A DNA stretch of 64,000 bases. Origin: Hydrogenovibrio halophilus DSM 15072 (GTDB taxonomy: Bacteria; Pseudomonadota; Gammaproteobacteria; Thiomicrospirales; Thiomicrospiraceae). The stretch lies in NCBI RefSeq assembly GCF_000384235.1, contig NZ_KB913033.1, positions 1 through 64,000 on the forward strand. Reading direction: 5' to 3'. The translations under genes were made by a program, and so were the position numbers. Position 1 is the first letter of the stretch. Each line of letters begins with the position of its first letter. Positions 1-64,000 of the stretch are shown here, piece after piece. Below the pieces are notes generated by a model. That model was not told where the DNA came from. It made no database searches and worked only from the letters and a program-made list of their open reading frames with translations.

Positions 1-995
<995 letters not shown>

Positions 996-1217
996 ATCAT
1001 GATTCGACGTTTTTTAGTGAGCTCGCCGTGCTCTGTAAAACGCTCGGAATTGACGAGTAAATGCATTAACATATACTTCGTCTCGAGCAATTTATGCGGG
1101 TCACTCACCTTAGGGAGTTTCCACATAAATTGTCTCTGAATTACCTGTTTTTTAAAGATCTTGGGTCTTTCTCTTCTCAAGCAACTCGCCCTTTGACGTG
1201 TCCCTCAAGAGCTGCGT
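996..1217 (-). other. rrn leader with boxA-like antitermination signal
   Basis: This is the transcribed leader between the proximal rrn promoter and 16S. On the minus strand it contains GATCTTTAAAAAACAGG (about 1144-1160), close to the boxA core TGCTCTTTAACA. After it comes GACAATTTATGTGGAAACTC, which parallels the E. coli rrn leader segment downstream of boxA. This fits Nus-factor antitermination of rRNA transcription. No protein gene is supported here. Confidence 0.75.
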
Positions 1218-1246
1218 ATTCTAGTGCGAGTGACCGTTGCAGTCAA
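1218..1246 (-). promoter_or_regulatory. rrn promoter, proximal (P2)
   Basis: On the minus strand there is a -35 TTGACT (1241-1246), an exactly 17-bp spacer and a -10 TAGAAT (1218-1223), pointing into the 16S gene. The spacing is optimal for the housekeeping sigma factor. The same -10 context (TAGAATACGC) recurs 200 bp further upstream, which suggests a tandem rrn promoter pair. Confidence 0.8.
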
Positions 1247-1417
1247 GCGTCTTTTTGAAGTTTTTTTGATGTTTTTGCTTCAGGTCTGTGTCTTTCTTAA
1301 ACCTTCGCTTTTCACATCGCTTCTCAGACCAAAACGGGGCGCATTAAAACCGTTTATTCAACTTGCTTCTCTGCGCCTTGTCCGGCCTGACTGGCTCACT
1401 CGCTGAGCAGGTGGCGT

Positions 1418-1445
1418 ATTCTAGCCTTTCTGACTTGGAACGCAA
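1418..1445 (-). promoter_or_regulatory. rrn promoter, distal (P1)
   Basis: On the minus strand there is a -10 TAGAAT (1418-1423) with -35 TTGCGT (1440-1445) and a 16-bp spacer. The -10 block TAGAATACGC is identical to that of the proximal promoter. A T/A-rich stretch (about 1449-1466) lies just upstream, where an UP element would sit. The rest of 1447-1652 separates this rrn promoter from the divergent deacetylase gene, and I see no further gene in it. Confidence 0.6.
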
Positions 1446-1652
1446 GGGGTTTTTTGGAAACTTTTGGAGGGATTCTGCCCGGTGTTCTGACTCGCCCATC
1501 AGCTGAATCAGCATACGGCCATTCCACAACAAGGGGTTAGCGTTGTATTTTCGGTCTTTTTCATCTTTTCTGTGAAATCTGGCTACCATCTGACAGTAAG
1601 ATAAACAGTAAAATAAACCAAACAATTTTATTATTTGGCATTGGAGGCCGGG

Positions 1653-2822
1653 ATGAAAAGGGTTGATTCAGGACGTCGTGAACTGATTAAGAAACTGATT
1701 GCTCTGGGGCTGGCTGGCAGCCCGCTGTCTCAAGCCGCTTTGGCTTCTGACCCCAAAACCACCAGGCCTGGTCAATTTCGTACCGGGGTTGTGCTTGATC
1801 CGTTGTTTTTCAAGCACAACATGCCCGACCATCCTGAAGGGGCCGATCGTTTAAAGGCCATTGATCAGGAATTGGAGGCTCAAGGGCTCTGGGATCAGCT
1901 CACGCCCATCCAGTCGAAACTGGCCACAGAAGAGGAGTTGCTGTGGGCGCATGATCCGGGCTACATAGATGAAATCCGTGCCATGAGCAACCAGGCCGGT
2001 GATTCTGTGGACTATTATGATCCTTATGCAGGCGACACCTACATCAATGCGCACAGTTTTGATGCGGCCAGAATGGCGGCGGGCAGTCACATCAACATGA
2101 ACCTGGCAGTGTATGACCGAACCATTGATCATGGCTTTTCGCTTTTACGTCCGCCCGGCCATCATGCCCTAAAAAACAAGGCCATGGGTTTTTGCATTTT
2201 CAATTCCGACATCATTGCCGCCAAAGCACTGCAAAAATACCGAGGGGTCAAAAAAATTGCGATCATTGATTTTGATGTGCATCACGGCAATGGCACACAA
2301 GATTTGTCGGATGCCGACGAAAACATCATGGCGATTTCGATCCATCAACACCCTTTCTGGCCCATGACGGGTGGCGCAGACTTCACAGGCAACGATCAGG
2401 CCAAAGGCACAGTGGTCAATCTGCCGTTTCAGGAAGGTGCGGGCGACACCACTTACCTGAATGTGTACGATGAAATCATTCACCCCAAACTTGAAGCCTT
2501 TGAACCCGAACAGATCATTGTGTTCGCAGGCTACGATGCGCATTGGCTGGATCCGCTGGCTCAGCATCGAGTATCGGTACTGGGCTTTAACCGCCTAGTC
2601 AAAAAATGTCTGGCGTCGGCCAAGACACTGTGTCAGGGCCGGATTAGCTTTTCCCTGGGCGGCGGCTACGAACTGGAACCTTTGGCCAAATGCACGGCCG
2701 GGACGCTTCATACTTTGCTGAACAACCCGGAACAGACCCAAAACCCCATCGGGCTACCTTCATTGGGCGAAGAAGATTTCAGCGAGCAAATCGCTCAACT
2801 GAAGTCCCATCACCTGGATTAA
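1653..2822 (+). CDS. Tat-exported histone-deacetylase-family amidohydrolase
   Basis: A zinc-dependent deacetylase of the HDAC/acetylpolyamine amidohydrolase fold. The family motifs are in order: RPPGHHA, DFDVHHGNGTQD (Asp/His metal ligands), AGYDAHWLDPL (second Asp ligand) and a Gly-rich GGGYELEPL before the end. The ATG at 1653 is preceded by a good GGAGG; an upstream TTG (1635) in the same frame would spoil the signal peptide. The N terminus carries a twin-arginine (GRRELIKK) followed by a hydrophobic stretch ending near ALA-SDP, so export by Tat is likely. That is unusual, because most bacterial HDAC-like proteins are cytoplasmic. The substrate is unknown; acetylated polyamines or other small acetamides are possible. 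The next gene starts 3 bp after the stop and is also exported, which suggests a two-gene periplasmic pathway. A copy of the ACCAGGCCTGGT palindrome sits just after the signal peptide. Confidence 0.88.
   Translation: MKRVDSGRRELIKKLIALGLAGSPLSQAALASDPKTTRPGQFRTGVVLDPLFFKHNMPDHPEGADRLKAIDQELEAQGLWDQLTPIQSKLATEEELLWAHDPGYIDEIRAMSNQAGDSVDYYDPYAGDTYINAHSFDAARMAAGSHINMNLAVYDRTIDHGFSLLRPPGHHALKNKAMGFCIFNSDIIAAKALQKYRGVKKIAIIDFDVHHGNGTQDLSDADENIMAISIHQHPFWPMTGGADFTGNDQAKGTVVNLPFQEGAGDTTYLNVYDEIIHPKLEAFEPEQIIVFAGYDAHWLDPLAQHRVSVLGFNRLVKKCLASAKTLCQGRISFSLGGGYELEPLAKCTAGTLHTLLNNPEQTQNPIGLPSLGEEDFSEQIAQLKSHHLD
1761..1772. repeat. ACCAGGCCTGGT palindrome, exact copy 1
   Basis: Perfect 12-bp palindrome within the exported HDAC-like gene, read as RPGQF. 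Flanks AAAACC and CAATTT. Confidence 0.9.
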
Positions 2823-2825
2823 CTC

Positions 2826-3680
2826 ATGCAACGAAAACCGACGTTCCTATCCGGCGCTTGGCTGAGTACGCTTTTGCTTCTCTCAGCCAGTCCTTTATGG
2901 GCACAAACACCCCTGCCACCTTTGTTCGACAGCCATTCGCATTATTCAAAAGCCGATGCCGAGCGGTTCACACCAGAGGACATTGCCGACAAATATGAAC
3001 GACTCAATATCATCGGTGCCATGATTTCGAGCACACCCACTGAAAAGACCGAGGCCCTGCACCAGGTGATGCCGGACAGAATCGCCCCCTTCCTGAGCCT
3101 TTACCCCAACAGGGCGCACAAACCCGTGTGGATGCAAAGACTGAGCACACTGGAGGACATCGAAGCCAAATTGGACCGATTTCCCTATCAGGGCATTGGT
3201 GAATTTCACATTTTCAGGCAGGAAGCCTACAGTCCGGTTCTGGAGCGTGTGGTGCGCATTGCCGAAGAGCGAAACCTGTCTCTGCAGATTCATGGGGATG
3301 CGACCATTATCAACCGGGTTTACCAGCTTGCGCCCGACCTGACGGTGATCTGGGCGCATTTGGGAACCGTACCGGTGCCGGAATATCTGGACCGGGTACT
3401 GGCTCGCCATCCAAACCTTTATATCGACACCTCGGTTCGCGACAAGCTTTTTACGGATGAACACGGCCAGCTCAGGCCAAAATGGCGGGATTTTTTCATC
3501 AAGAACCAGGACAGGTTGCTGGCTGCGGTGGACACCTACAGCACCCAGCGCTGGGAACGCCTTGACCAGGCGGTGGCCAACATACGCCAGTGGCTGAATC
3601 AACTGCCTGAGCCAGCTCGCAGCAAGCTGGCCTGGCAAAATGGCATAAAAGTGTACAAAATGCCTCTTCTCGAACCTTAA
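2826..3680 (+). CDS. Exported TIM-barrel amidohydrolase (Amidohydro_2-like)
   Basis: A metal-dependent hydrolase of the amidohydrolase superfamily, 284 aa. The N terminus is a Sec-type signal peptide (basic MQRK, hydrophobic LLLLSASPLWA, cleavage near WAQ). The mature protein opens with FDSHSHYS, the strand-1 His-x-His metal site. Later His-containing strands include LQIHGD and VIWAHLG (about residues 157 and 178), with a C-terminal AAVDTY where the catalytic Asp of strand 8 is expected. It is co-transcribed with the exported HDAC-like gene, 3 bp upstream. Inference: both act in the periplasm on the same small molecule. Substrate not recognisable. Confidence 0.8.
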   Translation: MQRKPTFLSGAWLSTLLLLSASPLWAQTPLPPLFDSHSHYSKADAERFTPEDIADKYERLNIIGAMISSTPTEKTEALHQVMPDRIAPFLSLYPNRAHKPVWMQRLSTLEDIEAKLDRFPYQGIGEFHIFRQEAYSPVLERVVRIAEERNLSLQIHGDATIINRVYQLAPDLTVIWAHLGTVPVPEYLDRVLARHPNLYIDTSVRDKLFTDEHGQLRPKWRDFFIKNQDRLLAAVDTYSTQRWERLDQAVANIRQWLNQLPEPARSKLAWQNGIKVYKMPLLEP

Positions 3681-3703
3681 ACAAAACCGTCATCCAACCA
3701 GAC

Positions 3704-3731
3704 TGTGACCTTTATAAAAATTCGCTATAAT
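3704..3731 (+). promoter_or_regulatory. Candidate sigma-70 promoter of ugd
   Basis: A consensus -10 TATAAT (3726-3731) lies 37 bp before the ugd start codon. A weak -35 (TGTGAC, 3704-3709) sits 16 bp upstream. The -10 is convincing and the -35 is not. Confidence 0.5.
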
Positions 3732-3767
3732 CCCCAGCTAATTTGAACTTTTCTGAAAGGTGGGTCC

Positions 3768-4940
3768 ATGAAAATTGCCGTTGCGGGAACGGGCTACGTC
3801 GGACTGTCTCTGGCTGTGTTGCTGGCCCAGCATCATGAGGTTGTGGCTCTTGATATCGTTAAAGAAAAAGTCGCCCTCATTAACAACAAAATCTCACCGA
3901 TTGCTGACACCGAAATCGAAGATTTTCTGAAGAACAAGCCTCTTGACCTGACCGCCACGACAGAGCCGACTACCGCGTATCTGAATGCGGATTTTGTCGT
4001 GATTGCCACGCCGACCGATTACGATACCGTCACCAATACGTTTAACACCAAAACCGTGGAAAGCGTCATTGAAAAGGTCTTGTCGATCAACCCCAATGCC
4101 GTGATGGTGGTCAAATCCACCATTCCGGTCGGTTACACCCTGGACATCAAAGCCAAATTCAAAAGTGACAACATATTGTTCTCACCCGAATTCCTCCGTG
4201 AAGGCAAAGCGCTTTGGGACAATCTTTACCCCTCAAGAATTGTGATTGGAGAACAGTCTGAACGTGCTCAAACTTTTGCCAATCTGCTTATTGAAGGGGC
4301 AGCCAAACCTGAAAGCGAAATTCCGGTATTGTTTACCGACTCCACCGAGGCTGAAGGTATCAAGCTGTTTGCCAATACTTATTTGGCCTTGCGCGTCGCC
4401 TACTTCAATGAACTCGACACCTACTGCGAAACCCATGGATTGAGCACCAAACAGGTCATTGAAGGCGTCGGTCTCGATCCTCGAATCGGTGACCATTACA
4501 ACAACCCGAGCTTTGGTTATGGTGGCTACTGTCTGCCCAAAGACACCAAGCAACTGCTCGCCAACTATCAGGAAGTGCCACAAAATCTGATTCAGGCGAT
4601 TGTGGAGGCCAACACCACCCGCAAAGATTTTATTGCCGACCAAATCATCAAACGCGCCCCCAAAATCGTGGGCGTTCACCGATTGATTATGAAGCAAGGC
4701 TCCGACAATTTCCGCGCCAGCGCCATCCAAGGGGTGATGAAGCGCATCAAAGCCAAGGGCATTGAGGTGATTGTCTACGAGCCGGTGCTCGAACAGGACG
4801 AGTTTTTCCACTCCAAGGTTTACCATGACCTGGAAGCGTTCAAAGCCGACTCCGATGTCATCCTCGCCAACCGCCTGACCGACGACATTTTCGATGTCAA
4901 AGACAAGGTGTATACTAGAGACTTGTTTGGTAAGGACTGA
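3768..4940 (+). CDS. ugd: UDP-glucose 6-dehydrogenase
   Basis: Oxidises UDP-glucose to UDP-glucuronate with NAD+, in the cytoplasm, supplying precursor for capsule or LPS. Rossmann motif GTGYVGLS at residues 7-14, and catalytic-cysteine motif [11 protein letters not shown] near residue 255. The 390 aa length is normal for the short bacterial Ugd class. The start is preceded by GAAAGGTGGGTCC, a good ribosome site. The UDP-glucuronate epimerase-like gene 1.4 kb downstream would use its product. Several small toxin-antitoxin-like genes now separate the two, which suggests insertion into a former operon. Confidence 0.96.
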
Positions 4941-4952
4941 GCAGGGGGTTAC

Positions 4953-5168
4953 ATGTACGCCATTCAAATCGAAAACCCAGAGTTAGAAAAACTTGCGATT
5001 GATGTCTTTGGAAAAACACCAATTCAAGAAGATTCTGATTTGTATGAATTTCTAACTCAAAAAAAGATTCAAAAAGATCTGGAAGAAAGCATGGAGCAAG
5101 CACTAAACGGCGACACCATGAGCATGGATGACGCATTTAAGAAGACTTGCCCAGAACATGGTGTTTAG
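4953..5168 (+). CDS. Small acidic protein, unknown function (antitoxin-like?)
   Basis: 71 aa, not recognised. It starts 12 bp after ugd with a strong AGGGGG ribosome site. The C-terminal half (DLEESMEQALNGDTMSMDDA) is acidic and helical and resembles the tail of RelB-type antitoxins. No toxin gene overlaps it. AT content is higher than in the flanking metabolic genes. It may be a solitary or degraded antitoxin, or it may work with the DUF2442-like gene 100 bp downstream. The coding call rests on the ribosome site and position. Confidence 0.6.
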   Translation: MYAIQIENPELEKLAIDVFGKTPIQEDSDLYEFLTQKKIQKDLEESMEQALNGDTMSMDDAFKKTCPEHGV

Positions 5169-5267
5169 TGTTTTTCAATTTCACAACCAGAGCACAGAAA
5201 TCGCTCTCAGACATCGCTTATTTTTCAAACGACGTCTAATATGCATCAAAATTGAAGGGAAAGTGAA

Positions 5268-5552
5268 ATGAGTCTACCAGATGAAATCAAAGTGGTCTCA
5301 GCCGATTATTTGGGAGATTTCGCGCTCAAAACCCATTTCAGTGATGGTCATCATCAAACTGTCCACTTTAAAAATTTTATTTTTCAACATGCCCATTCAG
5401 ACATCCAAAAGTACAAAGATGAGTCCGCATTCAAAAATTTTCAGATTTCTGATGGTGACTTGATTTGGGATGATTACGAACTGTGTTTTCCGATTGCAGA
5501 TTTATACGAAAACAAAAACATCGAAATCCCACACAATAAAAATGTCGCTTAA
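5268..5552 (+). CDS. DUF2442-like small protein
   Basis: 94 aa. The C-terminal part (ISDGDLIWDDYELCFPIADL) matches the end of the DUF2442 family as I remember it, where a D-x-x-L-x-W segment precedes the last helix. DUF2442 proteins are commonly found beside DUF4160 proteins in putative toxin-antitoxin pairs, but no DUF4160 partner is visible here. The ribosome site is AAGGGAAAG, 4 bp before the ATG. It lies in a block of small mobile-type genes between ugd and the epimerase. Confidence 0.7.
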   Translation: MSLPDEIKVVSADYLGDFALKTHFSDGHHQTVHFKNFIFQHAHSDIQKYKDESAFKNFQISDGDLIWDDYELCFPIADLYENKNIEIPHNKNVA

Positions 5553-5586
5553 AACCGTCCAGGACAAAGACCTTAAATAAAAAGCC

Positions 5587-5886
5587 ATGCGACTCAGAAC
5601 GAACGAAATCGACACCATCAAGGGCACCATTCACGCCCTGTTACCGGACGTTACCATCAAGCTGTTTGGTTCACGGGTGGATGACGAACAAAAAGGTGGC
5701 GACGTGGATTTGCTGATTATCTCGGAACAACCGGTTGAGCGCCCAGCGTGGACAAAAGCGCAAATCGAAGCCAGATTAACCCGCGCCTTTCATGGCCGTA
5801 AAGTCGATATCGTGTTGGACGCACCCAATCTTGTTCACGGCACCATTCATCAAATCGCACGTACTGAAGGGATTTTAATCAGTTAA
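5587..5886 (+). CDS. MNT-domain nucleotidyltransferase, antitoxin of a HepT-type module
   Basis: 99 aa minimal nucleotidyltransferase. The catalytic motif LFGSRVDDEQKGGDVDLLI (residues 27-45) gives the GS...DxD signature of the MNT fold. In type VII toxin-antitoxin modules, MNT proteins AMPylate the HepT toxin. Its stop codon directly abuts the start of the HepT-like gene, which is the typical operon arrangement. The motif is intact, so the enzyme is probably active. Confidence 0.88.
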   Translation: MRLRTNEIDTIKGTIHALLPDVTIKLFGSRVDDEQKGGDVDLLIISEQPVERPAWTKAQIEARLTRAFHGRKVDIVLDAPNLVHGTIHQIARTEGILIS

Positions 5887-6363
5887 ATGAACAGTGAAAA
5901 ACAACATGAAAGGCTTGAGTTTCTTTTCCGGGTGGTTGAAAAAGAAATCCATCACCTAAAATTTGCTATGGAGCAGGTATTTTCTCAAAGGATAACACCA
6001 CAAACGGTTCAGAAGCTGGAACAACTGCCAGAGCTTGCCCTTAAGATTGAAGGATTTACCAGCCGTTTCTGCCGACTTCAAGACACATTGGGAGATAAGC
6101 TTCTACCTGCCCTTTTGCATTCTTTGGGCGAGCCCAAAGCACCCTTACTTATTAACCTGGATAAAGCAGAAAAATACGGTTGGCTGGATTCAAGCGATGA
6201 CTGGTTAAGCCTGCGCTCGCTGCGCAATCAAATGGTCCACGAATACATCGAAGATCCAACCCTGTTTTTAGATGCCATTGAAGCAGCAAGAGCCGCTACC
6301 CCAATGCTGGTTTCTTTCTCAGAAAAACTTAAACAAACATACACTAACCAAAGTTCCAAATGA
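5887..6363 (+). CDS. HepT-like ribonuclease toxin
   Basis: 158 aa, all-helical HepT/HI0074-type protein. It contains RSLRNQMVHEY near residues 114-124, which supplies the R-x4-H-x-Y motif that forms the RNase active site in HepT toxins. The Tyr is the residue AMPylated by the MNT partner in characterised systems. The gene starts on the base after the MNT stop and overlaps the following epimerase by 4 bp, so the module is transcriptionally tied to the polysaccharide genes. Confidence 0.85.
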   Translation: MNSEKQHERLEFLFRVVEKEIHHLKFAMEQVFSQRITPQTVQKLEQLPELALKIEGFTSRFCRLQDTLGDKLLPALLHSLGEPKAPLLINLDKAEKYGWLDSSDDWLSLRSLRNQMVHEYIEDPTLFLDAIEAARAATPMLVSFSEKLKQTYTNQSSK

Positions 6364-7436
6364 ATACACAACTAGCCCCACAATCCATTCTCGTCACTGG
6401 CAGTGCCGGCTTCATTGGTTTTTACCTGGTCAAACAGCTACTCAAGCAGGGGCACCAAGTGACTGGCATTGATAACCTTAATGACTACTATGACCCGCAA
6501 CTGAAAACCGACCGTCTTGACGACCTGAAGCAGTTGATTGCAAGCGACACTCTACCGGCGTCGGCTGAGTATGCGTTTTTTGAACTGGATCTGGCCGACC
6601 GGGATGGGGTAAAAAAGTTGTTTGAGGACCATGGTTTCGACATCGCCGTCAATTTGGGCGCCCAGGCAGGCGTGCGTTATTCAATCGAAAACCCACATGC
6701 GTATGTGGATGCGAATCTGGTTGGGTTTGTGAATATTCTGGAAGGCTGTCGCCAGCAAAAGATCAAGCATTTGGTCTACGCCAGCTCCAGCTCCGTTTAT
6801 GGCATGAATTGCAAACAACCGTTCAGCACGGATGACCGAGTGGATTATCCCATTAGCCTCTATGCCGCCACCAAAAAGTCCAACGAACTGATGGCCCACA
6901 CCTACAGCCATCTATACAACCTGCCAACCACCGGCTTGCGCTTTTTTACCGTGTATGGCCCTTTTGGGCGTCCTGACATGGCCTATTTCAAATTCACCAA
7001 AGCCATCTTGGAAGGCAAACAAATCGATGTGTACAACAATGGCGAAATGAAACGCGACTTTACCTATATCGATGACATCATCGAAGGGGTCACACGGGTC
7101 ATGGACCGGATCCCTGCGCCGACCTCTCCGCGTCACCCTGAACTGGATTCAGGGTCTCAAAAAGGCAACAACCTATCCAATGCGGTCGCTCCCTACAAGA
7201 TTTACAACATCGGCAATAACCAACCCGTCACGCTCAGACGCTTTATCACAGCGATTGAAACCGCCTGCGGACAAAAAGCCAATGAAAATCTGATGCCCAT
7301 GCAACCCGGTGATGTGCCCATCACCTACGCCGATGTGGATGATTTAATGGCCGATACCGGTTTCAAGCCCTCCACCAGCATTGAAGACGGGATTGCCAAA
7401 TTTGTTGAGTGGTACAAAGCGTACTATCCGTCATGA
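6360..7436 (+). CDS. NAD-dependent epimerase, UDP-glucuronate 4-epimerase type
   Basis: Short-chain dehydrogenase fold sugar-nucleotide epimerase, probably converting UDP-glucuronate to UDP-galacturonate. TGSAGFIGFYL (near residue 13) is the NAD-binding Gly motif. SSSSVYG and YAATKKSNE supply the Ser, Tyr and Lys catalytic residues. The conserved GLRFFTVYGPFGRPDMA and YNIGNNQPV follow. Ugd, the source of its substrate, is upstream. At 358 aa it is about 20 residues longer than usual. The excess lies in a variable loop (about residues 250-275) that holds RHPELDSGSQ, the translation of a palindromic repeat. The start codon overlaps the HepT-like stop by 4 bp. Confidence 0.9.
   Translation: MNTQLAPQSILVTGSAGFIGFYLVKQLLKQGHQVTGIDNLNDYYDPQLKTDRLDDLKQLIASDTLPASAEYAFFELDLADRDGVKKLFEDHGFDIAVNLGAQAGVRYSIENPHAYVDANLVGFVNILEGCRQQKIKHLVYASSSSVYGMNCKQPFSTDDRVDYPISLYAATKKSNELMAHTYSHLYNLPTTGLRFFTVYGPFGRPDMAYFKFTKAILEGKQIDVYNNGEMKRDFTYIDDIIEGVTRVMDRIPAPTSPRHPELDSGSQKGNNLSNAVAPYKIYNIGNNQPVTLRRFITAIETACGQKANENLMPMQPGDVPITYADVDDLMADTGFKPSTSIEDGIAKFVEWYKAYYPS
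7135..7155 (+). repeat. Palindromic repeat translated in frame (RHPELDSGSQ type)
   Basis: A perfect 8-bp inverted repeat, ACCCTGAA (7135-7142) and TTCAGGGT (7148-7155), with a 5-nt loop. It lies inside the epimerase gene and is read as RHPELDSGSQ. This peptide is a familiar conceptual translation of repetitive palindromes in many proteobacterial genomes. It falls in a loop of the protein that varies in the family, so the enzyme probably tolerates it. Confidence 0.75.
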
Positions 7437-7480
7437 ACCGCACACGCTGAGCTCATCGTTTGAAACCTTCTAACACCACA

Positions 7481-8098
7481 ATGGACAAGGCTTCCAAACA
7501 GATACACCTGAAAGACGCTGACCTGATTGGTGAGGGGCGCGACCGCTTGTGCTTCCAGCACCCGTCCGACCCCAGTTTGTGCATCAAAGTAGCCAAAAAA
7601 AAAGAAAAACAAACTGCGAGAGAAATTCGCTACCTGAACTATCTGCATAAAAAGCAAAGAGACCTAACCTACATCAGCGACTACCACCACAGCGTCAAAA
7701 CCAATTACGGCAAAGGGCATGTGTTTGACTTGATCACCGATCAAAACGGTTCGGTTGCGCCTTCTCTTTACCAGTTACTTAGTGCCAACCAGCTCACCCC
7801 CGAACAACTCAACGAAGCCCTCTCCACCCTTTCAGAATATCTCAGCCGAGAAAACCTTTGCGTGTTTGACCTCAGTCCTCGTAATCTGGCCGCCAAACAA
7901 AACCAGCAGGGCCAATACCGCTTGTACATGATTGATGGAATCGGCCTTGCTTCGCCAGACCCATTTACTTTTCGAATGCCTCTTTTAACAAAGCGATTGA
8001 TGGGAAAAAGATGGAGAAGATTAATAAAAAAAATAACAGTGACAGTCTCTCACTCAAGCACTGACTTATCCGTACGTAGTGACGTGAAAGACTTTTGA
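7481..8098 (+). CDS. YrbL-like (PhoP regulatory network) kinase-fold protein
   Basis: About 205 aa, resembling YrbL of enteric bacteria: GEGRDRLCFQHPSDPSLCIK with the VAKK lysine near the N terminus, then a degenerate protein-kinase-like core (VFDLSPRNLAAK corresponds to the catalytic HxDxxxxN region, and MIDGIG to the DFG site). YrbL-family proteins are predicted small-molecule or protein kinases of the APH/Kdo-kinase type. The ATG at 7481 lacks a clear ribosome site; an in-frame TTG at 7460 is an alternative. A run of nine A (7595-7603) lies in the Lys-rich stretch. The 3' end overlaps the convergent O-antigen ligase by 49 bp. Confidence 0.72.
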   Translation: MDKASKQIHLKDADLIGEGRDRLCFQHPSDPSLCIKVAKKKEKQTAREIRYLNYLHKKQRDLTYISDYHHSVKTNYGKGHVFDLITDQNGSVAPSLYQLLSANQLTPEQLNEALSTLSEYLSRENLCVFDLSPRNLAAKQNQQGQYRLYMIDGIGLASPDPFTFRMPLLTKRLMGKRWRRLIKKITVTVSHSSTDLSVRSDVKDF

Positions 8099-9429
8099 TT
8101 TAACAAAGAGAATGCCACTAACAATGTTAAAAAAAGTCCAACATGGGCTGAATAAGTTGAATACTGAAGTGGGCTTTCTGGCATAAAAAGCAATATCGTT
8201 GCTGATGTAAAAACCAAACCCGCTACCCAAATTGCTTTACTCTCACCTCTGGATTTCTTGAGCCCCCTTAAAAAGAATCCCAACAGAAAAATAAAGATCA
8301 AAACAATCAAAATAAACGGAATTAAACCAAAATTTATCCAAGTCATCAAAAACTGGTTGTGAATTTGCGAAAAATGAAAGCCATTTGAACTAACATTATA
8401 TTTTTCTGTGAGCAGCTGTGCTGTCTTCGACGTTAAATTTGATTCAAAATCATCTGCGCCATGCCCTAAAAAAGGTTGTTCTTTTATTAGATCAATGCCG
8501 ACTTCATACATGACTAGGCGCCTGCCGACACTTGTCTCTACATTTTCTTCTGTCAGATATTGTTCGACATCACTCCAAGCCTGCACAACACGCTTTTGCA
8601 TAACTTCGCCAACAAACGTTACCCCTATTAAAGCCAAAATTGAAACTATGCCACCGACTAAAAATAGTTTTTTTTCAAAAGAAAACTTGGCTTTTGAAAT
8701 CAAATACAAATAAAAACCGCCCCAACCTATTATTGCTTCGGGCCAACCGATCCATGCGGTTCTAGACTGTGATAAAACAACAGCAAGAAAATTTATCAAT
8801 GTCATAACACACCACAGCACTAAAACCTTCTTACCTTGCCGGTATGCCCACACAAAACCACCAAGCATCAAAATAAACAAAGCATTGGCATAGACACCGA
8901 ATTTTATCGGATTGCTGTAGGCCCGACCTAAGCGAGCTTCTCCTTCAAACACTTTCCAACCATAATGGGTCAATTCCATCGTGATGGGCACCAACAAAAC
9001 AAAACTGGAAACTAATAGAAAATACCAAAAAAAGTCTTCCGCAGGCTTCGTCAATAAAATCGCAGCCAAAACGACCAGAAACCCAATAAACAGTGCCGTT
9101 ATCCTTAATACTGAACGACTTTCTTCTAATAAAGGCGCATGAAATAAACTAATAGCGAAAACCGATATGACATAACTTAAAATTAATCCCCCCCAAACCA
9201 AAACTGATTTTTGAGTCAAGTCATCCCAGCTTTCCGCTTTTAGTAAATAGACTAAAACCACCAAGAAAAACCCAAACAAAAGTTCAAAGTTGTAAGGAAC
9301 TGTTCCTCTTAAAACATACCCAGAAAACAAAAGTATCATGGCTAAAAATAGCCACCAAGCTAGTTTAGGATGTGGACAAATATCACCAATAATAATTTTC
9401 ATCATCTTCAACATGTATTTTTCAGACAT
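8050..9429 (-). CDS. O-antigen ligase family membrane protein (WaaL/Wzy_C)
   Basis: 459 aa, about a dozen hydrophobic helices. A large periplasmic loop carries GHGADDF and QIHNQFLMTWINFG, the His-x-x-x-L...W region typical of the Wzy_C ligase/polymerase family. It would join undecaprenyl-linked glycan to lipid A-core or polymerise repeats. It is the last gene of the minus-strand glycan cluster and overlaps the kinase-like gene upstream by 22 bp. It is clearly more AT-rich than the flanking genes, as often seen for laterally acquired O-antigen genes. Ligase versus polymerase cannot be settled from sequence alone. Confidence 0.85.
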   Translation of the reverse strand: MSEKYMLKMMKIIIGDICPHPKLAWWLFLAMILLFSGYVLRGTVPYNFELLFGFFLVVLVYLLKAESWDDLTQKSVLVWGGLILSYVISVFAISLFHAPLLEESRSVLRITALFIGFLVVLAAILLTKPAEDFFWYFLLVSSFVLLVPITMELTHYGWKVFEGEARLGRAYSNPIKFGVYANALFILMLGGFVWAYRQGKKVLVLWCVMTLINFLAVVLSQSRTAWIGWPEAIIGWGGFYLYLISKAKFSFEKKLFLVGGIVSILALIGVTFVGEVMQKRVVQAWSDVEQYLTEENVETSVGRRLVMYEVGIDLIKEQPFLGHGADDFESNLTSKTAQLLTEKYNVSSNGFHFSQIHNQFLMTWINFGLIPFILIVLIFIFLLGFFLRGLKKSRGESKAIWVAGLVFTSATILLFMPESPLQYSTYSAHVGLFLTLLVAFSLLNQKSFTSLRTDKSVLE

Positions 9430-10463
9430 TTAAGTGCAGGAAATAAATATCGCTTCCACTGCTTGTCAAAATTCGATTTATTAAGGCGTAAACAGACTGC
9501 CAAGACATAGCAGATTGCCAACCACATTCTCTCTTGCTCTGACCAGTTCAGCGTTTGGGCAACAGATTCCATAAAATGCCCCAGCGGCTTTTTCTGCTTG
9601 GACAAGAAGAAAGCCAAATCCCATTGACGCAGGCCATATTCAAAATACTGGCAATCGATCAGTTTGGGCTGGCCTTGAGCATCAAACAGAATATTGGCGG
9701 GTTTGAAATCACCGTGGATCAGGCCAAACGCCGATGCGTCCAAAGGCGGCGCAGACTGCAAAAAAGCCAACAACTTTGCCTGCACTTCATCAATCGAGGC
9801 AATGTTTTCAGGGCATCGCTGCTTTAGCTGATCAAAAAACCCTCGCAAAAAGGTTCGGCTTGACTCCGACTGGGGCTGTTTGACCCAATGAACCATCATA
9901 TCCCGAATCGGCGTTCCATCGTTTAGCGGCGGATAATCCGTTCCTGCCCCTGCGCCAGGCTGGCCAAAAACGGAGTTCCCTAACTCGCCCATTTTCTGAT
10001 ATAGCCGCAACGCATCGCCCAATGTCACTTTTCCAGGCGATAACCTTTCTGTCGTCAACTGGGCCAGGGAAGTATCTGCCAATGTGCCATGACTGATCAA
10101 CCTCGGCACCAACTCGGCGCCAGAAGCTTGCTGGCACACCCGTTCAAGAAAAAACCGTTCACGGTCAAGTAAAACGGGCGGTGCCAGCTTCGTCAACCAT
10201 TCCTGTCGCCCGTTCAAACCGCCATAGTGCCACACAAATCCGGCATTGTTTGCCCCGCCCAGCATGCAATAAACCGAAGTCATCGCTTCCACTTCAGGCG
10301 AAACCTGCTGGATTTGTGAACGCAAAGACGGCAAGACAGACGACAGGGGTTTTTCAGTGTCACCAGACATTGCAAATCGACTCGCTGCCTTCTCTCTCTG
10401 AGCAGGTCGGTCAAGCCAGTAAACGCGCAATGAGTCGATCCAGGCACGCAAGGAAAAATTCAC
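9408..10463 (-). CDS. Phosphotransferase of the APH/choline-kinase fold
   Basis: 351 aa cytoplasmic kinase-like protein. FGLIHGDFKPANILFD contains the Brenner motif HGDxxxxN, and the following PKLIDCQYFE holds the metal-binding Asp. Such proteins phosphorylate small molecules such as aminoglycosides, choline or sugars. Here the location between a pyruvyltransferase and the O-antigen ligase suggests modification of a glycan or its precursor. The start overlaps the pyruvyltransferase stop by 4 bp and the end overlaps the ligase. Substrate not predictable. Confidence 0.82.
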   Translation of the reverse strand: MNFSLRAWIDSLRVYWLDRPAQREKAASRFAMSGDTEKPLSSVLPSLRSQIQQVSPEVEAMTSVYCMLGGANNAGFVWHYGGLNGRQEWLTKLAPPVLLDRERFFLERVCQQASGAELVPRLISHGTLADTSLAQLTTERLSPGKVTLGDALRLYQKMGELGNSVFGQPGAGAGTDYPPLNDGTPIRDMMVHWVKQPQSESSRTFLRGFFDQLKQRCPENIASIDEVQAKLLAFLQSAPPLDASAFGLIHGDFKPANILFDAQGQPKLIDCQYFEYGLRQWDLAFFLSKQKKPLGHFMESVAQTLNWSEQERMWLAICYVLAVCLRLNKSNFDKQWKRYLFPALKCLKNTC

Positions 10464-11458
10464 AAAGTCCCCATGCCTTTCGTTCTGGCCAACAAAGTTT
10501 CAACCATGGCAGCATTGTCATCACGGGCCTGGTTTAAAAACCGATCCATCGCCATCGCTTCTTCTTTGGAGAAGCTTGCCCAGTCCTGCGGATTGAGCGT
10601 CAACAATGACTTGGATGGCATCACTCGATCCGTGTGGCCAAACACCTCTTTGAGCAAAAACGAGATTTTGGGGGTATTCGACTCCAACGCCACAAAAGGA
10701 ATCTTGTTTTTCAGGCACATGGTGACCGTATGATAACGACCGGTCACCACCAGTTCACAGCCTGATAAAAACGCTTCAAACTCCGCCGGATCCAGTGATT
10801 TATTTCGATCCCGAAAAAACCATTTCACGGTTTCAACAATGGTTTTTCTGGGGCGTTTCCAGAAGTTGTAATTATCAGGTCGTGCGACCACCATGGATCG
10901 GTACGGACACTGCCAGTGTTTTTTAAATTTCTTCAGCCACGGCACATCCGTCTGCATGACCGAATCAACCACACAAATGCGGCCTGACTCAGGCTGATAA
11001 GGCACAGACGGTTCAAACGCAAAGGTCAAATCCATGACCAAGCGCGCCGCAACACCCTGCTGAGTCAGTGTTTCAAAACTTGCTCTGTCACGCACATAAA
11101 TCTCATCAAAATCGTTTAAATGCGCAATACAGTTGTCTTCATTGGCATAAAGCGTGGCATTGATTAAGTAACAGGGCCGTTTTAACGTCTGATGCGAAAA
11201 GGCGGCAAATTCCAACAGGGCCTGTGCCTGCCACCGGCGTGGCGCATGGTGAATCGTCCCTTCCCCGTTGACCAGAATCATGTCCACCTCTGGCATGGCT
11301 TCGATTTTGTCTTTGTGTTTGCGCCAATCCTGGCTGACAGGCCAGGTCCAGATCACTTCGGCCCCGTGCTTTTGAAGCAGTCTTTCCAAATTGCTCATCA
11401 CCATCAAGCAGCCATAGTGGCGCGTAGGGCGAGTGTCGTTAATAATGGCGACTTTCAT
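10460..11458 (-). CDS. Polysaccharide pyruvyl transferase family protein
   Basis: 332 aa. The N terminus VAIINDTRPTRHYGC has the NxxxxNxG-like opening of the PS_pyruv_trans/CsaB family. The C-terminal GRYHTVTMCLKNKIPFVALESNTPK matches the conserved GxRxHxxxxA...PxxxxxxxxK segment. These enzymes transfer pyruvate from PEP to sugar hydroxyls, or in some branches are glycosyltransferase-fold proteins of unknown donor. Overlap of 4 bp with both neighbours indicates translational coupling with the GT29-like gene and the kinase. Confidence 0.85.
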   Translation of the reverse strand: MKVAIINDTRPTRHYGCLMVMSNLERLLQKHGAEVIWTWPVSQDWRKHKDKIEAMPEVDMILVNGEGTIHHAPRRWQAQALLEFAAFSHQTLKRPCYLINATLYANEDNCIAHLNDFDEIYVRDRASFETLTQQGVAARLVMDLTFAFEPSVPYQPESGRICVVDSVMQTDVPWLKKFKKHWQCPYRSMVVARPDNYNFWKRPRKTIVETVKWFFRDRNKSLDPAEFEAFLSGCELVVTGRYHTVTMCLKNKIPFVALESNTPKISFLLKEVFGHTDRVMPSKSLLTLNPQDWASFSKEEAMAMDRFLNQARDDNAAMVETLLARTKGMGTL

Positions 11459-12096
11459 GATGCCTCGCTCTGCCGGGTCGGCACAATAGTGAGCTGCTCT
11501 CTGGGCAACGCCGCCTTGATAAACGCCGCCTCCTGATCACCATCATGCGGATGCGGCTTTTGCAGTCCCAACCAAAGCCGCAATCGTTCTAACAACGAAT
11601 AGCGTTTGTGCCAACTGTCACTCTGAAAAAAATCGAACCCATAAAGCGTCAAATGCCCTTCTCCGATGACGCGACGAATCATGTCCACCGCCATACAGCC
11701 GGTGGACGGTCGCGCCCCCAGTGCTTCATGCAGTGACTGCCACCAATCGACCGGGTAAAAATACAGCTGTTGCCGCGTTGCGTCGGTGAGCAGATCACGA
11801 CTTTTGGGCGACATATACATCACTCTGGGCAAGGTCGCGACCATGTCATTGATTTCTTTTTTTGCGCCCGAAACACAGAGCAAATCGGTCCGTGCGCCAA
11901 CCGCCTCCTGCATCGACTCCGGCAACTGCCAGGCAAAATTCATGCGGATCACCACATCGTGCTCATCCACCGGAAAGGACTGCCCCAACACTTTCCGAGA
12001 GTTTCCGACCAAGGCAATGTTTTTATTGGCCAAAAACTCAGCCACCTGTTCAAACGATTTGGACATGCTCATCCTCTTCGGGTTCTTTGATTTCAA
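11455..12096 (-). CDS. GT29 sialyltransferase-like glycosyltransferase
   Basis: 213 aa. The N-terminal IALVGNSRKVLGQSFPVDEH plus DVVIRMNFA corresponds to sialylmotif L of family GT29, as recalled. PSTGCMAVDMI matches sialylmotif S, and HDGDQEAAFI resembles the His-x4-Glu of motif VS. GT29 enzymes use CMP-sialic acid and are mostly eukaryotic; bacterial members are sporadic. No CMP-sialate synthesis genes are in this window, so the donor could be another nonulosonate. The gene overlaps its upstream GT52-like neighbour by 47 bp. A later start, for example at the Met of MSKSFEQ, is possible. Confidence 0.72.
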   Translation of the reverse strand: MKSKNPKRMSMSKSFEQVAEFLANKNIALVGNSRKVLGQSFPVDEHDVVIRMNFAWQLPESMQEAVGARTDLLCVSGAKKEINDMVATLPRVMYMSPKSRDLLTDATRQQLYFYPVDWWQSLHEALGARPSTGCMAVDMIRRVIGEGHLTLYGFDFFQSDSWHKRYSLLERLRLWLGLQKPHPHDGDQEAAFIKAALPREQLTIVPTRQSEAS

Positions 12097-13171
12097 TACC
12101 GACCTCTCGGCACAGACGCTTCATCCGTTCTGCGTTGTCGTCAAAGCTTGACGCCATCCAGCGTACGGGCTTATTGGTCAAGTATTGGGCCAACAAAATG
12201 GTCGTGGAAAAATCACCGACCACTTCACAATCTGCCAAAAAAGGCAACAGCACCTCAAAACTCAAGTTCGACGGCAACACGTCAAACCCGGCCTCTTTCA
12301 AACCAAGCAGGTCCTGACTTCCGGCCGCTGGATGATATTTTACCGCGAAGCGTTTGCCCAGTTGCACTTGGCGATTCAAGTCGGCCAGTATTTTCGTTCG
12401 ATAACCATCAATGCGACTGAAAATCCGGTGATTGGGCAAAGTGAACAACCCATCCAAACGTTCAAGCCTGGCCGTCTCCCATTGATGCTCAGACAAAACC
12501 GCCCTCGCCATGGGTTCAAATGCGCGCAACCCAGCCTCTTTTTGAAGCTGATCTGTCATCAATGGCAAACAACGCTTGGACGGCAAATTACGCTGCCCCA
12601 ACTCTGGGTACATCAGCCACGCTTCATCCACCCAGCGGCTGGCGCCCACCGTTTCCGGTGTGTCATACCAGCGACCAAACACCCACTTTTTGACCGCATT
12701 GTCGACCACCCTTTCGGACCAGGCTTTTGAAGCGGCCCGACCCAGATAACTGAAGACGCCGTCGTCCAGAAACACGCCTGTGCAATGAGTGTCTTGCTGT
12801 TTGGCCAACTGCTTGGCCGTTTTCAAAACAAACTGCCCCAGCACACTGCGATCATTGCCAATCAGCACCCGTGCTGGCCGGTGTTCGGCACACCAGGCCT
12901 CTGTCATGGCAAAACGTTTTTTCCGCTGTCGCCATTTGGCCCAGCCTTTTGCTTCGCGCCCGGCCAGCAATTGCCATTGGACAAACGGCGTGGTAACCCG
13001 ATCCAGCAAGGGCGTAAACACCATAGGTTTTTCAGAGTATTGGTCAATCAACCACAAGTGCGCGTCACGCTCGTCTTTTTGCCGGTCGGCCAGCAACCAG
13101 GCCCAGAAAAAGTGCAGCGGTGACGACACCAAGTACAGATCAATCGGCTTGTTTGAACGGTTTTGCATCAT
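12050..13171 (-). CDS. GT52/polysialyltransferase-like glycosyltransferase, copy A
   Basis: 373 aa from the ATG that overlaps the upstream stop codon (ATGATG over TGA, 13168-13171). The frame extends 40 codons further upstream but inside the neighbour. Features: YLVSSPLHFF at the N terminus, FLDDGVFSYLGR in the centre, VKYHPAAG and DVLPSNLSFEVLLP towards the end. This is the layout of GT52/POLYST sialyltransferases (DDG, KYHP, P-x-E). It is clearly paralogous to the next gene upstream, sharing DDG-x-x-SY, ETVGAS-x-W-x-DEAWL and KYHP. Probably transfers a sialic-acid-like sugar to a surface glycan (inference). Confidence 0.68.
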   Translation of the reverse strand: MMQNRSNKPIDLYLVSSPLHFFWAWLLADRQKDERDAHLWLIDQYSEKPMVFTPLLDRVTTPFVQWQLLAGREAKGWAKWRQRKKRFAMTEAWCAEHRPARVLIGNDRSVLGQFVLKTAKQLAKQQDTHCTGVFLDDGVFSYLGRAASKAWSERVVDNAVKKWVFGRWYDTPETVGASRWVDEAWLMYPELGQRNLPSKRCLPLMTDQLQKEAGLRAFEPMARAVLSEHQWETARLERLDGLFTLPNHRIFSRIDGYRTKILADLNRQVQLGKRFAVKYHPAAGSQDLLGLKEAGFDVLPSNLSFEVLLPFLADCEVVGDFSTTILLAQYLTNKPVRWMASSFDDNAERMKRLCREVGIEIKEPEEDEHVQIV

Positions 13172-14286
13172 AAATCCTGAATGGCGCCAACGGTTTTGAC
13201 CCCCATGGTTTGCATCAGCGGAATAAATTGACGGGAAAAGGCATCTTCTTCGTTCAACAGCGCATAAGAAGTCAAATCGGGCCGCAACCATTTTGCCGTC
13301 AGAAGCGCTGTGCCCACATCACCGATGATGCGAGCATTCTCAGGCAAGGCAGGCAAAAGCATTTCAAACGCCAGATTTGAGGGCAAGACCATGACATTGG
13401 CATCGCTCATCAGCCCCAGTGCATCCTGCCCCGCCTGCCGCGGATGGTATTTTACCGCCACCTGCTCACCGGCATCGACCAGACGTTTGACCAACGCCTG
13501 AACTTGTTGGGCATAGCCGCGGATTTTTTTCTGATTATTGGGATGCGGAATCAAAACCAGCGTCTGCACCGTTTGCATGGACGCTTGATCCACGCCATGT
13601 TTTTCCATCAAGGCCCCGCAAAACGTCTGCACGGGTGGGGCCAAAAACAAATCTTCGCTCAACGCCTGCGTGGTTTTTTGCTGCAATGGCTTAACCGCGG
13701 CCTTCGGACGAAACAACCAGGCCTGGTCAATCCAATCGGACGCCCCCACCGTTTGCGGTTCCTGCCACCAAAAACCGTACACCAGCTTTTTCAACAGGGC
13801 ATTCACCCCGTCTTTGAACCAATGATGAGGACGACCGGCATACGAATAAAGCCCATCATCCAGATACCAGCCTTGAGGACGAGCGGCCTGCTGGGTAATT
13901 CGATGCATCACATATTGAAACTCCACCCGTCGGTCACTGCCCGTGGCCACGACGTGCGGCAGCCCATTTTGAGCCTGAAACTGTGACAGCCATTGATCAA
14001 TCTGGAGAAAGTTCTGTCGTCGCTCAGCAAGCTTGCCACGTCCAACCCCGTTTTTCACCAGGCCTGGTAAGATTTGAACCGAATCAAAAGGGGCATCCTC
14101 CCAGGCAAGCAAGCTTTCGTAATAAGGATTGGCGCGAGTATTGGCCTGATCAATCAACCAAAGCGCCGAGTGCGTCTCTGGCATGGATTGACGCTGATGC
14201 ACCGCCAGAGCCACACTGACCAGCATATTTAAGGGAGTAGAAGGAAGGTACAAGCATGAGTGGTTCATCACGTAATCGAGCTCCAT
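13168..14286 (-). CDS. GT52/polysialyltransferase-like glycosyltransferase, copy B
   Basis: 372 aa, paralogue of the following gene: YLPSTPLNML, YLDDGLYSYAGR, QTVGASDWIDQAWL, VKYHPRQAG and VMVLPSNLAFEMLLP align with copy A. Predicted GT-B glycosyltransferase of the sialyl/polysialyltransferase type. Start choice: the ATG at 14286, or the ATG at 14268 that overlaps the toxin stop (TGATG); the second better matches the length of copy A. It carries two exact ACCAGGCCTGGT palindromes, read as LPGLVKNG and DQAWL. Copy A has LLAGREAKG and DEAWL at those places. Confidence 0.7.
   Translation of the reverse strand: MELDYVMNHSCLYLPSTPLNMLVSVALAVHQRQSMPETHSALWLIDQANTRANPYYESLLAWEDAPFDSVQILPGLVKNGVGRGKLAERRQNFLQIDQWLSQFQAQNGLPHVVATGSDRRVEFQYVMHRITQQAARPQGWYLDDGLYSYAGRPHHWFKDGVNALLKKLVYGFWWQEPQTVGASDWIDQAWLFRPKAAVKPLQQKTTQALSEDLFLAPPVQTFCGALMEKHGVDQASMQTVQTLVLIPHPNNQKKIRGYAQQVQALVKRLVDAGEQVAVKYHPRQAGQDALGLMSDANVMVLPSNLAFEMLLPALPENARIIGDVGTALLTAKWLRPDLTSYALLNEEDAFSRQFIPLMQTMGVKTVGAIQDL
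13716..13727. repeat. ACCAGGCCTGGT palindrome, exact copy 2
   Basis: Within GT52-like copy B, read DQAWL. The paralogous copy A has DEAWL encoded by different bases. Confidence 0.9.
14057..14068. repeat. ACCAGGCCTGGT palindrome, exact copy 3
   Basis: Within GT52-like copy B, read LPGLVKN. Left flank GTTTTTC, right flank AAGATT. Confidence 0.9.
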
Positions 14287-14567
14287 GCTCTGATATTGAC
14301 CGAAGCATGCAAAACCCTCAAGATCAGAATGTTCCCCCCCCTTGCACGATAGAAAATCAAATAGTCTTCATAGATCAGCAAACGCCCGTCTATCGGTATC
14401 TGCTTACGACGACACTCAACTCCCATATCCGGGAATAGTGCCAAAAGCTCGATTTTGTTTTTCAGGTTGTTTAAAAAGGTCTTCGCATGCGATTTCTGGT
14501 CACGAGCGATATAGGCAAAAATTTTCTCCAAGTCCTGAACGGCCCGATCGGAATAGTTAATCAACAT
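14268..14567 (-). CDS. ParE/RelE-family toxin
   Basis: 99 aa from the ATG at 14567. Typical RelE/ParE layout: N-terminal SDRAVQDLEKIFAYIA helix pair, then LLIYEDYLIFYRARGGNILILRVLHASVNI, where the strands and the C-terminal arginine/His region of the toxin lie. It overlaps the antitoxin gene by 11 bp. The longer frame upstream (to 14648) lies within the antitoxin and is not needed. Target (mRNA or gyrase) cannot be told apart by eye. It interrupts a glycan operon. Confidence 0.87.
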   Translation of the reverse strand: MLINYSDRAVQDLEKIFAYIARDQKSHAKTFLNNLKNKIELLALFPDMGVECRRKQIPIDGRLLIYEDYLIFYRARGGNILILRVLHASVNIRAWSSIT

Positions 14568-14781
14568 ATCGTGCTTTAAGCTCAGCGAAAACCTCCTCGT
14601 GACTCTTTTCACTGACAGGCGAATGCGCACCCTCTTGAAGGGTTTCAAGCAGTTCTTCGGAAGCTTCGGAAGACGCTTTTGGCATCACAATCACTTCCAC
14701 TTCTTCGTAATCAAAGCCTTCAGGCAACTGAAACTGCACAGATCGGTTTTTCACTTTTACAAATTCTCTCAACGCTTGCAT
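14557..14781 (-). CDS. Type II antitoxin partner of the ParE/RelE toxin
   Basis: 74 aa from ATG 14781, preceded by AGGGA (a GTG three bases earlier is also possible). N-terminal KVKNRSVQFQLPEGFDYEEVEVIVMP is an AbrB/MazE-like beta segment. The C-terminal acidic helices EVFAELKARYVD would wrap the toxin. The order antitoxin then toxin with an 11-bp overlap is standard. The module is likely autoregulated from the 44-bp gap after waaC. Confidence 0.85.
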   Translation of the reverse strand: MQALREFVKVKNRSVQFQLPEGFDYEEVEVIVMPKASSEASEELLETLQEGAHSPVSEKSHEEVFAELKARYVD

Positions 14782-14828
14782 CACATTTCCCTGGTTGTTT
14801 TAAGTGGCTTTTATGACAATCTAGCACC

Positions 14829-15860
14829 TTAGGGCACATGCCGCAATACATCTGTAACACCCAGTCTTTCCAACGAACGCTCTGCCTGACCGGGTGCAAA
14901 CTGCTTGAGATATTGCGGCCCCAATGGCGACACCAACCGCGCGACTTTGGGGCCTAACGCGCCGACCAGCTTCGGGTCGGTCACCCGATAAAGCACCACC
15001 ATCGGCACATCCAGCGCGGCGGCCACATGCGAAAGTCCGGTGTCTACGGAAACCACAAATTCGGAAAATTTGAGCAGCCTGGCCATGTCCGTCAGCGCCA
15101 GACGCTTCTCCGGCACCCAGGCCTGGTCAAAAACCAGATTGGCTTTTTCAACCAATCGCTTGGCACGCGCTTTTTCTTCCTCATCGCCCCAGGGCAACAC
15201 CACTTTCAGGCCCTTATCGGCCTGATGACGAATCAACGCAACCCAATAACGCTCTGGCCAGAGCTTGGTGTCCCAGGTGGTGCCATGCAACCCGACCCAA
15301 TAGGGCGCGTCATTCAGCTGTGTGTGCAAAAACTCAGGTTTTGACCAGGCCTGGTGGTCCAGCCCGTACTCAACTTTGGTTTCATTCAAATCAGGCAGGT
15401 CGTAACCCAGTGACTGCGCCATCAGGCATCGCAAGCGGGTAATGGCATGCTGATCTTTGGCGACTCGAACCTTGCGATCATAAAACCAGCTGGCCAAAGG
15501 TTCGCGCGCAGAGTGCCAATCGAACCCGACCTTTTCGCCCTCTGCTTTGCGCACAACCCAGGCGCTTTTCAGCAAGCCTTGCGCATCCACGACCAGATCA
15601 TAATGGTTTTGCTTGAGTGCCTTAAAAAAGGCGCTTCGCTCAAGCCGGGTATCTCGCTGAAACCAGCCTTTGCGCCAACGACGCAAGCCAATCGGATACA
15701 CATTTTTCACCACCGGGTGCCAAGAGGGAATCTCGGCAAACCCCTCCTCCACCACCCAGTCCACCTGCAAGTCTGGTATGGCTCGCATCGCATCGGTCAA
15801 AGCAGGAAAGGAATGAAACACATCGCCCATCGACGACATTTTGATCAGCAATATCCGCAT
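14829..15860 (-). CDS. waaC: Lipopolysaccharide heptosyltransferase I
   Basis: GT9 enzyme that adds the first L-glycero-D-manno-heptose to Kdo2-lipid A. MRILLIKMSSMGDVFHSFPAL is the WaaC N terminus, and VSVDTGLSHVAAALDVPMVVLY is the conserved nucleotide-sugar site. 343 aa, normal length. It starts 4 bp after glmS, so the two are probably co-transcribed. It holds one exact ACCAGGCCTGGT (HQAWSK) and one single-mismatch copy (DQAWVP) only 230 bp apart. Confidence 0.93.
   Translation of the reverse strand: MRILLIKMSSMGDVFHSFPALTDAMRAIPDLQVDWVVEEGFAEIPSWHPVVKNVYPIGLRRWRKGWFQRDTRLERSAFFKALKQNHYDLVVDAQGLLKSAWVVRKAEGEKVGFDWHSAREPLASWFYDRKVRVAKDQHAITRLRCLMAQSLGYDLPDLNETKVEYGLDHQAWSKPEFLHTQLNDAPYWVGLHGTTWDTKLWPERYWVALIRHQADKGLKVVLPWGDEEEKARAKRLVEKANLVFDQAWVPEKRLALTDMARLLKFSEFVVSVDTGLSHVAAALDVPMVVLYRVTDPKLVGALGPKVARLVSPLGPQYLKQFAPGQAERSLERLGVTDVLRHVP
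15116..15127. repeat. Palindrome variant CCCAGGCCTGGT
   Basis: One mismatch, in waaC, read DQAWV. The right flank CAAAAACC keeps the A-rich pattern. Confidence 0.7.
15344..15355. repeat. ACCAGGCCTGGT palindrome, exact copy 4
   Basis: In waaC, read HQAWSK on the gene strand. Left flank GGTTTTG. Confidence 0.9.
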
Positions 15861-15864
15861 CCAG

Positions 15865-17745
15865 CTATTCCACTGTCACAGATTTGGCGAGGTTTCTGGG
15901 TTGATCCACGTCGGTGCCTTTGATCAGCGCGACATGATAACTGAGCAGTTGCAGAGGGATATTAAACGTAATCGGCGCGGTAATACGTCCGACATTGGTG
16001 GTCGCCTTGACCACTTCAAAATCGCCATGCGCGTCCACACAGGACTTCTCATCCTCAAACACAATCATCTGCCCGCCTCGTGCTTTGACTTCCTGCAAAT
16101 TGCTCTTAAGCTTTTCCAGCAGTTCATCATTGGGCGCGATCGCTATCACCGGAATGTGCTCATCCACCAAAGCCAACGGCCCGTGCTTAAGCTCCCCTGC
16201 CGGATAAGCTTCGGCGTGAATATAGCTGATTTCTTTCAGCTTTAACGCCCCTTCCAGAGCAATGGGATACATGGTGCCTCGCCCCAAAAACAAAGCGGAG
16301 GTTTTGTCGGCAAAGCCATTGGCAATCTTGGCAATCAGATCTTCGTTTTCCAAGGTGTTTTTGACCAGGCCTGGTAATTTTTGCAGGCCCTGCACAATTT
16401 TTTGCTCCTGCTCAGAGGACATGCGACCCTGCGTTTTGCCAACGGCCGTGATCAACAATGCCAGCGCCACCAGTTGCGTGGTAAACGCTTTGGTCGACGC
16501 CACACCGATTTCCGGGCCAGCATGGGTCAGGAAAGTCATGTCCGATTCTCGGGTCAGACTCGACTCGGGCACATTGCAGATCGTCAGAGTAGGCAGATTT
16601 TTTTCCTGTTTAAGCTGCTTGATTTGCTGCAAAGCAGCGAGGGTATCCGCGGTTTCGCCCGATTGACTGAGGGTGACAATCAACGTATTGTTACGCACGA
16701 CCGGATTACGGTAGCGATATTCACTGGCCACCTCCACCTGACACGGCAGACCGATAATGTCTTCAAACCAATATCTTGCCACCAATCCGGCATGATAACT
16801 GGTGCCGCAGGCAATGATCTGCACCTGCTCAACCGATTCAAACCAGCGTTCGGCCTCATTGCCGAACGCATTGACCAGCACCGCATCCTGAGTGATGCGT
16901 CCTTCGAGCGTGTCGGTCACCGCCTGAGGTTGTTCAAAAATTTCTTTGTGCATGTAATGGCGGTGTTCGCCTAACTCGACCGAACTGGCGGTCAACGAAG
17001 ACTGCTTGACAGGGCGTTCAACTACCTTCCCCTGTTTGTCATAGACGGTGATGGCATCACGACGAATTTCGGCGACATCACCGTCTTCCAGAAAAATAAA
17101 CCGTTGCGTCACCGGCAAAAGCGCAGACACATCCGAAGCAATAAAGTGTTCACCAATCCCCACACCAATCACCAGCGGACTGCCCTTGCGCGCCGCCACC
17201 AGTGTCTCGGGGTCATGAATGGAAACCACGCCCAAAGCATAAGCCCCTTCAAACTGCTCAACCGCCTGCATAACGGCTTTAAGCAAACAACCGGTGTGTT
17301 CCCTGTGTCGATGAATGCAGTGCGCCACCACCTCTGTATCGGTCTGTGAGGTAAAACGGTACCCCAAATCGATCTGACGGGCTTTCAACGACTGGTAATT
17401 TTCGATGATGCCGTTATGGACGACGGCAATGCTTTGATTGCAAATATGAGGGTGGGCATTATTTTCTGCCGGCGCACCATGCGTGGCCCAGCGCGTATGA
17501 GCTATGCCAATCTGCCCCTTAAACTCGCCTTGGTCAAACGCATCAATTTTTTCTTCGAGCGCTGCGATCTTGCCTAATCCGCGTATCCTCAGAATTTCAG
17601 ACTGCTGCGAAGACTCAGGCAATCCAGAATCGTTGAGAACCGCCATACCGGACGAATCGTAACCACGGTACTCCAGGCGCTTCAATCCTTCCAAAAGGAT
17701 CGGAACCAAATTTCTCTCTGCCACACCGCCAACAATGCCGCACAT
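15865..17745 (-). CDS. glmS: Glutamine-fructose-6-phosphate aminotransferase (isomerizing)
   Basis: Makes glucosamine-6-phosphate, the first step to UDP-GlcNAc for peptidoglycan and LPS. The ATG at 17745 is chosen because it is followed directly by Cys (MCGIVGG), the N-terminal nucleophile of the glutaminase domain; an ATG three codons upstream would bury it. The glutaminase domain spans about 1-240 (HTRWATHG). Two SIS domains follow, with CGTSYHAG, SQSGETADT, STKAFTTQ and C-terminal KSVTVE. 626 aa. The linker between the SIS domains contains LPGLVKN, encoded by an ACCAGGCCTGGT palindrome. Confidence 0.97.
   Translation of the reverse strand: MCGIVGGVAERNLVPILLEGLKRLEYRGYDSSGMAVLNDSGLPESSQQSEILRIRGLGKIAALEEKIDAFDQGEFKGQIGIAHTRWATHGAPAENNAHPHICNQSIAVVHNGIIENYQSLKARQIDLGYRFTSQTDTEVVAHCIHRHREHTGCLLKAVMQAVEQFEGAYALGVVSIHDPETLVAARKGSPLVIGVGIGEHFIASDVSALLPVTQRFIFLEDGDVAEIRRDAITVYDKQGKVVERPVKQSSLTASSVELGEHRHYMHKEIFEQPQAVTDTLEGRITQDAVLVNAFGNEAERWFESVEQVQIIACGTSYHAGLVARYWFEDIIGLPCQVEVASEYRYRNPVVRNNTLIVTLSQSGETADTLAALQQIKQLKQEKNLPTLTICNVPESSLTRESDMTFLTHAGPEIGVASTKAFTTQLVALALLITAVGKTQGRMSSEQEQKIVQGLQKLPGLVKNTLENEDLIAKIANGFADKTSALFLGRGTMYPIALEGALKLKEISYIHAEAYPAGELKHGPLALVDEHIPVIAIAPNDELLEKLKSNLQEVKARGGQMIVFEDEKSCVDAHGDFEVVKATTNVGRITAPITFNIPLQLLSYHVALIKGTDVDQPRNLAKSVTVE
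16364..16375. repeat. ACCAGGCCTGGT palindrome, exact copy 5
   Basis: In glmS, read LPGLVKN. Flanks TGTTTTTG and AATTTTTG. Confidence 0.9.
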
Positions 17746-17762
17746 AAACGCCATCCAAGATC

Positions 17763-17786
17763 GTTAAAATAATCTTTTATTTTAAC
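17763..17786. promoter_or_regulatory. Perfect 10-bp inverted repeat upstream of glmS
   Basis: GTTAAAATAA (17763-17772), a 4-nt loop, then TTATTTTAAC (17777-17786). It ends 18 bp before the glmS start. It is purely AT-rich apart from the outer G/C pair. It could be an operator in the glmS promoter region or a weak bidirectional terminator after the GGDEF-EAL gene. I see no glmS-type ribozyme here. Confidence 0.5.
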
Positions 17787-17841
17787 AAAAAACACGGCCT
17801 GAAGCTGACTTGAAGACCACTTTCAAAAATTGGAAGCGGAT

Positions 17842-20469
17842 TTAAGGGCGGTATGACACCGACTCAAACAAATTGGCCACATTTTCCGGCAGCCCTGTGA
17901 GCAGTTCCGCACCGGGTCGGGCCAGCAAAAAGCCTTGGGCGTAGTCAATGCCAAGTTCCTGCACCAACCTCAATGTCTCTTCGTTTTCAATGAACTCGGC
18001 CACGGTTTGAATGCCCAGCGTTTTGGCCATGGACACCGCGCTTTCCACAAACGCCAAATCAATCTTGTTTTTGGTCATGTTATTGATGAATTCCCCTTCG
18101 ATTTTGATGTAATCGACCGGGAAGCGCTTGAGGTATTGGAAAGAGGAAAAGCCGGAACCAAAGTCATCGATGGCAAAGCGGAAGCCTTCGGCGCGCAATT
18201 CACCCACAAACTTTTCCAGCAGCGTAATGTTGTGCACGGTTTCGCGCTCGGTGATTTCAAACACAATGCGCTCGTGGTCGATCTGATATTTATTCGTCAG
18301 TGCCAGCACTTTCTGAATGAACTCACCAGCCACAATGGCTTTGGGCGAAAGATTGATAAACAGCCGGCCGACATAGCCTTTTTCATTCATTTCAGCCAGA
18401 GCCTTATCAATCAGAATCAGATCCATTTGATTGACCAGTCCCATGTGTTCGGCGGTTTCAATAAAACGCCCGGCACTGACCAACTCGGATTCCTGACGCA
18501 GACGCATCAACAACTCATGCACTTCCACCGAGCCGTCCTGCATATTCACAATGGGCTGATAATGCGCTTCGATCGGCTCGCCGGTTTCGATGGCGTCCAT
18601 AATGAACACACTTTGATCATTGGATTCCCGATAGACCTCAACCAGATCGTCCTCTTCCGGAAAGGACAGCGCGTTTTTGCCGGTGTCCTTGGCGCGATAA
18701 AGCATGTTGTCCGCCACCATGAACAAGTCTTCCTTGTTGTCGGCATGGCCGGGATAGATCCCGACACCGATGGAGCAGGTAATGCAGACCGTGCGCCCCT
18801 GTGGTGAGGTCAGACGGATTTCCCCGGCATTTTCCAGCACGGATCTGGCCACGCGAACGGCTTCCTCTCCGTTGGTTTCGGGCAGAATCACGCAAAACTC
18901 ATCACCGCCATAACGGGCAAAAATGTCGCCTTCCCGCAGTGCCTTGCGCACGACCTTGGCAAACTCAATCAGCATCTCATCCCCAAAACTGTGCCCATAC
19001 TGGTCATTGATCAGCTTGAAGTTGTCGAAATCGATCATCAACAAGGCAAACTCATAGCCGTGGTTGTGCGCCCGCCCGACTTCGTAGGAAAGCATTTCGT
19101 GAAACACGCGTTGGTTGAACAAATGCGTGAGTGGGTCACGCGTGGCATAGTATTCCAGTTCTTTGGTGAATTTATTGATCGCTTTGATCGAACCGATGAC
19201 ATTGACCAGCGTGGTCAGAATGCTCTCAACCACAATCGAACGTGAGGAATCCCGCGGAGGAAGCGTTTCAACCCCCAGTCCGACCACACCGCCGATTTTC
19301 GGTCGGTCAAGCACCAGGCTTTTGCTCTGGGTTTTGATCTCATCGGTCACCTGCAGCTTCTGAGAGGTGGCGTAGGTGTGATTGACCTTGAACACGGAAT
19401 TCTCATCAAAAATGGACACCTGTGCCAGGGTCTCCTTGGCATAAGCTTCCACTTCCTTCTTGACCTCGTCCGTGGGGTGTCCAAGCCAGAAAATCTCGAT
19501 CACATACTGTTCGGAATCATCGGTACGGAATACCACAAACAGGGTGTACAGCGGCAGAATCTTGTTAATTTCTTCCATCAGAATGCTGATGTGGTGCTTC
19601 CAGTCCTTGATGATTTCCGAAGACAGCACCAGCCGATCAAGCAACTGAATTTCAAAATCCAGAATGTCGCGATCAATCGCGATGTTTTTGATCTTGTCGC
19701 CCAGCTGATTCAGGCTGATGTTCAGTTGGTTGAATTCGGCGTATTCAAAAACCGCCTGCCCATGCGAAAGGTTTTTGATGTCGTCCACCTGTTGAATCGA
19801 GAGCACGCGATCATTGAGTTCTTCCACACTGCGGACCAGACTGTTGGAAAAACGCTGTCCGACCCACCAAGCCAGTAAAATCGGGATGGGCAGCAGCAAC
19901 AGCATCCAGATCACAAACTCCACTCGGGCCGGTTGCAGCACCGCGCCCAGATCCTGTTCAATCGCCATCACCCCCAGTACGTCACCGACCTCGGCATTGA
20001 CATGGCATTTCAGACAGGTCTGATTGGCTTCCAGAGGCTGCAAGATACGAATCCAGTCTTCTTCTTCGACCACGGTTTTTTGGGGATTGGCCAGAACCTG
20101 ATCAATGTAGGGCTGAATCGACGAAGACAGCATCGAATCCAGTTTCCCGAATTGTTCATTGACTGGTTCGGCACGATAAATCGAATAAGAAAGGCCCTGT
20201 TCGTCATAGGTTTCCCAGATTTCCTGACGAAAATCCAGCAGTTGCGAGCGACTCCAGCCCTGACTCATGATCTGGTACATATTGTCGAACGACAGTCGAC
20301 TCAGAGCCTGAGCATTTTCAGCACTTTGGTTGTAGAAGGTTTTGGAGACAATCTGTGAGGCGGCCAACAGGGTCAAACCGAAAATGGTGATCGCTGTCAC
20401 CATTGCCCCAATCAGCAAGGTGCGGCTGAGTTTTTTTCTGGGTTTGATATGGGAAAGTGGGGTCGGCAT
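17842..20469 (-). CDS. Membrane GGDEF-EAL protein with periplasmic c-type haem motif
   Basis: 875 aa. TM1 at about residues 17-40, then a periplasmic domain with CLKCH (near 157) inside a DUF3365/Tll0287-like region, then TM2 (about 188-208) and a HAMP-like linker. A middle domain of about 200 aa is unassigned. GGDEF domain: RYGGDEFCVILPE, active-site motif intact. C-terminal EAL domain: HELLMRL as the EAL motif variant, FINLSPKA, FEITERE and AIDDFGSG, with metal residues largely kept. It probably senses redox state, NO or O2 through covalently bound haem and adjusts cyclic di-GMP. Monocistronic, between glmS and the glucosylglycerate cluster. Confidence 0.88.
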   Translation of the reverse strand: MPTPLSHIKPRKKLSRTLLIGAMVTAITIFGLTLLAASQIVSKTFYNQSAENAQALSRLSFDNMYQIMSQGWSRSQLLDFRQEIWETYDEQGLSYSIYRAEPVNEQFGKLDSMLSSSIQPYIDQVLANPQKTVVEEEDWIRILQPLEANQTCLKCHVNAEVGDVLGVMAIEQDLGAVLQPARVEFVIWMLLLLPIPILLAWWVGQRFSNSLVRSVEELNDRVLSIQQVDDIKNLSHGQAVFEYAEFNQLNISLNQLGDKIKNIAIDRDILDFEIQLLDRLVLSSEIIKDWKHHISILMEEINKILPLYTLFVVFRTDDSEQYVIEIFWLGHPTDEVKKEVEAYAKETLAQVSIFDENSVFKVNHTYATSQKLQVTDEIKTQSKSLVLDRPKIGGVVGLGVETLPPRDSSRSIVVESILTTLVNVIGSIKAINKFTKELEYYATRDPLTHLFNQRVFHEMLSYEVGRAHNHGYEFALLMIDFDNFKLINDQYGHSFGDEMLIEFAKVVRKALREGDIFARYGGDEFCVILPETNGEEAVRVARSVLENAGEIRLTSPQGRTVCITCSIGVGIYPGHADNKEDLFMVADNMLYRAKDTGKNALSFPEEDDLVEVYRESNDQSVFIMDAIETGEPIEAHYQPIVNMQDGSVEVHELLMRLRQESELVSAGRFIETAEHMGLVNQMDLILIDKALAEMNEKGYVGRLFINLSPKAIVAGEFIQKVLALTNKYQIDHERIVFEITERETVHNITLLEKFVGELRAEGFRFAIDDFGSGFSSFQYLKRFPVDYIKIEGEFINNMTKNKIDLAFVESAVSMAKTLGIQTVAEFIENEETLRLVQELGIDYAQGFLLARPGAELLTGLPENVANLFESVSYRP

Positions 20470-20638
20470 CTTGGCTCCAGAGTCACACTCGAAATGTTGC
20501 TGACCGCTTTGGAAGAATCACGTCCGAACAGCCGCCAGGCAAATGTTTTCAACATTCTAACGACCTTGCGCGGACATTGCATGAACGCCAGACGCAAATC
20601 CCACGGAATTTGATTTAGATCAAGCCATTACCTTTATA

Positions 20639-21814
20639 TCAACCAAGCCATTGCGGCCAGAACTGCATCAACCGCTGCTTGAATCGATGTGGGGCCTGTT
20701 GCATCGCCACGGCTTCGGGCTCCCCTTTTTCGGTCTCGTCATTGATGCTGTGAAGCCGCTGAAAACAGTGCTTCAAAACGTCCGTATCCTCCAACCGCCC
20801 GCACAGGGCGTAGGTGGGAACCTGGAAATCTGCCGCCAATCTGGCCATCGCCACCGGCAACTTGCCTTGCAGGCTCTGCGCATCCAGTTTGCCTTCGCCC
20901 GTTATGACGCCATCAATGGGCTGTGAAGCCAGACAGGAAGCCAGCTCCAGGCGCTCGGCCAACAGTTCAAACCCCGGCACGAGCCTGGCCGACAAGGCCC
21001 CAACAAACCCACCGGCCATGCCACCGGCTGCGCCGGCACCGGCAAGGTGCGTGATCTCTTGCCCAAAGCTTTGCGCCAACACTTCGGCCAGTCTGGCAAG
21101 GCCGAATTCCAGCGCCCCAGCTGTCTCTGGCGTGACCCCTTTTTGCGGACCAAACACCGCCGTAGCACCATGGTCACCTAACAACGGATTGGTGACATCG
21201 CACGCCAAAAGCCAGTCCAGCGACTGCAGATCGGACACATTTTTTACCAGGCCTGGTAAAAAACCCACTTCCGCCAGATCCACCAATTGCGCGGGTGAGG
21301 TGATGACCTGCCCCAAGCCGTCTTTGAATTCGAACCCCAGTGCGCTCAGAGCGCCCATCCCGCCATCATTGGTGGCACTGCCACCCAGCCCCAGAACAAT
21401 CGACCTGGCGCCCTTATTGATGGCGTGAGCCAGCACCTGTCCGGTGCCATAACTGCTCGCCGACATGGGATCACGCTCGTCCCGCGTCAGTCTTGGCAAA
21501 CCGCTGGCCTGAGCCATTTCCACAAACGCGGTCCGGCTGGAGGCCTGCCAGCCATAGATCACCTTCACAGGCCGGCCCAACGGGTCCTGAGCATACAGTT
21601 CCTCCTTTTCTGCCAGGCCTGCATGCAAAAATGCCTCAACGAAGCCTTCGCCGCCGTCCGACATCGGACGCTCGATCAACGCCACTGGCAGTTGCAGTGC
21701 ATCACGCACCGCCCGCACCTGCTCACAGAAGGCAACCGCACTGATCGAACCTTTGAACGAATCGGGCGCAATCAGCCAGGTCTGAGGCGTGTTTTGCAAA
21801 GTCACTTGCGTCAT
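20639..21814 (-). CDS. Glycerate kinase (GlxK/GarK class)
   Basis: 391 aa from the ATG that overlaps the phosphorylase stop codon (TGATG). APDSFKGSISA at the N terminus and GLGGSATNDGGMGAL are hallmark motifs of class I bacterial glycerate kinases, which make 2-phosphoglycerate. GEGKLDAQSLQGK near the end is also conserved. Being coupled to the glucosylglycerate phosphorylase gene, it would return the glycerate released there to lower glycolysis or gluconeogenesis. A palindrome copy reads as FLPGLVKN. About 170 bp without a gene follow upstream of the GGDEF-EAL gene. Confidence 0.93.
   Translation of the reverse strand: MTQVTLQNTPQTWLIAPDSFKGSISAVAFCEQVRAVRDALQLPVALIERPMSDGGEGFVEAFLHAGLAEKEELYAQDPLGRPVKVIYGWQASSRTAFVEMAQASGLPRLTRDERDPMSASSYGTGQVLAHAINKGARSIVLGLGGSATNDGGMGALSALGFEFKDGLGQVITSPAQLVDLAEVGFLPGLVKNVSDLQSLDWLLACDVTNPLLGDHGATAVFGPQKGVTPETAGALEFGLARLAEVLAQSFGQEITHLAGAGAAGGMAGGFVGALSARLVPGFELLAERLELASCLASQPIDGVITGEGKLDAQSLQGKLPVAMARLAADFQVPTYALCGRLEDTDVLKHCFQRLHSINDETEKGEPEAVAMQQAPHRFKQRLMQFWPQWLG
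21246..21257. repeat. ACCAGGCCTGGT palindrome, exact copy 6
   Basis: In the glycerate kinase gene, read LPGLVKN. Flanks TTTTTT and AAAAAA make a perfect 24-bp palindrome. Confidence 0.9.
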
Positions 21815-23676
21815 CAATCCGTCTCCGGGGCCCACAGGGCCGACACATCGTCCACGGTCTCCGGCATCAGCCACACCGATTGATAAGGTTGCATCACATA
21901 ACGGGTTTCAGTGGCCGCGACCCCGCCATTGTCGAGCAGATTGACCCAGTAACTGGCTTTGTCCATGCCGTCGATCAGCGACAGATCCAGTATTTTGATC
22001 TCGGACGTCAGATTGTGAATCGCCAGCAGCGGGAAACGCAAGGCGCTTTTACCGCTCCCATCCCGCCACAAGGCAAAAAAATCCGACCCCAGATCCAGCA
22101 CCGTTTGCGGCGTGTCCGGATGAAAGGCTTTGTGTTTTTTGCGGCGCTGCAGAATATTGGTCAGGCGTTTGAGCACCTCCGCATTGGAGGTGCGCCCACT
22201 TTCAATCAAGGCCTCCAACGTCTCCAGCGGCCAGCGTCGGCGATTGATCGAGCGGGTACGCCCGGTGCGTTCCACCCCTTCCTTGTCATTGGGCGTGGCC
22301 ACCATGGAATGAATGTAAAACGCCGGAATCCCCTGCAACGTCATCATAATGTTCTGCGAGCAGATAAAGCGATCCACCTGCCATTGGTCCGGGCCATCCG
22401 AATGGGCGGTTTCGCGAAACGCCGAAAACAGGGCGATATTGATTTCATAGGGACTTTGCGAACCATCCGGATTGGATTTATTGGTCACAAATCCGCCCAA
22501 GCGTTTCATATTGGTGATCAGATCGTCCACTTCACGCTGAGGCAAAATCCCTTCCACCGGACGCAGGCCGATGCCATCATGCGAAGCGGTAAAATTCAAA
22601 AAGGTGCAGCCGGAGGGTGGCGGAGCCAGATTCTGCGCCCAGTCGGTCAAGTACTGGCCGTCGCCCCGATGCAGCGCATGCAGCAGCAAAGGTGCCAGGG
22701 CAAACTGATACACCATGTGCGCTTCGTCCTGCTCGCCGAAATACGACAGATTTTCCGCATGCGGCACATTGGTCTCGGTCAGCAGCAGATTGTGCGGGGC
22801 CACCAGCGTCATCACATCGCGCATCAGTTTCACCACCTCATGCGTCTGCGGCAAGTGAATGCAATGGGAGCCCAGCTCTTTCCACAAAAAAGCAATCGCA
22901 TCCAGCCGGATGGTGCGCGCACCCTTGTCGATGTACAGCAACAGCACCTCAAGCATGCGCAGCAGCACTTCCGGGTTCTGAAAATTCAGATCGATCTGAT
23001 CCTGGCTGAAGGTCGCCCACACCATTTTGCGTCCGCGATGAGTGTAGGCCGGCACCAGCAAAGGCGTGTTGCGCGGGCGCGTCACTTTGGACACGTCCTC
23101 ATCTCCGTGCATTTCAATAAAGAATTGATCATAAGGCGGCCGATTGGCCTTGAAATCGGTAAACCAGAGGCTCTCGCGCGAGATATGGTTGATCACCAGA
23201 TCAAACATCAGGTCGTAGGATTTCTCCAACCGTTCAACGTGCGACCAATCCCCCAGGTCCGGGTTGACGTGGGTGTAGTCGATCACCGAAAACCCGTCGT
23301 CCGAGCTGTAAGGAAAAAACGGCAGAATGTGCACATGGCTGATGCTTTTGCGGATGTATTTTTTCAAAAAGACCGACAACGTCTCCAGAGGCGCTTCTTT
23401 CTGTGCTTCGCCCCGACCGTCACTTTCACCGGACTCATCCCGGTAAAGGGTGTCGCCATAAGTAATCAAAAAGACGTCTTTTTGCGACCACTTGGGATGG
23501 TCCGCTTCCGACAGCGATTCGCTCGGGCACCGGCGCTTTTCAAGCAACGGTAGCAAACGTGCAAAGATTTCCTGCGCCTGCGTTTCGCCATACAAGCGTT
23601 CAAGCCGTTGCTGAATCTGGGTCAGCAATCCCTCGACCGCCTCATTTTTTGCGGTCCCGTTTTTTTTTGCGCTCAT
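21814..23676 (-). CDS. GH13_18 phosphorylase, probable glucosylglycerate phosphorylase
   Basis: 620 aa alpha-amylase-family enzyme of the sucrose phosphorylase type. IRLDAIAFLWKELG holds the nucleophile Asp, LLTETNVPH the acid/base Glu, and FTASHDGIGLRP the third Asp. Subfamily GH13_18 includes sucrose phosphorylase and glucosylglycerate phosphorylase. The adjoining genes for glucosyl-3-phosphoglycerate synthase, its phosphatase and a glycerate kinase argue for glucosylglycerate as substrate, giving glucose-1-phosphate and glycerate. Substrate is by context, not by residue proof. A run of nine A (23660-23668 on the plus strand as T) falls at codons 3-6. Confidence 0.88.
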   Translation of the reverse strand: MSAKKNGTAKNEAVEGLLTQIQQRLERLYGETQAQEIFARLLPLLEKRRCPSESLSEADHPKWSQKDVFLITYGDTLYRDESGESDGRGEAQKEAPLETLSVFLKKYIRKSISHVHILPFFPYSSDDGFSVIDYTHVNPDLGDWSHVERLEKSYDLMFDLVINHISRESLWFTDFKANRPPYDQFFIEMHGDEDVSKVTRPRNTPLLVPAYTHRGRKMVWATFSQDQIDLNFQNPEVLLRMLEVLLLYIDKGARTIRLDAIAFLWKELGSHCIHLPQTHEVVKLMRDVMTLVAPHNLLLTETNVPHAENLSYFGEQDEAHMVYQFALAPLLLHALHRGDGQYLTDWAQNLAPPPSGCTFLNFTASHDGIGLRPVEGILPQREVDDLITNMKRLGGFVTNKSNPDGSQSPYEINIALFSAFRETAHSDGPDQWQVDRFICSQNIMMTLQGIPAFYIHSMVATPNDKEGVERTGRTRSINRRRWPLETLEALIESGRTSNAEVLKRLTNILQRRKKHKAFHPDTPQTVLDLGSDFFALWRDGSGKSALRFPLLAIHNLTSEIKILDLSLIDGMDKASYWVNLLDNGGVAATETRYVMQPYQSVWLMPETVDDVSALWAPETD

Positions 23677-23727
23677 AGCCTTGATCCTTTTCCCACTGAC
23701 TCACTCCGCTCGTGTCCGTGACAGGAC

Positions 23728-24942
23728 TCAGTCCGCGTTATCGGCTTCGACGGCGGCATGAATTTCCGCCAGAATGCCCGGTTCGGCGCTGATCACCCGG
23801 TTCCAGTTGGGCATAAACGGAATTTCGCCGGGCGAAGCCATAAAATCGTCGCCCGCAGACAGAATGTTTTCCGCAAACAACTCAATCACTTTTTCTTCCG
23901 CATGCAAATCCACGCGCAACCCGTTCATTTCGGCATCAAACGCGTAAGATTCCAACTGATCCAGTGCGGTGCGATAGTATCTGGCCCTCAAGGTACGCAA
24001 GGTGGATTGGGAAAACGCATGACCGCGCACCGCCAGCTTACGGAACAAGGATTTGGCAATGTCCTGACTCATGCGCGACAGACCGGCCTGCTTATCCTCA
24101 AACGAGACGGTCTGATGCTTGTGATCGTAAACATCGGCAATGTCGACCTGACACACCCGGCGGGTGGAATAATTCTGGCGCACTTCCGACAGCACCCCAA
24201 TTTCCAGCCCCCAGTCGGACGGAATGCGCAACTCCTTCAGGCACTGAAAATCCATGGCAAACTCACCCGCCAACGGATAACGAAAGCTGTCCAGATAACT
24301 CAGCAATTCGTCCTGACCCACCACGCCTTTGAGCGCGCGCAACAAAGGCGTGACCAGCAAACGCGACACCCGGCCATTGAGCTTGCCCTCGGCATAACGC
24401 GGATAATAGCCTTTGGAAAACACAAAGTTAAAGGTCGGATGCGCCACCGGATACAGCAGCCGTGCCAGCAGACCCCGGTCATAGGTGAGCACGTCGCAAT
24501 CATGCAAAGCCACCACCTGCGCTTTTTCCGAGGCAAGCAAAAAACCGAAACAATTCCAGACATTGCTGCCTTTGCCACGTTCTTTCGGTGCCAGTTCCTC
24601 CGCCCGAAGGCGTTCCGTGATGGCCTGCATCCGCGGCCCGTCGTTCCAGACAATCCGCGCCTTGTCGCCCAGATCGGCAAAATAGCGCTTGGCATGGGCA
24701 AACTGTTCGGCATTGGCCTGATCCAGCCCGATCACGATCTGATTCAAATACGGCACCTGGGTCAACTCTTTGACAATGTGCTTCAACGCCGGCCCTTCCA
24801 ATTCGCTGTAAAGCGAGGGCAAAATCAAACCCAAAGGTTTTTTCTGGCCGAAACGACACAATTCCGCCTCCAGCTCCTCCACAGGTCGGTCGGTGATGTT
24901 GTGAAACGTGGTCACCGTGCCATTTTGAAAAAAATCACTCAT
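23728..24942 (-). CDS. gpgS: Glucosyl-3-phosphoglycerate synthase (GT81)
   Basis: 404 aa retaining glycosyltransferase that joins glucose from an NDP-glucose to 3-phosphoglycerate. LILPSLYSELEGPAL at the N terminus, GKGSNVWN and VVALHDCDVLTYD (the DxD metal site) are the GpgS core. FSKGYYPR and FAMDFQ are also conserved. In an autotroph 3-phosphoglycerate is the direct Calvin-cycle product, so this gives a nitrogen-free compatible solute. Its start overlaps the phosphatase stop by 8 bp. Confidence 0.9.
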   Translation of the reverse strand: MSDFFQNGTVTTFHNITDRPVEELEAELCRFGQKKPLGLILPSLYSELEGPALKHIVKELTQVPYLNQIVIGLDQANAEQFAHAKRYFADLGDKARIVWNDGPRMQAITERLRAEELAPKERGKGSNVWNCFGFLLASEKAQVVALHDCDVLTYDRGLLARLLYPVAHPTFNFVFSKGYYPRYAEGKLNGRVSRLLVTPLLRALKGVVGQDELLSYLDSFRYPLAGEFAMDFQCLKELRIPSDWGLEIGVLSEVRQNYSTRRVCQVDIADVYDHKHQTVSFEDKQAGLSRMSQDIAKSLFRKLAVRGHAFSQSTLRTLRARYYRTALDQLESYAFDAEMNGLRVDLHAEEKVIELFAENILSAGDDFMASPGEIPFMPNWNRVISAEPGILAEIHAAVEADNAD

Positions 24943-25723
24943 ACGCTTCTCCCCGGAAGTCTAATAATACGGCTTTTACCCCTTCCACCCAGCCTTGCGG
25001 TGCCGGCTGAGTGGTGACAAACGCATGCTCGATGCCGCTCAAAGGCTGCGTTCGGCTGGGGTTGGTCACAATGATCGGCTGATCGGCATAGCGCAGCATG
25101 GCCAGATCGTTTTCACCATCGCCCAAAGCGATCACTTTGCAGGACTCGCCATTGGAAAAATAGGTACGATTCAGCCAGAAATGCATGGCATCGGCTTTGT
25201 CGTGTCGCCCCATCACGTGATAAAAGCGCCCGCCCTTCTGCAGTTGAAATCCCTCGAGTGCCAGTGCTTTTTCAAACGCCTGCAAGGCCTCGTCCGAATC
25301 CTGCCATAAAATCGGTTCACTGACCTCACGCTCCATCGCCAGCACCGCCTCACTTTCTGAAAGCCGGGTGTGATTCATGACCTCGGACACCGACCAGTCA
25401 CCAAACCCTTCAAACTGCCAGGCCTGCTTGTCACGTAAAAACGTCAGCAAACTGCGAATCGCCGTGTAAGGCTGGCCAATCATCAGTGGCTGGCTTTGGT
25501 CAGGCGGCAGAATCACCCCGCCGTTTTCGCCAATCAACGGGCCGGACAACATCAGCTTGTGTTGCCACTGGCGCAGCTCGGCCAGGGTTTTGCTTGAATT
25601 GAGCACCACCGGAATCTGCCGTTTCTCAAGCTGAGCCAGCAAGGGCAACACCGATTCAAACGCATAATTATCATGGCCCAGTAAGGTGCCGTCCAAATCG
25701 GTGAAGATGATCCACTCTGACAC
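24935..25723 (-). CDS. Glucosyl-/mannosyl-3-phosphoglycerate phosphatase (HAD-IIB)
   Basis: 262 aa HAD-superfamily phosphatase. IIFTDLDGTLLG has the nucleophile Asp of motif I, NSSKT is motif II, and ALGDGENDLAML is motif IV. This is the layout of the mannosyl-3-phosphoglycerate phosphatase family, which also acts on glucosyl-3-phosphoglycerate. Translationally coupled to gpgS, so the product here is most likely glucosylglycerate. Confidence 0.9.
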   Translation of the reverse strand: MSEWIIFTDLDGTLLGHDNYAFESVLPLLAQLEKRQIPVVLNSSKTLAELRQWQHKLMLSGPLIGENGGVILPPDQSQPLMIGQPYTAIRSLLTFLRDKQAWQFEGFGDWSVSEVMNHTRLSESEAVLAMEREVSEPILWQDSDEALQAFEKALALEGFQLQKGGRFYHVMGRHDKADAMHFWLNRTYFSNGESCKVIALGDGENDLAMLRYADQPIIVTNPSRTQPLSGIEHAFVTTQPAPQGWVEGVKAVLLDFRGEAYE

Positions 25724-25750
25724 ATCCGTTCTCCTTTTCCATGCCCGTCC

Positions 25751-26620
25751 TCACAAGGAGGACGAACGCTCGGGCCTGATGTTCCAGCGGCCATAAAACG
25801 CCAGTGCCAGAATGATCAGGGCAATCCCAATAATCAGATACAGCGCATGCAGCATTTGCGTCGGATCATTCAGCGCAATCTTGAACACCACCATCAGGGC
25901 CTCAATCGACAACGCAATAATGATCGCAATCAAAAATTTCGACAGCAGCCTGGATTCGTCCTTTTTGTCGGCATAAGCCTTGAAAAAGACCTCGCGTTCC
26001 AACAGTGTTTTTGCCAGATCAAAAATCGCCAGGCCCATGGTCAGGGCCACTATCGGCTTGAACACGCTTTCCAGGTCATAATTGCCTTCCACCAGCCACT
26101 GCCAGAAATAATCGTAAAAGGCGTAACCGATCGACATCAGCGAGAAAAACATCAGCGACAACCCGATACCGAAATAAAAACTTTTGGTGACTTTGTTGAA
26201 CAGCGGGTGCAACTCCACCAGCCCCAGACGCCGCAGAACTTCCACCACCGAAAAATCAAAGAAATAGTGGGTGTCGCCCTCCCTGATCATCATGGTGATG
26301 CAGGACTTGCCCGTGGCCGAACTGATGTAAGGCGCGGTCAGACTCACCTCCTGATCCTGGGTGTGTACGCGCGTCATCAGATACTGTCGGTTTTTGCCAA
26401 TCGCCTCCTCCATGATGGCCCCGCTGTATATGTTGGGAGAAGTTTGAATGTAATTCAGGTCCGTGGTGTAAACCAGTTCCAGTGAGGGGAACACACTGTA
26501 GAACTGCTTCAGGTTCTGGACACCCGGGTTCATCAAATGACAATTGTTGCGCAAGGTCTCAACCAGAAATTTTTCAATTTCGGATTGATACTCATTGTAG
26601 AGTCGAATAAATTCCTGCAT
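25751..26620 (-). CDS. Membrane protein with N-terminal PDC-like sensor region
   Basis: 289 aa. The N-terminal 140 residues look like a single PDC/Cache sensor (LELVYTTDLNYIQTSPNIY, then VSLTAPYISSATGKSCITM). Four hydrophobic helices follow (about 158-180, 195-215, 233-255, 262-280). There is no obvious output domain. It stands 27 bp ahead of the phosphatase gene and is probably the first gene of the glucosylglycerate operon, so it may sense osmotic or nutrient conditions. Function not known. Confidence 0.7.
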   Translation of the reverse strand: MQEFIRLYNEYQSEIEKFLVETLRNNCHLMNPGVQNLKQFYSVFPSLELVYTTDLNYIQTSPNIYSGAIMEEAIGKNRQYLMTRVHTQDQEVSLTAPYISSATGKSCITMMIREGDTHYFFDFSVVEVLRRLGLVELHPLFNKVTKSFYFGIGLSLMFFSLMSIGYAFYDYFWQWLVEGNYDLESVFKPIVALTMGLAIFDLAKTLLEREVFFKAYADKKDESRLLSKFLIAIIIALSIEALMVVFKIALNDPTQMLHALYLIIGIALIILALAFYGRWNIRPERSSSL

Positions 26621-26778
26621 GTTTGTGCCTTTATGAGCGATTCAAGCAAATAGCTCTTCACTTAAAAAACAATGAAATATGAATGATTCTCAAATCACTA
26701 TAACGCTTTGTCCTGCACCAGTGCCACTCAAATTCTGCTTTGTGCAAAACAGAAAAACCGTTGATCAAAAGGGGGTTT

Positions 26779-27390
26779 CTAGGTTTCGCGCGAAGGACAC
26801 TCTGTGCTTTTGAGCAGATTCTGCGCAAACACCACCAGCTTCTGGCCTTCGTTCATGGCCTGACGGCGCATTAAGTGATAGGCCTCGTTTTCATTCAGCT
26901 TTTGGGTCTGCATCAACCGCCCTTTTGCCTGTTCAATCAGGGCACGTTGTTGCAATTTTTCCCTCAGCTGGGCGTTTTCCTGCGTCAATCGCTTGAGCTT
27001 TCTGTGCCCGATTTCCGCCTCGTTCAACACTTCGTGCAATCCATCGCGGCCACAACAGAAACAGACGCCTCTGGCCCTCAGGGCTTCTTTGAGCGTCGCC
27101 AGTCCATGCGTCAACCGCTCCTTCTGATACGCGCACACCACAGGGTTGGCCAGGTGCGCGTTCAAGGCTTCATGTGCGGTCGCCATGGTGGGAAACGCCT
27201 GCAAACGGTTTTGCAGCGCGACAGCCTGATCCATATTCAACTCATCCAACCGCCACAAAACCGGCTGATCGGACTGAATCTGTGTCGGTTCTGGCAAGGG
27301 GTCGAGTTCCCAGCCGTTTTGGACAAGGGTTTTATACCAGGCCTGGTCGTTTTCAGCGTCTTCGCTGTGCCACCAAAGGGGTTTCACCAA
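26779..27390 (-). CDS. ANTAR-domain protein (putative RNA-binding antiterminator)
   Basis: 203 aa. The C-terminal 60 residues (QLREKLQQRALIEQAKGRLM, then ENEAYHLMRRQAMN) are an ANTAR domain: a coiled coil followed by a three-helix bundle that binds paired hairpins in nitrogen-utilisation leader RNAs. The N-terminal part is not a canonical receiver: I find no clear phospho-acceptor Asp motif. It contains a cysteine cluster, GVCFCCG. This resembles NasR/NasT-like regulators with a divergent sensor. No nitrate genes are nearby. A palindrome copy reads NDQAWYK. Confidence 0.8.
   Translation of the reverse strand: MVKPLWWHSEDAENDQAWYKTLVQNGWELDPLPEPTQIQSDQPVLWRLDELNMDQAVALQNRLQAFPTMATAHEALNAHLANPVVCAYQKERLTHGLATLKEALRARGVCFCCGRDGLHEVLNEAEIGHRKLKRLTQENAQLREKLQQRALIEQAKGRLMQTQKLNENEAYHLMRRQAMNEGQKLVVFAQNLLKSTECPSRET
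27336..27347. repeat. ACCAGGCCTGGT palindrome, exact copy 7
   Basis: In the ANTAR gene, read DQAWYK. Left flank GGTTTTAT, right flank CGTTTT. Confidence 0.9.
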
Positions 27391-27622
27391 TCCATTCCTC
27401 CTGCATCCATTTAACAGACAACAACAGAATGCGTACCACTCAAATCAAACAATGAAAAAACAATCACTTAAACAAAAACCGTCACAACACCAGAAACGGA
27501 TTGCACCAAAATAAACTGAAAATCACCAAATATGACTTACAGGAAATCAGCCCTTTTACCCCAGAGTAACCAGTAAAGTAAAATGCTAAGATTTGAAGCG
27601 TTATCGGCGTAAAGGAATCAAC

Positions 27623-28156
27623 ATGTCAACGACATACCGTGAACATTACACTCGCCAAGACCACGAAAACTGGGAAGGTGACTGGGAGTTGATTGATGGC
27701 GCACCCTATGCGATGTCGCCGTCGCCTGGCTTTTCACACCAACGTCTTGAAAAAGTTTTGTTGATTGCCATTGATCACATTCTTAAACAATGCGACCGGT
27801 GTGAAGCCGTTTCTGAAATCGACTGGTCGCCCAATGAAGACACGGTTGTTCGACCCGATGTTTTGGTGGTTTGTGATCAGACAGGCGAATTCGTGCGCAA
27901 AACGCCGGAATTGATTGCCGAAGTGGTCTCGCCAACCAGTGCTTTTCGCGATGAAAAAATGAAATTTGAGTTGTATCAGCAGGAAGGGGTCAAAACCTAT
28001 TTGCTGGTCTACCCGGAAGAGCGGCGCGTCAAAATTTTTCGCTGGCACGAAGGTCGGTTGATCAAGGACGGCGATTATGCGAATGAGAGCATCACCCTTG
28101 AAATTCAGGATTGTCAGGGTCGGGTCGATTTAAGCCAGCTCTGGCGCAAGCCGTGA
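27623..28156 (+). CDS. Uma2-family PD-(D/E)XK nuclease-like protein
   Basis: 177 aa from the ATG with ribosome site AAAGGA. WELIDGAPYAMSPSPGFSHQ is the family opening. VVRPDVLVVC and LIAEVVSPTSAFRDEKMKFELY supply the Asp, Glu and Lys of the nuclease-like core. Uma2 (DUF820) proteins are abundant in cyanobacteria and in mobile regions; function is unproven. The 232 bp upstream are AT-rich with a possible -10 TAAAAT and no other gene. It ends 1 bp before the convergent lyase gene. Confidence 0.85.
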   Translation: MSTTYREHYTRQDHENWEGDWELIDGAPYAMSPSPGFSHQRLEKVLLIAIDHILKQCDRCEAVSEIDWSPNEDTVVRPDVLVVCDQTGEFVRKTPELIAEVVSPTSAFRDEKMKFELYQQEGVKTYLLVYPEERRVKIFRWHEGRLIKDGDYANESITLEIQDCQGRVDLSQLWRKP

Positions 28157-28157
28157 T

Positions 28158-29336
28158 TCAGATCGCGTCGATGGCCTGACGCAATTGCTTCAGTGCCAGA
28201 TCCAGGGTCTGGGTGGGCACAGCAATGTTAAGACGGGCAAAACCGCGCCCGGCCTCGCCAAAGCTCAAACCGTCGTTCAAACCCAATCCGGCCTGATCCA
28301 CCAGAAAGCGTTGAATGGCCGGATGGTCGGGAAACACCCGCGAAAAATCCAACCAGATCAGAAACGATGCTTGCGGTCGCATCACCCGAACGCGCGGCCA
28401 GTAAAGCGCAAAAAACGCTTCCACGCGTTCGATATTGGCCAGCAGATGCCGTTGCAGATGCGGCAGATAATCCCGCCCGGCCTGCGAATAGGCCGCTTCC
28501 AACGCCACCAGGGCAAACAGGTTCAAATCCGTCATCGAATGCTGTTGCAGCACGCGGAGATAAGCCGCACGCCAATCCGGGTTGGCCATGATCGCATAGC
28601 CGATTTGCAGTCCTCCCAGATTAAAGGTTTTGCCGGGCGAACTCAGGGTGACCACACTCTGCGCCACCTCCGCGGACAAACTGGCGATCGGCACATGGCT
28701 GTCCGGGACATACACCAGATCGGAATGGATTTCATCACTGACGATTTTGACCCCGTGACGCAGACAAATCTCTGCCAATCGCGCCAGTTCGTCCTGCTTC
28801 CACACCCGTCCGGAGGGGTTTTGCGGATGGCAGAACAAAAACAGCGCCACCTGGTGTTCAATGACCAACCGTTCAAATTGTTCAAAATCGATTTCGTAAC
28901 GGCCATTTTCGAGCACCAGCGGCGCTTCCACCAACTGACGATCATTCAAGCCGGGAGCCTGTCGAAATGGCGGATACACAGGCGTCTGCACCAAAACCGC
29001 ATCGCCCGACTGGCTGAGCGCCTGTACCGCCAGCATAAAACCATTGGCCACATTGTGAGTCCATAATATCTGCTCAGGCTCAACCGACAACCCTTTGTCG
29101 GCCTGCCAATCGATCACGGCCTGATAAGCCGATGTGGGCGTTTGCACATACCCCAGAAGGGGATGGGACAGACGTTTGTTCAGAGCCGCAACAATGAAAT
29201 CCGGGGTGGGCAAATCCTGATCGGCCACCCACATCGGCAGCACATCCGCCCGACCGAACAGTTTTTCACGCAGATCGTATTTTTCGGAAGCGGTGCCTTC
29301 GCGATCAATACGGTATTTGAAAGCGTCCTGATACAT
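28158..29336 (-). CDS. PatB/MalY-type PLP C-S lyase, probable OvoB
   Basis: 392 aa fold-type I PLP enzyme of the MalY/PatB cystathionine beta-lyase group. LPMWVADQDLPTPDFI at the N terminus, FCHPQNPSGRVW and SDEIHSDLVY are in place, and SPGKTFNLGGLQIGYA holds the PLP-binding Lys. It begins 21 bp after ovoA. In ovothiol synthesis a PLP sulfoxide lyase (OvoB) cleaves the histidyl-cysteine sulfoxide made by OvoA, and known OvoB proteins belong to this family. The OvoB role is inferred from position. Confidence 0.88.
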   Translation of the reverse strand: MYQDAFKYRIDREGTASEKYDLREKLFGRADVLPMWVADQDLPTPDFIVAALNKRLSHPLLGYVQTPTSAYQAVIDWQADKGLSVEPEQILWTHNVANGFMLAVQALSQSGDAVLVQTPVYPPFRQAPGLNDRQLVEAPLVLENGRYEIDFEQFERLVIEHQVALFLFCHPQNPSGRVWKQDELARLAEICLRHGVKIVSDEIHSDLVYVPDSHVPIASLSAEVAQSVVTLSSPGKTFNLGGLQIGYAIMANPDWRAAYLRVLQQHSMTDLNLFALVALEAAYSQAGRDYLPHLQRHLLANIERVEAFFALYWPRVRVMRPQASFLIWLDFSRVFPDHPAIQRFLVDQAGLGLNDGLSFGEAGRGFARLNIAVPTQTLDLALKQLRQAIDAI

Positions 29337-29357
29337 TTTTACCCCGACTCTTATCGT

Positions 29358-31487
29358 CTAAGCCCGTTTTTTCCAGACCGTCACTTGCGACAGGGTGTGC
29401 TGGAATCGACGTGCGGTTTCGCGAATCACAAAAGGCAGATCCTGCGGTGCGCCCACCGGATCAAACTCCGTCTCCAGAATCGCGTGCAAGCCTTCCAGGG
29501 TGGTGACGTTTTCCCCCGAGGCCGCATCCTTGTAGCCGCCCAGCCAGTGCGCCTTGTCGGTAAAGGCTTCCGACCAGGTGTAAGGCGATCCGATCACCAA
29601 CAGGCCATTGGGATTCATGCGTGAGCCGATTTCGTTCAGGAACTTGGCTGGCTCGTACATGCGGTCAATCAGGTTCATGGCCACCACCAGATCGTAACCG
29701 TTGAAAATCGGTTTCAGATTGGCCGCATCCTGCTGCAGAAACTCGCAACGATCGGCGTTTTCTGACAGGCCCAGTTCTTCCAGAACCCGTTCTTTGAATG
29801 CCATGATTTCCCCTTCCCTGGGGATGGTATAAAGCAGGTGGCCCCGGTTTTGCATTTCGATGGCTTTTTGAATGAAACGCGCCGAAAAGTCCAGACCGGT
29901 GACACGGTCAAAGTGTCTGGCCAGCTCAAAACAACCGCGCCCCACCGAACAGCCGACTTCCAGCACGTTCAAATCACTGCGGCCACTCAGGTCATCGTCC
30001 CGTTGGGCCGCATTCACGGCCAGTTGTGCATAGGCTTTGGGGAAATTATCGACATCAAAATAACGATCGCCATAATGGAATTCGCAATATTGCGCGACCT
30101 GAGTGTCGGTCTCATAGGTGGAAAATTCGGTCTGTACCGGCGCATCGGAGGCAATGTAGCGAAAACCGGCATGTTGGAAAAAATGGCGGCGAAACGCGTA
30201 ACGCGAATGGCCGTTGATTTCATTGCCGGTCGAAATCCAGCAGCCGCCTTTGAACAGGTTGTGTTCGTTGTCAAAAGTCGGCGTGGTGAAATCGTCATAC
30301 AAGGGATGCACCTCAAAACCTTCGTACGGATACATCGGCGTGAGCGTCCATTGCCAGACATTGCCCACCACATCGTAAAAACCGTCGGTTTCAAATTGAT
30401 CCACCGGGGTTGAAGACGCGTATTGCTGCAAGTTCAGGTTCGCTTTGTGCTGATGCGCCAGCGCATTGGTTTCATCGCGCAAACGCACATACTCGTCTTC
30501 GCTGGGCAGACGAATCGGCTTGCCGGTTTTTTCCGCTTTCCAGTTGCAGAAGGCCTCGGCTTCGTGAAAGTTGACTTCCACCGGCCAGTTCCAGGGCATG
30601 GGAATTTCGCGGGTCATGCATCGCAGGTGCCAGTCGTCGGCCTTTTTCACCCAAAAGGTCGGATGCTTGTCCGGAGTGAATTCACGCCAACGGTTGCCTT
30701 CTTGCGACCAGAACCGGCCCTGTTCATAGCCGCCATCTTCGACAAAAGCCAGAAATTCCTGGTTGGAGGTCAGAAATCTGGCGGCCTGAAACCCAGACAC
30801 GTCCGCCTGATGAAAACCGTATTCGTTGTCCCAACCGTAAGTCTCAGCGGGGTCGTGATGATCGATTTTGACCAGGCCTGGTGAAATCGGCAACAGCGTA
30901 TTCTCGGGGGCTTCGCCATGATGCGGACACACCGGAAACAGCTCGTGGTCCCTGACCGAACTCAGTGGCAGCTGGCGAATCAGCACCGAAGAGGTTTCGA
31001 TGTGGATTCGCTCATGCTCGATCCCCATCATCACTGGCCACATCGGGCTTTGCCAGTCGATGGGCATCGAAAAAGGCACGCGATCGATCAAATCATTGAC
31101 CGCCTGTCTGACTTGGGCGCGGTAGGTACGGACCTCTTCCACGCTCGGCCAATCATAATGGGCCTCATTCAAGTCATCCCACGACATCTCATCCACACCG
31201 ATCGCGCACATGGACTCAATCTCCGGATTGATACGCTCAGGCAGGAGCCCGGCCAGCACCAGTTTATTGGTGAAAAAGGTGGCGGTGTGACCAAAATAGA
31301 AAATCAACGGATGGCGCAAAGAACAGGGGCGCTGAAAAAAGACGTCATCCGAAACCAGGGTGTCAAACAGGGTTTCGTAAGCTTCCCAGGTTTCATTGAA
31401 ATAGGTTTTGATTTCGGCCCGTTTGGCCTCGACTTCGCCCCGGGTCAGGATCACCGGTTTGGAAATGAGTTGCTGTGGCGATAGCAT
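29358..31487 (-). CDS. ovoA: 5-histidylcysteine sulfoxide synthase / mercaptohistidine methyltransferase
   Basis: 709 aa, three-domain OvoA of the ovothiol pathway. An N-terminal DinB-like domain with GIEHERIHIETSS gives the H-x3-H-x-E iron site. A central FGE-sulfatase-like domain follows (PSEDEYVRLRDE, GNVWQWTLTPMYPYEGF, FKGGCWISTGNE). A C-terminal SAM methyltransferase has VLEVGCSVGRGCFELA. The family length is about 700 aa. The start is the ATG with AGAGG upstream; a further in-frame ATG at 31508 precedes that ribosome site. Ovothiol A is a redox thiol that would help against peroxide stress during sulfur oxidation. Contains a palindrome copy read as SPGLVK. Confidence 0.93.
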   Translation of the reverse strand: MLSPQQLISKPVILTRGEVEAKRAEIKTYFNETWEAYETLFDTLVSDDVFFQRPCSLRHPLIFYFGHTATFFTNKLVLAGLLPERINPEIESMCAIGVDEMSWDDLNEAHYDWPSVEEVRTYRAQVRQAVNDLIDRVPFSMPIDWQSPMWPVMMGIEHERIHIETSSVLIRQLPLSSVRDHELFPVCPHHGEAPENTLLPISPGLVKIDHHDPAETYGWDNEYGFHQADVSGFQAARFLTSNQEFLAFVEDGGYEQGRFWSQEGNRWREFTPDKHPTFWVKKADDWHLRCMTREIPMPWNWPVEVNFHEAEAFCNWKAEKTGKPIRLPSEDEYVRLRDETNALAHQHKANLNLQQYASSTPVDQFETDGFYDVVGNVWQWTLTPMYPYEGFEVHPLYDDFTTPTFDNEHNLFKGGCWISTGNEINGHSRYAFRRHFFQHAGFRYIASDAPVQTEFSTYETDTQVAQYCEFHYGDRYFDVDNFPKAYAQLAVNAAQRDDDLSGRSDLNVLEVGCSVGRGCFELARHFDRVTGLDFSARFIQKAIEMQNRGHLLYTIPREGEIMAFKERVLEELGLSENADRCEFLQQDAANLKPIFNGYDLVVAMNLIDRMYEPAKFLNEIGSRMNPNGLLVIGSPYTWSEAFTDKAHWLGGYKDAASGENVTTLEGLHAILETEFDPVGAPQDLPFVIRETARRFQHTLSQVTVWKKRA
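30871..30882. repeat. ACCAGGCCTGGT palindrome, exact copy 8
   Basis: In ovoA, read SPGLVK. Flanks GATTTTG and GAAATC. Confidence 0.9.
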
Positions 31488-31583
31488 AAAGGAACCTCTT
31501 CTGTTCATTTTTATGCCAATTGTATAGCATACGTATAATAAATTCCCGGCTTTTTGAACGGGGTTCGGCCGCGTCAGGGACGA

Positions 31584-34500
31584 TCAAAGCCCAAGCAGAA
31601 CCCCGGTTTTATCAAGCGCTCGCTCTTGCGGCTGACACAACGTCATATTGCCGGCAGACACCCCCTCTGTTTTCATCAAATAGGTTTCCACCTGCTCCTG
31701 CCGCCTTTTGGCCAGTTGCATCAATTTCTGTTCCAGCGCTTCGCCGCTCAGATTTTTCTGCGTCCAATAGGCGCGGTCCGTCTCAGTGAAGTAACCACAG
31801 ACGTTCAACAACAAGTCAGACTGTTTTTGCACCACCTCGGCCACCTGCCCCAGATATTGGCGCATGGCCTCACTCAAGCCGGGCTTGCCGGGTTCGAACA
31901 CCACCGGCTCGAAGGTGATGGCCGTGGCTTTGTCAAAGGCGTATTTCGCCGCCAGATAGATGGCGCCATAGGGTTGGAGCGTCAATGTCAACATGGTTTT
32001 GGTACCACTGCGGACCGCTTTGAACAAAGCGGTCTGAATCACGCTGTTCAGACGAAATTCGGGGCTGTCCAAACGTCCATGGATAGGCATGTTCAACTCG
32101 ACCCGGTTATTTTTGTCTTTTAACAAATTCAAACCGACTTTTATGCTGCTGAATCCCGAAATGCTCTCAGCCGATCCCATCTGAAAACCGTTCAAACGCA
32201 GCGTGTTCTTGGATTCCAGTTCGGCCTTCTGAATACGGCCTTCGGATTCCATGGACAAACGGCCGCGTTGCACCGGCAACCCCAGACCTTGTTTGATCAA
32301 CGGAGAATAAGGATACAAATCCAGGTCATTGAATTCAAACTGGTAACGGGTTTCTTGCAGTGGCGCCAGCAACGTCATCTCAGACGTGCCATCAAACAAT
32401 GCCTGTTCATTCAGTTTGCCGGAGAGGGCAATGGCCGTGGTGAGGTCGGGATGCGCCTGATCAACAGGCCCCACACTGATCCGGTCAAAACGGGCTTTCG
32501 TTGGGATGGGTGAGCCATCCACCCAATGACGGAGCGTGACGTTCAGATCGATGACCTTTGCCCCTTCGGCCCTCCATGACAGGGTCTCTGACGAGGACTG
32601 CGATCCATCAGTGGCTTCGGCGTTTTCAGGCTCTCCCCCCTTTTCTGAAGAAGGGGACAGACCCAACAAAGGCCGCAAGCCGCGCCACTGCGCCAACTGA
32701 TTACCTTCGTGAAGATCCAGCGTCACTTTTCCACCTTTTAGCGTCGCGGTCTCTGTCCGAATCTGCCGGGTCTGATCGGCCTGATGGAATTCGGCCTTTG
32801 GCAATGAAAAGGCGTTAAGCGTCAACCAGGTCTCAAGCTTGTCGGTATTTTGGGCGGCATCGGGGTTTTTCAGTGCCGAAAGGCTGAGTGCCTGCGCCTC
32901 GATTTGCGCCAACGATCCCTTCAGGCTGGAAGCGGTTTCGCCCAAGGAGAATTCAATGTCGTAATCCGAAGCAAGGCTGTCCAGGCTGGCCCAGACAGGC
33001 CCCGTTTCGGCTGAGGCATCGTCTGTCTGCAATCGGGCCGCCTCCATCACACTGGCCAGTGTCAGGCGAGTCATCGACAAATGCCCGTTTGAGATAATAG
33101 GTGATGGCGCCGACTGGTCGGTGGCAAAACCGCCCGAAACCCGGCCTTGCCAGTGTAGTTGTTCGAACTGCGGCTGAAACGTCGCCGCCAGTGCGGAAAA
33201 GCGGGTCACCGTGGCGTCACCCTGAGCCTGCCATTGGCCGCCCGCTTCGGGGTCGGTTTCATTCGGCGCCAGACCCATCCTGCCCTGCCAGTTCAAACGT
33301 TTGAGAGCAACCTGCGAAGACGACGGGTCCGTGAAAGCCAACCCGTCCAACTGCAGCGTTTGCTCCGAATCGAGCTGTGGTTGTTCTGTCCCCAGACTGG
33401 CTGAGGCCTGGCCTTCCCAGCGCACCCCTTTCAGATCCAGTGTCAATGGGGCTTGGCTGGCCTCCACCCCAGAAAGGTCGATGCGAGTCTGATCGATTTC
33501 CAGCGACACAGCATCCGCTTCCCGACTTGCCAGCGAAAGTTGCCCTTCATAATCCATTGCATCCCAGCGCAGCTTCTGACCCGGATCCGACTGTAGATCG
33601 CCCTGTTTGATCTCAAGCCGATGGTCGGCATGGAACTGCCATGACAGAGCCGAAGACGAAGCATCCGCGTCCGTCTGCCAGCTGCCCTGCCAGTTTAAAC
33701 TGCGCCACGCCAGTGTTTGCGAGGCACGCTTCGCCATGCCTTCTCGCAAGGACAGTTGCCCCTTGCCTGTGATCTGTGGTTGGGCACTGTCCAAAATGGT
33801 TTCGATTTTTCCCGACCAGTTCAACCGATCCAGGGTCAAAAGCAGCGGCTGGGCGATAAGGCTGTCCGAAGCGAGCCGAAGTTGACCCAGTGTCAGATCG
33901 CCATCCCAGTCAAATGACTGCGAGGCTCTCTGCCACGCAAAGTGCCCATCGGCACTGACCAGCCCTTCCAGCGTTGAGACATCGGGCGAGAGAAAGCCTT
34001 GCCAGAGTGACAGGTCCAGACCGGACAGATCCAGTGTGCCTGACACAGCGGGCAGGGTTGCAAAAGGCGTGGCGACCAGTTCCAGACTGATATCCGCGTC
34101 CGATGCCTGAGCTTGCGTCAGGCTCGCGTCCATCGTCAAACGGGCAGCGGAATCGGGCGTCCAGGTTTGCAGGCCGCTCAAGTCAATCTGATGCAGATGA
34201 AAAGTTCTGGAAGCGGACTCCGTGTTTATGGTCACACGCAAGCGATCGATGTCCAGATTTTGCACTCCCAGTCCCCACTGGCTGAAAAAAGACGCCGCTT
34301 TCTCGCCCGGAGCTGGCTCTGCCTCAGCGTCTTTTTCCGCAATGGGCACGCCCGCGACACGCACCAGCCGGGAAGCAGAACCCAGCTCAATCACCAGCTC
34401 CGCATTTTGCAGACGCAATCGTTGCAAAAGCCAGTTTTTATCCCACAGATCGCCCCAACTCAGATCCATATGCAAGCGTTCAAACGACAGGGAAGGCGTT

Positions 34501-34718
34501 TCGTCGGTTGTCACAGACAAACCCGAAACCGTAACCCGACCATCCCACCAGGCCAATGCCACCTGCTCGATGGCCACCTTGGCCTGCGTCTGCTGCTGCA
34601 GCTTCCAGATCATGGCATGCTTGAGCGCCCAAGGAGCCAATGCCCAAAGCAGCACCAGCACGGCCAGGCCGAGCAGCCAGCCGCGTTGTTTGTTGATTAT
34701 TTGCCAAAGATGGCTCAT
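31584..34718 (-). CDS. DUF748 (AsmA-like) envelope protein
   Basis: 1044 aa. A single N-terminal TM helix (GWLLGLAVLVLLWALAPWAL) is followed by a very long beta-rich periplasmic region with repeated 'W-x-G-x-L' units, as in DUF748/AsmA-like bridge proteins that span the periplasm and move phospholipids. The last 170 residues (FEPVVFEPGKPGLSEAMRQ, then LLNVCGYFTETDRAYW) match the DUF748 C terminus, which is OmpA-like. The acidic, Asp/Glu/Ser-rich low-complexity composition is typical. No partner gene adjoins it. Confidence 0.85.
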   Translation of the reverse strand: MSHLWQIINKQRGWLLGLAVLVLLWALAPWALKHAMIWKLQQQTQAKVAIEQVALAWWDGRVTVSGLSVTTDETPSLSFERLHMDLSWGDLWDKNWLLQRLRLQNAELVIELGSASRLVRVAGVPIAEKDAEAEPAPGEKAASFFSQWGLGVQNLDIDRLRVTINTESASRTFHLHQIDLSGLQTWTPDSAARLTMDASLTQAQASDADISLELVATPFATLPAVSGTLDLSGLDLSLWQGFLSPDVSTLEGLVSADGHFAWQRASQSFDWDGDLTLGQLRLASDSLIAQPLLLTLDRLNWSGKIETILDSAQPQITGKGQLSLREGMAKRASQTLAWRSLNWQGSWQTDADASSSALSWQFHADHRLEIKQGDLQSDPGQKLRWDAMDYEGQLSLASREADAVSLEIDQTRIDLSGVEASQAPLTLDLKGVRWEGQASASLGTEQPQLDSEQTLQLDGLAFTDPSSSQVALKRLNWQGRMGLAPNETDPEAGGQWQAQGDATVTRFSALAATFQPQFEQLHWQGRVSGGFATDQSAPSPIISNGHLSMTRLTLASVMEAARLQTDDASAETGPVWASLDSLASDYDIEFSLGETASSLKGSLAQIEAQALSLSALKNPDAAQNTDKLETWLTLNAFSLPKAEFHQADQTRQIRTETATLKGGKVTLDLHEGNQLAQWRGLRPLLGLSPSSEKGGEPENAEATDGSQSSSETLSWRAEGAKVIDLNVTLRHWVDGSPIPTKARFDRISVGPVDQAHPDLTTAIALSGKLNEQALFDGTSEMTLLAPLQETRYQFEFNDLDLYPYSPLIKQGLGLPVQRGRLSMESEGRIQKAELESKNTLRLNGFQMGSAESISGFSSIKVGLNLLKDKNNRVELNMPIHGRLDSPEFRLNSVIQTALFKAVRSGTKTMLTLTLQPYGAIYLAAKYAFDKATAITFEPVVFEPGKPGLSEAMRQYLGQVAEVVQKQSDLLLNVCGYFTETDRAYWTQKNLSGEALEQKLMQLAKRRQEQVETYLMKTEGVSAGNMTLCQPQERALDKTGVLLGL

Positions 34719-34726
34719 GAAATATC

Positions 34727-34738
34727 ACCAGACCTGGT
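34727..34738. repeat. Palindrome variant ACCAGACCTGGT
   Basis: One mismatch, in the gap just upstream of the DUF748 gene, 8 bp from its start codon. Confidence 0.55.
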
Positions 34739-34804
34739 TGTTTTCAGTGCTGTTTCAGTGTAATTGAGGGACGTCTTTTGCACAAAGCAAAAGACGCAAG
34801 CGGT

Positions 34805-35818
34805 TCACGGGGTGTAATAAAACTCATAATCAGCCGCCCGCCCGGACTGATCCGGCCAGGACTTCAGCAAAGTACGGGCTTTCATCGGCTGTACCGGTCG
34901 GGCGTTGTTGCCCAGATAATCCTGCAAACGTTGAAGCTGGCTGACCGACGCCTCAAGCGGCTGGTCAAACACCATCCAGTAAACCCCTTCATCGCAAGGC
35001 GGGTGGGTCAAGGAACCGTGATATTTGTAGAATTTGCGCGCGCCGGGAATGAAATTGGCCGGTGGCAATTTGACCGATTGGTTGACCTTTTCCTGATTGA
35101 TCTCACCGGGCAAATTCTCCAACACAGTGGCCAGATGCTCATGTTCGTCGCCTTCACGGAACAGAACGGCCACCACCACATGGTTGCCTTCCCCGTCCTT
35201 GTGCACCAGTTGCAATTCTGCCGGATAGGCAAAACCGTCTTTGTGATGCTCCGAAGGCGTGTGGAATTCGTAATGAGTCAGTTCATAACGCCGATTCTGC
35301 AGACGAATATAACTGCCCACCGGAATATTGACCTTGAGGCGTTTGCCATCAAATTCGGTTTTCAACACGGTTTCGCGGTAATGAATGTCAAACCCGGGCA
35401 ACCCGGTGGTCCCAACCGCTCCCTGCCGTTTGATGTCGATGGGCGACTGAGCCTGGCCCGAGCCACACAGGGCATAAGCCTCTGACAGTTCGGCCCAATG
35501 GCGCGGTGCCTTGTCATCATGGTAGCCCCATTCCGGCGGGGCCTCGTTTTCGGCGTTTTTCTGATCCTGGTCTGCATCCCCGTTTTTGCCATCGTTGGGC
35601 ATGCCGCCCTTGTCCACCTCAGGCTGGTCTCGCGAAGGGTCATTTTCATCGCCACGCTCTTCGCCCTGGCTCTGCCCTTGCGCCTCGGCGCCAAGGTTCA
35701 GCAGCGACTCTTCGGCCGCGACCCCACCCGAAAACCCGAGCAGGCCGACCAGACTCAGAGCCAGCCAGTCAGATCGAGCAGATCGATAAACAGATAACCG
35801 TGTCCAACTCAACGTCAT
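34805..35818 (-). CDS. Alpha-carbonic-anhydrase-like exported protein with altered zinc site
   Basis: 337 aa. A signal peptide (to about residue 35) is followed by a 60-residue acidic linker (Asp/Glu/Gln-rich), then a full alpha-CA fold: QAQSPIDIK, HYEFHTPSEHH, AELQLVH and LTHPPCDEGVYW. In active alpha-CAs the first two blocks of the metal site read x-F-H-x-H and A-E-x-H-x-V-H. Here the first ligand is Glu (codon 35267-35269) and the third is Gln (35210-35212); only the middle His remains. The NNGH proton-shuttle motif is replaced by EFDGKR. The fold appears intact while canonical CO2 hydration is doubtful. It may be a CA-related binding protein, or use another metal set. Confidence 0.9.
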   Translation of the reverse strand: MTLSWTRLSVYRSARSDWLALSLVGLLGFSGGVAAEESLLNLGAEAQGQSQGEERGDENDPSRDQPEVDKGGMPNDGKNGDADQDQKNAENEAPPEWGYHDDKAPRHWAELSEAYALCGSGQAQSPIDIKRQGAVGTTGLPGFDIHYRETVLKTEFDGKRLKVNIPVGSYIRLQNRRYELTHYEFHTPSEHHKDGFAYPAELQLVHKDGEGNHVVVAVLFREGDEHEHLATVLENLPGEINQEKVNQSVKLPPANFIPGARKFYKYHGSLTHPPCDEGVYWMVFDQPLEASVSQLQRLQDYLGNNARPVQPMKARTLLKSWPDQSGRAADYEFYYTP

Positions 35819-35842
35819 GAGCGATTCCTTTTACGATTTCCT

Positions 35843-36793
35843 TCAGACATCCGGGTAACAGCCAGGTGCTTTTCTGGCCTGCAGAACGGCTTCAAACGCG
35901 TCCAATTCCGATTTCTGCAACGCAAACACCCCTTCGCCACCCTGTTCAAACTCGAACCAGTAAAATGGCAATTCCGGGTACGCCTGCTGCAAATAATACT
36001 GACTGACGCCCACCTCGACAATCAAGGTACCATCCTCGGTCAGATGCTGGCTGGCCTCGGCCAGAATACGCCGAGCCAGATCCAGCCCATCCTCTCCGGC
36101 CGCCAATCCCAGTGTCGGTTCCTGCTGAAATTCCGGCGGCAGATGTGCCATTTCAATCGCATCCACATAGGGCGGATTGGAAACAATCAGATCGTACTGG
36201 CGTCCGGCCAACGCCGAAAACAGGTCCGATTCGATCACGGACACCACGTCTTCCAGCTGATAACGGGCCACATTGCGCCGGGCCACGGCCAACGCCTCCG
36301 GGGATATGTCGGCCAGATCCACTTCTGCCTGGGGACAGGCCTGCAGGCTGGCGATGCCAATGCAACCGCTGCCGGTGCACAGATCCAGAATTCGTGTTAC
36401 CTGATCCGGATCGACCCAGGGTTGATAGCGCTCGGCAATCAATTCGGCAATCGGCGAGCGTGGAACCAACACCGATTCGTTGACATAAAAACGCAACCCG
36501 GCAAAGTTGGCTTCACCGATCAGATAGGCCGACGGTTCTCGGCTTTCAATCCGATGACGAAACAGATCGGTCACCTGCTGTTTTTCCTGCAGCGTGAGCC
36601 GCGCATGATAATAAGCTTCGGGCAAATCCCAGGGCAAAGCCAGGGTATGAAACACCAACAGTTTTGCTTCGGCAAACGCGTTGTCGGTGCCATGACCAAA
36701 AGACAGTTCCGCCCGTTGAAACAGGGTCGCCCCCCAGCGAATGAAATCATTGACGCTTTCCAGGGTTTCGGATTGATACAGAAAATTGGTCAT
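35843..36793 (-). CDS. prmB: 50S ribosomal protein L3 N5-glutamine methyltransferase
   Basis: 316 aa from the ATG at 36793; the open frame extends 20 codons further but into mogA. Class I SAM methyltransferase: ILDLCTGSGCIGIASL is the SAM site and VSNPPYVD is the NPPY catalytic motif for glutamine N-methylation. The N-terminal region (SVNDFIRWGATLFQRAELSF) separates PrmB from the release-factor enzyme PrmC. It begins 11 bp after mogA. Confidence 0.93.
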   Translation of the reverse strand: MTNFLYQSETLESVNDFIRWGATLFQRAELSFGHGTDNAFAEAKLLVFHTLALPWDLPEAYYHARLTLQEKQQVTDLFRHRIESREPSAYLIGEANFAGLRFYVNESVLVPRSPIAELIAERYQPWVDPDQVTRILDLCTGSGCIGIASLQACPQAEVDLADISPEALAVARRNVARYQLEDVVSVIESDLFSALAGRQYDLIVSNPPYVDAIEMAHLPPEFQQEPTLGLAAGEDGLDLARRILAEASQHLTEDGTLIVEVGVSQYYLQQAYPELPFYWFEFEQGGEGVFALQKSELDAFEAVLQARKAPGCYPDV

Positions 36794-36804
36794 AACCCGC
36801 TCAG

Positions 36805-37365
36805 TCACCCATTGTTTGGTTTTTTGGCGTGTTTGGGCCGGAAGGCTTTGCATACCCGCTCGTCGGTTTCCAGATAGGCCCCTTCGATCAGGTCAATGCA
36901 ATAAGGCACAGCCGGGAACACGGCTTCCAGACACTCGGCAATCGCCGACGGCTTGCCCGGCAGATTGATGATCAGGGAGTGGCCCCGAGTGCCCGCGATC
37001 TGGCGTGACAGGATGGCCGTGGGCACATATTGCAATGACACGGCTCGCATCTGTTCAGCAAACCCATCCAGAATTTTGTCGCAGGCGGCGGCCGTGGCTT
37101 CGGGCGTGACATCGCGTTTGGCCGGGCCTGTACCGCCAGTGGTCAGAATCAGATCGCAACCGATTTTGTCGGCCAGCTTTTTCAATGTCGATTCAATCAG
37201 TGCCTGATCGTCCGCAATCACATGCGAGTATGGCTCCCAGTCACAGGTCAACGCCTTTTGAATCCATTGTTTCATCGCCGGGCCGCCCAGATCCTCGTAT
37301 TCACCTCGGCTGGCGCGATCCGAGACAGTGACAAAGCCGATTTTCGCAACTCGGGGTTCGGTCAT
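36805..37365 (-). CDS. mogA: Molybdopterin adenylyltransferase
   Basis: 186 aa. Activates molybdopterin with ATP before molybdenum insertion. IGFVTVSDRASRGEYED at the N terminus, LILTTGGTGPAKRDVTPEAT in the centre, and INLPGKPSAI near the end are the MogA/MoaB core. The ATG at 37365 has a strong GGAGG; the longer frame to 37404 lacks one. Molybdoenzymes such as sulfite dehydrogenases are common in sulfur oxidisers, although none is encoded here. Confidence 0.93.
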   Translation of the reverse strand: MTEPRVAKIGFVTVSDRASRGEYEDLGGPAMKQWIQKALTCDWEPYSHVIADDQALIESTLKKLADKIGCDLILTTGGTGPAKRDVTPEATAAACDKILDGFAEQMRAVSLQYVPTAILSRQIAGTRGHSLIINLPGKPSAIAECLEAVFPAVPYCIDLIEGAYLETDERVCKAFRPKHAKKPNNG

Positions 37366-37623
37366 AGTGCCTCCATATAACCCGAACATTTCACAAATTT
37401 GCACCGATCTCGCTTGCCCCTTGATTCCACAAGAAATATTTTCTCAGTTGGTCGTAATCACGGATACGACGCGCCTTCGAAAATTTCCTTGTGCAAACAA
37501 GTTCCTGCGCGACCTCAGCACAAATTCATGAAACATTCGGGATAAATACCGATCATTGTAACGAGACCGCCCCGCCTTTGCTCGGTTTTTTCCATCCCCC
37601 TCTCCTCAATCCCCCGCACGGGG
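37366..37623. other. Intergenic region between mogA and lon
   Basis: About 320 bp (37366-37687) separate the divergent mogA and lon genes. Apart from the heat-shock-type promoter at its right end, it holds a C-rich stretch (37590-37620) and AT-rich patches. I see no small gene with a ribosome site, and no tRNA or repeat. Confidence 0.5.
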
Positions 37624-37650
37624 TTGAAAGCCGCCGAATCTCCCCCATAT
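37624..37650 (+). promoter_or_regulatory. Sigma-32 (heat-shock) promoter of lon
   Basis: TTGAAA (37624-37629), a 13-bp spacer, then CCCCATAT (37643-37650). This matches the RpoH consensus CTTGAA-N13/14-CCCCATNT almost perfectly except that the -35 begins with G. It lies 38 bp before the lon start codon, giving a short leader. Confidence 0.78.
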
Positions 37651-37687
37651 ACACAACATTGCAATCGACAACAAGAAAATTGGACTT

Positions 37688-40459
37688 ATGGCGGATCAGG
37701 ATCACAACAACCCCAACCCTGAACACAACCCGGATCAGGCAAACGATCACACGACGGACACGTCATCGGAAAACACCTACAAAAACGGTTCGGCCTACCA
37801 GCAGGAAGACATGGAAGTCGAGTTCACCGAATTTTACGATGGCATTTCCGAAGCCATCCCCGAGCTGGCGCCGGAAGACGGCTCCGGGATGTCCGACTCG
37901 GCTGACTCCGAAGAGGAAGTCCTGGACGACGACGCCATTCAAGGCGAACACATTGCCCATGACGACGAGGCAGAAGAAGCCGAAGAGATCGACACGGATG
38001 AACAGCGTGTGTTTGATCAGGGATCGTTACAGGAAGCGGCCAAAGCCATTACCAGTCTGGTTGCGGCCAACCGTTCCCGTCCGGGAAGACTGTTTCTGCT
38101 GCCGATCAAGGAGCGTCCATTTTTCCCCGGCCAGACACTGCCAATCGTCCTTGACCGCGAAGCCTGGGAAGAAACCCTGCACCAGGTCATGGACGCCGGC
38201 CAGCATTACATCGGGGTCATCTACGTGGACACCGACGACCACCACAAAGCCCTGGCCCAGGATTTTGCCAAAACCGGCACCCTGGTTCGCATCCATGACC
38301 CCAAGGTGCGCGATGACTACATCCAGCTGGTCGCCGAAGGCATCTGCCGTTTTCAGGTGGACGAATGGGTTCAGGACAAGGCCCCTTATCAGGCCTATGT
38401 GACTTACCCCAGAGACATCCGCAGCGGTCGCAACAAAGAATACAAGGCCTACGGTCTGGCGATCATGAATGCGTTCAAGGAACTGTTGCCGCTGAACCCG
38501 CTTTACAGCGAAGAACTCAAATATTTCCTCAATCGCTACAGCGCTTCCGATTCCGAACATCTGGCGGACTTTGCTGCCAGCCTGACTGCGGCCAGCAATG
38601 AAAAGCTGCAGGATCTGCTCGACACCCTTGACTTGAGCGAGCGCCTGGAAAAAGTACTGGCTCTGTTCAAGCACGAGATCGAAGTCACCAAATTGCAATT
38701 TAATATTCGCGAGCGGGTCGAAGAAAATCTGAGCCAGCAACAGCGTGAATTTTTCCTGCACCAGCAGCTCAAGGAAATTCAGAGCGAGCTGGGCATGGTC
38801 AAGGATGACCGCACGGCCGACGCTGACCTGTTCACAGAGCGCATGAAAAAACTGGTCCTGTCGGAAGAAGCTCAGGCCAAAGCCGACGAAGAACTGGACA
38901 AAATACGGATGCTCGATCCCCAGTCACCGGAATACGGTGTCGCCCGCAACTGGCTGGACTGGGTAACGCAACTGCCCTGGGGCCAATACAGCAAAGACAA
39001 ACTCAATCTGAAACGCGCCCAGAAAATTCTGGACAAAGGCCATGATGGCCTGGACGACGTCAAAGACCGGATTCTCGAATTTCTGGCCGTCGGGGCACTG
39101 AAAGGCGAAATTTCCGGCTCCATCATCTGCCTGGTCGGCCCGCCAGGGGTGGGCAAAACCTCCATCGGCAAATCCATTGCCGAAACACTGGGTCGGCAAT
39201 TTTACCGTTTTTCCGTCGGGGGCATGCGCGATGAGGCCGAAATCAAGGGCCATCGCCGCACCTACATCGGCGCCATGCCGGGCAAATTTGTGCAAGCGCT
39301 GAAAGACACCGGTCGTGCCAACCCGGTGATCATGCTCGATGAAATCGACAAAATCGGGGCCTCCTACCAGGGGGATCCGGCATCGGCCTTGCTGGAAGTG
39401 CTCGATCCCGAACAGAACCACGATTTCATGGACCACTTTCTGGACGTCCGCTTTGACCTGTCCAAAACCCTGTTTGTGTGCACGGCCAATACACTGGACA
39501 CCATCCCCGGTCCATTACTGGACCGGATGGAAGTGATCCGCTTGTCGGGTTACATCACCGAAGAAAAAATCCAGATTGCCAAACACCACCTGTGGCCGCA
39601 ATTGCTGGAAGACGCCGGGCTGACCAAAAAAGACATTCAAATCACGCCAGCCACCTTGCGCCACGTGATTGAAGGCTATGCCCGTGAAGCTGGGGTGCGC
39701 AATCTGAAAAAACAACTGGCCAAGCTGATCCGCAAGCTGGCGATTCGTTTTGTCAAAGGCGAAATGGACCACTACAGCATCCATGTCAACGATCTGGAAG
39801 AACTGCTGGGACAACCGCGCTTTACCCCGGAAAAAACCCAAGAGACGCTCGGCACTGTGACCGGACTGGCCTGGACCTCCATGGGCGGTGCCACCCTGAC
39901 CATTGAAGCTTCGCGCGTGCATACCCACAACCGCGGGTTCAAGCTCTCAGGGCAACTGGGCGATGTGATGCAGGAATCAGCCGGGATCGCTTACAGTTAC
40001 ATTTCCTCCAATCTGGACACCTTCAAAGCCGACCCGGAATTCTTTGACAAGGCCTATGTGCATTTGCATGTCCCCGATGGCGCCACACCCAAGGACGGCC
40101 CCAGTGCCGGGGTGACCATGGCCACCGCCCTGCTGTCACTGGCCCGCAACGAGCCGATCAAAACCTCACTGGCCATGACCGGAGAACTGAGTCTGACCGG
40201 GCAGGTTCTGCCGGTCGGCGGCATCCGTGAAAAAGTGATTGCGGCCCGTCGGATTGGCATCAAAACCGTGATTTTGCCGGATGAAAACCAGAAGGATTAT
40301 CACGAACTGCCGGATTACCTCAAGGAAGGCATGACCGTGCATTTCGCCAAACAATTCGAAGACGTGGCCCGGCTGACTTTTCACATTCGCAGCAAATCCA
40401 ATGCGCTGAAAAAGTACGAACAGCGATTGATCGACCAGGTGGAACAACCGAAAGACTGA
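37688..40459 (+). CDS. Lon-family ATP-dependent protease with acidic N-terminal extension
   Basis: 923 aa. The Lon substrate-binding domain starts near residue 130 (FLLPIKERPFFPGQTLPIVL). The AAA+ domain follows (GPPGVGKTSIGKSI; MLDEIDKIG), and then the Ser-Lys protease domain (PKDGPSAGVTMAT with catalytic Ser; the Lys is about 40 residues later, in GGIREKVIAARR). The first 125 residues are a disordered, strongly acidic extension absent from E. coli Lon. The RPFFPGQ signature is that of the second Lon type (AsrA-like in Pseudomonas) rather than the classical one, so the genome may carry another lon. The heat-shock promoter upstream fits. The ribosome site (GGA) is weak. Confidence 0.93.
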   Translation: MADQDHNNPNPEHNPDQANDHTTDTSSENTYKNGSAYQQEDMEVEFTEFYDGISEAIPELAPEDGSGMSDSADSEEEVLDDDAIQGEHIAHDDEAEEAEEIDTDEQRVFDQGSLQEAAKAITSLVAANRSRPGRLFLLPIKERPFFPGQTLPIVLDREAWEETLHQVMDAGQHYIGVIYVDTDDHHKALAQDFAKTGTLVRIHDPKVRDDYIQLVAEGICRFQVDEWVQDKAPYQAYVTYPRDIRSGRNKEYKAYGLAIMNAFKELLPLNPLYSEELKYFLNRYSASDSEHLADFAASLTAASNEKLQDLLDTLDLSERLEKVLALFKHEIEVTKLQFNIRERVEENLSQQQREFFLHQQLKEIQSELGMVKDDRTADADLFTERMKKLVLSEEAQAKADEELDKIRMLDPQSPEYGVARNWLDWVTQLPWGQYSKDKLNLKRAQKILDKGHDGLDDVKDRILEFLAVGALKGEISGSIICLVGPPGVGKTSIGKSIAETLGRQFYRFSVGGMRDEAEIKGHRRTYIGAMPGKFVQALKDTGRANPVIMLDEIDKIGASYQGDPASALLEVLDPEQNHDFMDHFLDVRFDLSKTLFVCTANTLDTIPGPLLDRMEVIRLSGYITEEKIQIAKHHLWPQLLEDAGLTKKDIQITPATLRHVIEGYAREAGVRNLKKQLAKLIRKLAIRFVKGEMDHYSIHVNDLEELLGQPRFTPEKTQETLGTVTGLAWTSMGGATLTIEASRVHTHNRGFKLSGQLGDVMQESAGIAYSYISSNLDTFKADPEFFDKAYVHLHVPDGATPKDGPSAGVTMATALLSLARNEPIKTSLAMTGELSLTGQVLPVGGIREKVIAARRIGIKTVILPDENQKDYHELPDYLKEGMTVHFAKQFEDVARLTFHIRSKSNALKKYEQRLIDQVEQPKD

Positions 40460-40463
40460 AATC

Positions 40464-40475
40464 ACCAGGCCTGGT
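40464..40475. repeat. ACCAGGCCTGGT palindrome, exact copy 9
   Basis: Intergenic, 4 bp after the lon stop codon. Right flank CAAAAACC. Confidence 0.9.
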
Positions 40476-40593
40476 CAAAAACCGTCTTAATATCCAAAAG
40501 AGACCCGCCTGATACGAATCTGATTGATCGAACAGGCGCGCAGCGACTCATTCGTCGGTTAACGGATCTATGTTCAACATTGTTTTCTCCCAT

Positions 40594-40625
40594 AAAAAAA
40601 CCGCTCACAAAGGAGCGGTTTTTTT
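40594..40625. terminator. Bidirectional intrinsic terminator between lon and soxB
   Basis: AAAAAAACCGCTC (40594-40606), a 6-nt loop, then GAGCGGTTTTTTT (40613-40625). The GC stem is flanked by A and T runs, so it works for both convergent genes. Confidence 0.93.
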
Positions 40626-40666
40626 ATGGAGTGACCGCCATCGCGGCGGTCATTGAGCGAAAAGGC

Positions 40667-42568
40667 TTAAGCCAGTTCACCATCATAGTCGGCCAAACCT
40701 GGGTTGTCTTTGACGCCCACCAGTTTCGGATGGTTCACTTTGGTGATTTTCTTCTCACCTTTGTGGCGACGCAGATAATCCGCCACCACGTCCCAGATTG
40801 GGCGACCTGGACCGGTGGTGTCAACCTGAGCCCAGCCAGAGACGGTGTAAGATGTTTCTGGATCAACCGGTGTGCCGTCATCCAGGCGGATGTCGGAAAT
40901 TCGGTTGCCGAATTCCGCATTCGGCGCACAGGTGTAATCCAGACCACCGATACGCACCATGTCACCGCCAGACTGCAGGTAAGGGTCTTTCTGGAAGATG
41001 TTTTCACAGATGCCTTCCATCATGTCCTTGATCTGGGCGCCGGTCATTTCATTGGCGTAGGTTTCACCATAGGTCATGGAAGTTTCGTCCATAACGCGTT
41101 CCATGGTGATGGTTTCCCCTTCCAGAATCGACGTACCCCAGCGCACACCAGCGGACAGGGCGATGTCGGTGTCATACTCTTCACGCAGCGCATTCACGAT
41201 GATCTGATCCCAGGTCCCCATGAAGTTGCCACGACGGTACAGGACTTCGTCGGCCTTGCCCAGATCTTCTTCCAAAATTTCCTGATACGTTTTGCCCAAA
41301 CGGTCTTTGTTGACCGCAAATTCCGGATTGCGCGACTCGACAACGGTGTTGTCATAAACGCTGTTGTACAGCTCATCGATGTACGTCTGCATTTCCGGAT
41401 CGGCTGGCAAGGCATTGGAGAAAATCGGCAGCAGGTTGTAGTTCACGCCCTGCAGCTTGCCGTTTTGAATGTCCAGATCCATCACACCGATGAACTTGGC
41501 GTTGGAACCGGCGTTGGTGACGTGACAGACACCACCGTCAGGACGCTTCACATCAATCGTGGCCGGGATGCCATCATGCGTGTGTCCGCCAAAGATGGCA
41601 TCAATGCCTGGTACCTGACCGGCCATTTTGATGTCCACGTCCATGCCGTTGTGAGACAGCATCACAATCGCCGCCACGTTTTCCGTGTCCTGAATATTCT
41701 TGACCGTGTCTTTCAGTTCTTCAACACGCAAACCAAATGACCAATCCGGGAAGTTTTCCTGCGGGTTAGCATTGGCGGTGCGTGGGAAGGCCTGACCGAC
41801 AATCGCCACACGCTCACCGTTGATCTCTTTCACGGTATAAGGTTTGAACGCACGCAACTCGTCTTCGCTGTACATGCCCAGACCATCATGGCGATCGACC
41901 ATCTCATAATAAGAATCTGAGAACAAGGCATCGTCCTTGATCCGCACGTTCTGCGCCAGGAATTCACCGTTGAAACGGGCCTGGTTGGTCAGCACTTCGT
42001 CCTGCTTGTAAGTGAATTCCCAGTGGCCGACCATGGCGTCGACACCCAAAATATTGGACGCATCCACCATGCACTTGCCACGTGTCCACAATGCTGTGGC
42101 CGAACCGTGCCACAAGTCACCGCCGTCCATCAGAACCGTGTTCTGTTTACCACCGGCCGCTTCACGCAAACGGTCCACAGCGGTTTTCATATGAGCAAAA
42201 CCACCGACCTTGCCATACTGCTCGGCCGCTTCCTGGAAATTCAGGTAGGTAAACGCATGCGCTTCTGGCGTGCCTGGCTTGATGTCCAGTTTTTCCAGCA
42301 GGTTTTCGCCCACAACGTGCGGCAGTTTGCCAAACGCAGGACCAATCCCCAGGTTCACATTGGGTTCACGGAAATAAACCGGCTTCAACTGCGCGTGGCT
42401 GTCCGTCATGTGCAACAGACGCACATTGCCTTTCATCGGCAATTTGTACATTTCATCCGACAATTCACTTCCGGGCTTACCAGACATGGCTTTGGCGGCA
42501 CCCGGCAGCATACCCGCTGCGGCGGCCATTGACATGACATGAAGAAACTCACGACGATTTAGAGACAT
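40667..42568 (-). CDS. soxB: Thiosulfohydrolase SoxB
   Basis: 633 aa periplasmic di-manganese enzyme that hydrolyses sulfate off the SoxYZ-bound S-thiosulfonate in thiosulfate oxidation. Tat signal LNRREFLHVMSMAAAAGMLP. Metal motifs HMTDSHAQLKP, LMDGGDLWHGSA, VGHWEFTY, MLSHNGMDVD and FGGHTHDG are all intact. The start is the ATG with AGGA upstream; the longer frame to 42601 is not needed. It stands alone, without soxXYZA, as reported for Thiomicrospira-type genomes. It is the strongest clue to sulfur chemolithotrophy. Confidence 0.97.
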   Translation of the reverse strand: MSLNRREFLHVMSMAAAAGMLPGAAKAMSGKPGSELSDEMYKLPMKGNVRLLHMTDSHAQLKPVYFREPNVNLGIGPAFGKLPHVVGENLLEKLDIKPGTPEAHAFTYLNFQEAAEQYGKVGGFAHMKTAVDRLREAAGGKQNTVLMDGGDLWHGSATALWTRGKCMVDASNILGVDAMVGHWEFTYKQDEVLTNQARFNGEFLAQNVRIKDDALFSDSYYEMVDRHDGLGMYSEDELRAFKPYTVKEINGERVAIVGQAFPRTANANPQENFPDWSFGLRVEELKDTVKNIQDTENVAAIVMLSHNGMDVDIKMAGQVPGIDAIFGGHTHDGIPATIDVKRPDGGVCHVTNAGSNAKFIGVMDLDIQNGKLQGVNYNLLPIFSNALPADPEMQTYIDELYNSVYDNTVVESRNPEFAVNKDRLGKTYQEILEEDLGKADEVLYRRGNFMGTWDQIIVNALREEYDTDIALSAGVRWGTSILEGETITMERVMDETSMTYGETYANEMTGAQIKDMMEGICENIFQKDPYLQSGGDMVRIGGLDYTCAPNAEFGNRISDIRLDDGTPVDPETSYTVSGWAQVDTTGPGRPIWDVVADYLRRHKGEKKITKVNHPKLVGVKDNPGLADYDGELA

Positions 42569-42745
42569 AGTGTCCTGCTCCGTTAGGTTTAATAAAATCA
42601 ATTAATATAATTTTTTACTGATCGCGGACATTGGCACGCGAATAAAGTGGGCTATACATTAAGTTTGAGCGAGCCAAAAGTCAAATAAAGCCCGATTATG
42701 TTGCACTAAGTTTCCTTTATCGAAACAATGCCCTCATAAATTTTT

Positions 42746-46624
<3,879 letters not shown>

Positions 46625-46643
46625 AATTTTATCCTTCAAAACG

Positions 46644-46698
46644 AAAAAAGCCCTGTTTGAAACCCGTACTGCGTCTCAGACGGGTTCCAAATAAGGGC
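46644..46698 (-). terminator. Rho-independent terminator or attenuator just ahead of purL
   Basis: On the minus strand the hairpin has an outer stem GCCCT/AGGGC (46694-46698 with 46650-46654), an inner stem ACGGGTT/AACCCGT (46680-46686 with 46661-46667) and a 12-nt loop. Six U follow (46649-46644). It lies after bamC and ends only 19 nt before the purL ATG. No promoter can fit in between, so it either ends the dapA-bamC transcript with purL read by readthrough, or controls purL by attenuation. Confidence 0.8.
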
Positions 46699-46733
46699 GT
46701 GTTGATAGCATCACACATTCGGGTCGCTGGCGA

Positions 46734-47870
46734 TTATTCGGTCACCAACCCCAAACTTTTGAAAATGTATTCCCGGTTATCGGCATTCAGCGGCGTCTCA
46801 TCTTCCAGGGCTTCGACCGAGACCTGAGTCTGACCGCTGTCGTCTTCGTCCGCGATCACGCGGAAACGCACCTGTTTGGGAATGATTTTTTCACTGCCCG
46901 ATTGCCAGAACGCCAGACTGTCGAGGAAACCACGATCTTCTCGTGCTTTCTCGGGCACCTGAACCGTCACCGTTCGCAGGGCATCCGAAATCTCTTCACT
47001 GAACCAGCCAGCACGGTAAAGCATGGCCTTGAGGTGGTTCCAGGTTTCGTCCGGTCCGGCCTGGAACGCCAAACCGTCAAATTCTTCGCCACCGACAATC
47101 TCCACCTGGGTTTCACTGGCTTCGATCTGAGTCAGAGCCTGTGCCTGATTGGCACCAAAAAACACCATGGCCTGATACAAGGCTTCGGCTTCAAACTGCG
47201 GGTTGTAAGGTTGAATCTTCCAACCGGAGCTGACTACGCCCCCATCGTCGGTGGCCAAAGAAGGGTCATGCACTTCAAAATGGCGGAAATAAACGCGCGT
47301 CAATTCGGCTTCCGGATCGTATTCGACCTGGGCCACGATCCGGTCATACGCCCCCTCGGCGATTTCCGGACGCCAGCTGTTGAAAAGCCGGGTCAAAGGC
47401 CCCTGATCATCCAGCGGCACCACTTCCTGTCGAGGCACAAATTCGGTTTTGATCACGCCGATGTCTTTGCGCGCTTCCTTGACGGGCATTCCCAGCGTCT
47501 GCAAAAAGGCTTCCACCCCGGCAAACACCTGCTGACTGTCCATGTCTTTGATCGTCAACCAGCGTTGAGACAGATTGCGCTCAATCGACAGATTTTCAGA
47601 CTCATAGGTCGGCACCGTGGATTTGCCCTGATTGGCACCTTCGGTCTCTGCCAGCACGTCACTCAGATCTCGCTGCTGGCGGCCTGCCATCAGCAGGTCC
47701 GGCGGCATCTCCAGACGTTCGGCCAGTTTGTCGTCCGTGTCGCGATAGCTGGTATCGGCGTCGTAATCCAGAACGCTGCTGGCGTTTTCCTGGGTTGAGG
47801 TACAGCCCGTCAGGCCGATTGCCAGGGCAAGCAGACTGATACGTGGCAAGGTAATCATTTCAAATTTCAT
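46734..47870 (-). CDS. bamC: Outer membrane assembly lipoprotein BamC
   Basis: 378 aa lipoprotein of the BAM complex that inserts beta-barrel proteins. The signal peptide ends with a lipobox (AIGLTGCTS, Cys at about residue 23). An unstructured linker with DTSYRDTDDKLAERLEMPPD L follows, and then two helix-grip domains. It sits 3 bp after dapA, the same arrangement as dapA-bamC in E. coli, which supports the call. Confidence 0.9.
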   Translation of the reverse strand: MKFEMITLPRISLLALAIGLTGCTSTQENASSVLDYDADTSYRDTDDKLAERLEMPPDLLMAGRQQRDLSDVLAETEGANQGKSTVPTYESENLSIERNLSQRWLTIKDMDSQQVFAGVEAFLQTLGMPVKEARKDIGVIKTEFVPRQEVVPLDDQGPLTRLFNSWRPEIAEGAYDRIVAQVEYDPEAELTRVYFRHFEVHDPSLATDDGGVVSSGWKIQPYNPQFEAEALYQAMVFFGANQAQALTQIEASETQVEIVGGEEFDGLAFQAGPDETWNHLKAMLYRAGWFSEEISDALRTVTVQVPEKAREDRGFLDSLAFWQSGSEKIIPKQVRFRVIADEDDSGQTQVSVEALEDETPLNADNREYIFKSLGLVTE

Positions 47871-47873
47871 GAA

Positions 47874-48749
47874 TCAGAGAACTCCAGCGGATTCCAGGGC
47901 CTGACGGACCGTGGTATGGTATTTTTCAGACAGCGGGGTCATAGGCAGACGAATGGCACCGTTGATCATGCCCATCTCCGCCATGGCCCATTTTACGGGA
48001 ATCGGATTGGTTTCGACAAACAACGCCTGATGCAGAGACATCAGCTGCTGATCTTTCAGGCGGGCTTCTTCGCCCTGCCCGGCAATCGCCAGGTCGTATA
48101 TTTCGGATACCAGTTGGGGCGCCACATTGGCGGTCACGGAAATGCCGCCATGGCCGCCCGCGAGCAGAAACTCCACGGCATTGGCGTCTTCGCCTGTGTA
48201 AAGCGCAAAATCGTCACCGGCCAGCGAACGGATCTGTCCTACCCGCGACACATCTCCGGTGGCTTCTTTGATGCCGACAATGTTGTCGATTTCCGCCAGG
48301 CGTCCCACCGTTTCCGGCAGCAGATCGCAAGCGGTACGGCCGGGCACATTGTACAGAATCTGGTCAATTTCGACCGTCTCGGCAATTTTCTTGTAATGTT
48401 GGTAAAGCCCTTCCTGAGTCGGCTTGTTGTAATAAGGCGTCACCAGCAAACACGCATCCGCACCTGCTTTATGTGCGTACTCGGTCAGCATGATGGCTTC
48501 GGAAGTCGAGTTGCCGCCGGTGCCGGCAATCACCGGAATCCGCCCGGCGGCTTTTTCAATAATGAACTTGAGCACCTGCTCGTGCTCATCAAAATCCAAC
48601 GTCGCTGACTCGCCCGTCGTGCCGGTCGCGACAATGGCTTTGGTTTTGGCCTGGATGTGGAATTCCACCAGGCGTGCCAGGGCATCAAAATCCAGCGATT
48701 CATCTGCCTTCATCGGCGTCACCAAAGCGACCATACTTCCTTTCAACAC
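47874..48749 (-). CDS. dapA: 4-hydroxy-tetrahydrodipicolinate synthase
   Basis: 291 aa. First committed step of lysine and diaminopimelate synthesis, condensing pyruvate with aspartate semialdehyde. MLKGSMVALVTPM at the N terminus, TGTTGESATL, the catalytic Tyr in LYNVPGRTACDL and the Schiff-base Lys in VGIKEATGD are all present. Length is that of the family. The 236 bp shared with the divergent bcp gene contain no gene. Confidence 0.97.
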   Translation of the reverse strand: MLKGSMVALVTPMKADESLDFDALARLVEFHIQAKTKAIVATGTTGESATLDFDEHEQVLKFIIEKAAGRIPVIAGTGGNSTSEAIMLTEYAHKAGADACLLVTPYYNKPTQEGLYQHYKKIAETVEIDQILYNVPGRTACDLLPETVGRLAEIDNIVGIKEATGDVSRVGQIRSLAGDDFALYTGEDANAVEFLLAGGHGGISVTANVAPQLVSEIYDLAIAGQGEEARLKDQQLMSLHQALFVETNPIPVKWAMAEMGMINGAIRLPMTPLSEKYHTTVRQALESAGVL

Positions 48750-48985
48750 TCTGACACCTCGTTGCTTGCGTTGCCTTGATCCCGTTCAGGCCAGACCTCT
48801 GCATGAAAGGGGTAATATTAACGGCTAAACAGGCATTGTTCAAGCGATTATTACCGCCAAATCACCGCCTTCCCTTTCAGCTTGAGCCGGCTCACCGGGC
48901 TGGCATTGGCCGAACCCGTTTTTGACTTTTTTCAATTGCAACCACTGGTAAAAACGGGCATACTCAACCCAAAAAAGGAGGCACG

Positions 48986-49471
48986 ATGGACGAAAACCTT
49001 TCCTCGATACTCAACGTCATTCCCGCCGACCACGGCATCGAATGGACCCGAGACACCCCTTTTGATTTTGCCGCTCTTCGAAACACCTGGACGATTCTGT
49101 ATTTCTACCCCCGTGACAACACCCCCGGTTGCACCACAGAAGCACAAGACTTTGCCGAACGCCACGACCGCTTTGGTTCGCTGGGAGCTCAGATTCTGGG
49201 CGTTTCCAAAGACTCGCTGCGCAAGCATCGCAATTTCATCCAGAAACACGACTTCCCCTTTGACCTCATCTCTGACCCGAACGAACACCTCTGCCGGGCG
49301 TTTGACGTGATCCAGCTCAAAAAGAATTACGGCCGCGAATACCTGGGCATTGAGCGCAGCACGTTTTTGATTGACCCCAGGGGGCATATTCACCAGGCCT
49401 GGCGAAAAGTCAAAGTCAAAGATCACGCCGAAACCGTTTTGCAAACGCTGATCGACCAACAGCAAGCCTGA
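48986..49471 (+). CDS. bcp: Bcp-type peroxiredoxin
   Basis: 161 aa thiol peroxidase of the AhpC/TSA (PrxQ/Bcp) group, reducing hydroperoxides. YPRDNTPGCTTEAQDF carries the peroxidatic Cys. The usual resolving Cys five residues later is Gln, so this is a 1-Cys type, or it uses the Cys in EHLCRAF. The ribosome site AAAAAGGAGG is strong. A one-mismatch palindrome (ACCAGGCCTGGC) reads HQAWRK near the C terminus. Confidence 0.9.
   Translation: MDENLSSILNVIPADHGIEWTRDTPFDFAALRNTWTILYFYPRDNTPGCTTEAQDFAERHDRFGSLGAQILGVSKDSLRKHRNFIQKHDFPFDLISDPNEHLCRAFDVIQLKKNYGREYLGIERSTFLIDPRGHIHQAWRKVKVKDHAETVLQTLIDQQQA
49392..49403. repeat. Palindrome variant ACCAGGCCTGGC
   Basis: One mismatch, in bcp, read HQAWRK. 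Right flank GAAAAG. Confidence 0.65.
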
Positions 49472-49509
49472 ACACGATACACTCTTCTCAACCCAAAGGA
49501 TCTGTATTC

Positions 49510-50916
49510 ATGACCGATCAAAAACGCCTGTTTATTCTCGACACCAATGTTCTGATGCACGACCCCATGTCGCTGTTCAACTTCGAAGAGCATGACATTT
49601 TCATCTCCATGACCGTGCTGGAAGAATTGGATGCCAGCAAAAAAGGGATGTCCGAAGTCTCACGCAATGTGCGCGAAACCAACCGCTTGATCGACCAGAT
49701 CATCAGCAACGCCACCTTTGAACAGATCAAGGCCGGGCTGAACCTGGAACGCATTCATCCCAGCCGGGAAGAAAAAAATCTGCGTCTGGGAAAACTGTTT
49801 TTTGAAACCGAATTCATGAAGGCCGAACTGCCGGCGCTGTTGCCCAGCCACAAAGCCGACAACCACATTCTGCAAACGGGCCTGGCACTGCAAAAACTTT
49901 TCCCCGAGCGCGGAATCACGCTGGTCACCAAAGACATCAACATGCGGATCAAATCTTCGGCGGTGGGTCTGCACTCCGAAGACTATTACAACGACCGGGT
50001 TCTGGAAGACGCCGACCTGCTTTACACCGGCTGGGAAACGCTGCCGGAGCATTTCTTCGAAGAAAACTTCAGCCAGATGAAATCCTGGCAGGAAGAGGAC
50101 AAGACCTTTTATGAGATCGATGTGCCGGAAGACATTCACTGGTACCCCAACCAGTGCCTGTTGAGCCTGAACGACTCCGGTTTCAGTGCGATCGTGCGCA
50201 AGATCGATCACCACAAAGCCACGCTGGAATACATGCAGGACTTTGAACAGAGCCGCCACAGCGTCTGGGGCATTACCGCCCGCAATCAGGAACAGAACAT
50301 GGCCCTGAACTTTCTGATGGACCCGGACATCGATTTTGTCAGCCTGCTGGGCGTGGCCGGTACCGGCAAAACCCTGCTGGCACTGGCAGCCGCACTGGAG
50401 CAGACGCTGGACCAGAACCTGTACAACGAAATCATCATGACAAGGGCCACCATCCCCATCGGCGATGACATCGGCTTTCTGCCCGGCACCGAGGAAGAAA
50501 AAATGACCCCCTGGATGGGCGCGTTGATGGACAACCTGGAAGTGCTGACCGAATCGGATGGCCACACGTCCGAATGGGAAAAACAAAGCACCCAGGAATT
50601 GCTGAACAAACGCATTAAGATCAAGTCACTGAACTTCATGCGCGGTCGCACCTTCCAGAAAAAATTCATCATTCTGGACGAGGCGCAGAACCTGACGCCG
50701 AAACAAATGAAAACCCTGATCACCCGATCCGGCGAAGGCACCAAGATCGTCTGCCTGGGCAATATCGGCCAGATTGACTCGCCCTATCTGACCGAAACCA
50801 CTACCGGCCTGACCTACATCGTCGATCGTTTCAAAGAATGGGAACACAGCGCCCACATCACCCTCAGCCAAGGCGAACGTTCGCGCCTGGCCGAATACGC
50901 TTCGGACAATTTGTAA
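49510..50916 (+). CDS. PhoH-family PIN-ATPase
   Basis: 468 aa, YlaK/PhoH2-type. The N-terminal PIN domain has LFILDTNVLMHDP, with further acidic residues at LEELD and KDINMRIK. The C-terminal PhoH ATPase has GVAGTGKTLLAL (Walker A), FIILDEAQN (Walker B) and GEGTKIVCLGNIGQID. PIN-PhoH proteins are RNA helicases and ribonucleases. It follows bcp by 38 bp and may be co-transcribed. It ends at a strong bidirectional terminator. Confidence 0.93.
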   Translation: MTDQKRLFILDTNVLMHDPMSLFNFEEHDIFISMTVLEELDASKKGMSEVSRNVRETNRLIDQIISNATFEQIKAGLNLERIHPSREEKNLRLGKLFFETEFMKAELPALLPSHKADNHILQTGLALQKLFPERGITLVTKDINMRIKSSAVGLHSEDYYNDRVLEDADLLYTGWETLPEHFFEENFSQMKSWQEEDKTFYEIDVPEDIHWYPNQCLLSLNDSGFSAIVRKIDHHKATLEYMQDFEQSRHSVWGITARNQEQNMALNFLMDPDIDFVSLLGVAGTGKTLLALAAALEQTLDQNLYNEIIMTRATIPIGDDIGFLPGTEEEKMTPWMGALMDNLEVLTESDGHTSEWEKQSTQELLNKRIKIKSLNFMRGRTFQKKFIILDEAQNLTPKQMKTLITRSGEGTKIVCLGNIGQIDSPYLTETTTGLTYIVDRFKEWEHSAHITLSQGERSRLAEYASDNL

Positions 50917-50963
50917 GCGCGACAGGCTGCTAGGCCTAGTGGTTTTTGGTGATGTTAGGTTAC

Positions 50964-51006
50964 AAAAAAGCCGCTGCCACCCTGAGAGGATGGCAACGGC
51001 TTTTTT
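50964..51006. terminator. Bidirectional terminator between phoH and the LysR gene
   Basis: AAAAAAGCCGCTGCCA (50964-50979), an 11-nt loop, then TGGCAACGGCTTTTTT (50991-51006). One mismatch in the stem. It serves the convergent genes on both sides. Confidence 0.92.
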
Positions 51007-51027
51007 CATGGCGACGCACTCGCGGAA

Positions 51028-52005
51028 TCAGCTGGCGTCGGTTGAGCCTTTGCGCGAAGTGTATTTTTTCATGTCCGCTTCGGAAGGCAGTTGAAAGCCC
51101 TGTTCAATGGCCTTTTCTTTGCAGTAGTCCACCGCAAAATCAAGCAACTCACCCACGGCGCGATGCCGGAACTTGTGCTTCTGCCGCACATGCGAGAAGG
51201 GTCGCTGCAATGGCGGGTCCAGCGTAATGGCTTTGATTGAGCCCAGCTTCAATTCCTTGACCGTGGTGGTGCGGGACACAATCGCAATCCCCACCTCGGC
51301 TTCAACCGCCATCTTGACCGCTTCCGGGCTGCCCATTTCCATCACCACGTTCAAATCGGAGTAGCTCAGCCCTTGCTCACGAATATACTGGTCGATCACA
51401 GAGCGGGACCCGGACCCTTCTTCGCGGGAGATATAAGGGTACTTGCGAATTTCCTCGATACTGACCTTGTCACGATTGGCCAAAGGATGATTCTGCGGCA
51501 CAATCACCACCATTTCATCCAAACGACAGACTTCCACTTCCAGGTTTTTGTTGTAGACCGGCGCTTCGACCACGCCCAGATCGATCATGTTGTTTTCAAC
51601 CATGGCCACGATGGCATCGGTATTGCCAACCTGCAGACGGATATTGACGTCTTCGAACTGCTTTTTGAAAGCCCCAAGCAGACTGGGCAGCATGTATTCG
51701 GCAATGGTGGTACTGGCCCCAATCAACAGACTTCCAGTGACTTCACCAGTCAACTCACGGACTTCGCTGTTCATTTTTTCATAATGATCGAGGATTTTTT
51801 CCGCGTACTGGTACACGATTTTGCCGGCGTCGGTCAGGGTGATTTTGTTGTGTGTGCGGTCAAACAAGCGGGTATTGAAAAACTCTTCCAACTGCTTGAC
51901 CTGAAAGGTGACCGCTGGCTGGGTCATGTGAAGGGTTTCAGCCGCTTTGGTAAAGCTGAGTACTTTCGCAACGGTATAGAATACTTGAAGGCGTCTGTCA
52001 GCCAT
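51028..52005 (-). CDS. LysR-family transcriptional regulator
   Basis: 325 aa. N-terminal winged helix-turn-helix (LQVFYTVAKVLSFTKAAETL, then MTQPAVTFQVKQLEE) and a C-terminal effector domain (GSLLIGASTTIAEYMLPSLL; MGSPEAVKMAVEAEVGIAIV). Resembles CysL/YwfK-type LysR proteins; some relatives control sulfur or carbon fixation genes. Target unknown. A dyad symmetric site 93 bp upstream is a candidate autoregulatory box. Confidence 0.92.
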   Translation of the reverse strand: MADRRLQVFYTVAKVLSFTKAAETLHMTQPAVTFQVKQLEEFFNTRLFDRTHNKITLTDAGKIVYQYAEKILDHYEKMNSEVRELTGEVTGSLLIGASTTIAEYMLPSLLGAFKKQFEDVNIRLQVGNTDAIVAMVENNMIDLGVVEAPVYNKNLEVEVCRLDEMVVIVPQNHPLANRDKVSIEEIRKYPYISREEGSGSRSVIDQYIREQGLSYSDLNVVMEMGSPEAVKMAVEAEVGIAIVSRTTTVKELKLGSIKAITLDPPLQRPFSHVRQKHKFRHRAVGELLDFAVDYCKEKAIEQGFQLPSEADMKKYTSRKGSTDAS

Positions 52006-52097
52006 AATTCAAAAAGCCTTTGTCGTCCGTTAAGCTGCGTTAATGTTCCGGTGACCAGTTTTGCCATCGGCCCGAGCGCAGAACATTTCATATTATT

Positions 52098-52118
52098 GTC
52101 ACATCAACCAAACGTGAC
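52098..52118. promoter_or_regulatory. Candidate LysR-type operator
   Basis: GTCAC (52098-52102), 11 bp, then GTGAC (52114-52118). Dyad symmetry with the spacing usual for LysR recognition boxes, located upstream of the LysR gene start. The neighbouring 52120-52180 is very AT-rich and probably holds the promoter. Confidence 0.45.
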
Positions 52119-52188
52119 TATAGTGATATCGTCAAAAAATGTCAAAAATTAATTTATACAAGCCAATAATTTTACTTATAGCAATGGC

Positions 52189-53418
52189 TTATGATGTTTG
52201 CCCTTTATATTGGGGCTGACAAGCCCTGGGCAAACGGCCTCGTCCGTGAAGCGCCTGCTGCATCAACCAGTGTTTCATCCCGCTGAAATGATCGGCCAGC
52301 GGCAGAACCCGGCGCCGCAGACCCTTGGCCAGACCCTCGTCTGTGGTATACAGCCAATCAAAGCCTTCCATCGCCCGTTGCACCACCAGATTGTCACCCC
52401 GGCGCCAACGCTCGTAACGACGTAAAACAGTCCGACGCCCCCAGTCCAATCCGTGCGAGGACTTGGCCTCGGTCAACACCTCGGCCAGAGCCGCAGCATC
52501 AAGCAAACCGAGATTGACCCCCTGACCAGCCTGAGGATGAACGGTATGCGCCGCATCCCCGACCAGCACCACACGCGGTCTGACATAGTGCTGGGCGTGA
52601 CGCCGGATCAACGGGAAGGCGGCTCGCGCGCCCACTTCGGTCACTTCCCCTAGAAAACCATTCGAAGCCTGCGTCACCGCCCGGGCAAACTCGGCATCGT
52701 TCAGCGACAGCGCCCAATCCTGCTGTTCCAGCGGCAGATACCAGGCAATGGAACTCACATGATCTCCCAAGGTCAAAAAGGCAAAAGGACCGCTGGCCTG
52801 ATAGCGCTGCCAGCAGGCCTGATGATTTGAGCGCTCGGTTCTGACACAGCCGACAATGGCCGCTTGCGCGTAATCATGGGTATCCAGCCCGATCCCGGCC
52901 AGTGTCCTCACGGTTGAAAACGCACCGTCGGCACCCACCACCAGTTGTGCCTGCAGGGATGTCCCGGAGGTCAAGGTCACGTGGACCGCGTCTTCGGTTT
53001 CTTCCAATTGGGCAATGCCGTCTGCATAGACGCGAATCAAAGGCTGCGCCATCACCTGATCCCACAGGGCCGCCTGCACCACCGAATTTTCCACCACATG
53101 CCCCAAATTGGGTTCTCCAATGGCGGCCGCCTCCAGATCAATGCGTTTGGGCGCGTCTTCCGCCCATACGTGCATGGCGGTAAAAGGCTGCAATCGCCGG
53201 GCCTCAATGCCAGACCAGGCATTGAGGGAAGCCAGAAAATTTTCCGAGGCCCGGGTCAAGGCACTGACCCGAGGATGGTAAGGCGACTCGGCTGACCAGC
53301 TCAAATCCGGCGGTCGCTTTTCCAACAAACAGACCTCAAACCCGGATTGCGCCAGCGCCAGTGCGGTGGCAGCACCGACCATGCCACCGCCGACCACCAA
53401 AATCTGCGTCTGTTTCAT
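52189..53418 (-). CDS. UbiH/UbiI/VisC-family FAD monooxygenase
   Basis: 409 aa from the ATG that overlaps the ubiH stop by 4 bp (ATGA). FAD-binding LVVGGGMVGAATALALAQSG at the N terminus, the conserved VVGADGAFSTVRTLAG, and LVGDAAHTVHPQAGQGVNLG near residue 290. Probably the C5-hydroxylase UbiI of ubiquinone synthesis, as in the E. coli ygfB-pepP-ubiH-visC order, though UbiF is not excluded. The open frame extends upstream inside ubiH and is not coding. Confidence 0.9.
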   Translation of the reverse strand: MKQTQILVVGGGMVGAATALALAQSGFEVCLLEKRPPDLSWSAESPYHPRVSALTRASENFLASLNAWSGIEARRLQPFTAMHVWAEDAPKRIDLEAAAIGEPNLGHVVENSVVQAALWDQVMAQPLIRVYADGIAQLEETEDAVHVTLTSGTSLQAQLVVGADGAFSTVRTLAGIGLDTHDYAQAAIVGCVRTERSNHQACWQRYQASGPFAFLTLGDHVSSIAWYLPLEQQDWALSLNDAEFARAVTQASNGFLGEVTEVGARAAFPLIRRHAQHYVRPRVVLVGDAAHTVHPQAGQGVNLGLLDAAALAEVLTEAKSSHGLDWGRRTVLRRYERWRRGDNLVVQRAMEGFDWLYTTDEGLAKGLRRRVLPLADHFSGMKHWLMQQALHGRGRLPRACQPQYKGQTS

Positions 53419-54605
53419 CGCCGCTTCCCCATTGCCAGTTCGGCCAGACGCCGACGTACCGGCCCTGCCACTTCCATCGCCATCAAGCCCAATCCCCGGG
53501 CATGCCCCAATAAAGACGATGGCTTCTGAAACCAATCAATCAAACCATCGGTCAACCCCATGATCCGCTGATAATGCGGAGCGCGGTTTTCGGCGTAGCG
53601 ACGCAGACGAACCGCCTCGCCCCAGTCATTACCGAGCATTTGCTGCAGCATTTTCAACCAGGCCTGCACATCGTCCATGCCCAGATTCAGGCCCTGGGCG
53701 GCCACCGGATGCTGGGTGTGCGCGGCATTGCCCATCAGCAGCACCCGTTCGGCGTAAAGCTGTGGACACTGAGTTTCCGCCAGAGGATAGGCCACGCGTT
53801 CAGAAGTGGCTGTATAGGCCCCAAAACGCTCACCCATCCGCTCTGCAAATGCCTGAATGTACTCCGCATCCGACCAGGTTTGAACCTGTTGCCATTGCTC
53901 GCCCGGCATCACCCAGACCGCTTTGGCACTCTGGCCCTCCGGACCGTCCATGGGCAACAAGGCCATCGGACCGGTTCGGGTAAAACGCTCATACGCCCAG
54001 CCCTGATGCGGCTGTTCAAAATGCAGTTGCGTGATCACCGCCATCGCGTCATACGCCTTGCGCTCAATCGGCAGGTCATAGAGCCGACGCACTTTGGATT
54101 CGGTGCCATCGGCCCCGATCAACAGTTTGGTCTGCAGCGTCTCACCGTCGGACAATTCGCACGTCACCTGTTCCGACGTTCTCCGGGCATGCACCAGTTC
54201 AGCCGGACAAATCACACGGATCGCCGGGTGTGCGTCCACCGCCTGCCACAAAACCTGCCCCAGATCCTTGCCCCGAACACTGACTCCCAGCGCGGGCACC
54301 CGCATTTCGGCTGCCGACATGCGGGTGATGCCCATAAACCCTTTCTGCGAGACGTGGACGTGTTTGATTTGCGTCAGATAGGGTGCCAGAGCGTCTTCCA
54401 GACCGAGGGTCTTCAAAAAACGGACACTGTCATAGGTCAAGGCCAGCACCCGACCATCAAACCCATTGTCCGTTGCATCGGAGGGTCTGGCGCGTTCCAC
54501 CAGCGTCACCTGGCCATGCTCGGCCAGTGCCAGGGCAGCGATCAGACCGACCGGCCCGCCGCCGACAATCAGGGCATCACAAACATTCAGGTTATTTTCC
54601 GGCAT
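53415..54605 (-). CDS. ubiH: 2-octaprenyl-6-methoxyphenol hydroxylase
   Basis: 396 aa flavin monooxygenase of ubiquinone synthesis. DALIVGGGPVGLIAALALAE for FAD, GADGTESKVRRLYD, and LLMGNAAHTQHPVAAQGLNLG with the FAD-ribityl Asp region in a GNAAH variant. The start is placed at the ATG 54605, which overlaps pepP by 14 bp; an ATG seven codons earlier is possible. It is co-transcribed with its paralogue downstream. Confidence 0.9.
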   Translation of the reverse strand: MPENNLNVCDALIVGGGPVGLIAALALAEHGQVTLVERARPSDATDNGFDGRVLALTYDSVRFLKTLGLEDALAPYLTQIKHVHVSQKGFMGITRMSAAEMRVPALGVSVRGKDLGQVLWQAVDAHPAIRVICPAELVHARRTSEQVTCELSDGETLQTKLLIGADGTESKVRRLYDLPIERKAYDAMAVITQLHFEQPHQGWAYERFTRTGPMALLPMDGPEGQSAKAVWVMPGEQWQQVQTWSDAEYIQAFAERMGERFGAYTATSERVAYPLAETQCPQLYAERVLLMGNAAHTQHPVAAQGLNLGMDDVQAWLKMLQQMLGNDWGEAVRLRRYAENRAPHYQRIMGLTDGLIDWFQKPSSLLGHARGLGLMAMEVAGPVRRRLAELAMGKRR

Positions 54606-55920
54606 TGGCCTGCATCCATTGCTCAATCTCGGTCACGGTTCTGGGCAAGCCCAGCGTCAGATTCTCATGGCCGTTTTCGGTCACTACCACATCGTCTTCG
54701 ATTCGGATGCCGATGCCCTGATAGGCTTCGGGCACTTCGCTGTCGGGCGCAATGTACAGACCCGGTTCGACCGTCAACACCATGCCCGGTTCCAGCTCTC
54801 GCCAGACGCCGGATTGCTTGTAAGCCCCGACATCGTGCACATCCATGCCCAACCAGTGACTGGTGCCATGCATGAAATACGGTTTGAAGGCCTCGGCCTC
54901 AATCAGCTCGTCCAGGTCCCCCTGCAGAATGCCGCAGTCCACCAGACCTTCCACCAGAATCCGCCGCGCGGTTTCGTGGACTTTGAAGTACGAAACGCCG
55001 GGCGCAATGCAATCGATCGCCGCCCGCTGGGCTTTCAGAACCCAATTGTAAAGCCGGGCCTGAGGCGCACTGAAATGGCCGTTGGCCGGAAACGTGGTGG
55101 TAATGTCCCCGGCGTAACCTTCGAATTCGGCCCCGGCATCGACCAATACCAGATCGCCCTGCGCGATGGCCGCCCGGTTTTCGGTGTAGTGCAACACACA
55201 GGCGTTCTCACCGGCGGCGACAATGGTGGCAAAGGCTTCTCTTTTGGCACCGTGACGCTTGAAGGTGGCTTCCATATCGGCCTGAAGCTGGTACTCAAAC
55301 CGTTGCGCTGCCACCGACTGCATCGCCGCCAGATGCCCCTGCACACTGACCTGCGCCGCTTTCCTGATCAGCGCCACCTCTTCGGAGCTTTTGATCAAGC
55401 GCATCTCATGCAGGATCCCATCCAGATCCCGCAGTTGCGTGGGCGCGACCTTGCCTTTTCGGGCCTGGGCTTTCAGAGAACGGATGATCGGTTGCAGGAT
55501 GGGTTGCCAGACGTCCAGCTGTTCGAAACTCAGCCAGATGCTGTCAATGCCCTCCAACCACTGCGGTAAGATCTCATTCAGCTCCTGTTTTGACCAGGCC
55601 TGGTCAATTTTGAGGACGTCCGGGGCCATGTCCACGCCCAGACGTTTGCCTTCCCAGACTTCCTGCTGCGGGTCTTTGGGACGCAGAAACATCCCCGTGC
55701 GCTGCGCCATTCGATTTTCCGCGTCCGGCTTTTTGCTCATCAGCAAACACGCTTCCGGCTCGTCAAACCCGGTCAGATAGAAAAAATCCGACGCCGGCCG
55801 AAACGGGTACTCCACATCCCGGTTACGGATGGCTTCGTGGCCCGATCCCACCAGTACCAGCGCATTGTCCGGCATGGCATCAAACAGTTGTTGGCGCTTC
55901 TGACAGGCCAGTTCAATCAT
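54592..55920 (-). CDS. pepP: Xaa-Pro aminopeptidase
   Basis: 442 aa M24B metallopeptidase that removes N-terminal residues next to proline. Dinuclear metal ligands in LVLVDAGAEFEGYAGDITTT, HGTSHWLGMDVHD, VEPGLYI and GIRIEDDVVV. The ATG at 55920 has AAAGGA upstream. PepP lies upstream of ubiH as in E. coli. A palindrome copy reads IDQAWSK in the N-terminal domain. Confidence 0.95.
   Translation of the reverse strand: MIELACQKRQQLFDAMPDNALVLVGSGHEAIRNRDVEYPFRPASDFFYLTGFDEPEACLLMSKKPDAENRMAQRTGMFLRPKDPQQEVWEGKRLGVDMAPDVLKIDQAWSKQELNEILPQWLEGIDSIWLSFEQLDVWQPILQPIIRSLKAQARKGKVAPTQLRDLDGILHEMRLIKSSEEVALIRKAAQVSVQGHLAAMQSVAAQRFEYQLQADMEATFKRHGAKREAFATIVAAGENACVLHYTENRAAIAQGDLVLVDAGAEFEGYAGDITTTFPANGHFSAPQARLYNWVLKAQRAAIDCIAPGVSYFKVHETARRILVEGLVDCGILQGDLDELIEAEAFKPYFMHGTSHWLGMDVHDVGAYKQSGVWRELEPGMVLTVEPGLYIAPDSEVPEAYQGIGIRIEDDVVVTENGHENLTLGLPRTVTEIEQWMQANAGK
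55593..55604. repeat. ACCAGGCCTGGT palindrome, exact copy 11
   Basis: In pepP, read DQAWSK. Flanks TGTTTTG and CAATTTTG. Confidence 0.9.
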
Positions 55921-55945
55921 GTCTTGTCCTTTTTCTTGCGCCGAC

Positions 55946-56524
55946 TCAATGCAGCGTGTCGGTCGGCGGCGCATCCATCGGAATCGGTTTGCGTTCGGCC
56001 GGATTCAGGGTTTCATGTATGGTGAGCACTCCCACTTTGACGAATTCGACCAGCTCAACAAAGTTGGCCTCGTCTTCGTCATCGGTTTCCGCCAGTTCGG
56101 TGGTATCCAGCTGCGCGATCTGGGAGAAGTCTTCCAGCAACTCAGCCGGGTCCCCCGCCAAAGCCTCCGATTTCCCCGCCGTCAGCCCCATACCGTACAA
56201 GAATCCCTCGCAGAACTGCGACAATGACCGCGCCCGCCAATCCAGCCCGACCTTTTCATCCGGCAGGCACAAGTCCAGCTCGAAACCGTCCCCATTCAAC
56301 CCCTTCAGGGTTTCGCCGTAAAGCGCATGCAAGGCCACCAGAAACCCTTCCTTGACCGAACGGGTATCGGCTTCTTCCAGCAAGCGTTTGATCCAATCCG
56401 TCTCGGACGTCTGACTGTCGCCACACACCATGCCGGCCAACAACCCCTGAATAAAGGCTGGCGACTCCAGCTCCGGGTGCGCCTTCAGCATCGAGTCCAG
56501 TGTTTCAAAATCCACAGCCACCAA
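55946..56524 (-). CDS. ygfB: UPF0149 (YgfB) family protein
   Basis: 192 aa. FIQGLLAGMVCG, the central WIKRLL, CEGFLYGMGL and the C-terminal DEDEANFVELVEFVKVGVL are typical of YgfB. In Pseudomonas, YgfB has been linked to antibiotic-resistance regulation; the general role is unclear. First gene of the pepP-ubiH operon, divergent from zapA; the 148-bp gap holds promoters for both directions. Confidence 0.9.
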   Translation of the reverse strand: MVAVDFETLDSMLKAHPELESPAFIQGLLAGMVCGDSQTSETDWIKRLLEEADTRSVKEGFLVALHALYGETLKGLNGDGFELDLCLPDEKVGLDWRARSLSQFCEGFLYGMGLTAGKSEALAGDPAELLEDFSQIAQLDTTELAETDDEDEANFVELVEFVKVGVLTIHETLNPAERKPIPMDAPPTDTLH

Positions 56525-56672
56525 TCGTTCCCTCTGTCATCCATTCAAAGATCCCAATCATACCATGCCACGCCCTTTGCCCCAATCGGCAAACAGCGAA
56601 GAGTGACAACCTCTGCGACTTCTCTTAAGATAGTAGGCAACAACAACCTCATTGCAACCATAAGGCCCCGCC

Positions 56673-56972
56673 ATGAACACACAATTAAAATTGACCTTGA
56701 TGAATCACAGCTTTGAAGTGCCATGCAAACAGGAAGACAAAGACAAGCTGATTGAAGCGGCCACGCTGGTGGAAGACAAGCTGGATCAGGTCACAAGCCT
56801 GAAAGGGGAAAGCAAAGTCCTGATGGTGGCGCTGAACCTGTGTTACGACTATCTGAGCCTGAAGCAGGACACCGAACAGTATTGTCTGCGTCTGGAAGAC
56901 CAGGTGGACGACACCTTGTTGCAACTGCAGAAAACAGAAACAGCCGGAAACAACAAACCTGGAAAACCCTGA
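56673..56972 (+). CDS. zapA: Cell division protein ZapA
   Basis: 99 aa. It promotes FtsZ bundling at the septum. The N-terminal LMNHSFEVPCKQEDKDKLIE head domain is followed by a long coiled coil (VLMVALNLCYDYLSLKQDTE, LRLEDQVDDTLLQLQK). Position before 6S RNA and fau is conserved in gammaproteobacteria. Confidence 0.93.
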   Translation: MNTQLKLTLMNHSFEVPCKQEDKDKLIEAATLVEDKLDQVTSLKGESKVLMVALNLCYDYLSLKQDTEQYCLRLEDQVDDTLLQLQKTETAGNNKPGKP

Positions 56973-56996
56973 ACAGCGATTGACCCTGAATAATGG

Positions 56997-57024
56997 TTGA
57001 CTGGATGTCCTTGGTTGTTACAAT
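56997..57024 (+). promoter_or_regulatory. 6S RNA promoter
   Basis: TTGACT (56997-57002), 16 bp, TACAAT (57019-57024). The predicted start is at about 57031, exactly at the 5' strand of the closing stem of 6S RNA. Confidence 0.75.
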
Positions 57025-57030
57025 TGAAAC

Positions 57031-57183
57031 ATACGGGCCAGGCTTCATGTCCCCTGCCGATACGATCTATCTTGGGGCCAGAAGCGTCAGTGGTGAGGAT
57101 CCCGCTTATGTCCGGGAACCCTAAGCTTTCGTGGAGGCTGCCACCTGAACTAAACGGTTCAGGGATAACAGCCTGGCTCGTAT
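57031..57183 (+). ncRNA. ssrS: 6S RNA
   Basis: About 153 nt, somewhat shorter than the E. coli molecule. The closing stem pairs ATACGGGCCAGGCT (57031-57044) with AGCCTGGCTCGTAT (57170-57183) with one G-U. The downstream GAACTAAACGGTTCAGGGAT (57146-57165) corresponds to the conserved 3' hairpin next to the closing helix. The central part should form the open bubble that mimics a promoter and binds sigma-70 RNA polymerase. Location between zapA and fau is the classical one. Exact ends are estimated. Confidence 0.92.
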
Positions 57184-57201
57184 ATCATTTCCCTGTTTTT
57201 T

Positions 57202-57810
57202 ATGCCCAATCATCCCACTGACTTACGCCAACAATGCCGGCAACGACGCCGTCAGCTGACACCTCAACAGCAAATCGAACATGCTGGAGCGGCCAGCCGC
57301 ATCGCACTGCGGACCCGATGGTTGCAACGTCCGAAACGCATCGGCCTGTTTTTGCCTCAGGATGGTGAGTTGGACACCCATTTTCTGCTTGAAGCACTGC
57401 TCAAACGCGGACACCGCCTGTATCTGCCGGTACTGCAAACGCTGCGGGGACGCCCAATGGCGTTTGCACCCTACACCGCTGCCAGCATTTTAACCCCGAA
57501 CCGCTTCCGCATTCACGAACCGATCACACCGCACGGCGACCACATCAACGCCCACCAACTGGATGTACTGTTTGCCCCACTGACCTGTTTTGATCACGCC
57601 GGGCACCGGCTGGGAATGGGCGGCGGCTTTTACGATCGCAGTCTCGCGTTCAAACAGTGGTTCCCAAACGTGCGCCCGGTGGTCATCGGCTGGGCACACG
57701 AATGCCAGTATCAGCCCGAGCTGCCGGTCGAACCCTGGGACCAACCGCTGGATGCGCTGATCACCGAAACCCGTTTGTACGAATTTCGAAACATCCAGGC
57801 GCCGACATAA
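57202..57810 (+). CDS. fau: 5-formyltetrahydrofolate cyclo-ligase
   Basis: 202 aa. Converts 5-formyl-THF to 5,10-methenyl-THF with ATP. LRQQCRQRRRQLTP at the N terminus, FLPQDGELDT, and RLGMGGGFYDRSLA (phosphate/ATP loop) are the family signature. It lies directly downstream of 6S RNA as in E. coli (ygfA), so some transcripts are probably read through from ssrS. A small hairpin (57814-57829) lies between the convergent fau and ilvA ends. Confidence 0.93.
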   Translation: MPNHPTDLRQQCRQRRRQLTPQQQIEHAGAASRIALRTRWLQRPKRIGLFLPQDGELDTHFLLEALLKRGHRLYLPVLQTLRGRPMAFAPYTAASILTPNRFRIHEPITPHGDHINAHQLDVLFAPLTCFDHAGHRLGMGGGFYDRSLAFKQWFPNVRPVVIGWAHECQYQPELPVEPWDQPLDALITETRLYEFRNIQAPT

Positions 57811-57843
57811 ACGCCGCTGAAACAAGCGGAAGTCGACCCACGC

Positions 57844-59364
57844 CTACACCGGCTTCAGAAACAGCTCATAACCGATGTTGTTCTGTTCGGATTCAAACGG
57901 ATAGTGAAGACAGTTCAAGTACTCTTCAAACTCGGACTGCTGGTCGGGCGGCACCTGAATGCCCACTAGCACCCGGCCGTAAGCCGCGCCGTGATTGCGA
58001 TAATGAAACAGGCTGATGTTCCAGTCCTCGCTCATCTGTGACAGAAACTGCAACAAGGCACCGGGACGTTCCGGAAACTGAAAACGATACAGACATTCGT
58101 TGGTCACGCCTTTGGCATGACCACCCACCATATGGCGCAAATGCAACTTGGCCATTTCATTGTCCGACATGTCATGGACGGTATAATCTTCCGCCTTCAA
58201 CTGCGCGATCAATTGATCCTTTTCCGCCACACCGGCTTCGGTCCGCACACCGACAAACACCACCGCCTTGCGGTCATCGGCATAACGGTAGTTGAACTCG
58301 GTAATGGCGCGCTTTGCGCCCAGCAATTCGCAAAAGCGCTTGAAGCTGCCGGGCCGTTCGTCGATGACAACGGCAAAAATGCCCTCACGGCGTTCGCCGA
58401 TTTCGGTACGCTCGGAGATGTAACGCAAGCTGTCAAAATTGATGTTGGCCCCACTGACAATGACGCCCATTGATTGCCCGCTGACACCGGTCCGGGCAAT
58501 GTACTTTTTCATCCCGGCCAGACCCAGCGCCCCCGCCGGTTCCGAGACCGCCCGCGTGTCTTCAAAAATGTCCTTGACCGCTGCACAGATTTCGTCGGTG
58601 GTCACGGTGATCATCTCATCAATGCACTGACGTGCGATGCGAAACGGCGCCTCCCCTACCTGTGCCACCGCCACGCCATCGGCAAAAATCCCAACCGTAT
58701 CGAGTTTGACCCGTTTGCCGGCTTTCAACGCCGCGGTCATACTGGCCGCGTCTTCGGGCTCCACGCCAACAATCCGGGTTTCGGGCGACACCTGTTTCAT
58801 CACCGCCGACACGCCGGCAATCAGACCGCCACCACCCACGCAGACAAACATCACATCCAGCGGTTTGTGTTGACGCAGAATTTCCAGCGCGATGGTGCCC
58901 TGGCCGGCAATCACCGCTTCGTCATCGTAAGGCGGAATAAAAGCATAGCCATCGCGCTCACACAAAAAGCGGGCATGCTCGGCGGCCTGATCAAACGCAT
59001 CGCCGTGCAGGATGACTTCGCCGCCCAGATTTCGCACGGCATTGACCTTGATCATGGGGGTGGTACGAGGCATCACGATCAGTGCCTTGATGCCCATTTT
59101 ACTGGCCGAAAGGGCCACACCCTGAGCGTGATTGCCTGCCGAGGCCGCGACCACGCCCTTTGCTTTTTCCGCATCCGAAAGCTGCACCATCCGGTTGTAG
59201 GCACCGCGCAGCTTGAAAGAAAACACAGGCTGAAGGTCTTCCCGCTTGAGCCAGACATCGTTGTTGGCTTTTTTCGAAATCAGCGACGCCCGTTCAAAAG
59301 GCGTTTGAATGGCCACGTCGTAAACAGGGGCTCTCAGCACCTGGCGCAAAATCTGATGCGGCAT
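57844..59364 (-). CDS. ilvA: Threonine ammonia-lyase, biosynthetic
   Basis: 506 aa PLP enzyme producing 2-oxobutanoate for isoleucine. FSFKLRGAYNRM holds the PLP Lys. SAGNHAQGVA and GGGGLIAGVS bind the cofactor. Two C-terminal ACT-like domains (about 330-500) make it the long, isoleucine-inhibited form. Monocistronic, divergent from the copper receptor; about 220 bp separate them. Confidence 0.96.
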   Translation of the reverse strand: MPHQILRQVLRAPVYDVAIQTPFERASLISKKANNDVWLKREDLQPVFSFKLRGAYNRMVQLSDAEKAKGVVAASAGNHAQGVALSASKMGIKALIVMPRTTPMIKVNAVRNLGGEVILHGDAFDQAAEHARFLCERDGYAFIPPYDDEAVIAGQGTIALEILRQHKPLDVMFVCVGGGGLIAGVSAVMKQVSPETRIVGVEPEDAASMTAALKAGKRVKLDTVGIFADGVAVAQVGEAPFRIARQCIDEMITVTTDEICAAVKDIFEDTRAVSEPAGALGLAGMKKYIARTGVSGQSMGVIVSGANINFDSLRYISERTEIGERREGIFAVVIDERPGSFKRFCELLGAKRAITEFNYRYADDRKAVVFVGVRTEAGVAEKDQLIAQLKAEDYTVHDMSDNEMAKLHLRHMVGGHAKGVTNECLYRFQFPERPGALLQFLSQMSEDWNISLFHYRNHGAAYGRVLVGIQVPPDQQSEFEEYLNCLHYPFESEQNNIGYELFLKPV

Positions 59365-59583
59365 GAAGAATCCTTAATCGTTCAAAAAAATCATTATAAC
59401 AAAGCGCGGCTTTTCCTGTCGGCCTGGCATTATAAGACGATGACAAACCACCTGGGCAAAGGTTCACAAGCCTGTCTCAAGAGTTTGGTAGGAATCTGGC
59501 CAATCAGGCAGACTCTCTTAATTCTGTGTGGCAAAAACCTCTCTAAAATACGCAGCGTTCAGTCACCAAAATAAGGAAAAATC

Positions 59584-61671
59584 ATGCAACTCAAGCCTTT
59601 GTCCTTCGCCATTCTGTCCACACTGGCTCCGACGTCACTGGTTCTGGCCGCAGAACCGACCCAGCTTCCCCCGCTGACCGTTGAAACCTCAGCGCCACAG
59701 GCCGCACAAACCGAAAACCGCGCCACAGCCGATTTATTGCAGAACGGCAACAGCGAATCGGGCGATGTGCTGCGCCAACTCAATGGGGTGGCTGCCACAC
59801 GCAAGGGCGGACACGGTCTGGACCCTCAGATTCGTGGCCAACAGTATTCTCAATTGAACATTCTTATGGATGGCGCCAAAATTGCCGGTGGTTGCCCCAA
59901 TCGGATGGACCCGCCTACGTCCTATTCTGAAATCGCATCTTATGATGAGATCGAAGTGATTCGAGGAGTGACCAGTGTGACTCACGCAGCCGGTGGCTCT
60001 GGCGGCACCCTGCTGCTGAAGCGCCAGCGCCCGGATTTTGATCCGGACAAACCGGTTCGGGGTGAACTGAACCTGGGCAAATCCCACCTGATGAACTACG
60101 ACGCCCACGGCGAACTGACGGCCGTTGGTGAGAAAGGTTATGTGGTGATCCAGGGCGCTCAGAAAGAAGCGAACAACTATCAAGACGGCAATGGCGATAC
60201 GGTCGGTGCCAGTTACCAGACACGCCAGGGGCACATTGACCTGGGTTGGACACCAAACGAACACCATCATCTGAAACTGTCCGCGGAACAGAGCCGTACC
60301 GAAGATGCGCTGTATCCGGGTGCCATGATGGACGCCCCTGAAACCGAGGGCAATACCCTGCGCCTGCAATACGAAGGACGTGATTTAAATGATTCGATCC
60401 GGGACATGGACGTATCGGTCTATCGTTCTACGGTGGATCACACTATGAACAATTTTGATCTGCGCAACCCACCAAGCCCAATGATGCTTAGAGAAACCCC
60501 GACCGAAACCGAGACCAAAGGGGCCAAAGTCCAATTGACATCGAACATTGCGCAAACGGAAATCGATTACGGGGTGCAATTTGAAAACGTCAATAAAGAT
60601 GCCACCCTATGGGACAGATATTCGTCGCCCAACGAATCTCTTAACTTTATGTGGCCCGATGTCACCAACACAACCAAAAGTTTTTTTGCTGAAACCACTA
60701 CCAGCTTGAATGACCGAAGCCAACTGATCGCCGGGTTGCGATTCGATGATGTCTATGCCAAAGCAGATAAGGTGAATGATGCACCCGATAAAACAGTCAA
60801 CAAACCATCACTGGTTTACGGTAAGGCGCACACAAATTACAACGGCGAAACTAGCGCCAGCGAATCCAACTGGAACGGGCTGATCCGTTTCGAGCAGTCG
60901 TTTTCAGACACTTACCAATGGTATCTGGGAGCCAGCCGCACCATGCGTACCGCAGACGCCACCGAGCGCTTTATGTCTAAATGGGCCAAGGACATGAAAA
61001 CCGGTGAACAAGCGGCATGGGTCGGCAACCCCAATATTAAACCGGAAGAGCATAACCAGATCGATCTAGGCCTGGGCAAAGCCTCATCAAACTACAGTTG
61101 GAATCTGGGCGTCTGGTACGACAAAGTCAACAATTACATTCTTAGAGATTTGGCGGTCAATCAATACGACAACGGTGTAGCGAATACCTTAAAAGACAAA
61201 AGTGAAACCTATGTCAATGTGGACGCAAAGCTTTACGGCCTGGATATGGATGGTTCCATGGCACTGACAAAGCAATTGGACGTTGGTGGCCAATTCAGCC
61301 TGACCAAAGGGCGCAATACCAGCGACAGTCGTGACATCGCAATGATTTCTGCCCCCACTGGCAACCTCTTTGCCAAATGGTCTCAAAATGCCTGGCACTT
61401 GGGCGGACGCTTTAATTTTGCATTGGAACAAACCGATGTGGATGAAGCGTACACAACCGCAGCAGGATTTGACGAAACGCCCGCATGGGGAACACTCGAT
61501 GTTTTTGGCGGCTATCAGATCAATCGAACCTTCAGTGTTCAGGCCGGTATCGACAATGTGTTTGATCACGCTTATTATGATCACCTGAGCTATGACCCTG
61601 TGGCCGCAGACATCTACAAAAACAATGAACCGGGGCGCAACGTCTGGGCAAAAGTGAACGCAACCTTTTAA
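59584..61671 (+). CDS. TonB-dependent copper receptor (OprC type)
   Basis: 695 aa outer membrane beta-barrel. Signal peptide (to about residue 22), TonB box region LPPLTVETS, a plug domain with the diagnostic GCPNRMDPPTSY (near residue 104, Cys/Met copper site of the OprC/NosA group), and a barrel ending in aromatic WAKVNATF. The ribosome site is AAGGA. Downstream SCO1 and PCu(A)C genes confirm a copper role. It probably imports copper for terminal oxidase assembly. Confidence 0.92.
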   Translation: MQLKPLSFAILSTLAPTSLVLAAEPTQLPPLTVETSAPQAAQTENRATADLLQNGNSESGDVLRQLNGVAATRKGGHGLDPQIRGQQYSQLNILMDGAKIAGGCPNRMDPPTSYSEIASYDEIEVIRGVTSVTHAAGGSGGTLLLKRQRPDFDPDKPVRGELNLGKSHLMNYDAHGELTAVGEKGYVVIQGAQKEANNYQDGNGDTVGASYQTRQGHIDLGWTPNEHHHLKLSAEQSRTEDALYPGAMMDAPETEGNTLRLQYEGRDLNDSIRDMDVSVYRSTVDHTMNNFDLRNPPSPMMLRETPTETETKGAKVQLTSNIAQTEIDYGVQFENVNKDATLWDRYSSPNESLNFMWPDVTNTTKSFFAETTTSLNDRSQLIAGLRFDDVYAKADKVNDAPDKTVNKPSLVYGKAHTNYNGETSASESNWNGLIRFEQSFSDTYQWYLGASRTMRTADATERFMSKWAKDMKTGEQAAWVGNPNIKPEEHNQIDLGLGKASSNYSWNLGVWYDKVNNYILRDLAVNQYDNGVANTLKDKSETYVNVDAKLYGLDMDGSMALTKQLDVGGQFSLTKGRNTSDSRDIAMISAPTGNLFAKWSQNAWHLGGRFNFALEQTDVDEAYTTAAGFDETPAWGTLDVFGGYQINRTFSVQAGIDNVFDHAYYDHLSYDPVAADIYKNNEPGRNVWAKVNATF

Positions 61672-61686
61672 CGCTGAGATCGACTT

Positions 61687-62316
61687 ATGACCTTACCCTT
61701 TAAAAAAGCAAAATGGTTATTGCTTGCCCTTTTGGTCGTGGCGGTGGCCATGGTTGTCTTCTGGCCAACCCAGCCACTGCAGGTGACCACCGATTCCGAA
61801 CGGGCTGCGGCCCGCTCGCTGATCAGTGAACAGCCGCCTGGCGGCGACTTCACCCTGGCGACCGTTGAAGGCGAACGTTCGCTCAGCGACTATGAGGGCA
61901 AACTGGTGTTGCTGTATTTCGGTTACACCTTCTGTCCCGACATCTGCCCGACCAACCTGAGCAGTCTGAGCCAGGCCTGGCAGAATTTGACACCTGCCCA
62001 ACAGGAACAGGTCAAGATTCTGTTTGTCTCGGTTGACCCGGAACGTGATACTCTGGAACGGTTGCAGAATTACAGTGATTATTTCCACAGCGACATCACT
62101 GGCATGACCGGAACCCCGCAAACGCTGGCCGAAATCGCACAACGCTACGGCGTGGTCTACCAGTCACACCGTTCCGAAGAGGACGACCAGTACTATGCGG
62201 TGGACCATTCGGCGTTCACATACGTGATCAAACCCAATGGCGAACTGGCCGAACAACTGCCTCATGCCACCGCACCACAGACCATTACCCAAACCGTCCG
62301 CAAACATCTGGACTGA
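61687..62316 (+). CDS. SCO1/SenC-family copper chaperone
   Basis: 209 aa. N-terminal membrane anchor (WLLLALLVVAVAMVVFW). Thioredoxin fold with copper site GYTFCPDICPTNL (CxxxC) and the partner His in VDHSAFTYV. Needed for the CuA or CuB centre of haem-copper oxidases. It begins 15 bp after the receptor gene. A two-mismatch copy of the palindrome (GCCAGGCCTGGC) reads SQAWQN. Confidence 0.93.
   Translation: MTLPFKKAKWLLLALLVVAVAMVVFWPTQPLQVTTDSERAAARSLISEQPPGGDFTLATVEGERSLSDYEGKLVLLYFGYTFCPDICPTNLSSLSQAWQNLTPAQQEQVKILFVSVDPERDTLERLQNYSDYFHSDITGMTGTPQTLAEIAQRYGVVYQSHRSEEDDQYYAVDHSAFTYVIKPNGELAEQLPHATAPQTITQTVRKHLD
61970..61981. repeat. Palindrome variant GCCAGGCCTGGC
   Basis: Symmetrical variant in the SCO1-like gene, read SQAWQ. 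No T/A-rich flanks, so it may be a chance match. Confidence 0.4.
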
Positions 62317-62334
62317 CCAACCCAAGGAGCTTCC

Positions 62335-62835
62335 ATGCAAACCCATCCTTTGAAACAACTTGCCCTTTCCGCCACTCTGGTGCTCAGCAGTGTGATCACT
62401 CTGCCTGCGATGGCCAGCGACGCCGATCAGATTACGGTTCAGGATCCGTATGTGCGCGAAGTCCCGCCTGGTGCCATGGCCACCGGCAGCTTCATGCAGT
62501 TTCACAACCAGAGCGATCAGGCCATTTCTCTGGTCAAAGCTGAATCGGATACCGCCAACCGGGTCGAGCTGCATACTCACACCCATGACAATGGCGTGAT
62601 GAAAATGCGTGAAATCGAACAAATCGAGATCCCTGCCAATGGCACCACGGAACTCAAACCCGGTGGTTTGCACATCATGCTGATCGATCTGCCCCGGATC
62701 CTCCAGGCCGGTGAAGACGTCACACTCACACTTCAATTTGCCGACGGCAGTGAGAAAACCATAACGGCCCCGGTCCAGTCCCTTCGCGGCGGCCAGTCAG
62801 GTCAGCAAGGCAACATGGATCACTCAATGCACTGA
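62335..62835 (+). CDS. PCu(A)C-family periplasmic copper chaperone
   Basis: 166 aa. Signal peptide to about residue 28 (LPAMASDA). The domain has RVELHTHTHDNGVMKMREI and GLHIMLIDL, which give the H-x-n-M-x-n-H-x-M Cu(I) site of the DR1885/PCuAC family. The Met/His-rich tail GNMDHSMH may bind extra copper. Works with SCO1 to metallate cytochrome oxidase. 18 bp after the SCO1 gene. Confidence 0.92.
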   Translation: MQTHPLKQLALSATLVLSSVITLPAMASDADQITVQDPYVREVPPGAMATGSFMQFHNQSDQAISLVKAESDTANRVELHTHTHDNGVMKMREIEQIEIPANGTTELKPGGLHIMLIDLPRILQAGEDVTLTLQFADGSEKTITAPVQSLRGGQSGQQGNMDHSMH

Positions 62836-63001
62836 TGCCAGAAACGGCCCGCCGAATCAGGCGGGCTTCACACTTTATCCACCCTTCATGCTTGAAACCC
62901 GCCCGGCAATCCTTATAGTTATGTCAATAACGTCGGTGCACCTCAACAGGTCGCTCTCACATCCCCGGATCCCAATCAAACAAACCAGGTGTATTTGCAT
63001 G

Positions 63002-63499
63002 ATGCCAACATTTGCCAAACTTCGCCCTCTTCTTCTTGCCGCCAGTCTGGGCGCACTGGCTGTGCCCAGTGCCTATGCCAGTGATGGCGCCAGTGACACG
63101 GATTTGAGTCAGGAAAAAACCCTCAAACTGTGCCTGGCCTACAACGGTTTAAGCGACGCAAGCGAAAAAAAGCGGTACCTGAAGGAACTGGATCGCCGGG
63201 CGCAACTGAGCGTGACCGATCACGACAACCTGGACACGGTCAATGTGGAACCCGGAGCCACTGCCTGCGGCATGTACATGGCGCTGGGCAAACCCTTGCA
63301 GGAAGAAGGCCGTCAGCTGCGCCCGATGGTCTACAAGGTGGTGCACGTTTACCCTGACCATTATTATGTGACCCAATCCGGTCTGGTGATGGAAAAACTC
63401 GAACGCATTGAAGGCGAATTGCCGCCCAAACTGACCGAAGAAAAACCCCGTCGTGAAGGCCCGCCGATTCAGTTCAATGCGCCCGGCGGCACACACTGA
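63002..63499 (+). CDS. Small exported protein of unknown function
   Basis: 165 aa from the second of two tandem ATGs (62999 is the other); the open frame extends upstream to 62888 without a ribosome site. Signal peptide LRPLLLAASLGALAVPSAYA, cleavage before SDG. The mature part has two Cys (LKLCLAYNG, ATACGMY), likely a disulfide, and a proline/charge-rich tail. No family recognised. It lies 166 bp after the copper chaperone genes, so a link to copper is only positional. Confidence 0.7.
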   Translation: MPTFAKLRPLLLAASLGALAVPSAYASDGASDTDLSQEKTLKLCLAYNGLSDASEKKRYLKELDRRAQLSVTDHDNLDTVNVEPGATACGMYMALGKPLQEEGRQLRPMVYKVVHVYPDHYYVTQSGLVMEKLERIEGELPPKLTEEKPRREGPPIQFNAPGGTH

Positions 63500-63539
63500 A
63501 CACCGCACGGCATGCCCTTAATGCCTGATGCAAAAAATT

Positions 63540-63551
63540 ACCAGGCCTGGT
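63540..63551. repeat. ACCAGGCCTGGT palindrome, exact copy 12
   Basis: Intergenic, upstream of rpiA. Left flank AAAAAATT, right flank AAAACAGG. Confidence 0.9.
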
Positions 63552-63709
63552 AAAACAGGTCGGGGGTTTTCACTCCCGCCTATACTTTTTCCCGCCAAAT
63601 AACTAAAATGTCCGGATATTCCAAGGTTCGCCCACGCATTCATGCGCTTTCGCATGCTTGATGGTGCGCGCAACAAGAACAAACTGATCCAAATTCGTGA
63701 GGGCTGATT

Positions 63710-64000
63710 ATGACACAGAACGAACTCAAACAAGCCGTGGCCAAAGCGGCCATTGACTATGTGGAAGCCGATACCTACATCGGTGTGGGGACCGGTTCCA
63801 CCGCCAATTTTTTCATTGATGCACTGGCTGAAATCAAAGGCAAGATCAAGGGTGCGGTCGCCAGTTCCGAAGCCACCGCAGAGCGCCTGAAAGGCCACGG
63901 CATTCCGGTACTCGACCTCAACAGCGTCGACGAAATGTCGGTCTACATTGATGGCGCGGACGAAGCCAACCCGCATCTGCACCTGATCAAAGGCGGCGGC
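63710..64000 (+). CDS. rpiA: Ribose-5-phosphate isomerase A, N-terminal part
   Basis: Only the first 97 codons are in the window. [18 protein letters not shown], then [15 protein letters not shown] (phosphate loop), [12 protein letters not shown], and YIDGADEAN with the catalytic Asp are all RpiA motifs. It interconverts ribose-5-P and ribulose-5-P in the pentose phosphate and Calvin cycles. The ribosome site is GAGGG. Upstream, 210 bp hold a palindrome copy and a CATGCG/CGCATG hairpin (63641-63656). Confidence 0.95.

Follow-up and report, generated by a model that had tools for sequence, protein, structure and literature searches.

A prmC-linked alpha-carbonic anhydrase of Hydrogenovibrio with a lost zinc triad, a probable bacterial counterpart of the animal carbonic anhydrase-related proteins

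What keeps a carbonic anhydrase gene in place once the residues that hold the zinc have changed? A stretch of 64,000 nucleotides from the sulfur bacterium Hydrogenovibrio halophilus DSM 15072 (hereafter the window) carries a gene for a protein with a complete alpha-carbonic anhydrase (alpha-CA) domain in which two of the three zinc-binding histidines are replaced. A first-pass annotation had read it as an alpha-CA homologue stripped of two zinc ligands in the manner of the animal CA-related proteins (CARPs), a reading that the analysis below supports. The features concerned are the following (CA II numbers of cavity positions follow our own alignment).

34805..35818, reverse strand: alpha-CA-like protein gene, 337 aa, 24 nt downstream of prmC (ORF listing and PF00194)
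35714..35818, reverse strand: putative signal peptide spanning about the first 35 residues, with cleavage close to VAA/EE (sequence by eye)
35684..35707, reverse strand: N-terminal motif SLLNLGAE, residues 38-45 (usual family form PLIDLGAE)
35540..35683, reverse strand: acidic low-complexity linker, residues 46-93, with 14 D/E and 5 K/R
34853..35539, reverse strand: alpha-CA domain, residues 94-322 (PF00194 profile and 4xz5 alignment)
34808..34864, reverse strand: C-terminal tail LKSW...YEFYYTP, residues 319-337
35342..35344, reverse strand: Lys159 in place of the proton-shuttle His64 (NNGH becomes FDGK)
35273..35275, reverse strand: His182 in place of Gln92
35267..35269, reverse strand: Glu184 (GAA) in place of zinc ligand His94 (codon and 4xz5 alignment)
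35261..35263, reverse strand: His186, the retained zinc ligand His96 (codon and 4xz5 alignment)
35210..35212, reverse strand: Gln203 (CAA) in place of zinc ligand His119 (codon and 4xz5 alignment)
35843..36853, reverse strand: prmC, conserved upstream neighbour
36805..37404, reverse strand: moaB-like gene, conserved neighbour
37688..40459, forward strand: lon, conserved neighbour

Active-site residues of the window protein

Rechecking the sequence reproduced the open reading frame, its strand and the positions of both altered codons as first annotated. The PF00194 profile matches the protein with 124.7 bits (cut-off 27) over positions 2-252 of 254, that is, as a complete domain, and the best solved relative, PDB entry 4xz5 (presumably from Thiomicrospira crunogena; phmmer E 2.7e-96), aligns to residues 94-325 with zero gaps across 232 residues. 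The register of the ligand columns is therefore not in doubt; alignment with a characterised relative, which the annotation had proposed as a check, confirms the change of the first zinc His to Glu and of the third to Gln, and misalignment as the cause of the apparent loss is ruled out. The same holds for sequencing error, the same state being found in Thiomicrospira sp. WB1 (domain 83.6% identical to that of the window) and triads being lost in 15 other genomes. An AlphaFold prediction made with the window and WB1 proteins as the only input had a pLDDT of 35.

Among 36 orthologs with an intact triad (see below), the columns of His94 and His119 hold His codons exclusively. The window protein has Glu, His and Gln where an alpha-CA enzyme has three zinc histidines, and Lys159 where the enzyme has its proton-shuttle His64, the loss of which had also been noted at first pass. 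Both cysteines, Glu106 (Glu190, in PSEH), Glu117 and Thr199 (Thr271, in LTHPP) are retained, as the annotation had largely said, and with them the gatekeeper pair Glu106 and Thr199; in WB1, unlike the window, position 199 is Ala. The annotation had also considered that the first His of HYEFH might replace a lost ligand. This appears to be without support, as that residue, His182, aligns gap-free with Gln92, a column that is Gln in 36/36 intact orthologs, and His92 is present also in R-R-Q and V-R-Q orthologs, whose site retains no His. In an excerpt of PMC2873310, a CARP is an alpha-CA domain without at least one zinc His; the window protein has lost two of the three. Since it fails the triad test, we do not file it as a working alpha-CA: it is best grouped with the CARPs by kind and is an alpha-CA ortholog by descent, presumably free of zinc and inactive.

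Triad loss among the prmC-linked orthologs

The family was sampled in 62 Thiomicrospiraceae genomes, that of the window included, 57 of which had a PF00194 match; 67 loci plus the window (two loci being from other families of the class) yielded 69 CA genes. The alpha-CA gene adjoins prmC on the same strand in 52 genomes. A further genome, G081, has the same type of gene with no prmC in its stretch and was included, bringing the set to 53 genes. Left out were G027 (a 47-aa fragment), L040 and L041 (no match to the query), a linked-type copy from G075 (a 155-aa fragment with H-H-H, prmC lying outside the stretch) and 15 alpha-CAs from other chromosomal places. Gene-by-gene maps of 20 loci showed prmC adjacent in 20/20, lon present in 20/20 and moaB in 19/20. 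The intact prmC-linked alpha-CAs have the same domain, neighbours and N-terminal motif as the window gene and differ by H-H-H and His64; that of G008 is 57.8% identical to the window protein.

The triad is missing in 17 of the 53 genes, across three genera: 4/11 in g1 (the window's genus), 5/30 in g3 and 8/8 in g6, against 0/1 in g4 and 0/3 in g7. Genus g6 is probably Thiomicrospira, given that 8/9 g6 genomes lack CsoSCA, as an excerpt of PMC9164163 reports for that genus. Written in the order 94-96-119, the altered triads are E-H-Q (window, WB1, G002, G009, G065), G-H-Q (G055), S-H-Q (G057), A-H-Q (G071, G079), T-H-Q (G026), T-H-H (G019), R-R-Q (G030, G032, G080), V-R-Q (G081) and Q-K-Q (G022, G082), so that 10/17 end as x-H-Q. 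His94 is replaced by eight different residues. His119, where lost, has become Gln in 16/16 cases (CAA or CAG for CAT/CAC), which are not independent and correspond by parsimony to 8 changes in the column on a 52-row tree. Gln makes up 2 of the 8 non-silent outcomes of single-base changes in a His codon, and equal chance does not easily explain the uniformity. Glu117 is the hydrogen-bond partner of His119; it is unchanged in 17/17 losers, as are Glu106 and both cysteines. Loosening extends beyond the ligands: 22 domain positions reach 95% conservation or more among the 36 intact proteins but fall below 70% in 16 inactive ones, 11 of them in or beside the cavity (61, 63, 64, 67, 92, 94, 96, 121, 143, 198, 200) and the other 11 elsewhere. 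A DNA pattern for an otherwise normal motif whose codon at position 94 does not start with C, and hence is not His, was run against 369 genomes of the class and had the window as its single match; its His version found 31 sites in 30 genomes, two of them in this family. Altered flanks and codons for Gln, Arg (CGN), Leu (CTN) or Pro escape the pattern, so that these counts speak of rarity, not absence.

Gln as the sole replacement of His119 invites the suggestion that Glu94, His96 and Gln119, possibly with His92, still bind a metal and make the protein a slow CA or give it a new metal-dependent activity. Such a site would also fit the presence of His92 in several losing lineages and the separate origins of E-H-Q: one in the window pair, another in G065 and perhaps a third in G002 and G009. 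We consider it unlikely, since the G-, S-, A- and T-H-Q, R-R-Q, V-R-Q and Q-K-Q proteins have no metal site in common and the window protein is also altered at the equivalents of Asn61, Asn62, His64, Gln67, Gln92 and Thr200. The eta-CA of Plasmodium is active with His-His-Gln ligands; it has in common with the window protein the Gln at the third position, but it retains the first two histidines, the first of which is lost here.

Constraint and shared sequence in the inactive proteins

None of the 17 inactive genes has a stop codon in the matched frame. For eight inactive pairs, NG86 dN/dS was 0.080, 0.022, 0.024, 0.041, 0.041, 0.068, 0.153 and in one case undefined, values which are rough, dS being about 1 or above in most pairs; the window and WB1 have a dN of 0.114 and a dS of 1.43, near saturation, and here too the protein is held under constraint. 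By comparison, 7 of 12 intact pairs gave 0.005-0.048 (the other 5 being undefined) and the mixed pair G056-G065 gave 0.085. PrmC of the same pairs gives values of the same order, except for G057-G079, where the CA evolves much faster. The inactive members thus look partly relaxed and far from neutral. Pseudogenes in the strict sense are ruled out by the stop-free frames, the dN/dS values and the retained motif, Cys and Glu residues. That these proteins are relics on the way to loss, persisting just because decay is recent, is quite unlikely on the same grounds (dN/dS of 0.02-0.15 in 7/8 pairs; motif, Cys pair, Glu106 and Glu117 in 17/17), even though one g6 genome (G015) is without any alpha-CA match, some inactive members are long-branched and the G057-G079 pair, at 0.15, has a much slower PrmC.

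The pattern.[LI][ILVM][DN]L..E lies near the mature N-terminus in 53/53 prmC-linked members, intact or not, with Leu42 and Glu45 present in 52/52 members measured, and is absent by eye from 15/15 alpha-CAs at other places. A motif common to intact and inactive proteins and missing elsewhere argues for a job that is independent of zinc and older than the losses; the protein probably has a second, non-enzymatic function, as far as its sequence can tell. A motif search of the window's own genome gave no match with a pattern that demanded Pro, which could not match the window gene either. At the other end, the last residue is Tyr or Phe in 50/53 members (36/36 intact, 14/17 inactive), the exceptions being G081 and the two proteins with a YYTP end, those of the window and WB1.

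The linker had been flagged as unusually long and acidic. Having such a linker is nothing special, for one of between 27 and 62 residues occurs in each of the 52 prmC-linked members measured; its charge does stand out, a net of -9 in 48 residues being the lowest per residue, tied with two others. An excerpt of PMC6609565 describes animal CARPs that raise MCT1 transport non-catalytically and suggests a proton-antenna role. By analogy, an acidic linker would suit a role of that type, though in several inactive members the net charge of the linker is positive. In inactive members, prmC and the CA gene lie closer together (Mann-Whitney p 0.0027 over 52 genes, kinship ignored), a difference driven by g6 plus the window pair.

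Zinc-site loss arose several separate times at one chromosomal place. On a quick-method tree built for 52 genomes from Lon, PrmC and MoaB (G081, in whose stretch no prmC was found, is absent from it and present in the 53-row counts), the lost state requires seven changes, six of them forced by starred branches; the figure of seven depends on these neighbour genes. With a careful method and 21 taxa, the neighbour genes reject a single clade of losers (p-AU 2.9e-6). Holding the four g1 losers together is not rejected on that tree (p 0.085), which leaves one loss or two in g1. For the CA domain itself, stripped of 14 cavity columns (53 taxa), the best tree has three changes; it needs so few because long-branched, diverged inactive members cluster. 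The clearest recent loss is that of G065, which pairs with the intact G056 (support 100) and has 16 derived changes, five in the cavity list, H184E and H203Q included. A single origin of the inactive protein, followed by recombination into the same place in other genera, is most improbable: the CA tree does cluster the g3 and g6 inactive members, at modest support (82-88), and an earlier 37-row CA tree, predating the inactive g3 members, did not reject one clade (p 0.44), but the 53-taxon set rejects a single clade of all 17 (p-AU 2.2e-13), does not reject g3 held together as vertical descent requires (p 0.17), and G065 and G056 have closely similar signal peptides.

Other carbonic anhydrases and the likely role of the protein

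A search for a second intact alpha-CA gene, also suggested at first pass, found none by PF00194 in the 2.36-Mb genome of the window. This genome has one beta-CA, without a signal peptide by eye, one CsoSCA and no match to the iota-type PF08332; by these searches it holds no intact exported CA of the alpha, beta, CsoSCA or PF08332 classes. Among the 17 triad losers, an additional PF00194 match is absent from 16, G079 being the exception, and the absence is less firm for G065 and G081, with assemblies 88% and 83% complete. A spare paralog is thereby ruled out as the general reading. That another CA generally takes over was likewise rejected, since beta-CA, CsoSCA and PF08332 matches show no clear pattern (the PF08332 comparison covered one g6 genome and zero inactive g3 genomes). 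In g6, 8/9 genomes lack matches to both beta-CA (PF00484) and CsoSCA, and the triad-less g6 genomes may have little CA outside the carboxysome. For the carboxysome, an excerpt of the Thiomicrospira pelophila study (PMC12628692) reports an iota-CA.

Some alpha-CAs from other loci deserve mention in their own right. The extra genes L038 and L037, in G003 and G006, encode proteins that are lipoprotein-like by eye and retain H-H-H; position 64 is Phe or Tyr in them and position 117 is Ala or Ser, which makes them another atypical class. At L099, in G023, two alpha-CA genes lie near each other, and just one of the two has the motif and tail.

We favour, as the probable explanation, a secreted, periplasmic pseudo-CA, the bacterial counterpart of a CARP, left when a bifunctional ancestor lost its zinc site and kept a docking role. 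The ancestor would have been a zinc alpha-CA with the short N-terminal motif tethered to it through a flexible linker, and would already have had a non-catalytic job, most likely docking to a fixed partner, through motif, scaffold and C-terminal tail. Once a lineage could do without periplasmic CO2 hydration, perhaps in bicarbonate-rich saline or alkaline habitats, its zinc site would have decayed where it stood and the protein would have been retained for docking. Two findings count slightly against this explanation and against the stronger version that follows: 11 of the 22 loosened positions are not cavity positions, and the window protein lacks the aromatic last residue. In that version, which is possible and can be put forward tentatively, the main job of all prmC-linked alpha-CAs is docking, through motif and tail, to a partner in the periplasm or membrane (an inorganic-carbon transporter, perhaps), and a dispensable catalysis was shed about seven times in parallel via x-H-Q, as in animal CARPs.

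The proposed pseudo-CA has several parallels. Animal CARP VIII, X and XI and the secreted cnidarian CARPs likewise have a complete alpha-CA domain missing at least one zinc His; in cnidarians, H-H-H often becomes R-H-Q and secreted forms were reinvented repeatedly (excerpts of PMC2873310 and PMC4981384). The present protein differs in being bacterial and, by prediction, exported, and in that the enzyme gene itself, rather than a spare copy, was converted in place (16/17 genomes have no further PF00194 match); the excerpts of these two papers make no mention of an N-terminal motif and linker in animal CARPs. Another parallel is the degraded CsoSCA of Thiomicrospira carboxysomes, which lost active-site residues and was kept as a protein in the same bacterial family, but which is beta-type, carboxysomal and encoded by an unrelated gene (excerpt of PMC9164163). 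A search confined to the open-access literature found no bacterial CARP in print.

Repeated zinc-site loss in the same gene at the same place, with the protein retained, amounts to a natural experiment that separates catalytic from non-catalytic function. It also bears on annotation. The 2025 study of the CO2-concentrating mechanism of T. pelophila (PMC12628692) tabulates an alpha-CA transcript, not marked as significantly changed under carbon limitation, and its excerpt contains no remark on the residues of that protein; if T. pelophila belongs to g6, as we infer, its alpha-CA should be triad-less, as in 8/8 gene-bearing g6 genomes.

The surroundings of the gene offer some minor observations. 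Between the alpha-CA-like gene and a DUF748 gene (34772-34796), two perfectly matching 10-bp arms form an inverted repeat around a 5-base loop. With up to 3 mismatches allowed, the window has no second copy of it; the repeat is possibly a terminator, although a terminator scan did not have it in its list; a promoter scan performed at about chance level (3 found, 1.7 expected). The DUF748 protein (31584-34718) is merely 23-41% identical to its counterparts in eight mapped relatives having one, at loci where Lon, PrmC and MoaB are 71-91% identical. Lon (37688-40459) has an acid-rich stretch of about 130 residues before its substrate-binding domain, which begins at residue 135. Finally, a 716-aa protein (29358-31508) resembles a fused EgtB-EgtD of ergothioneine synthesis: it combines a methyltransferase domain with DinB_2 and FGE-sulfatase domains, and its gene has an aminotransferase gene downstream.
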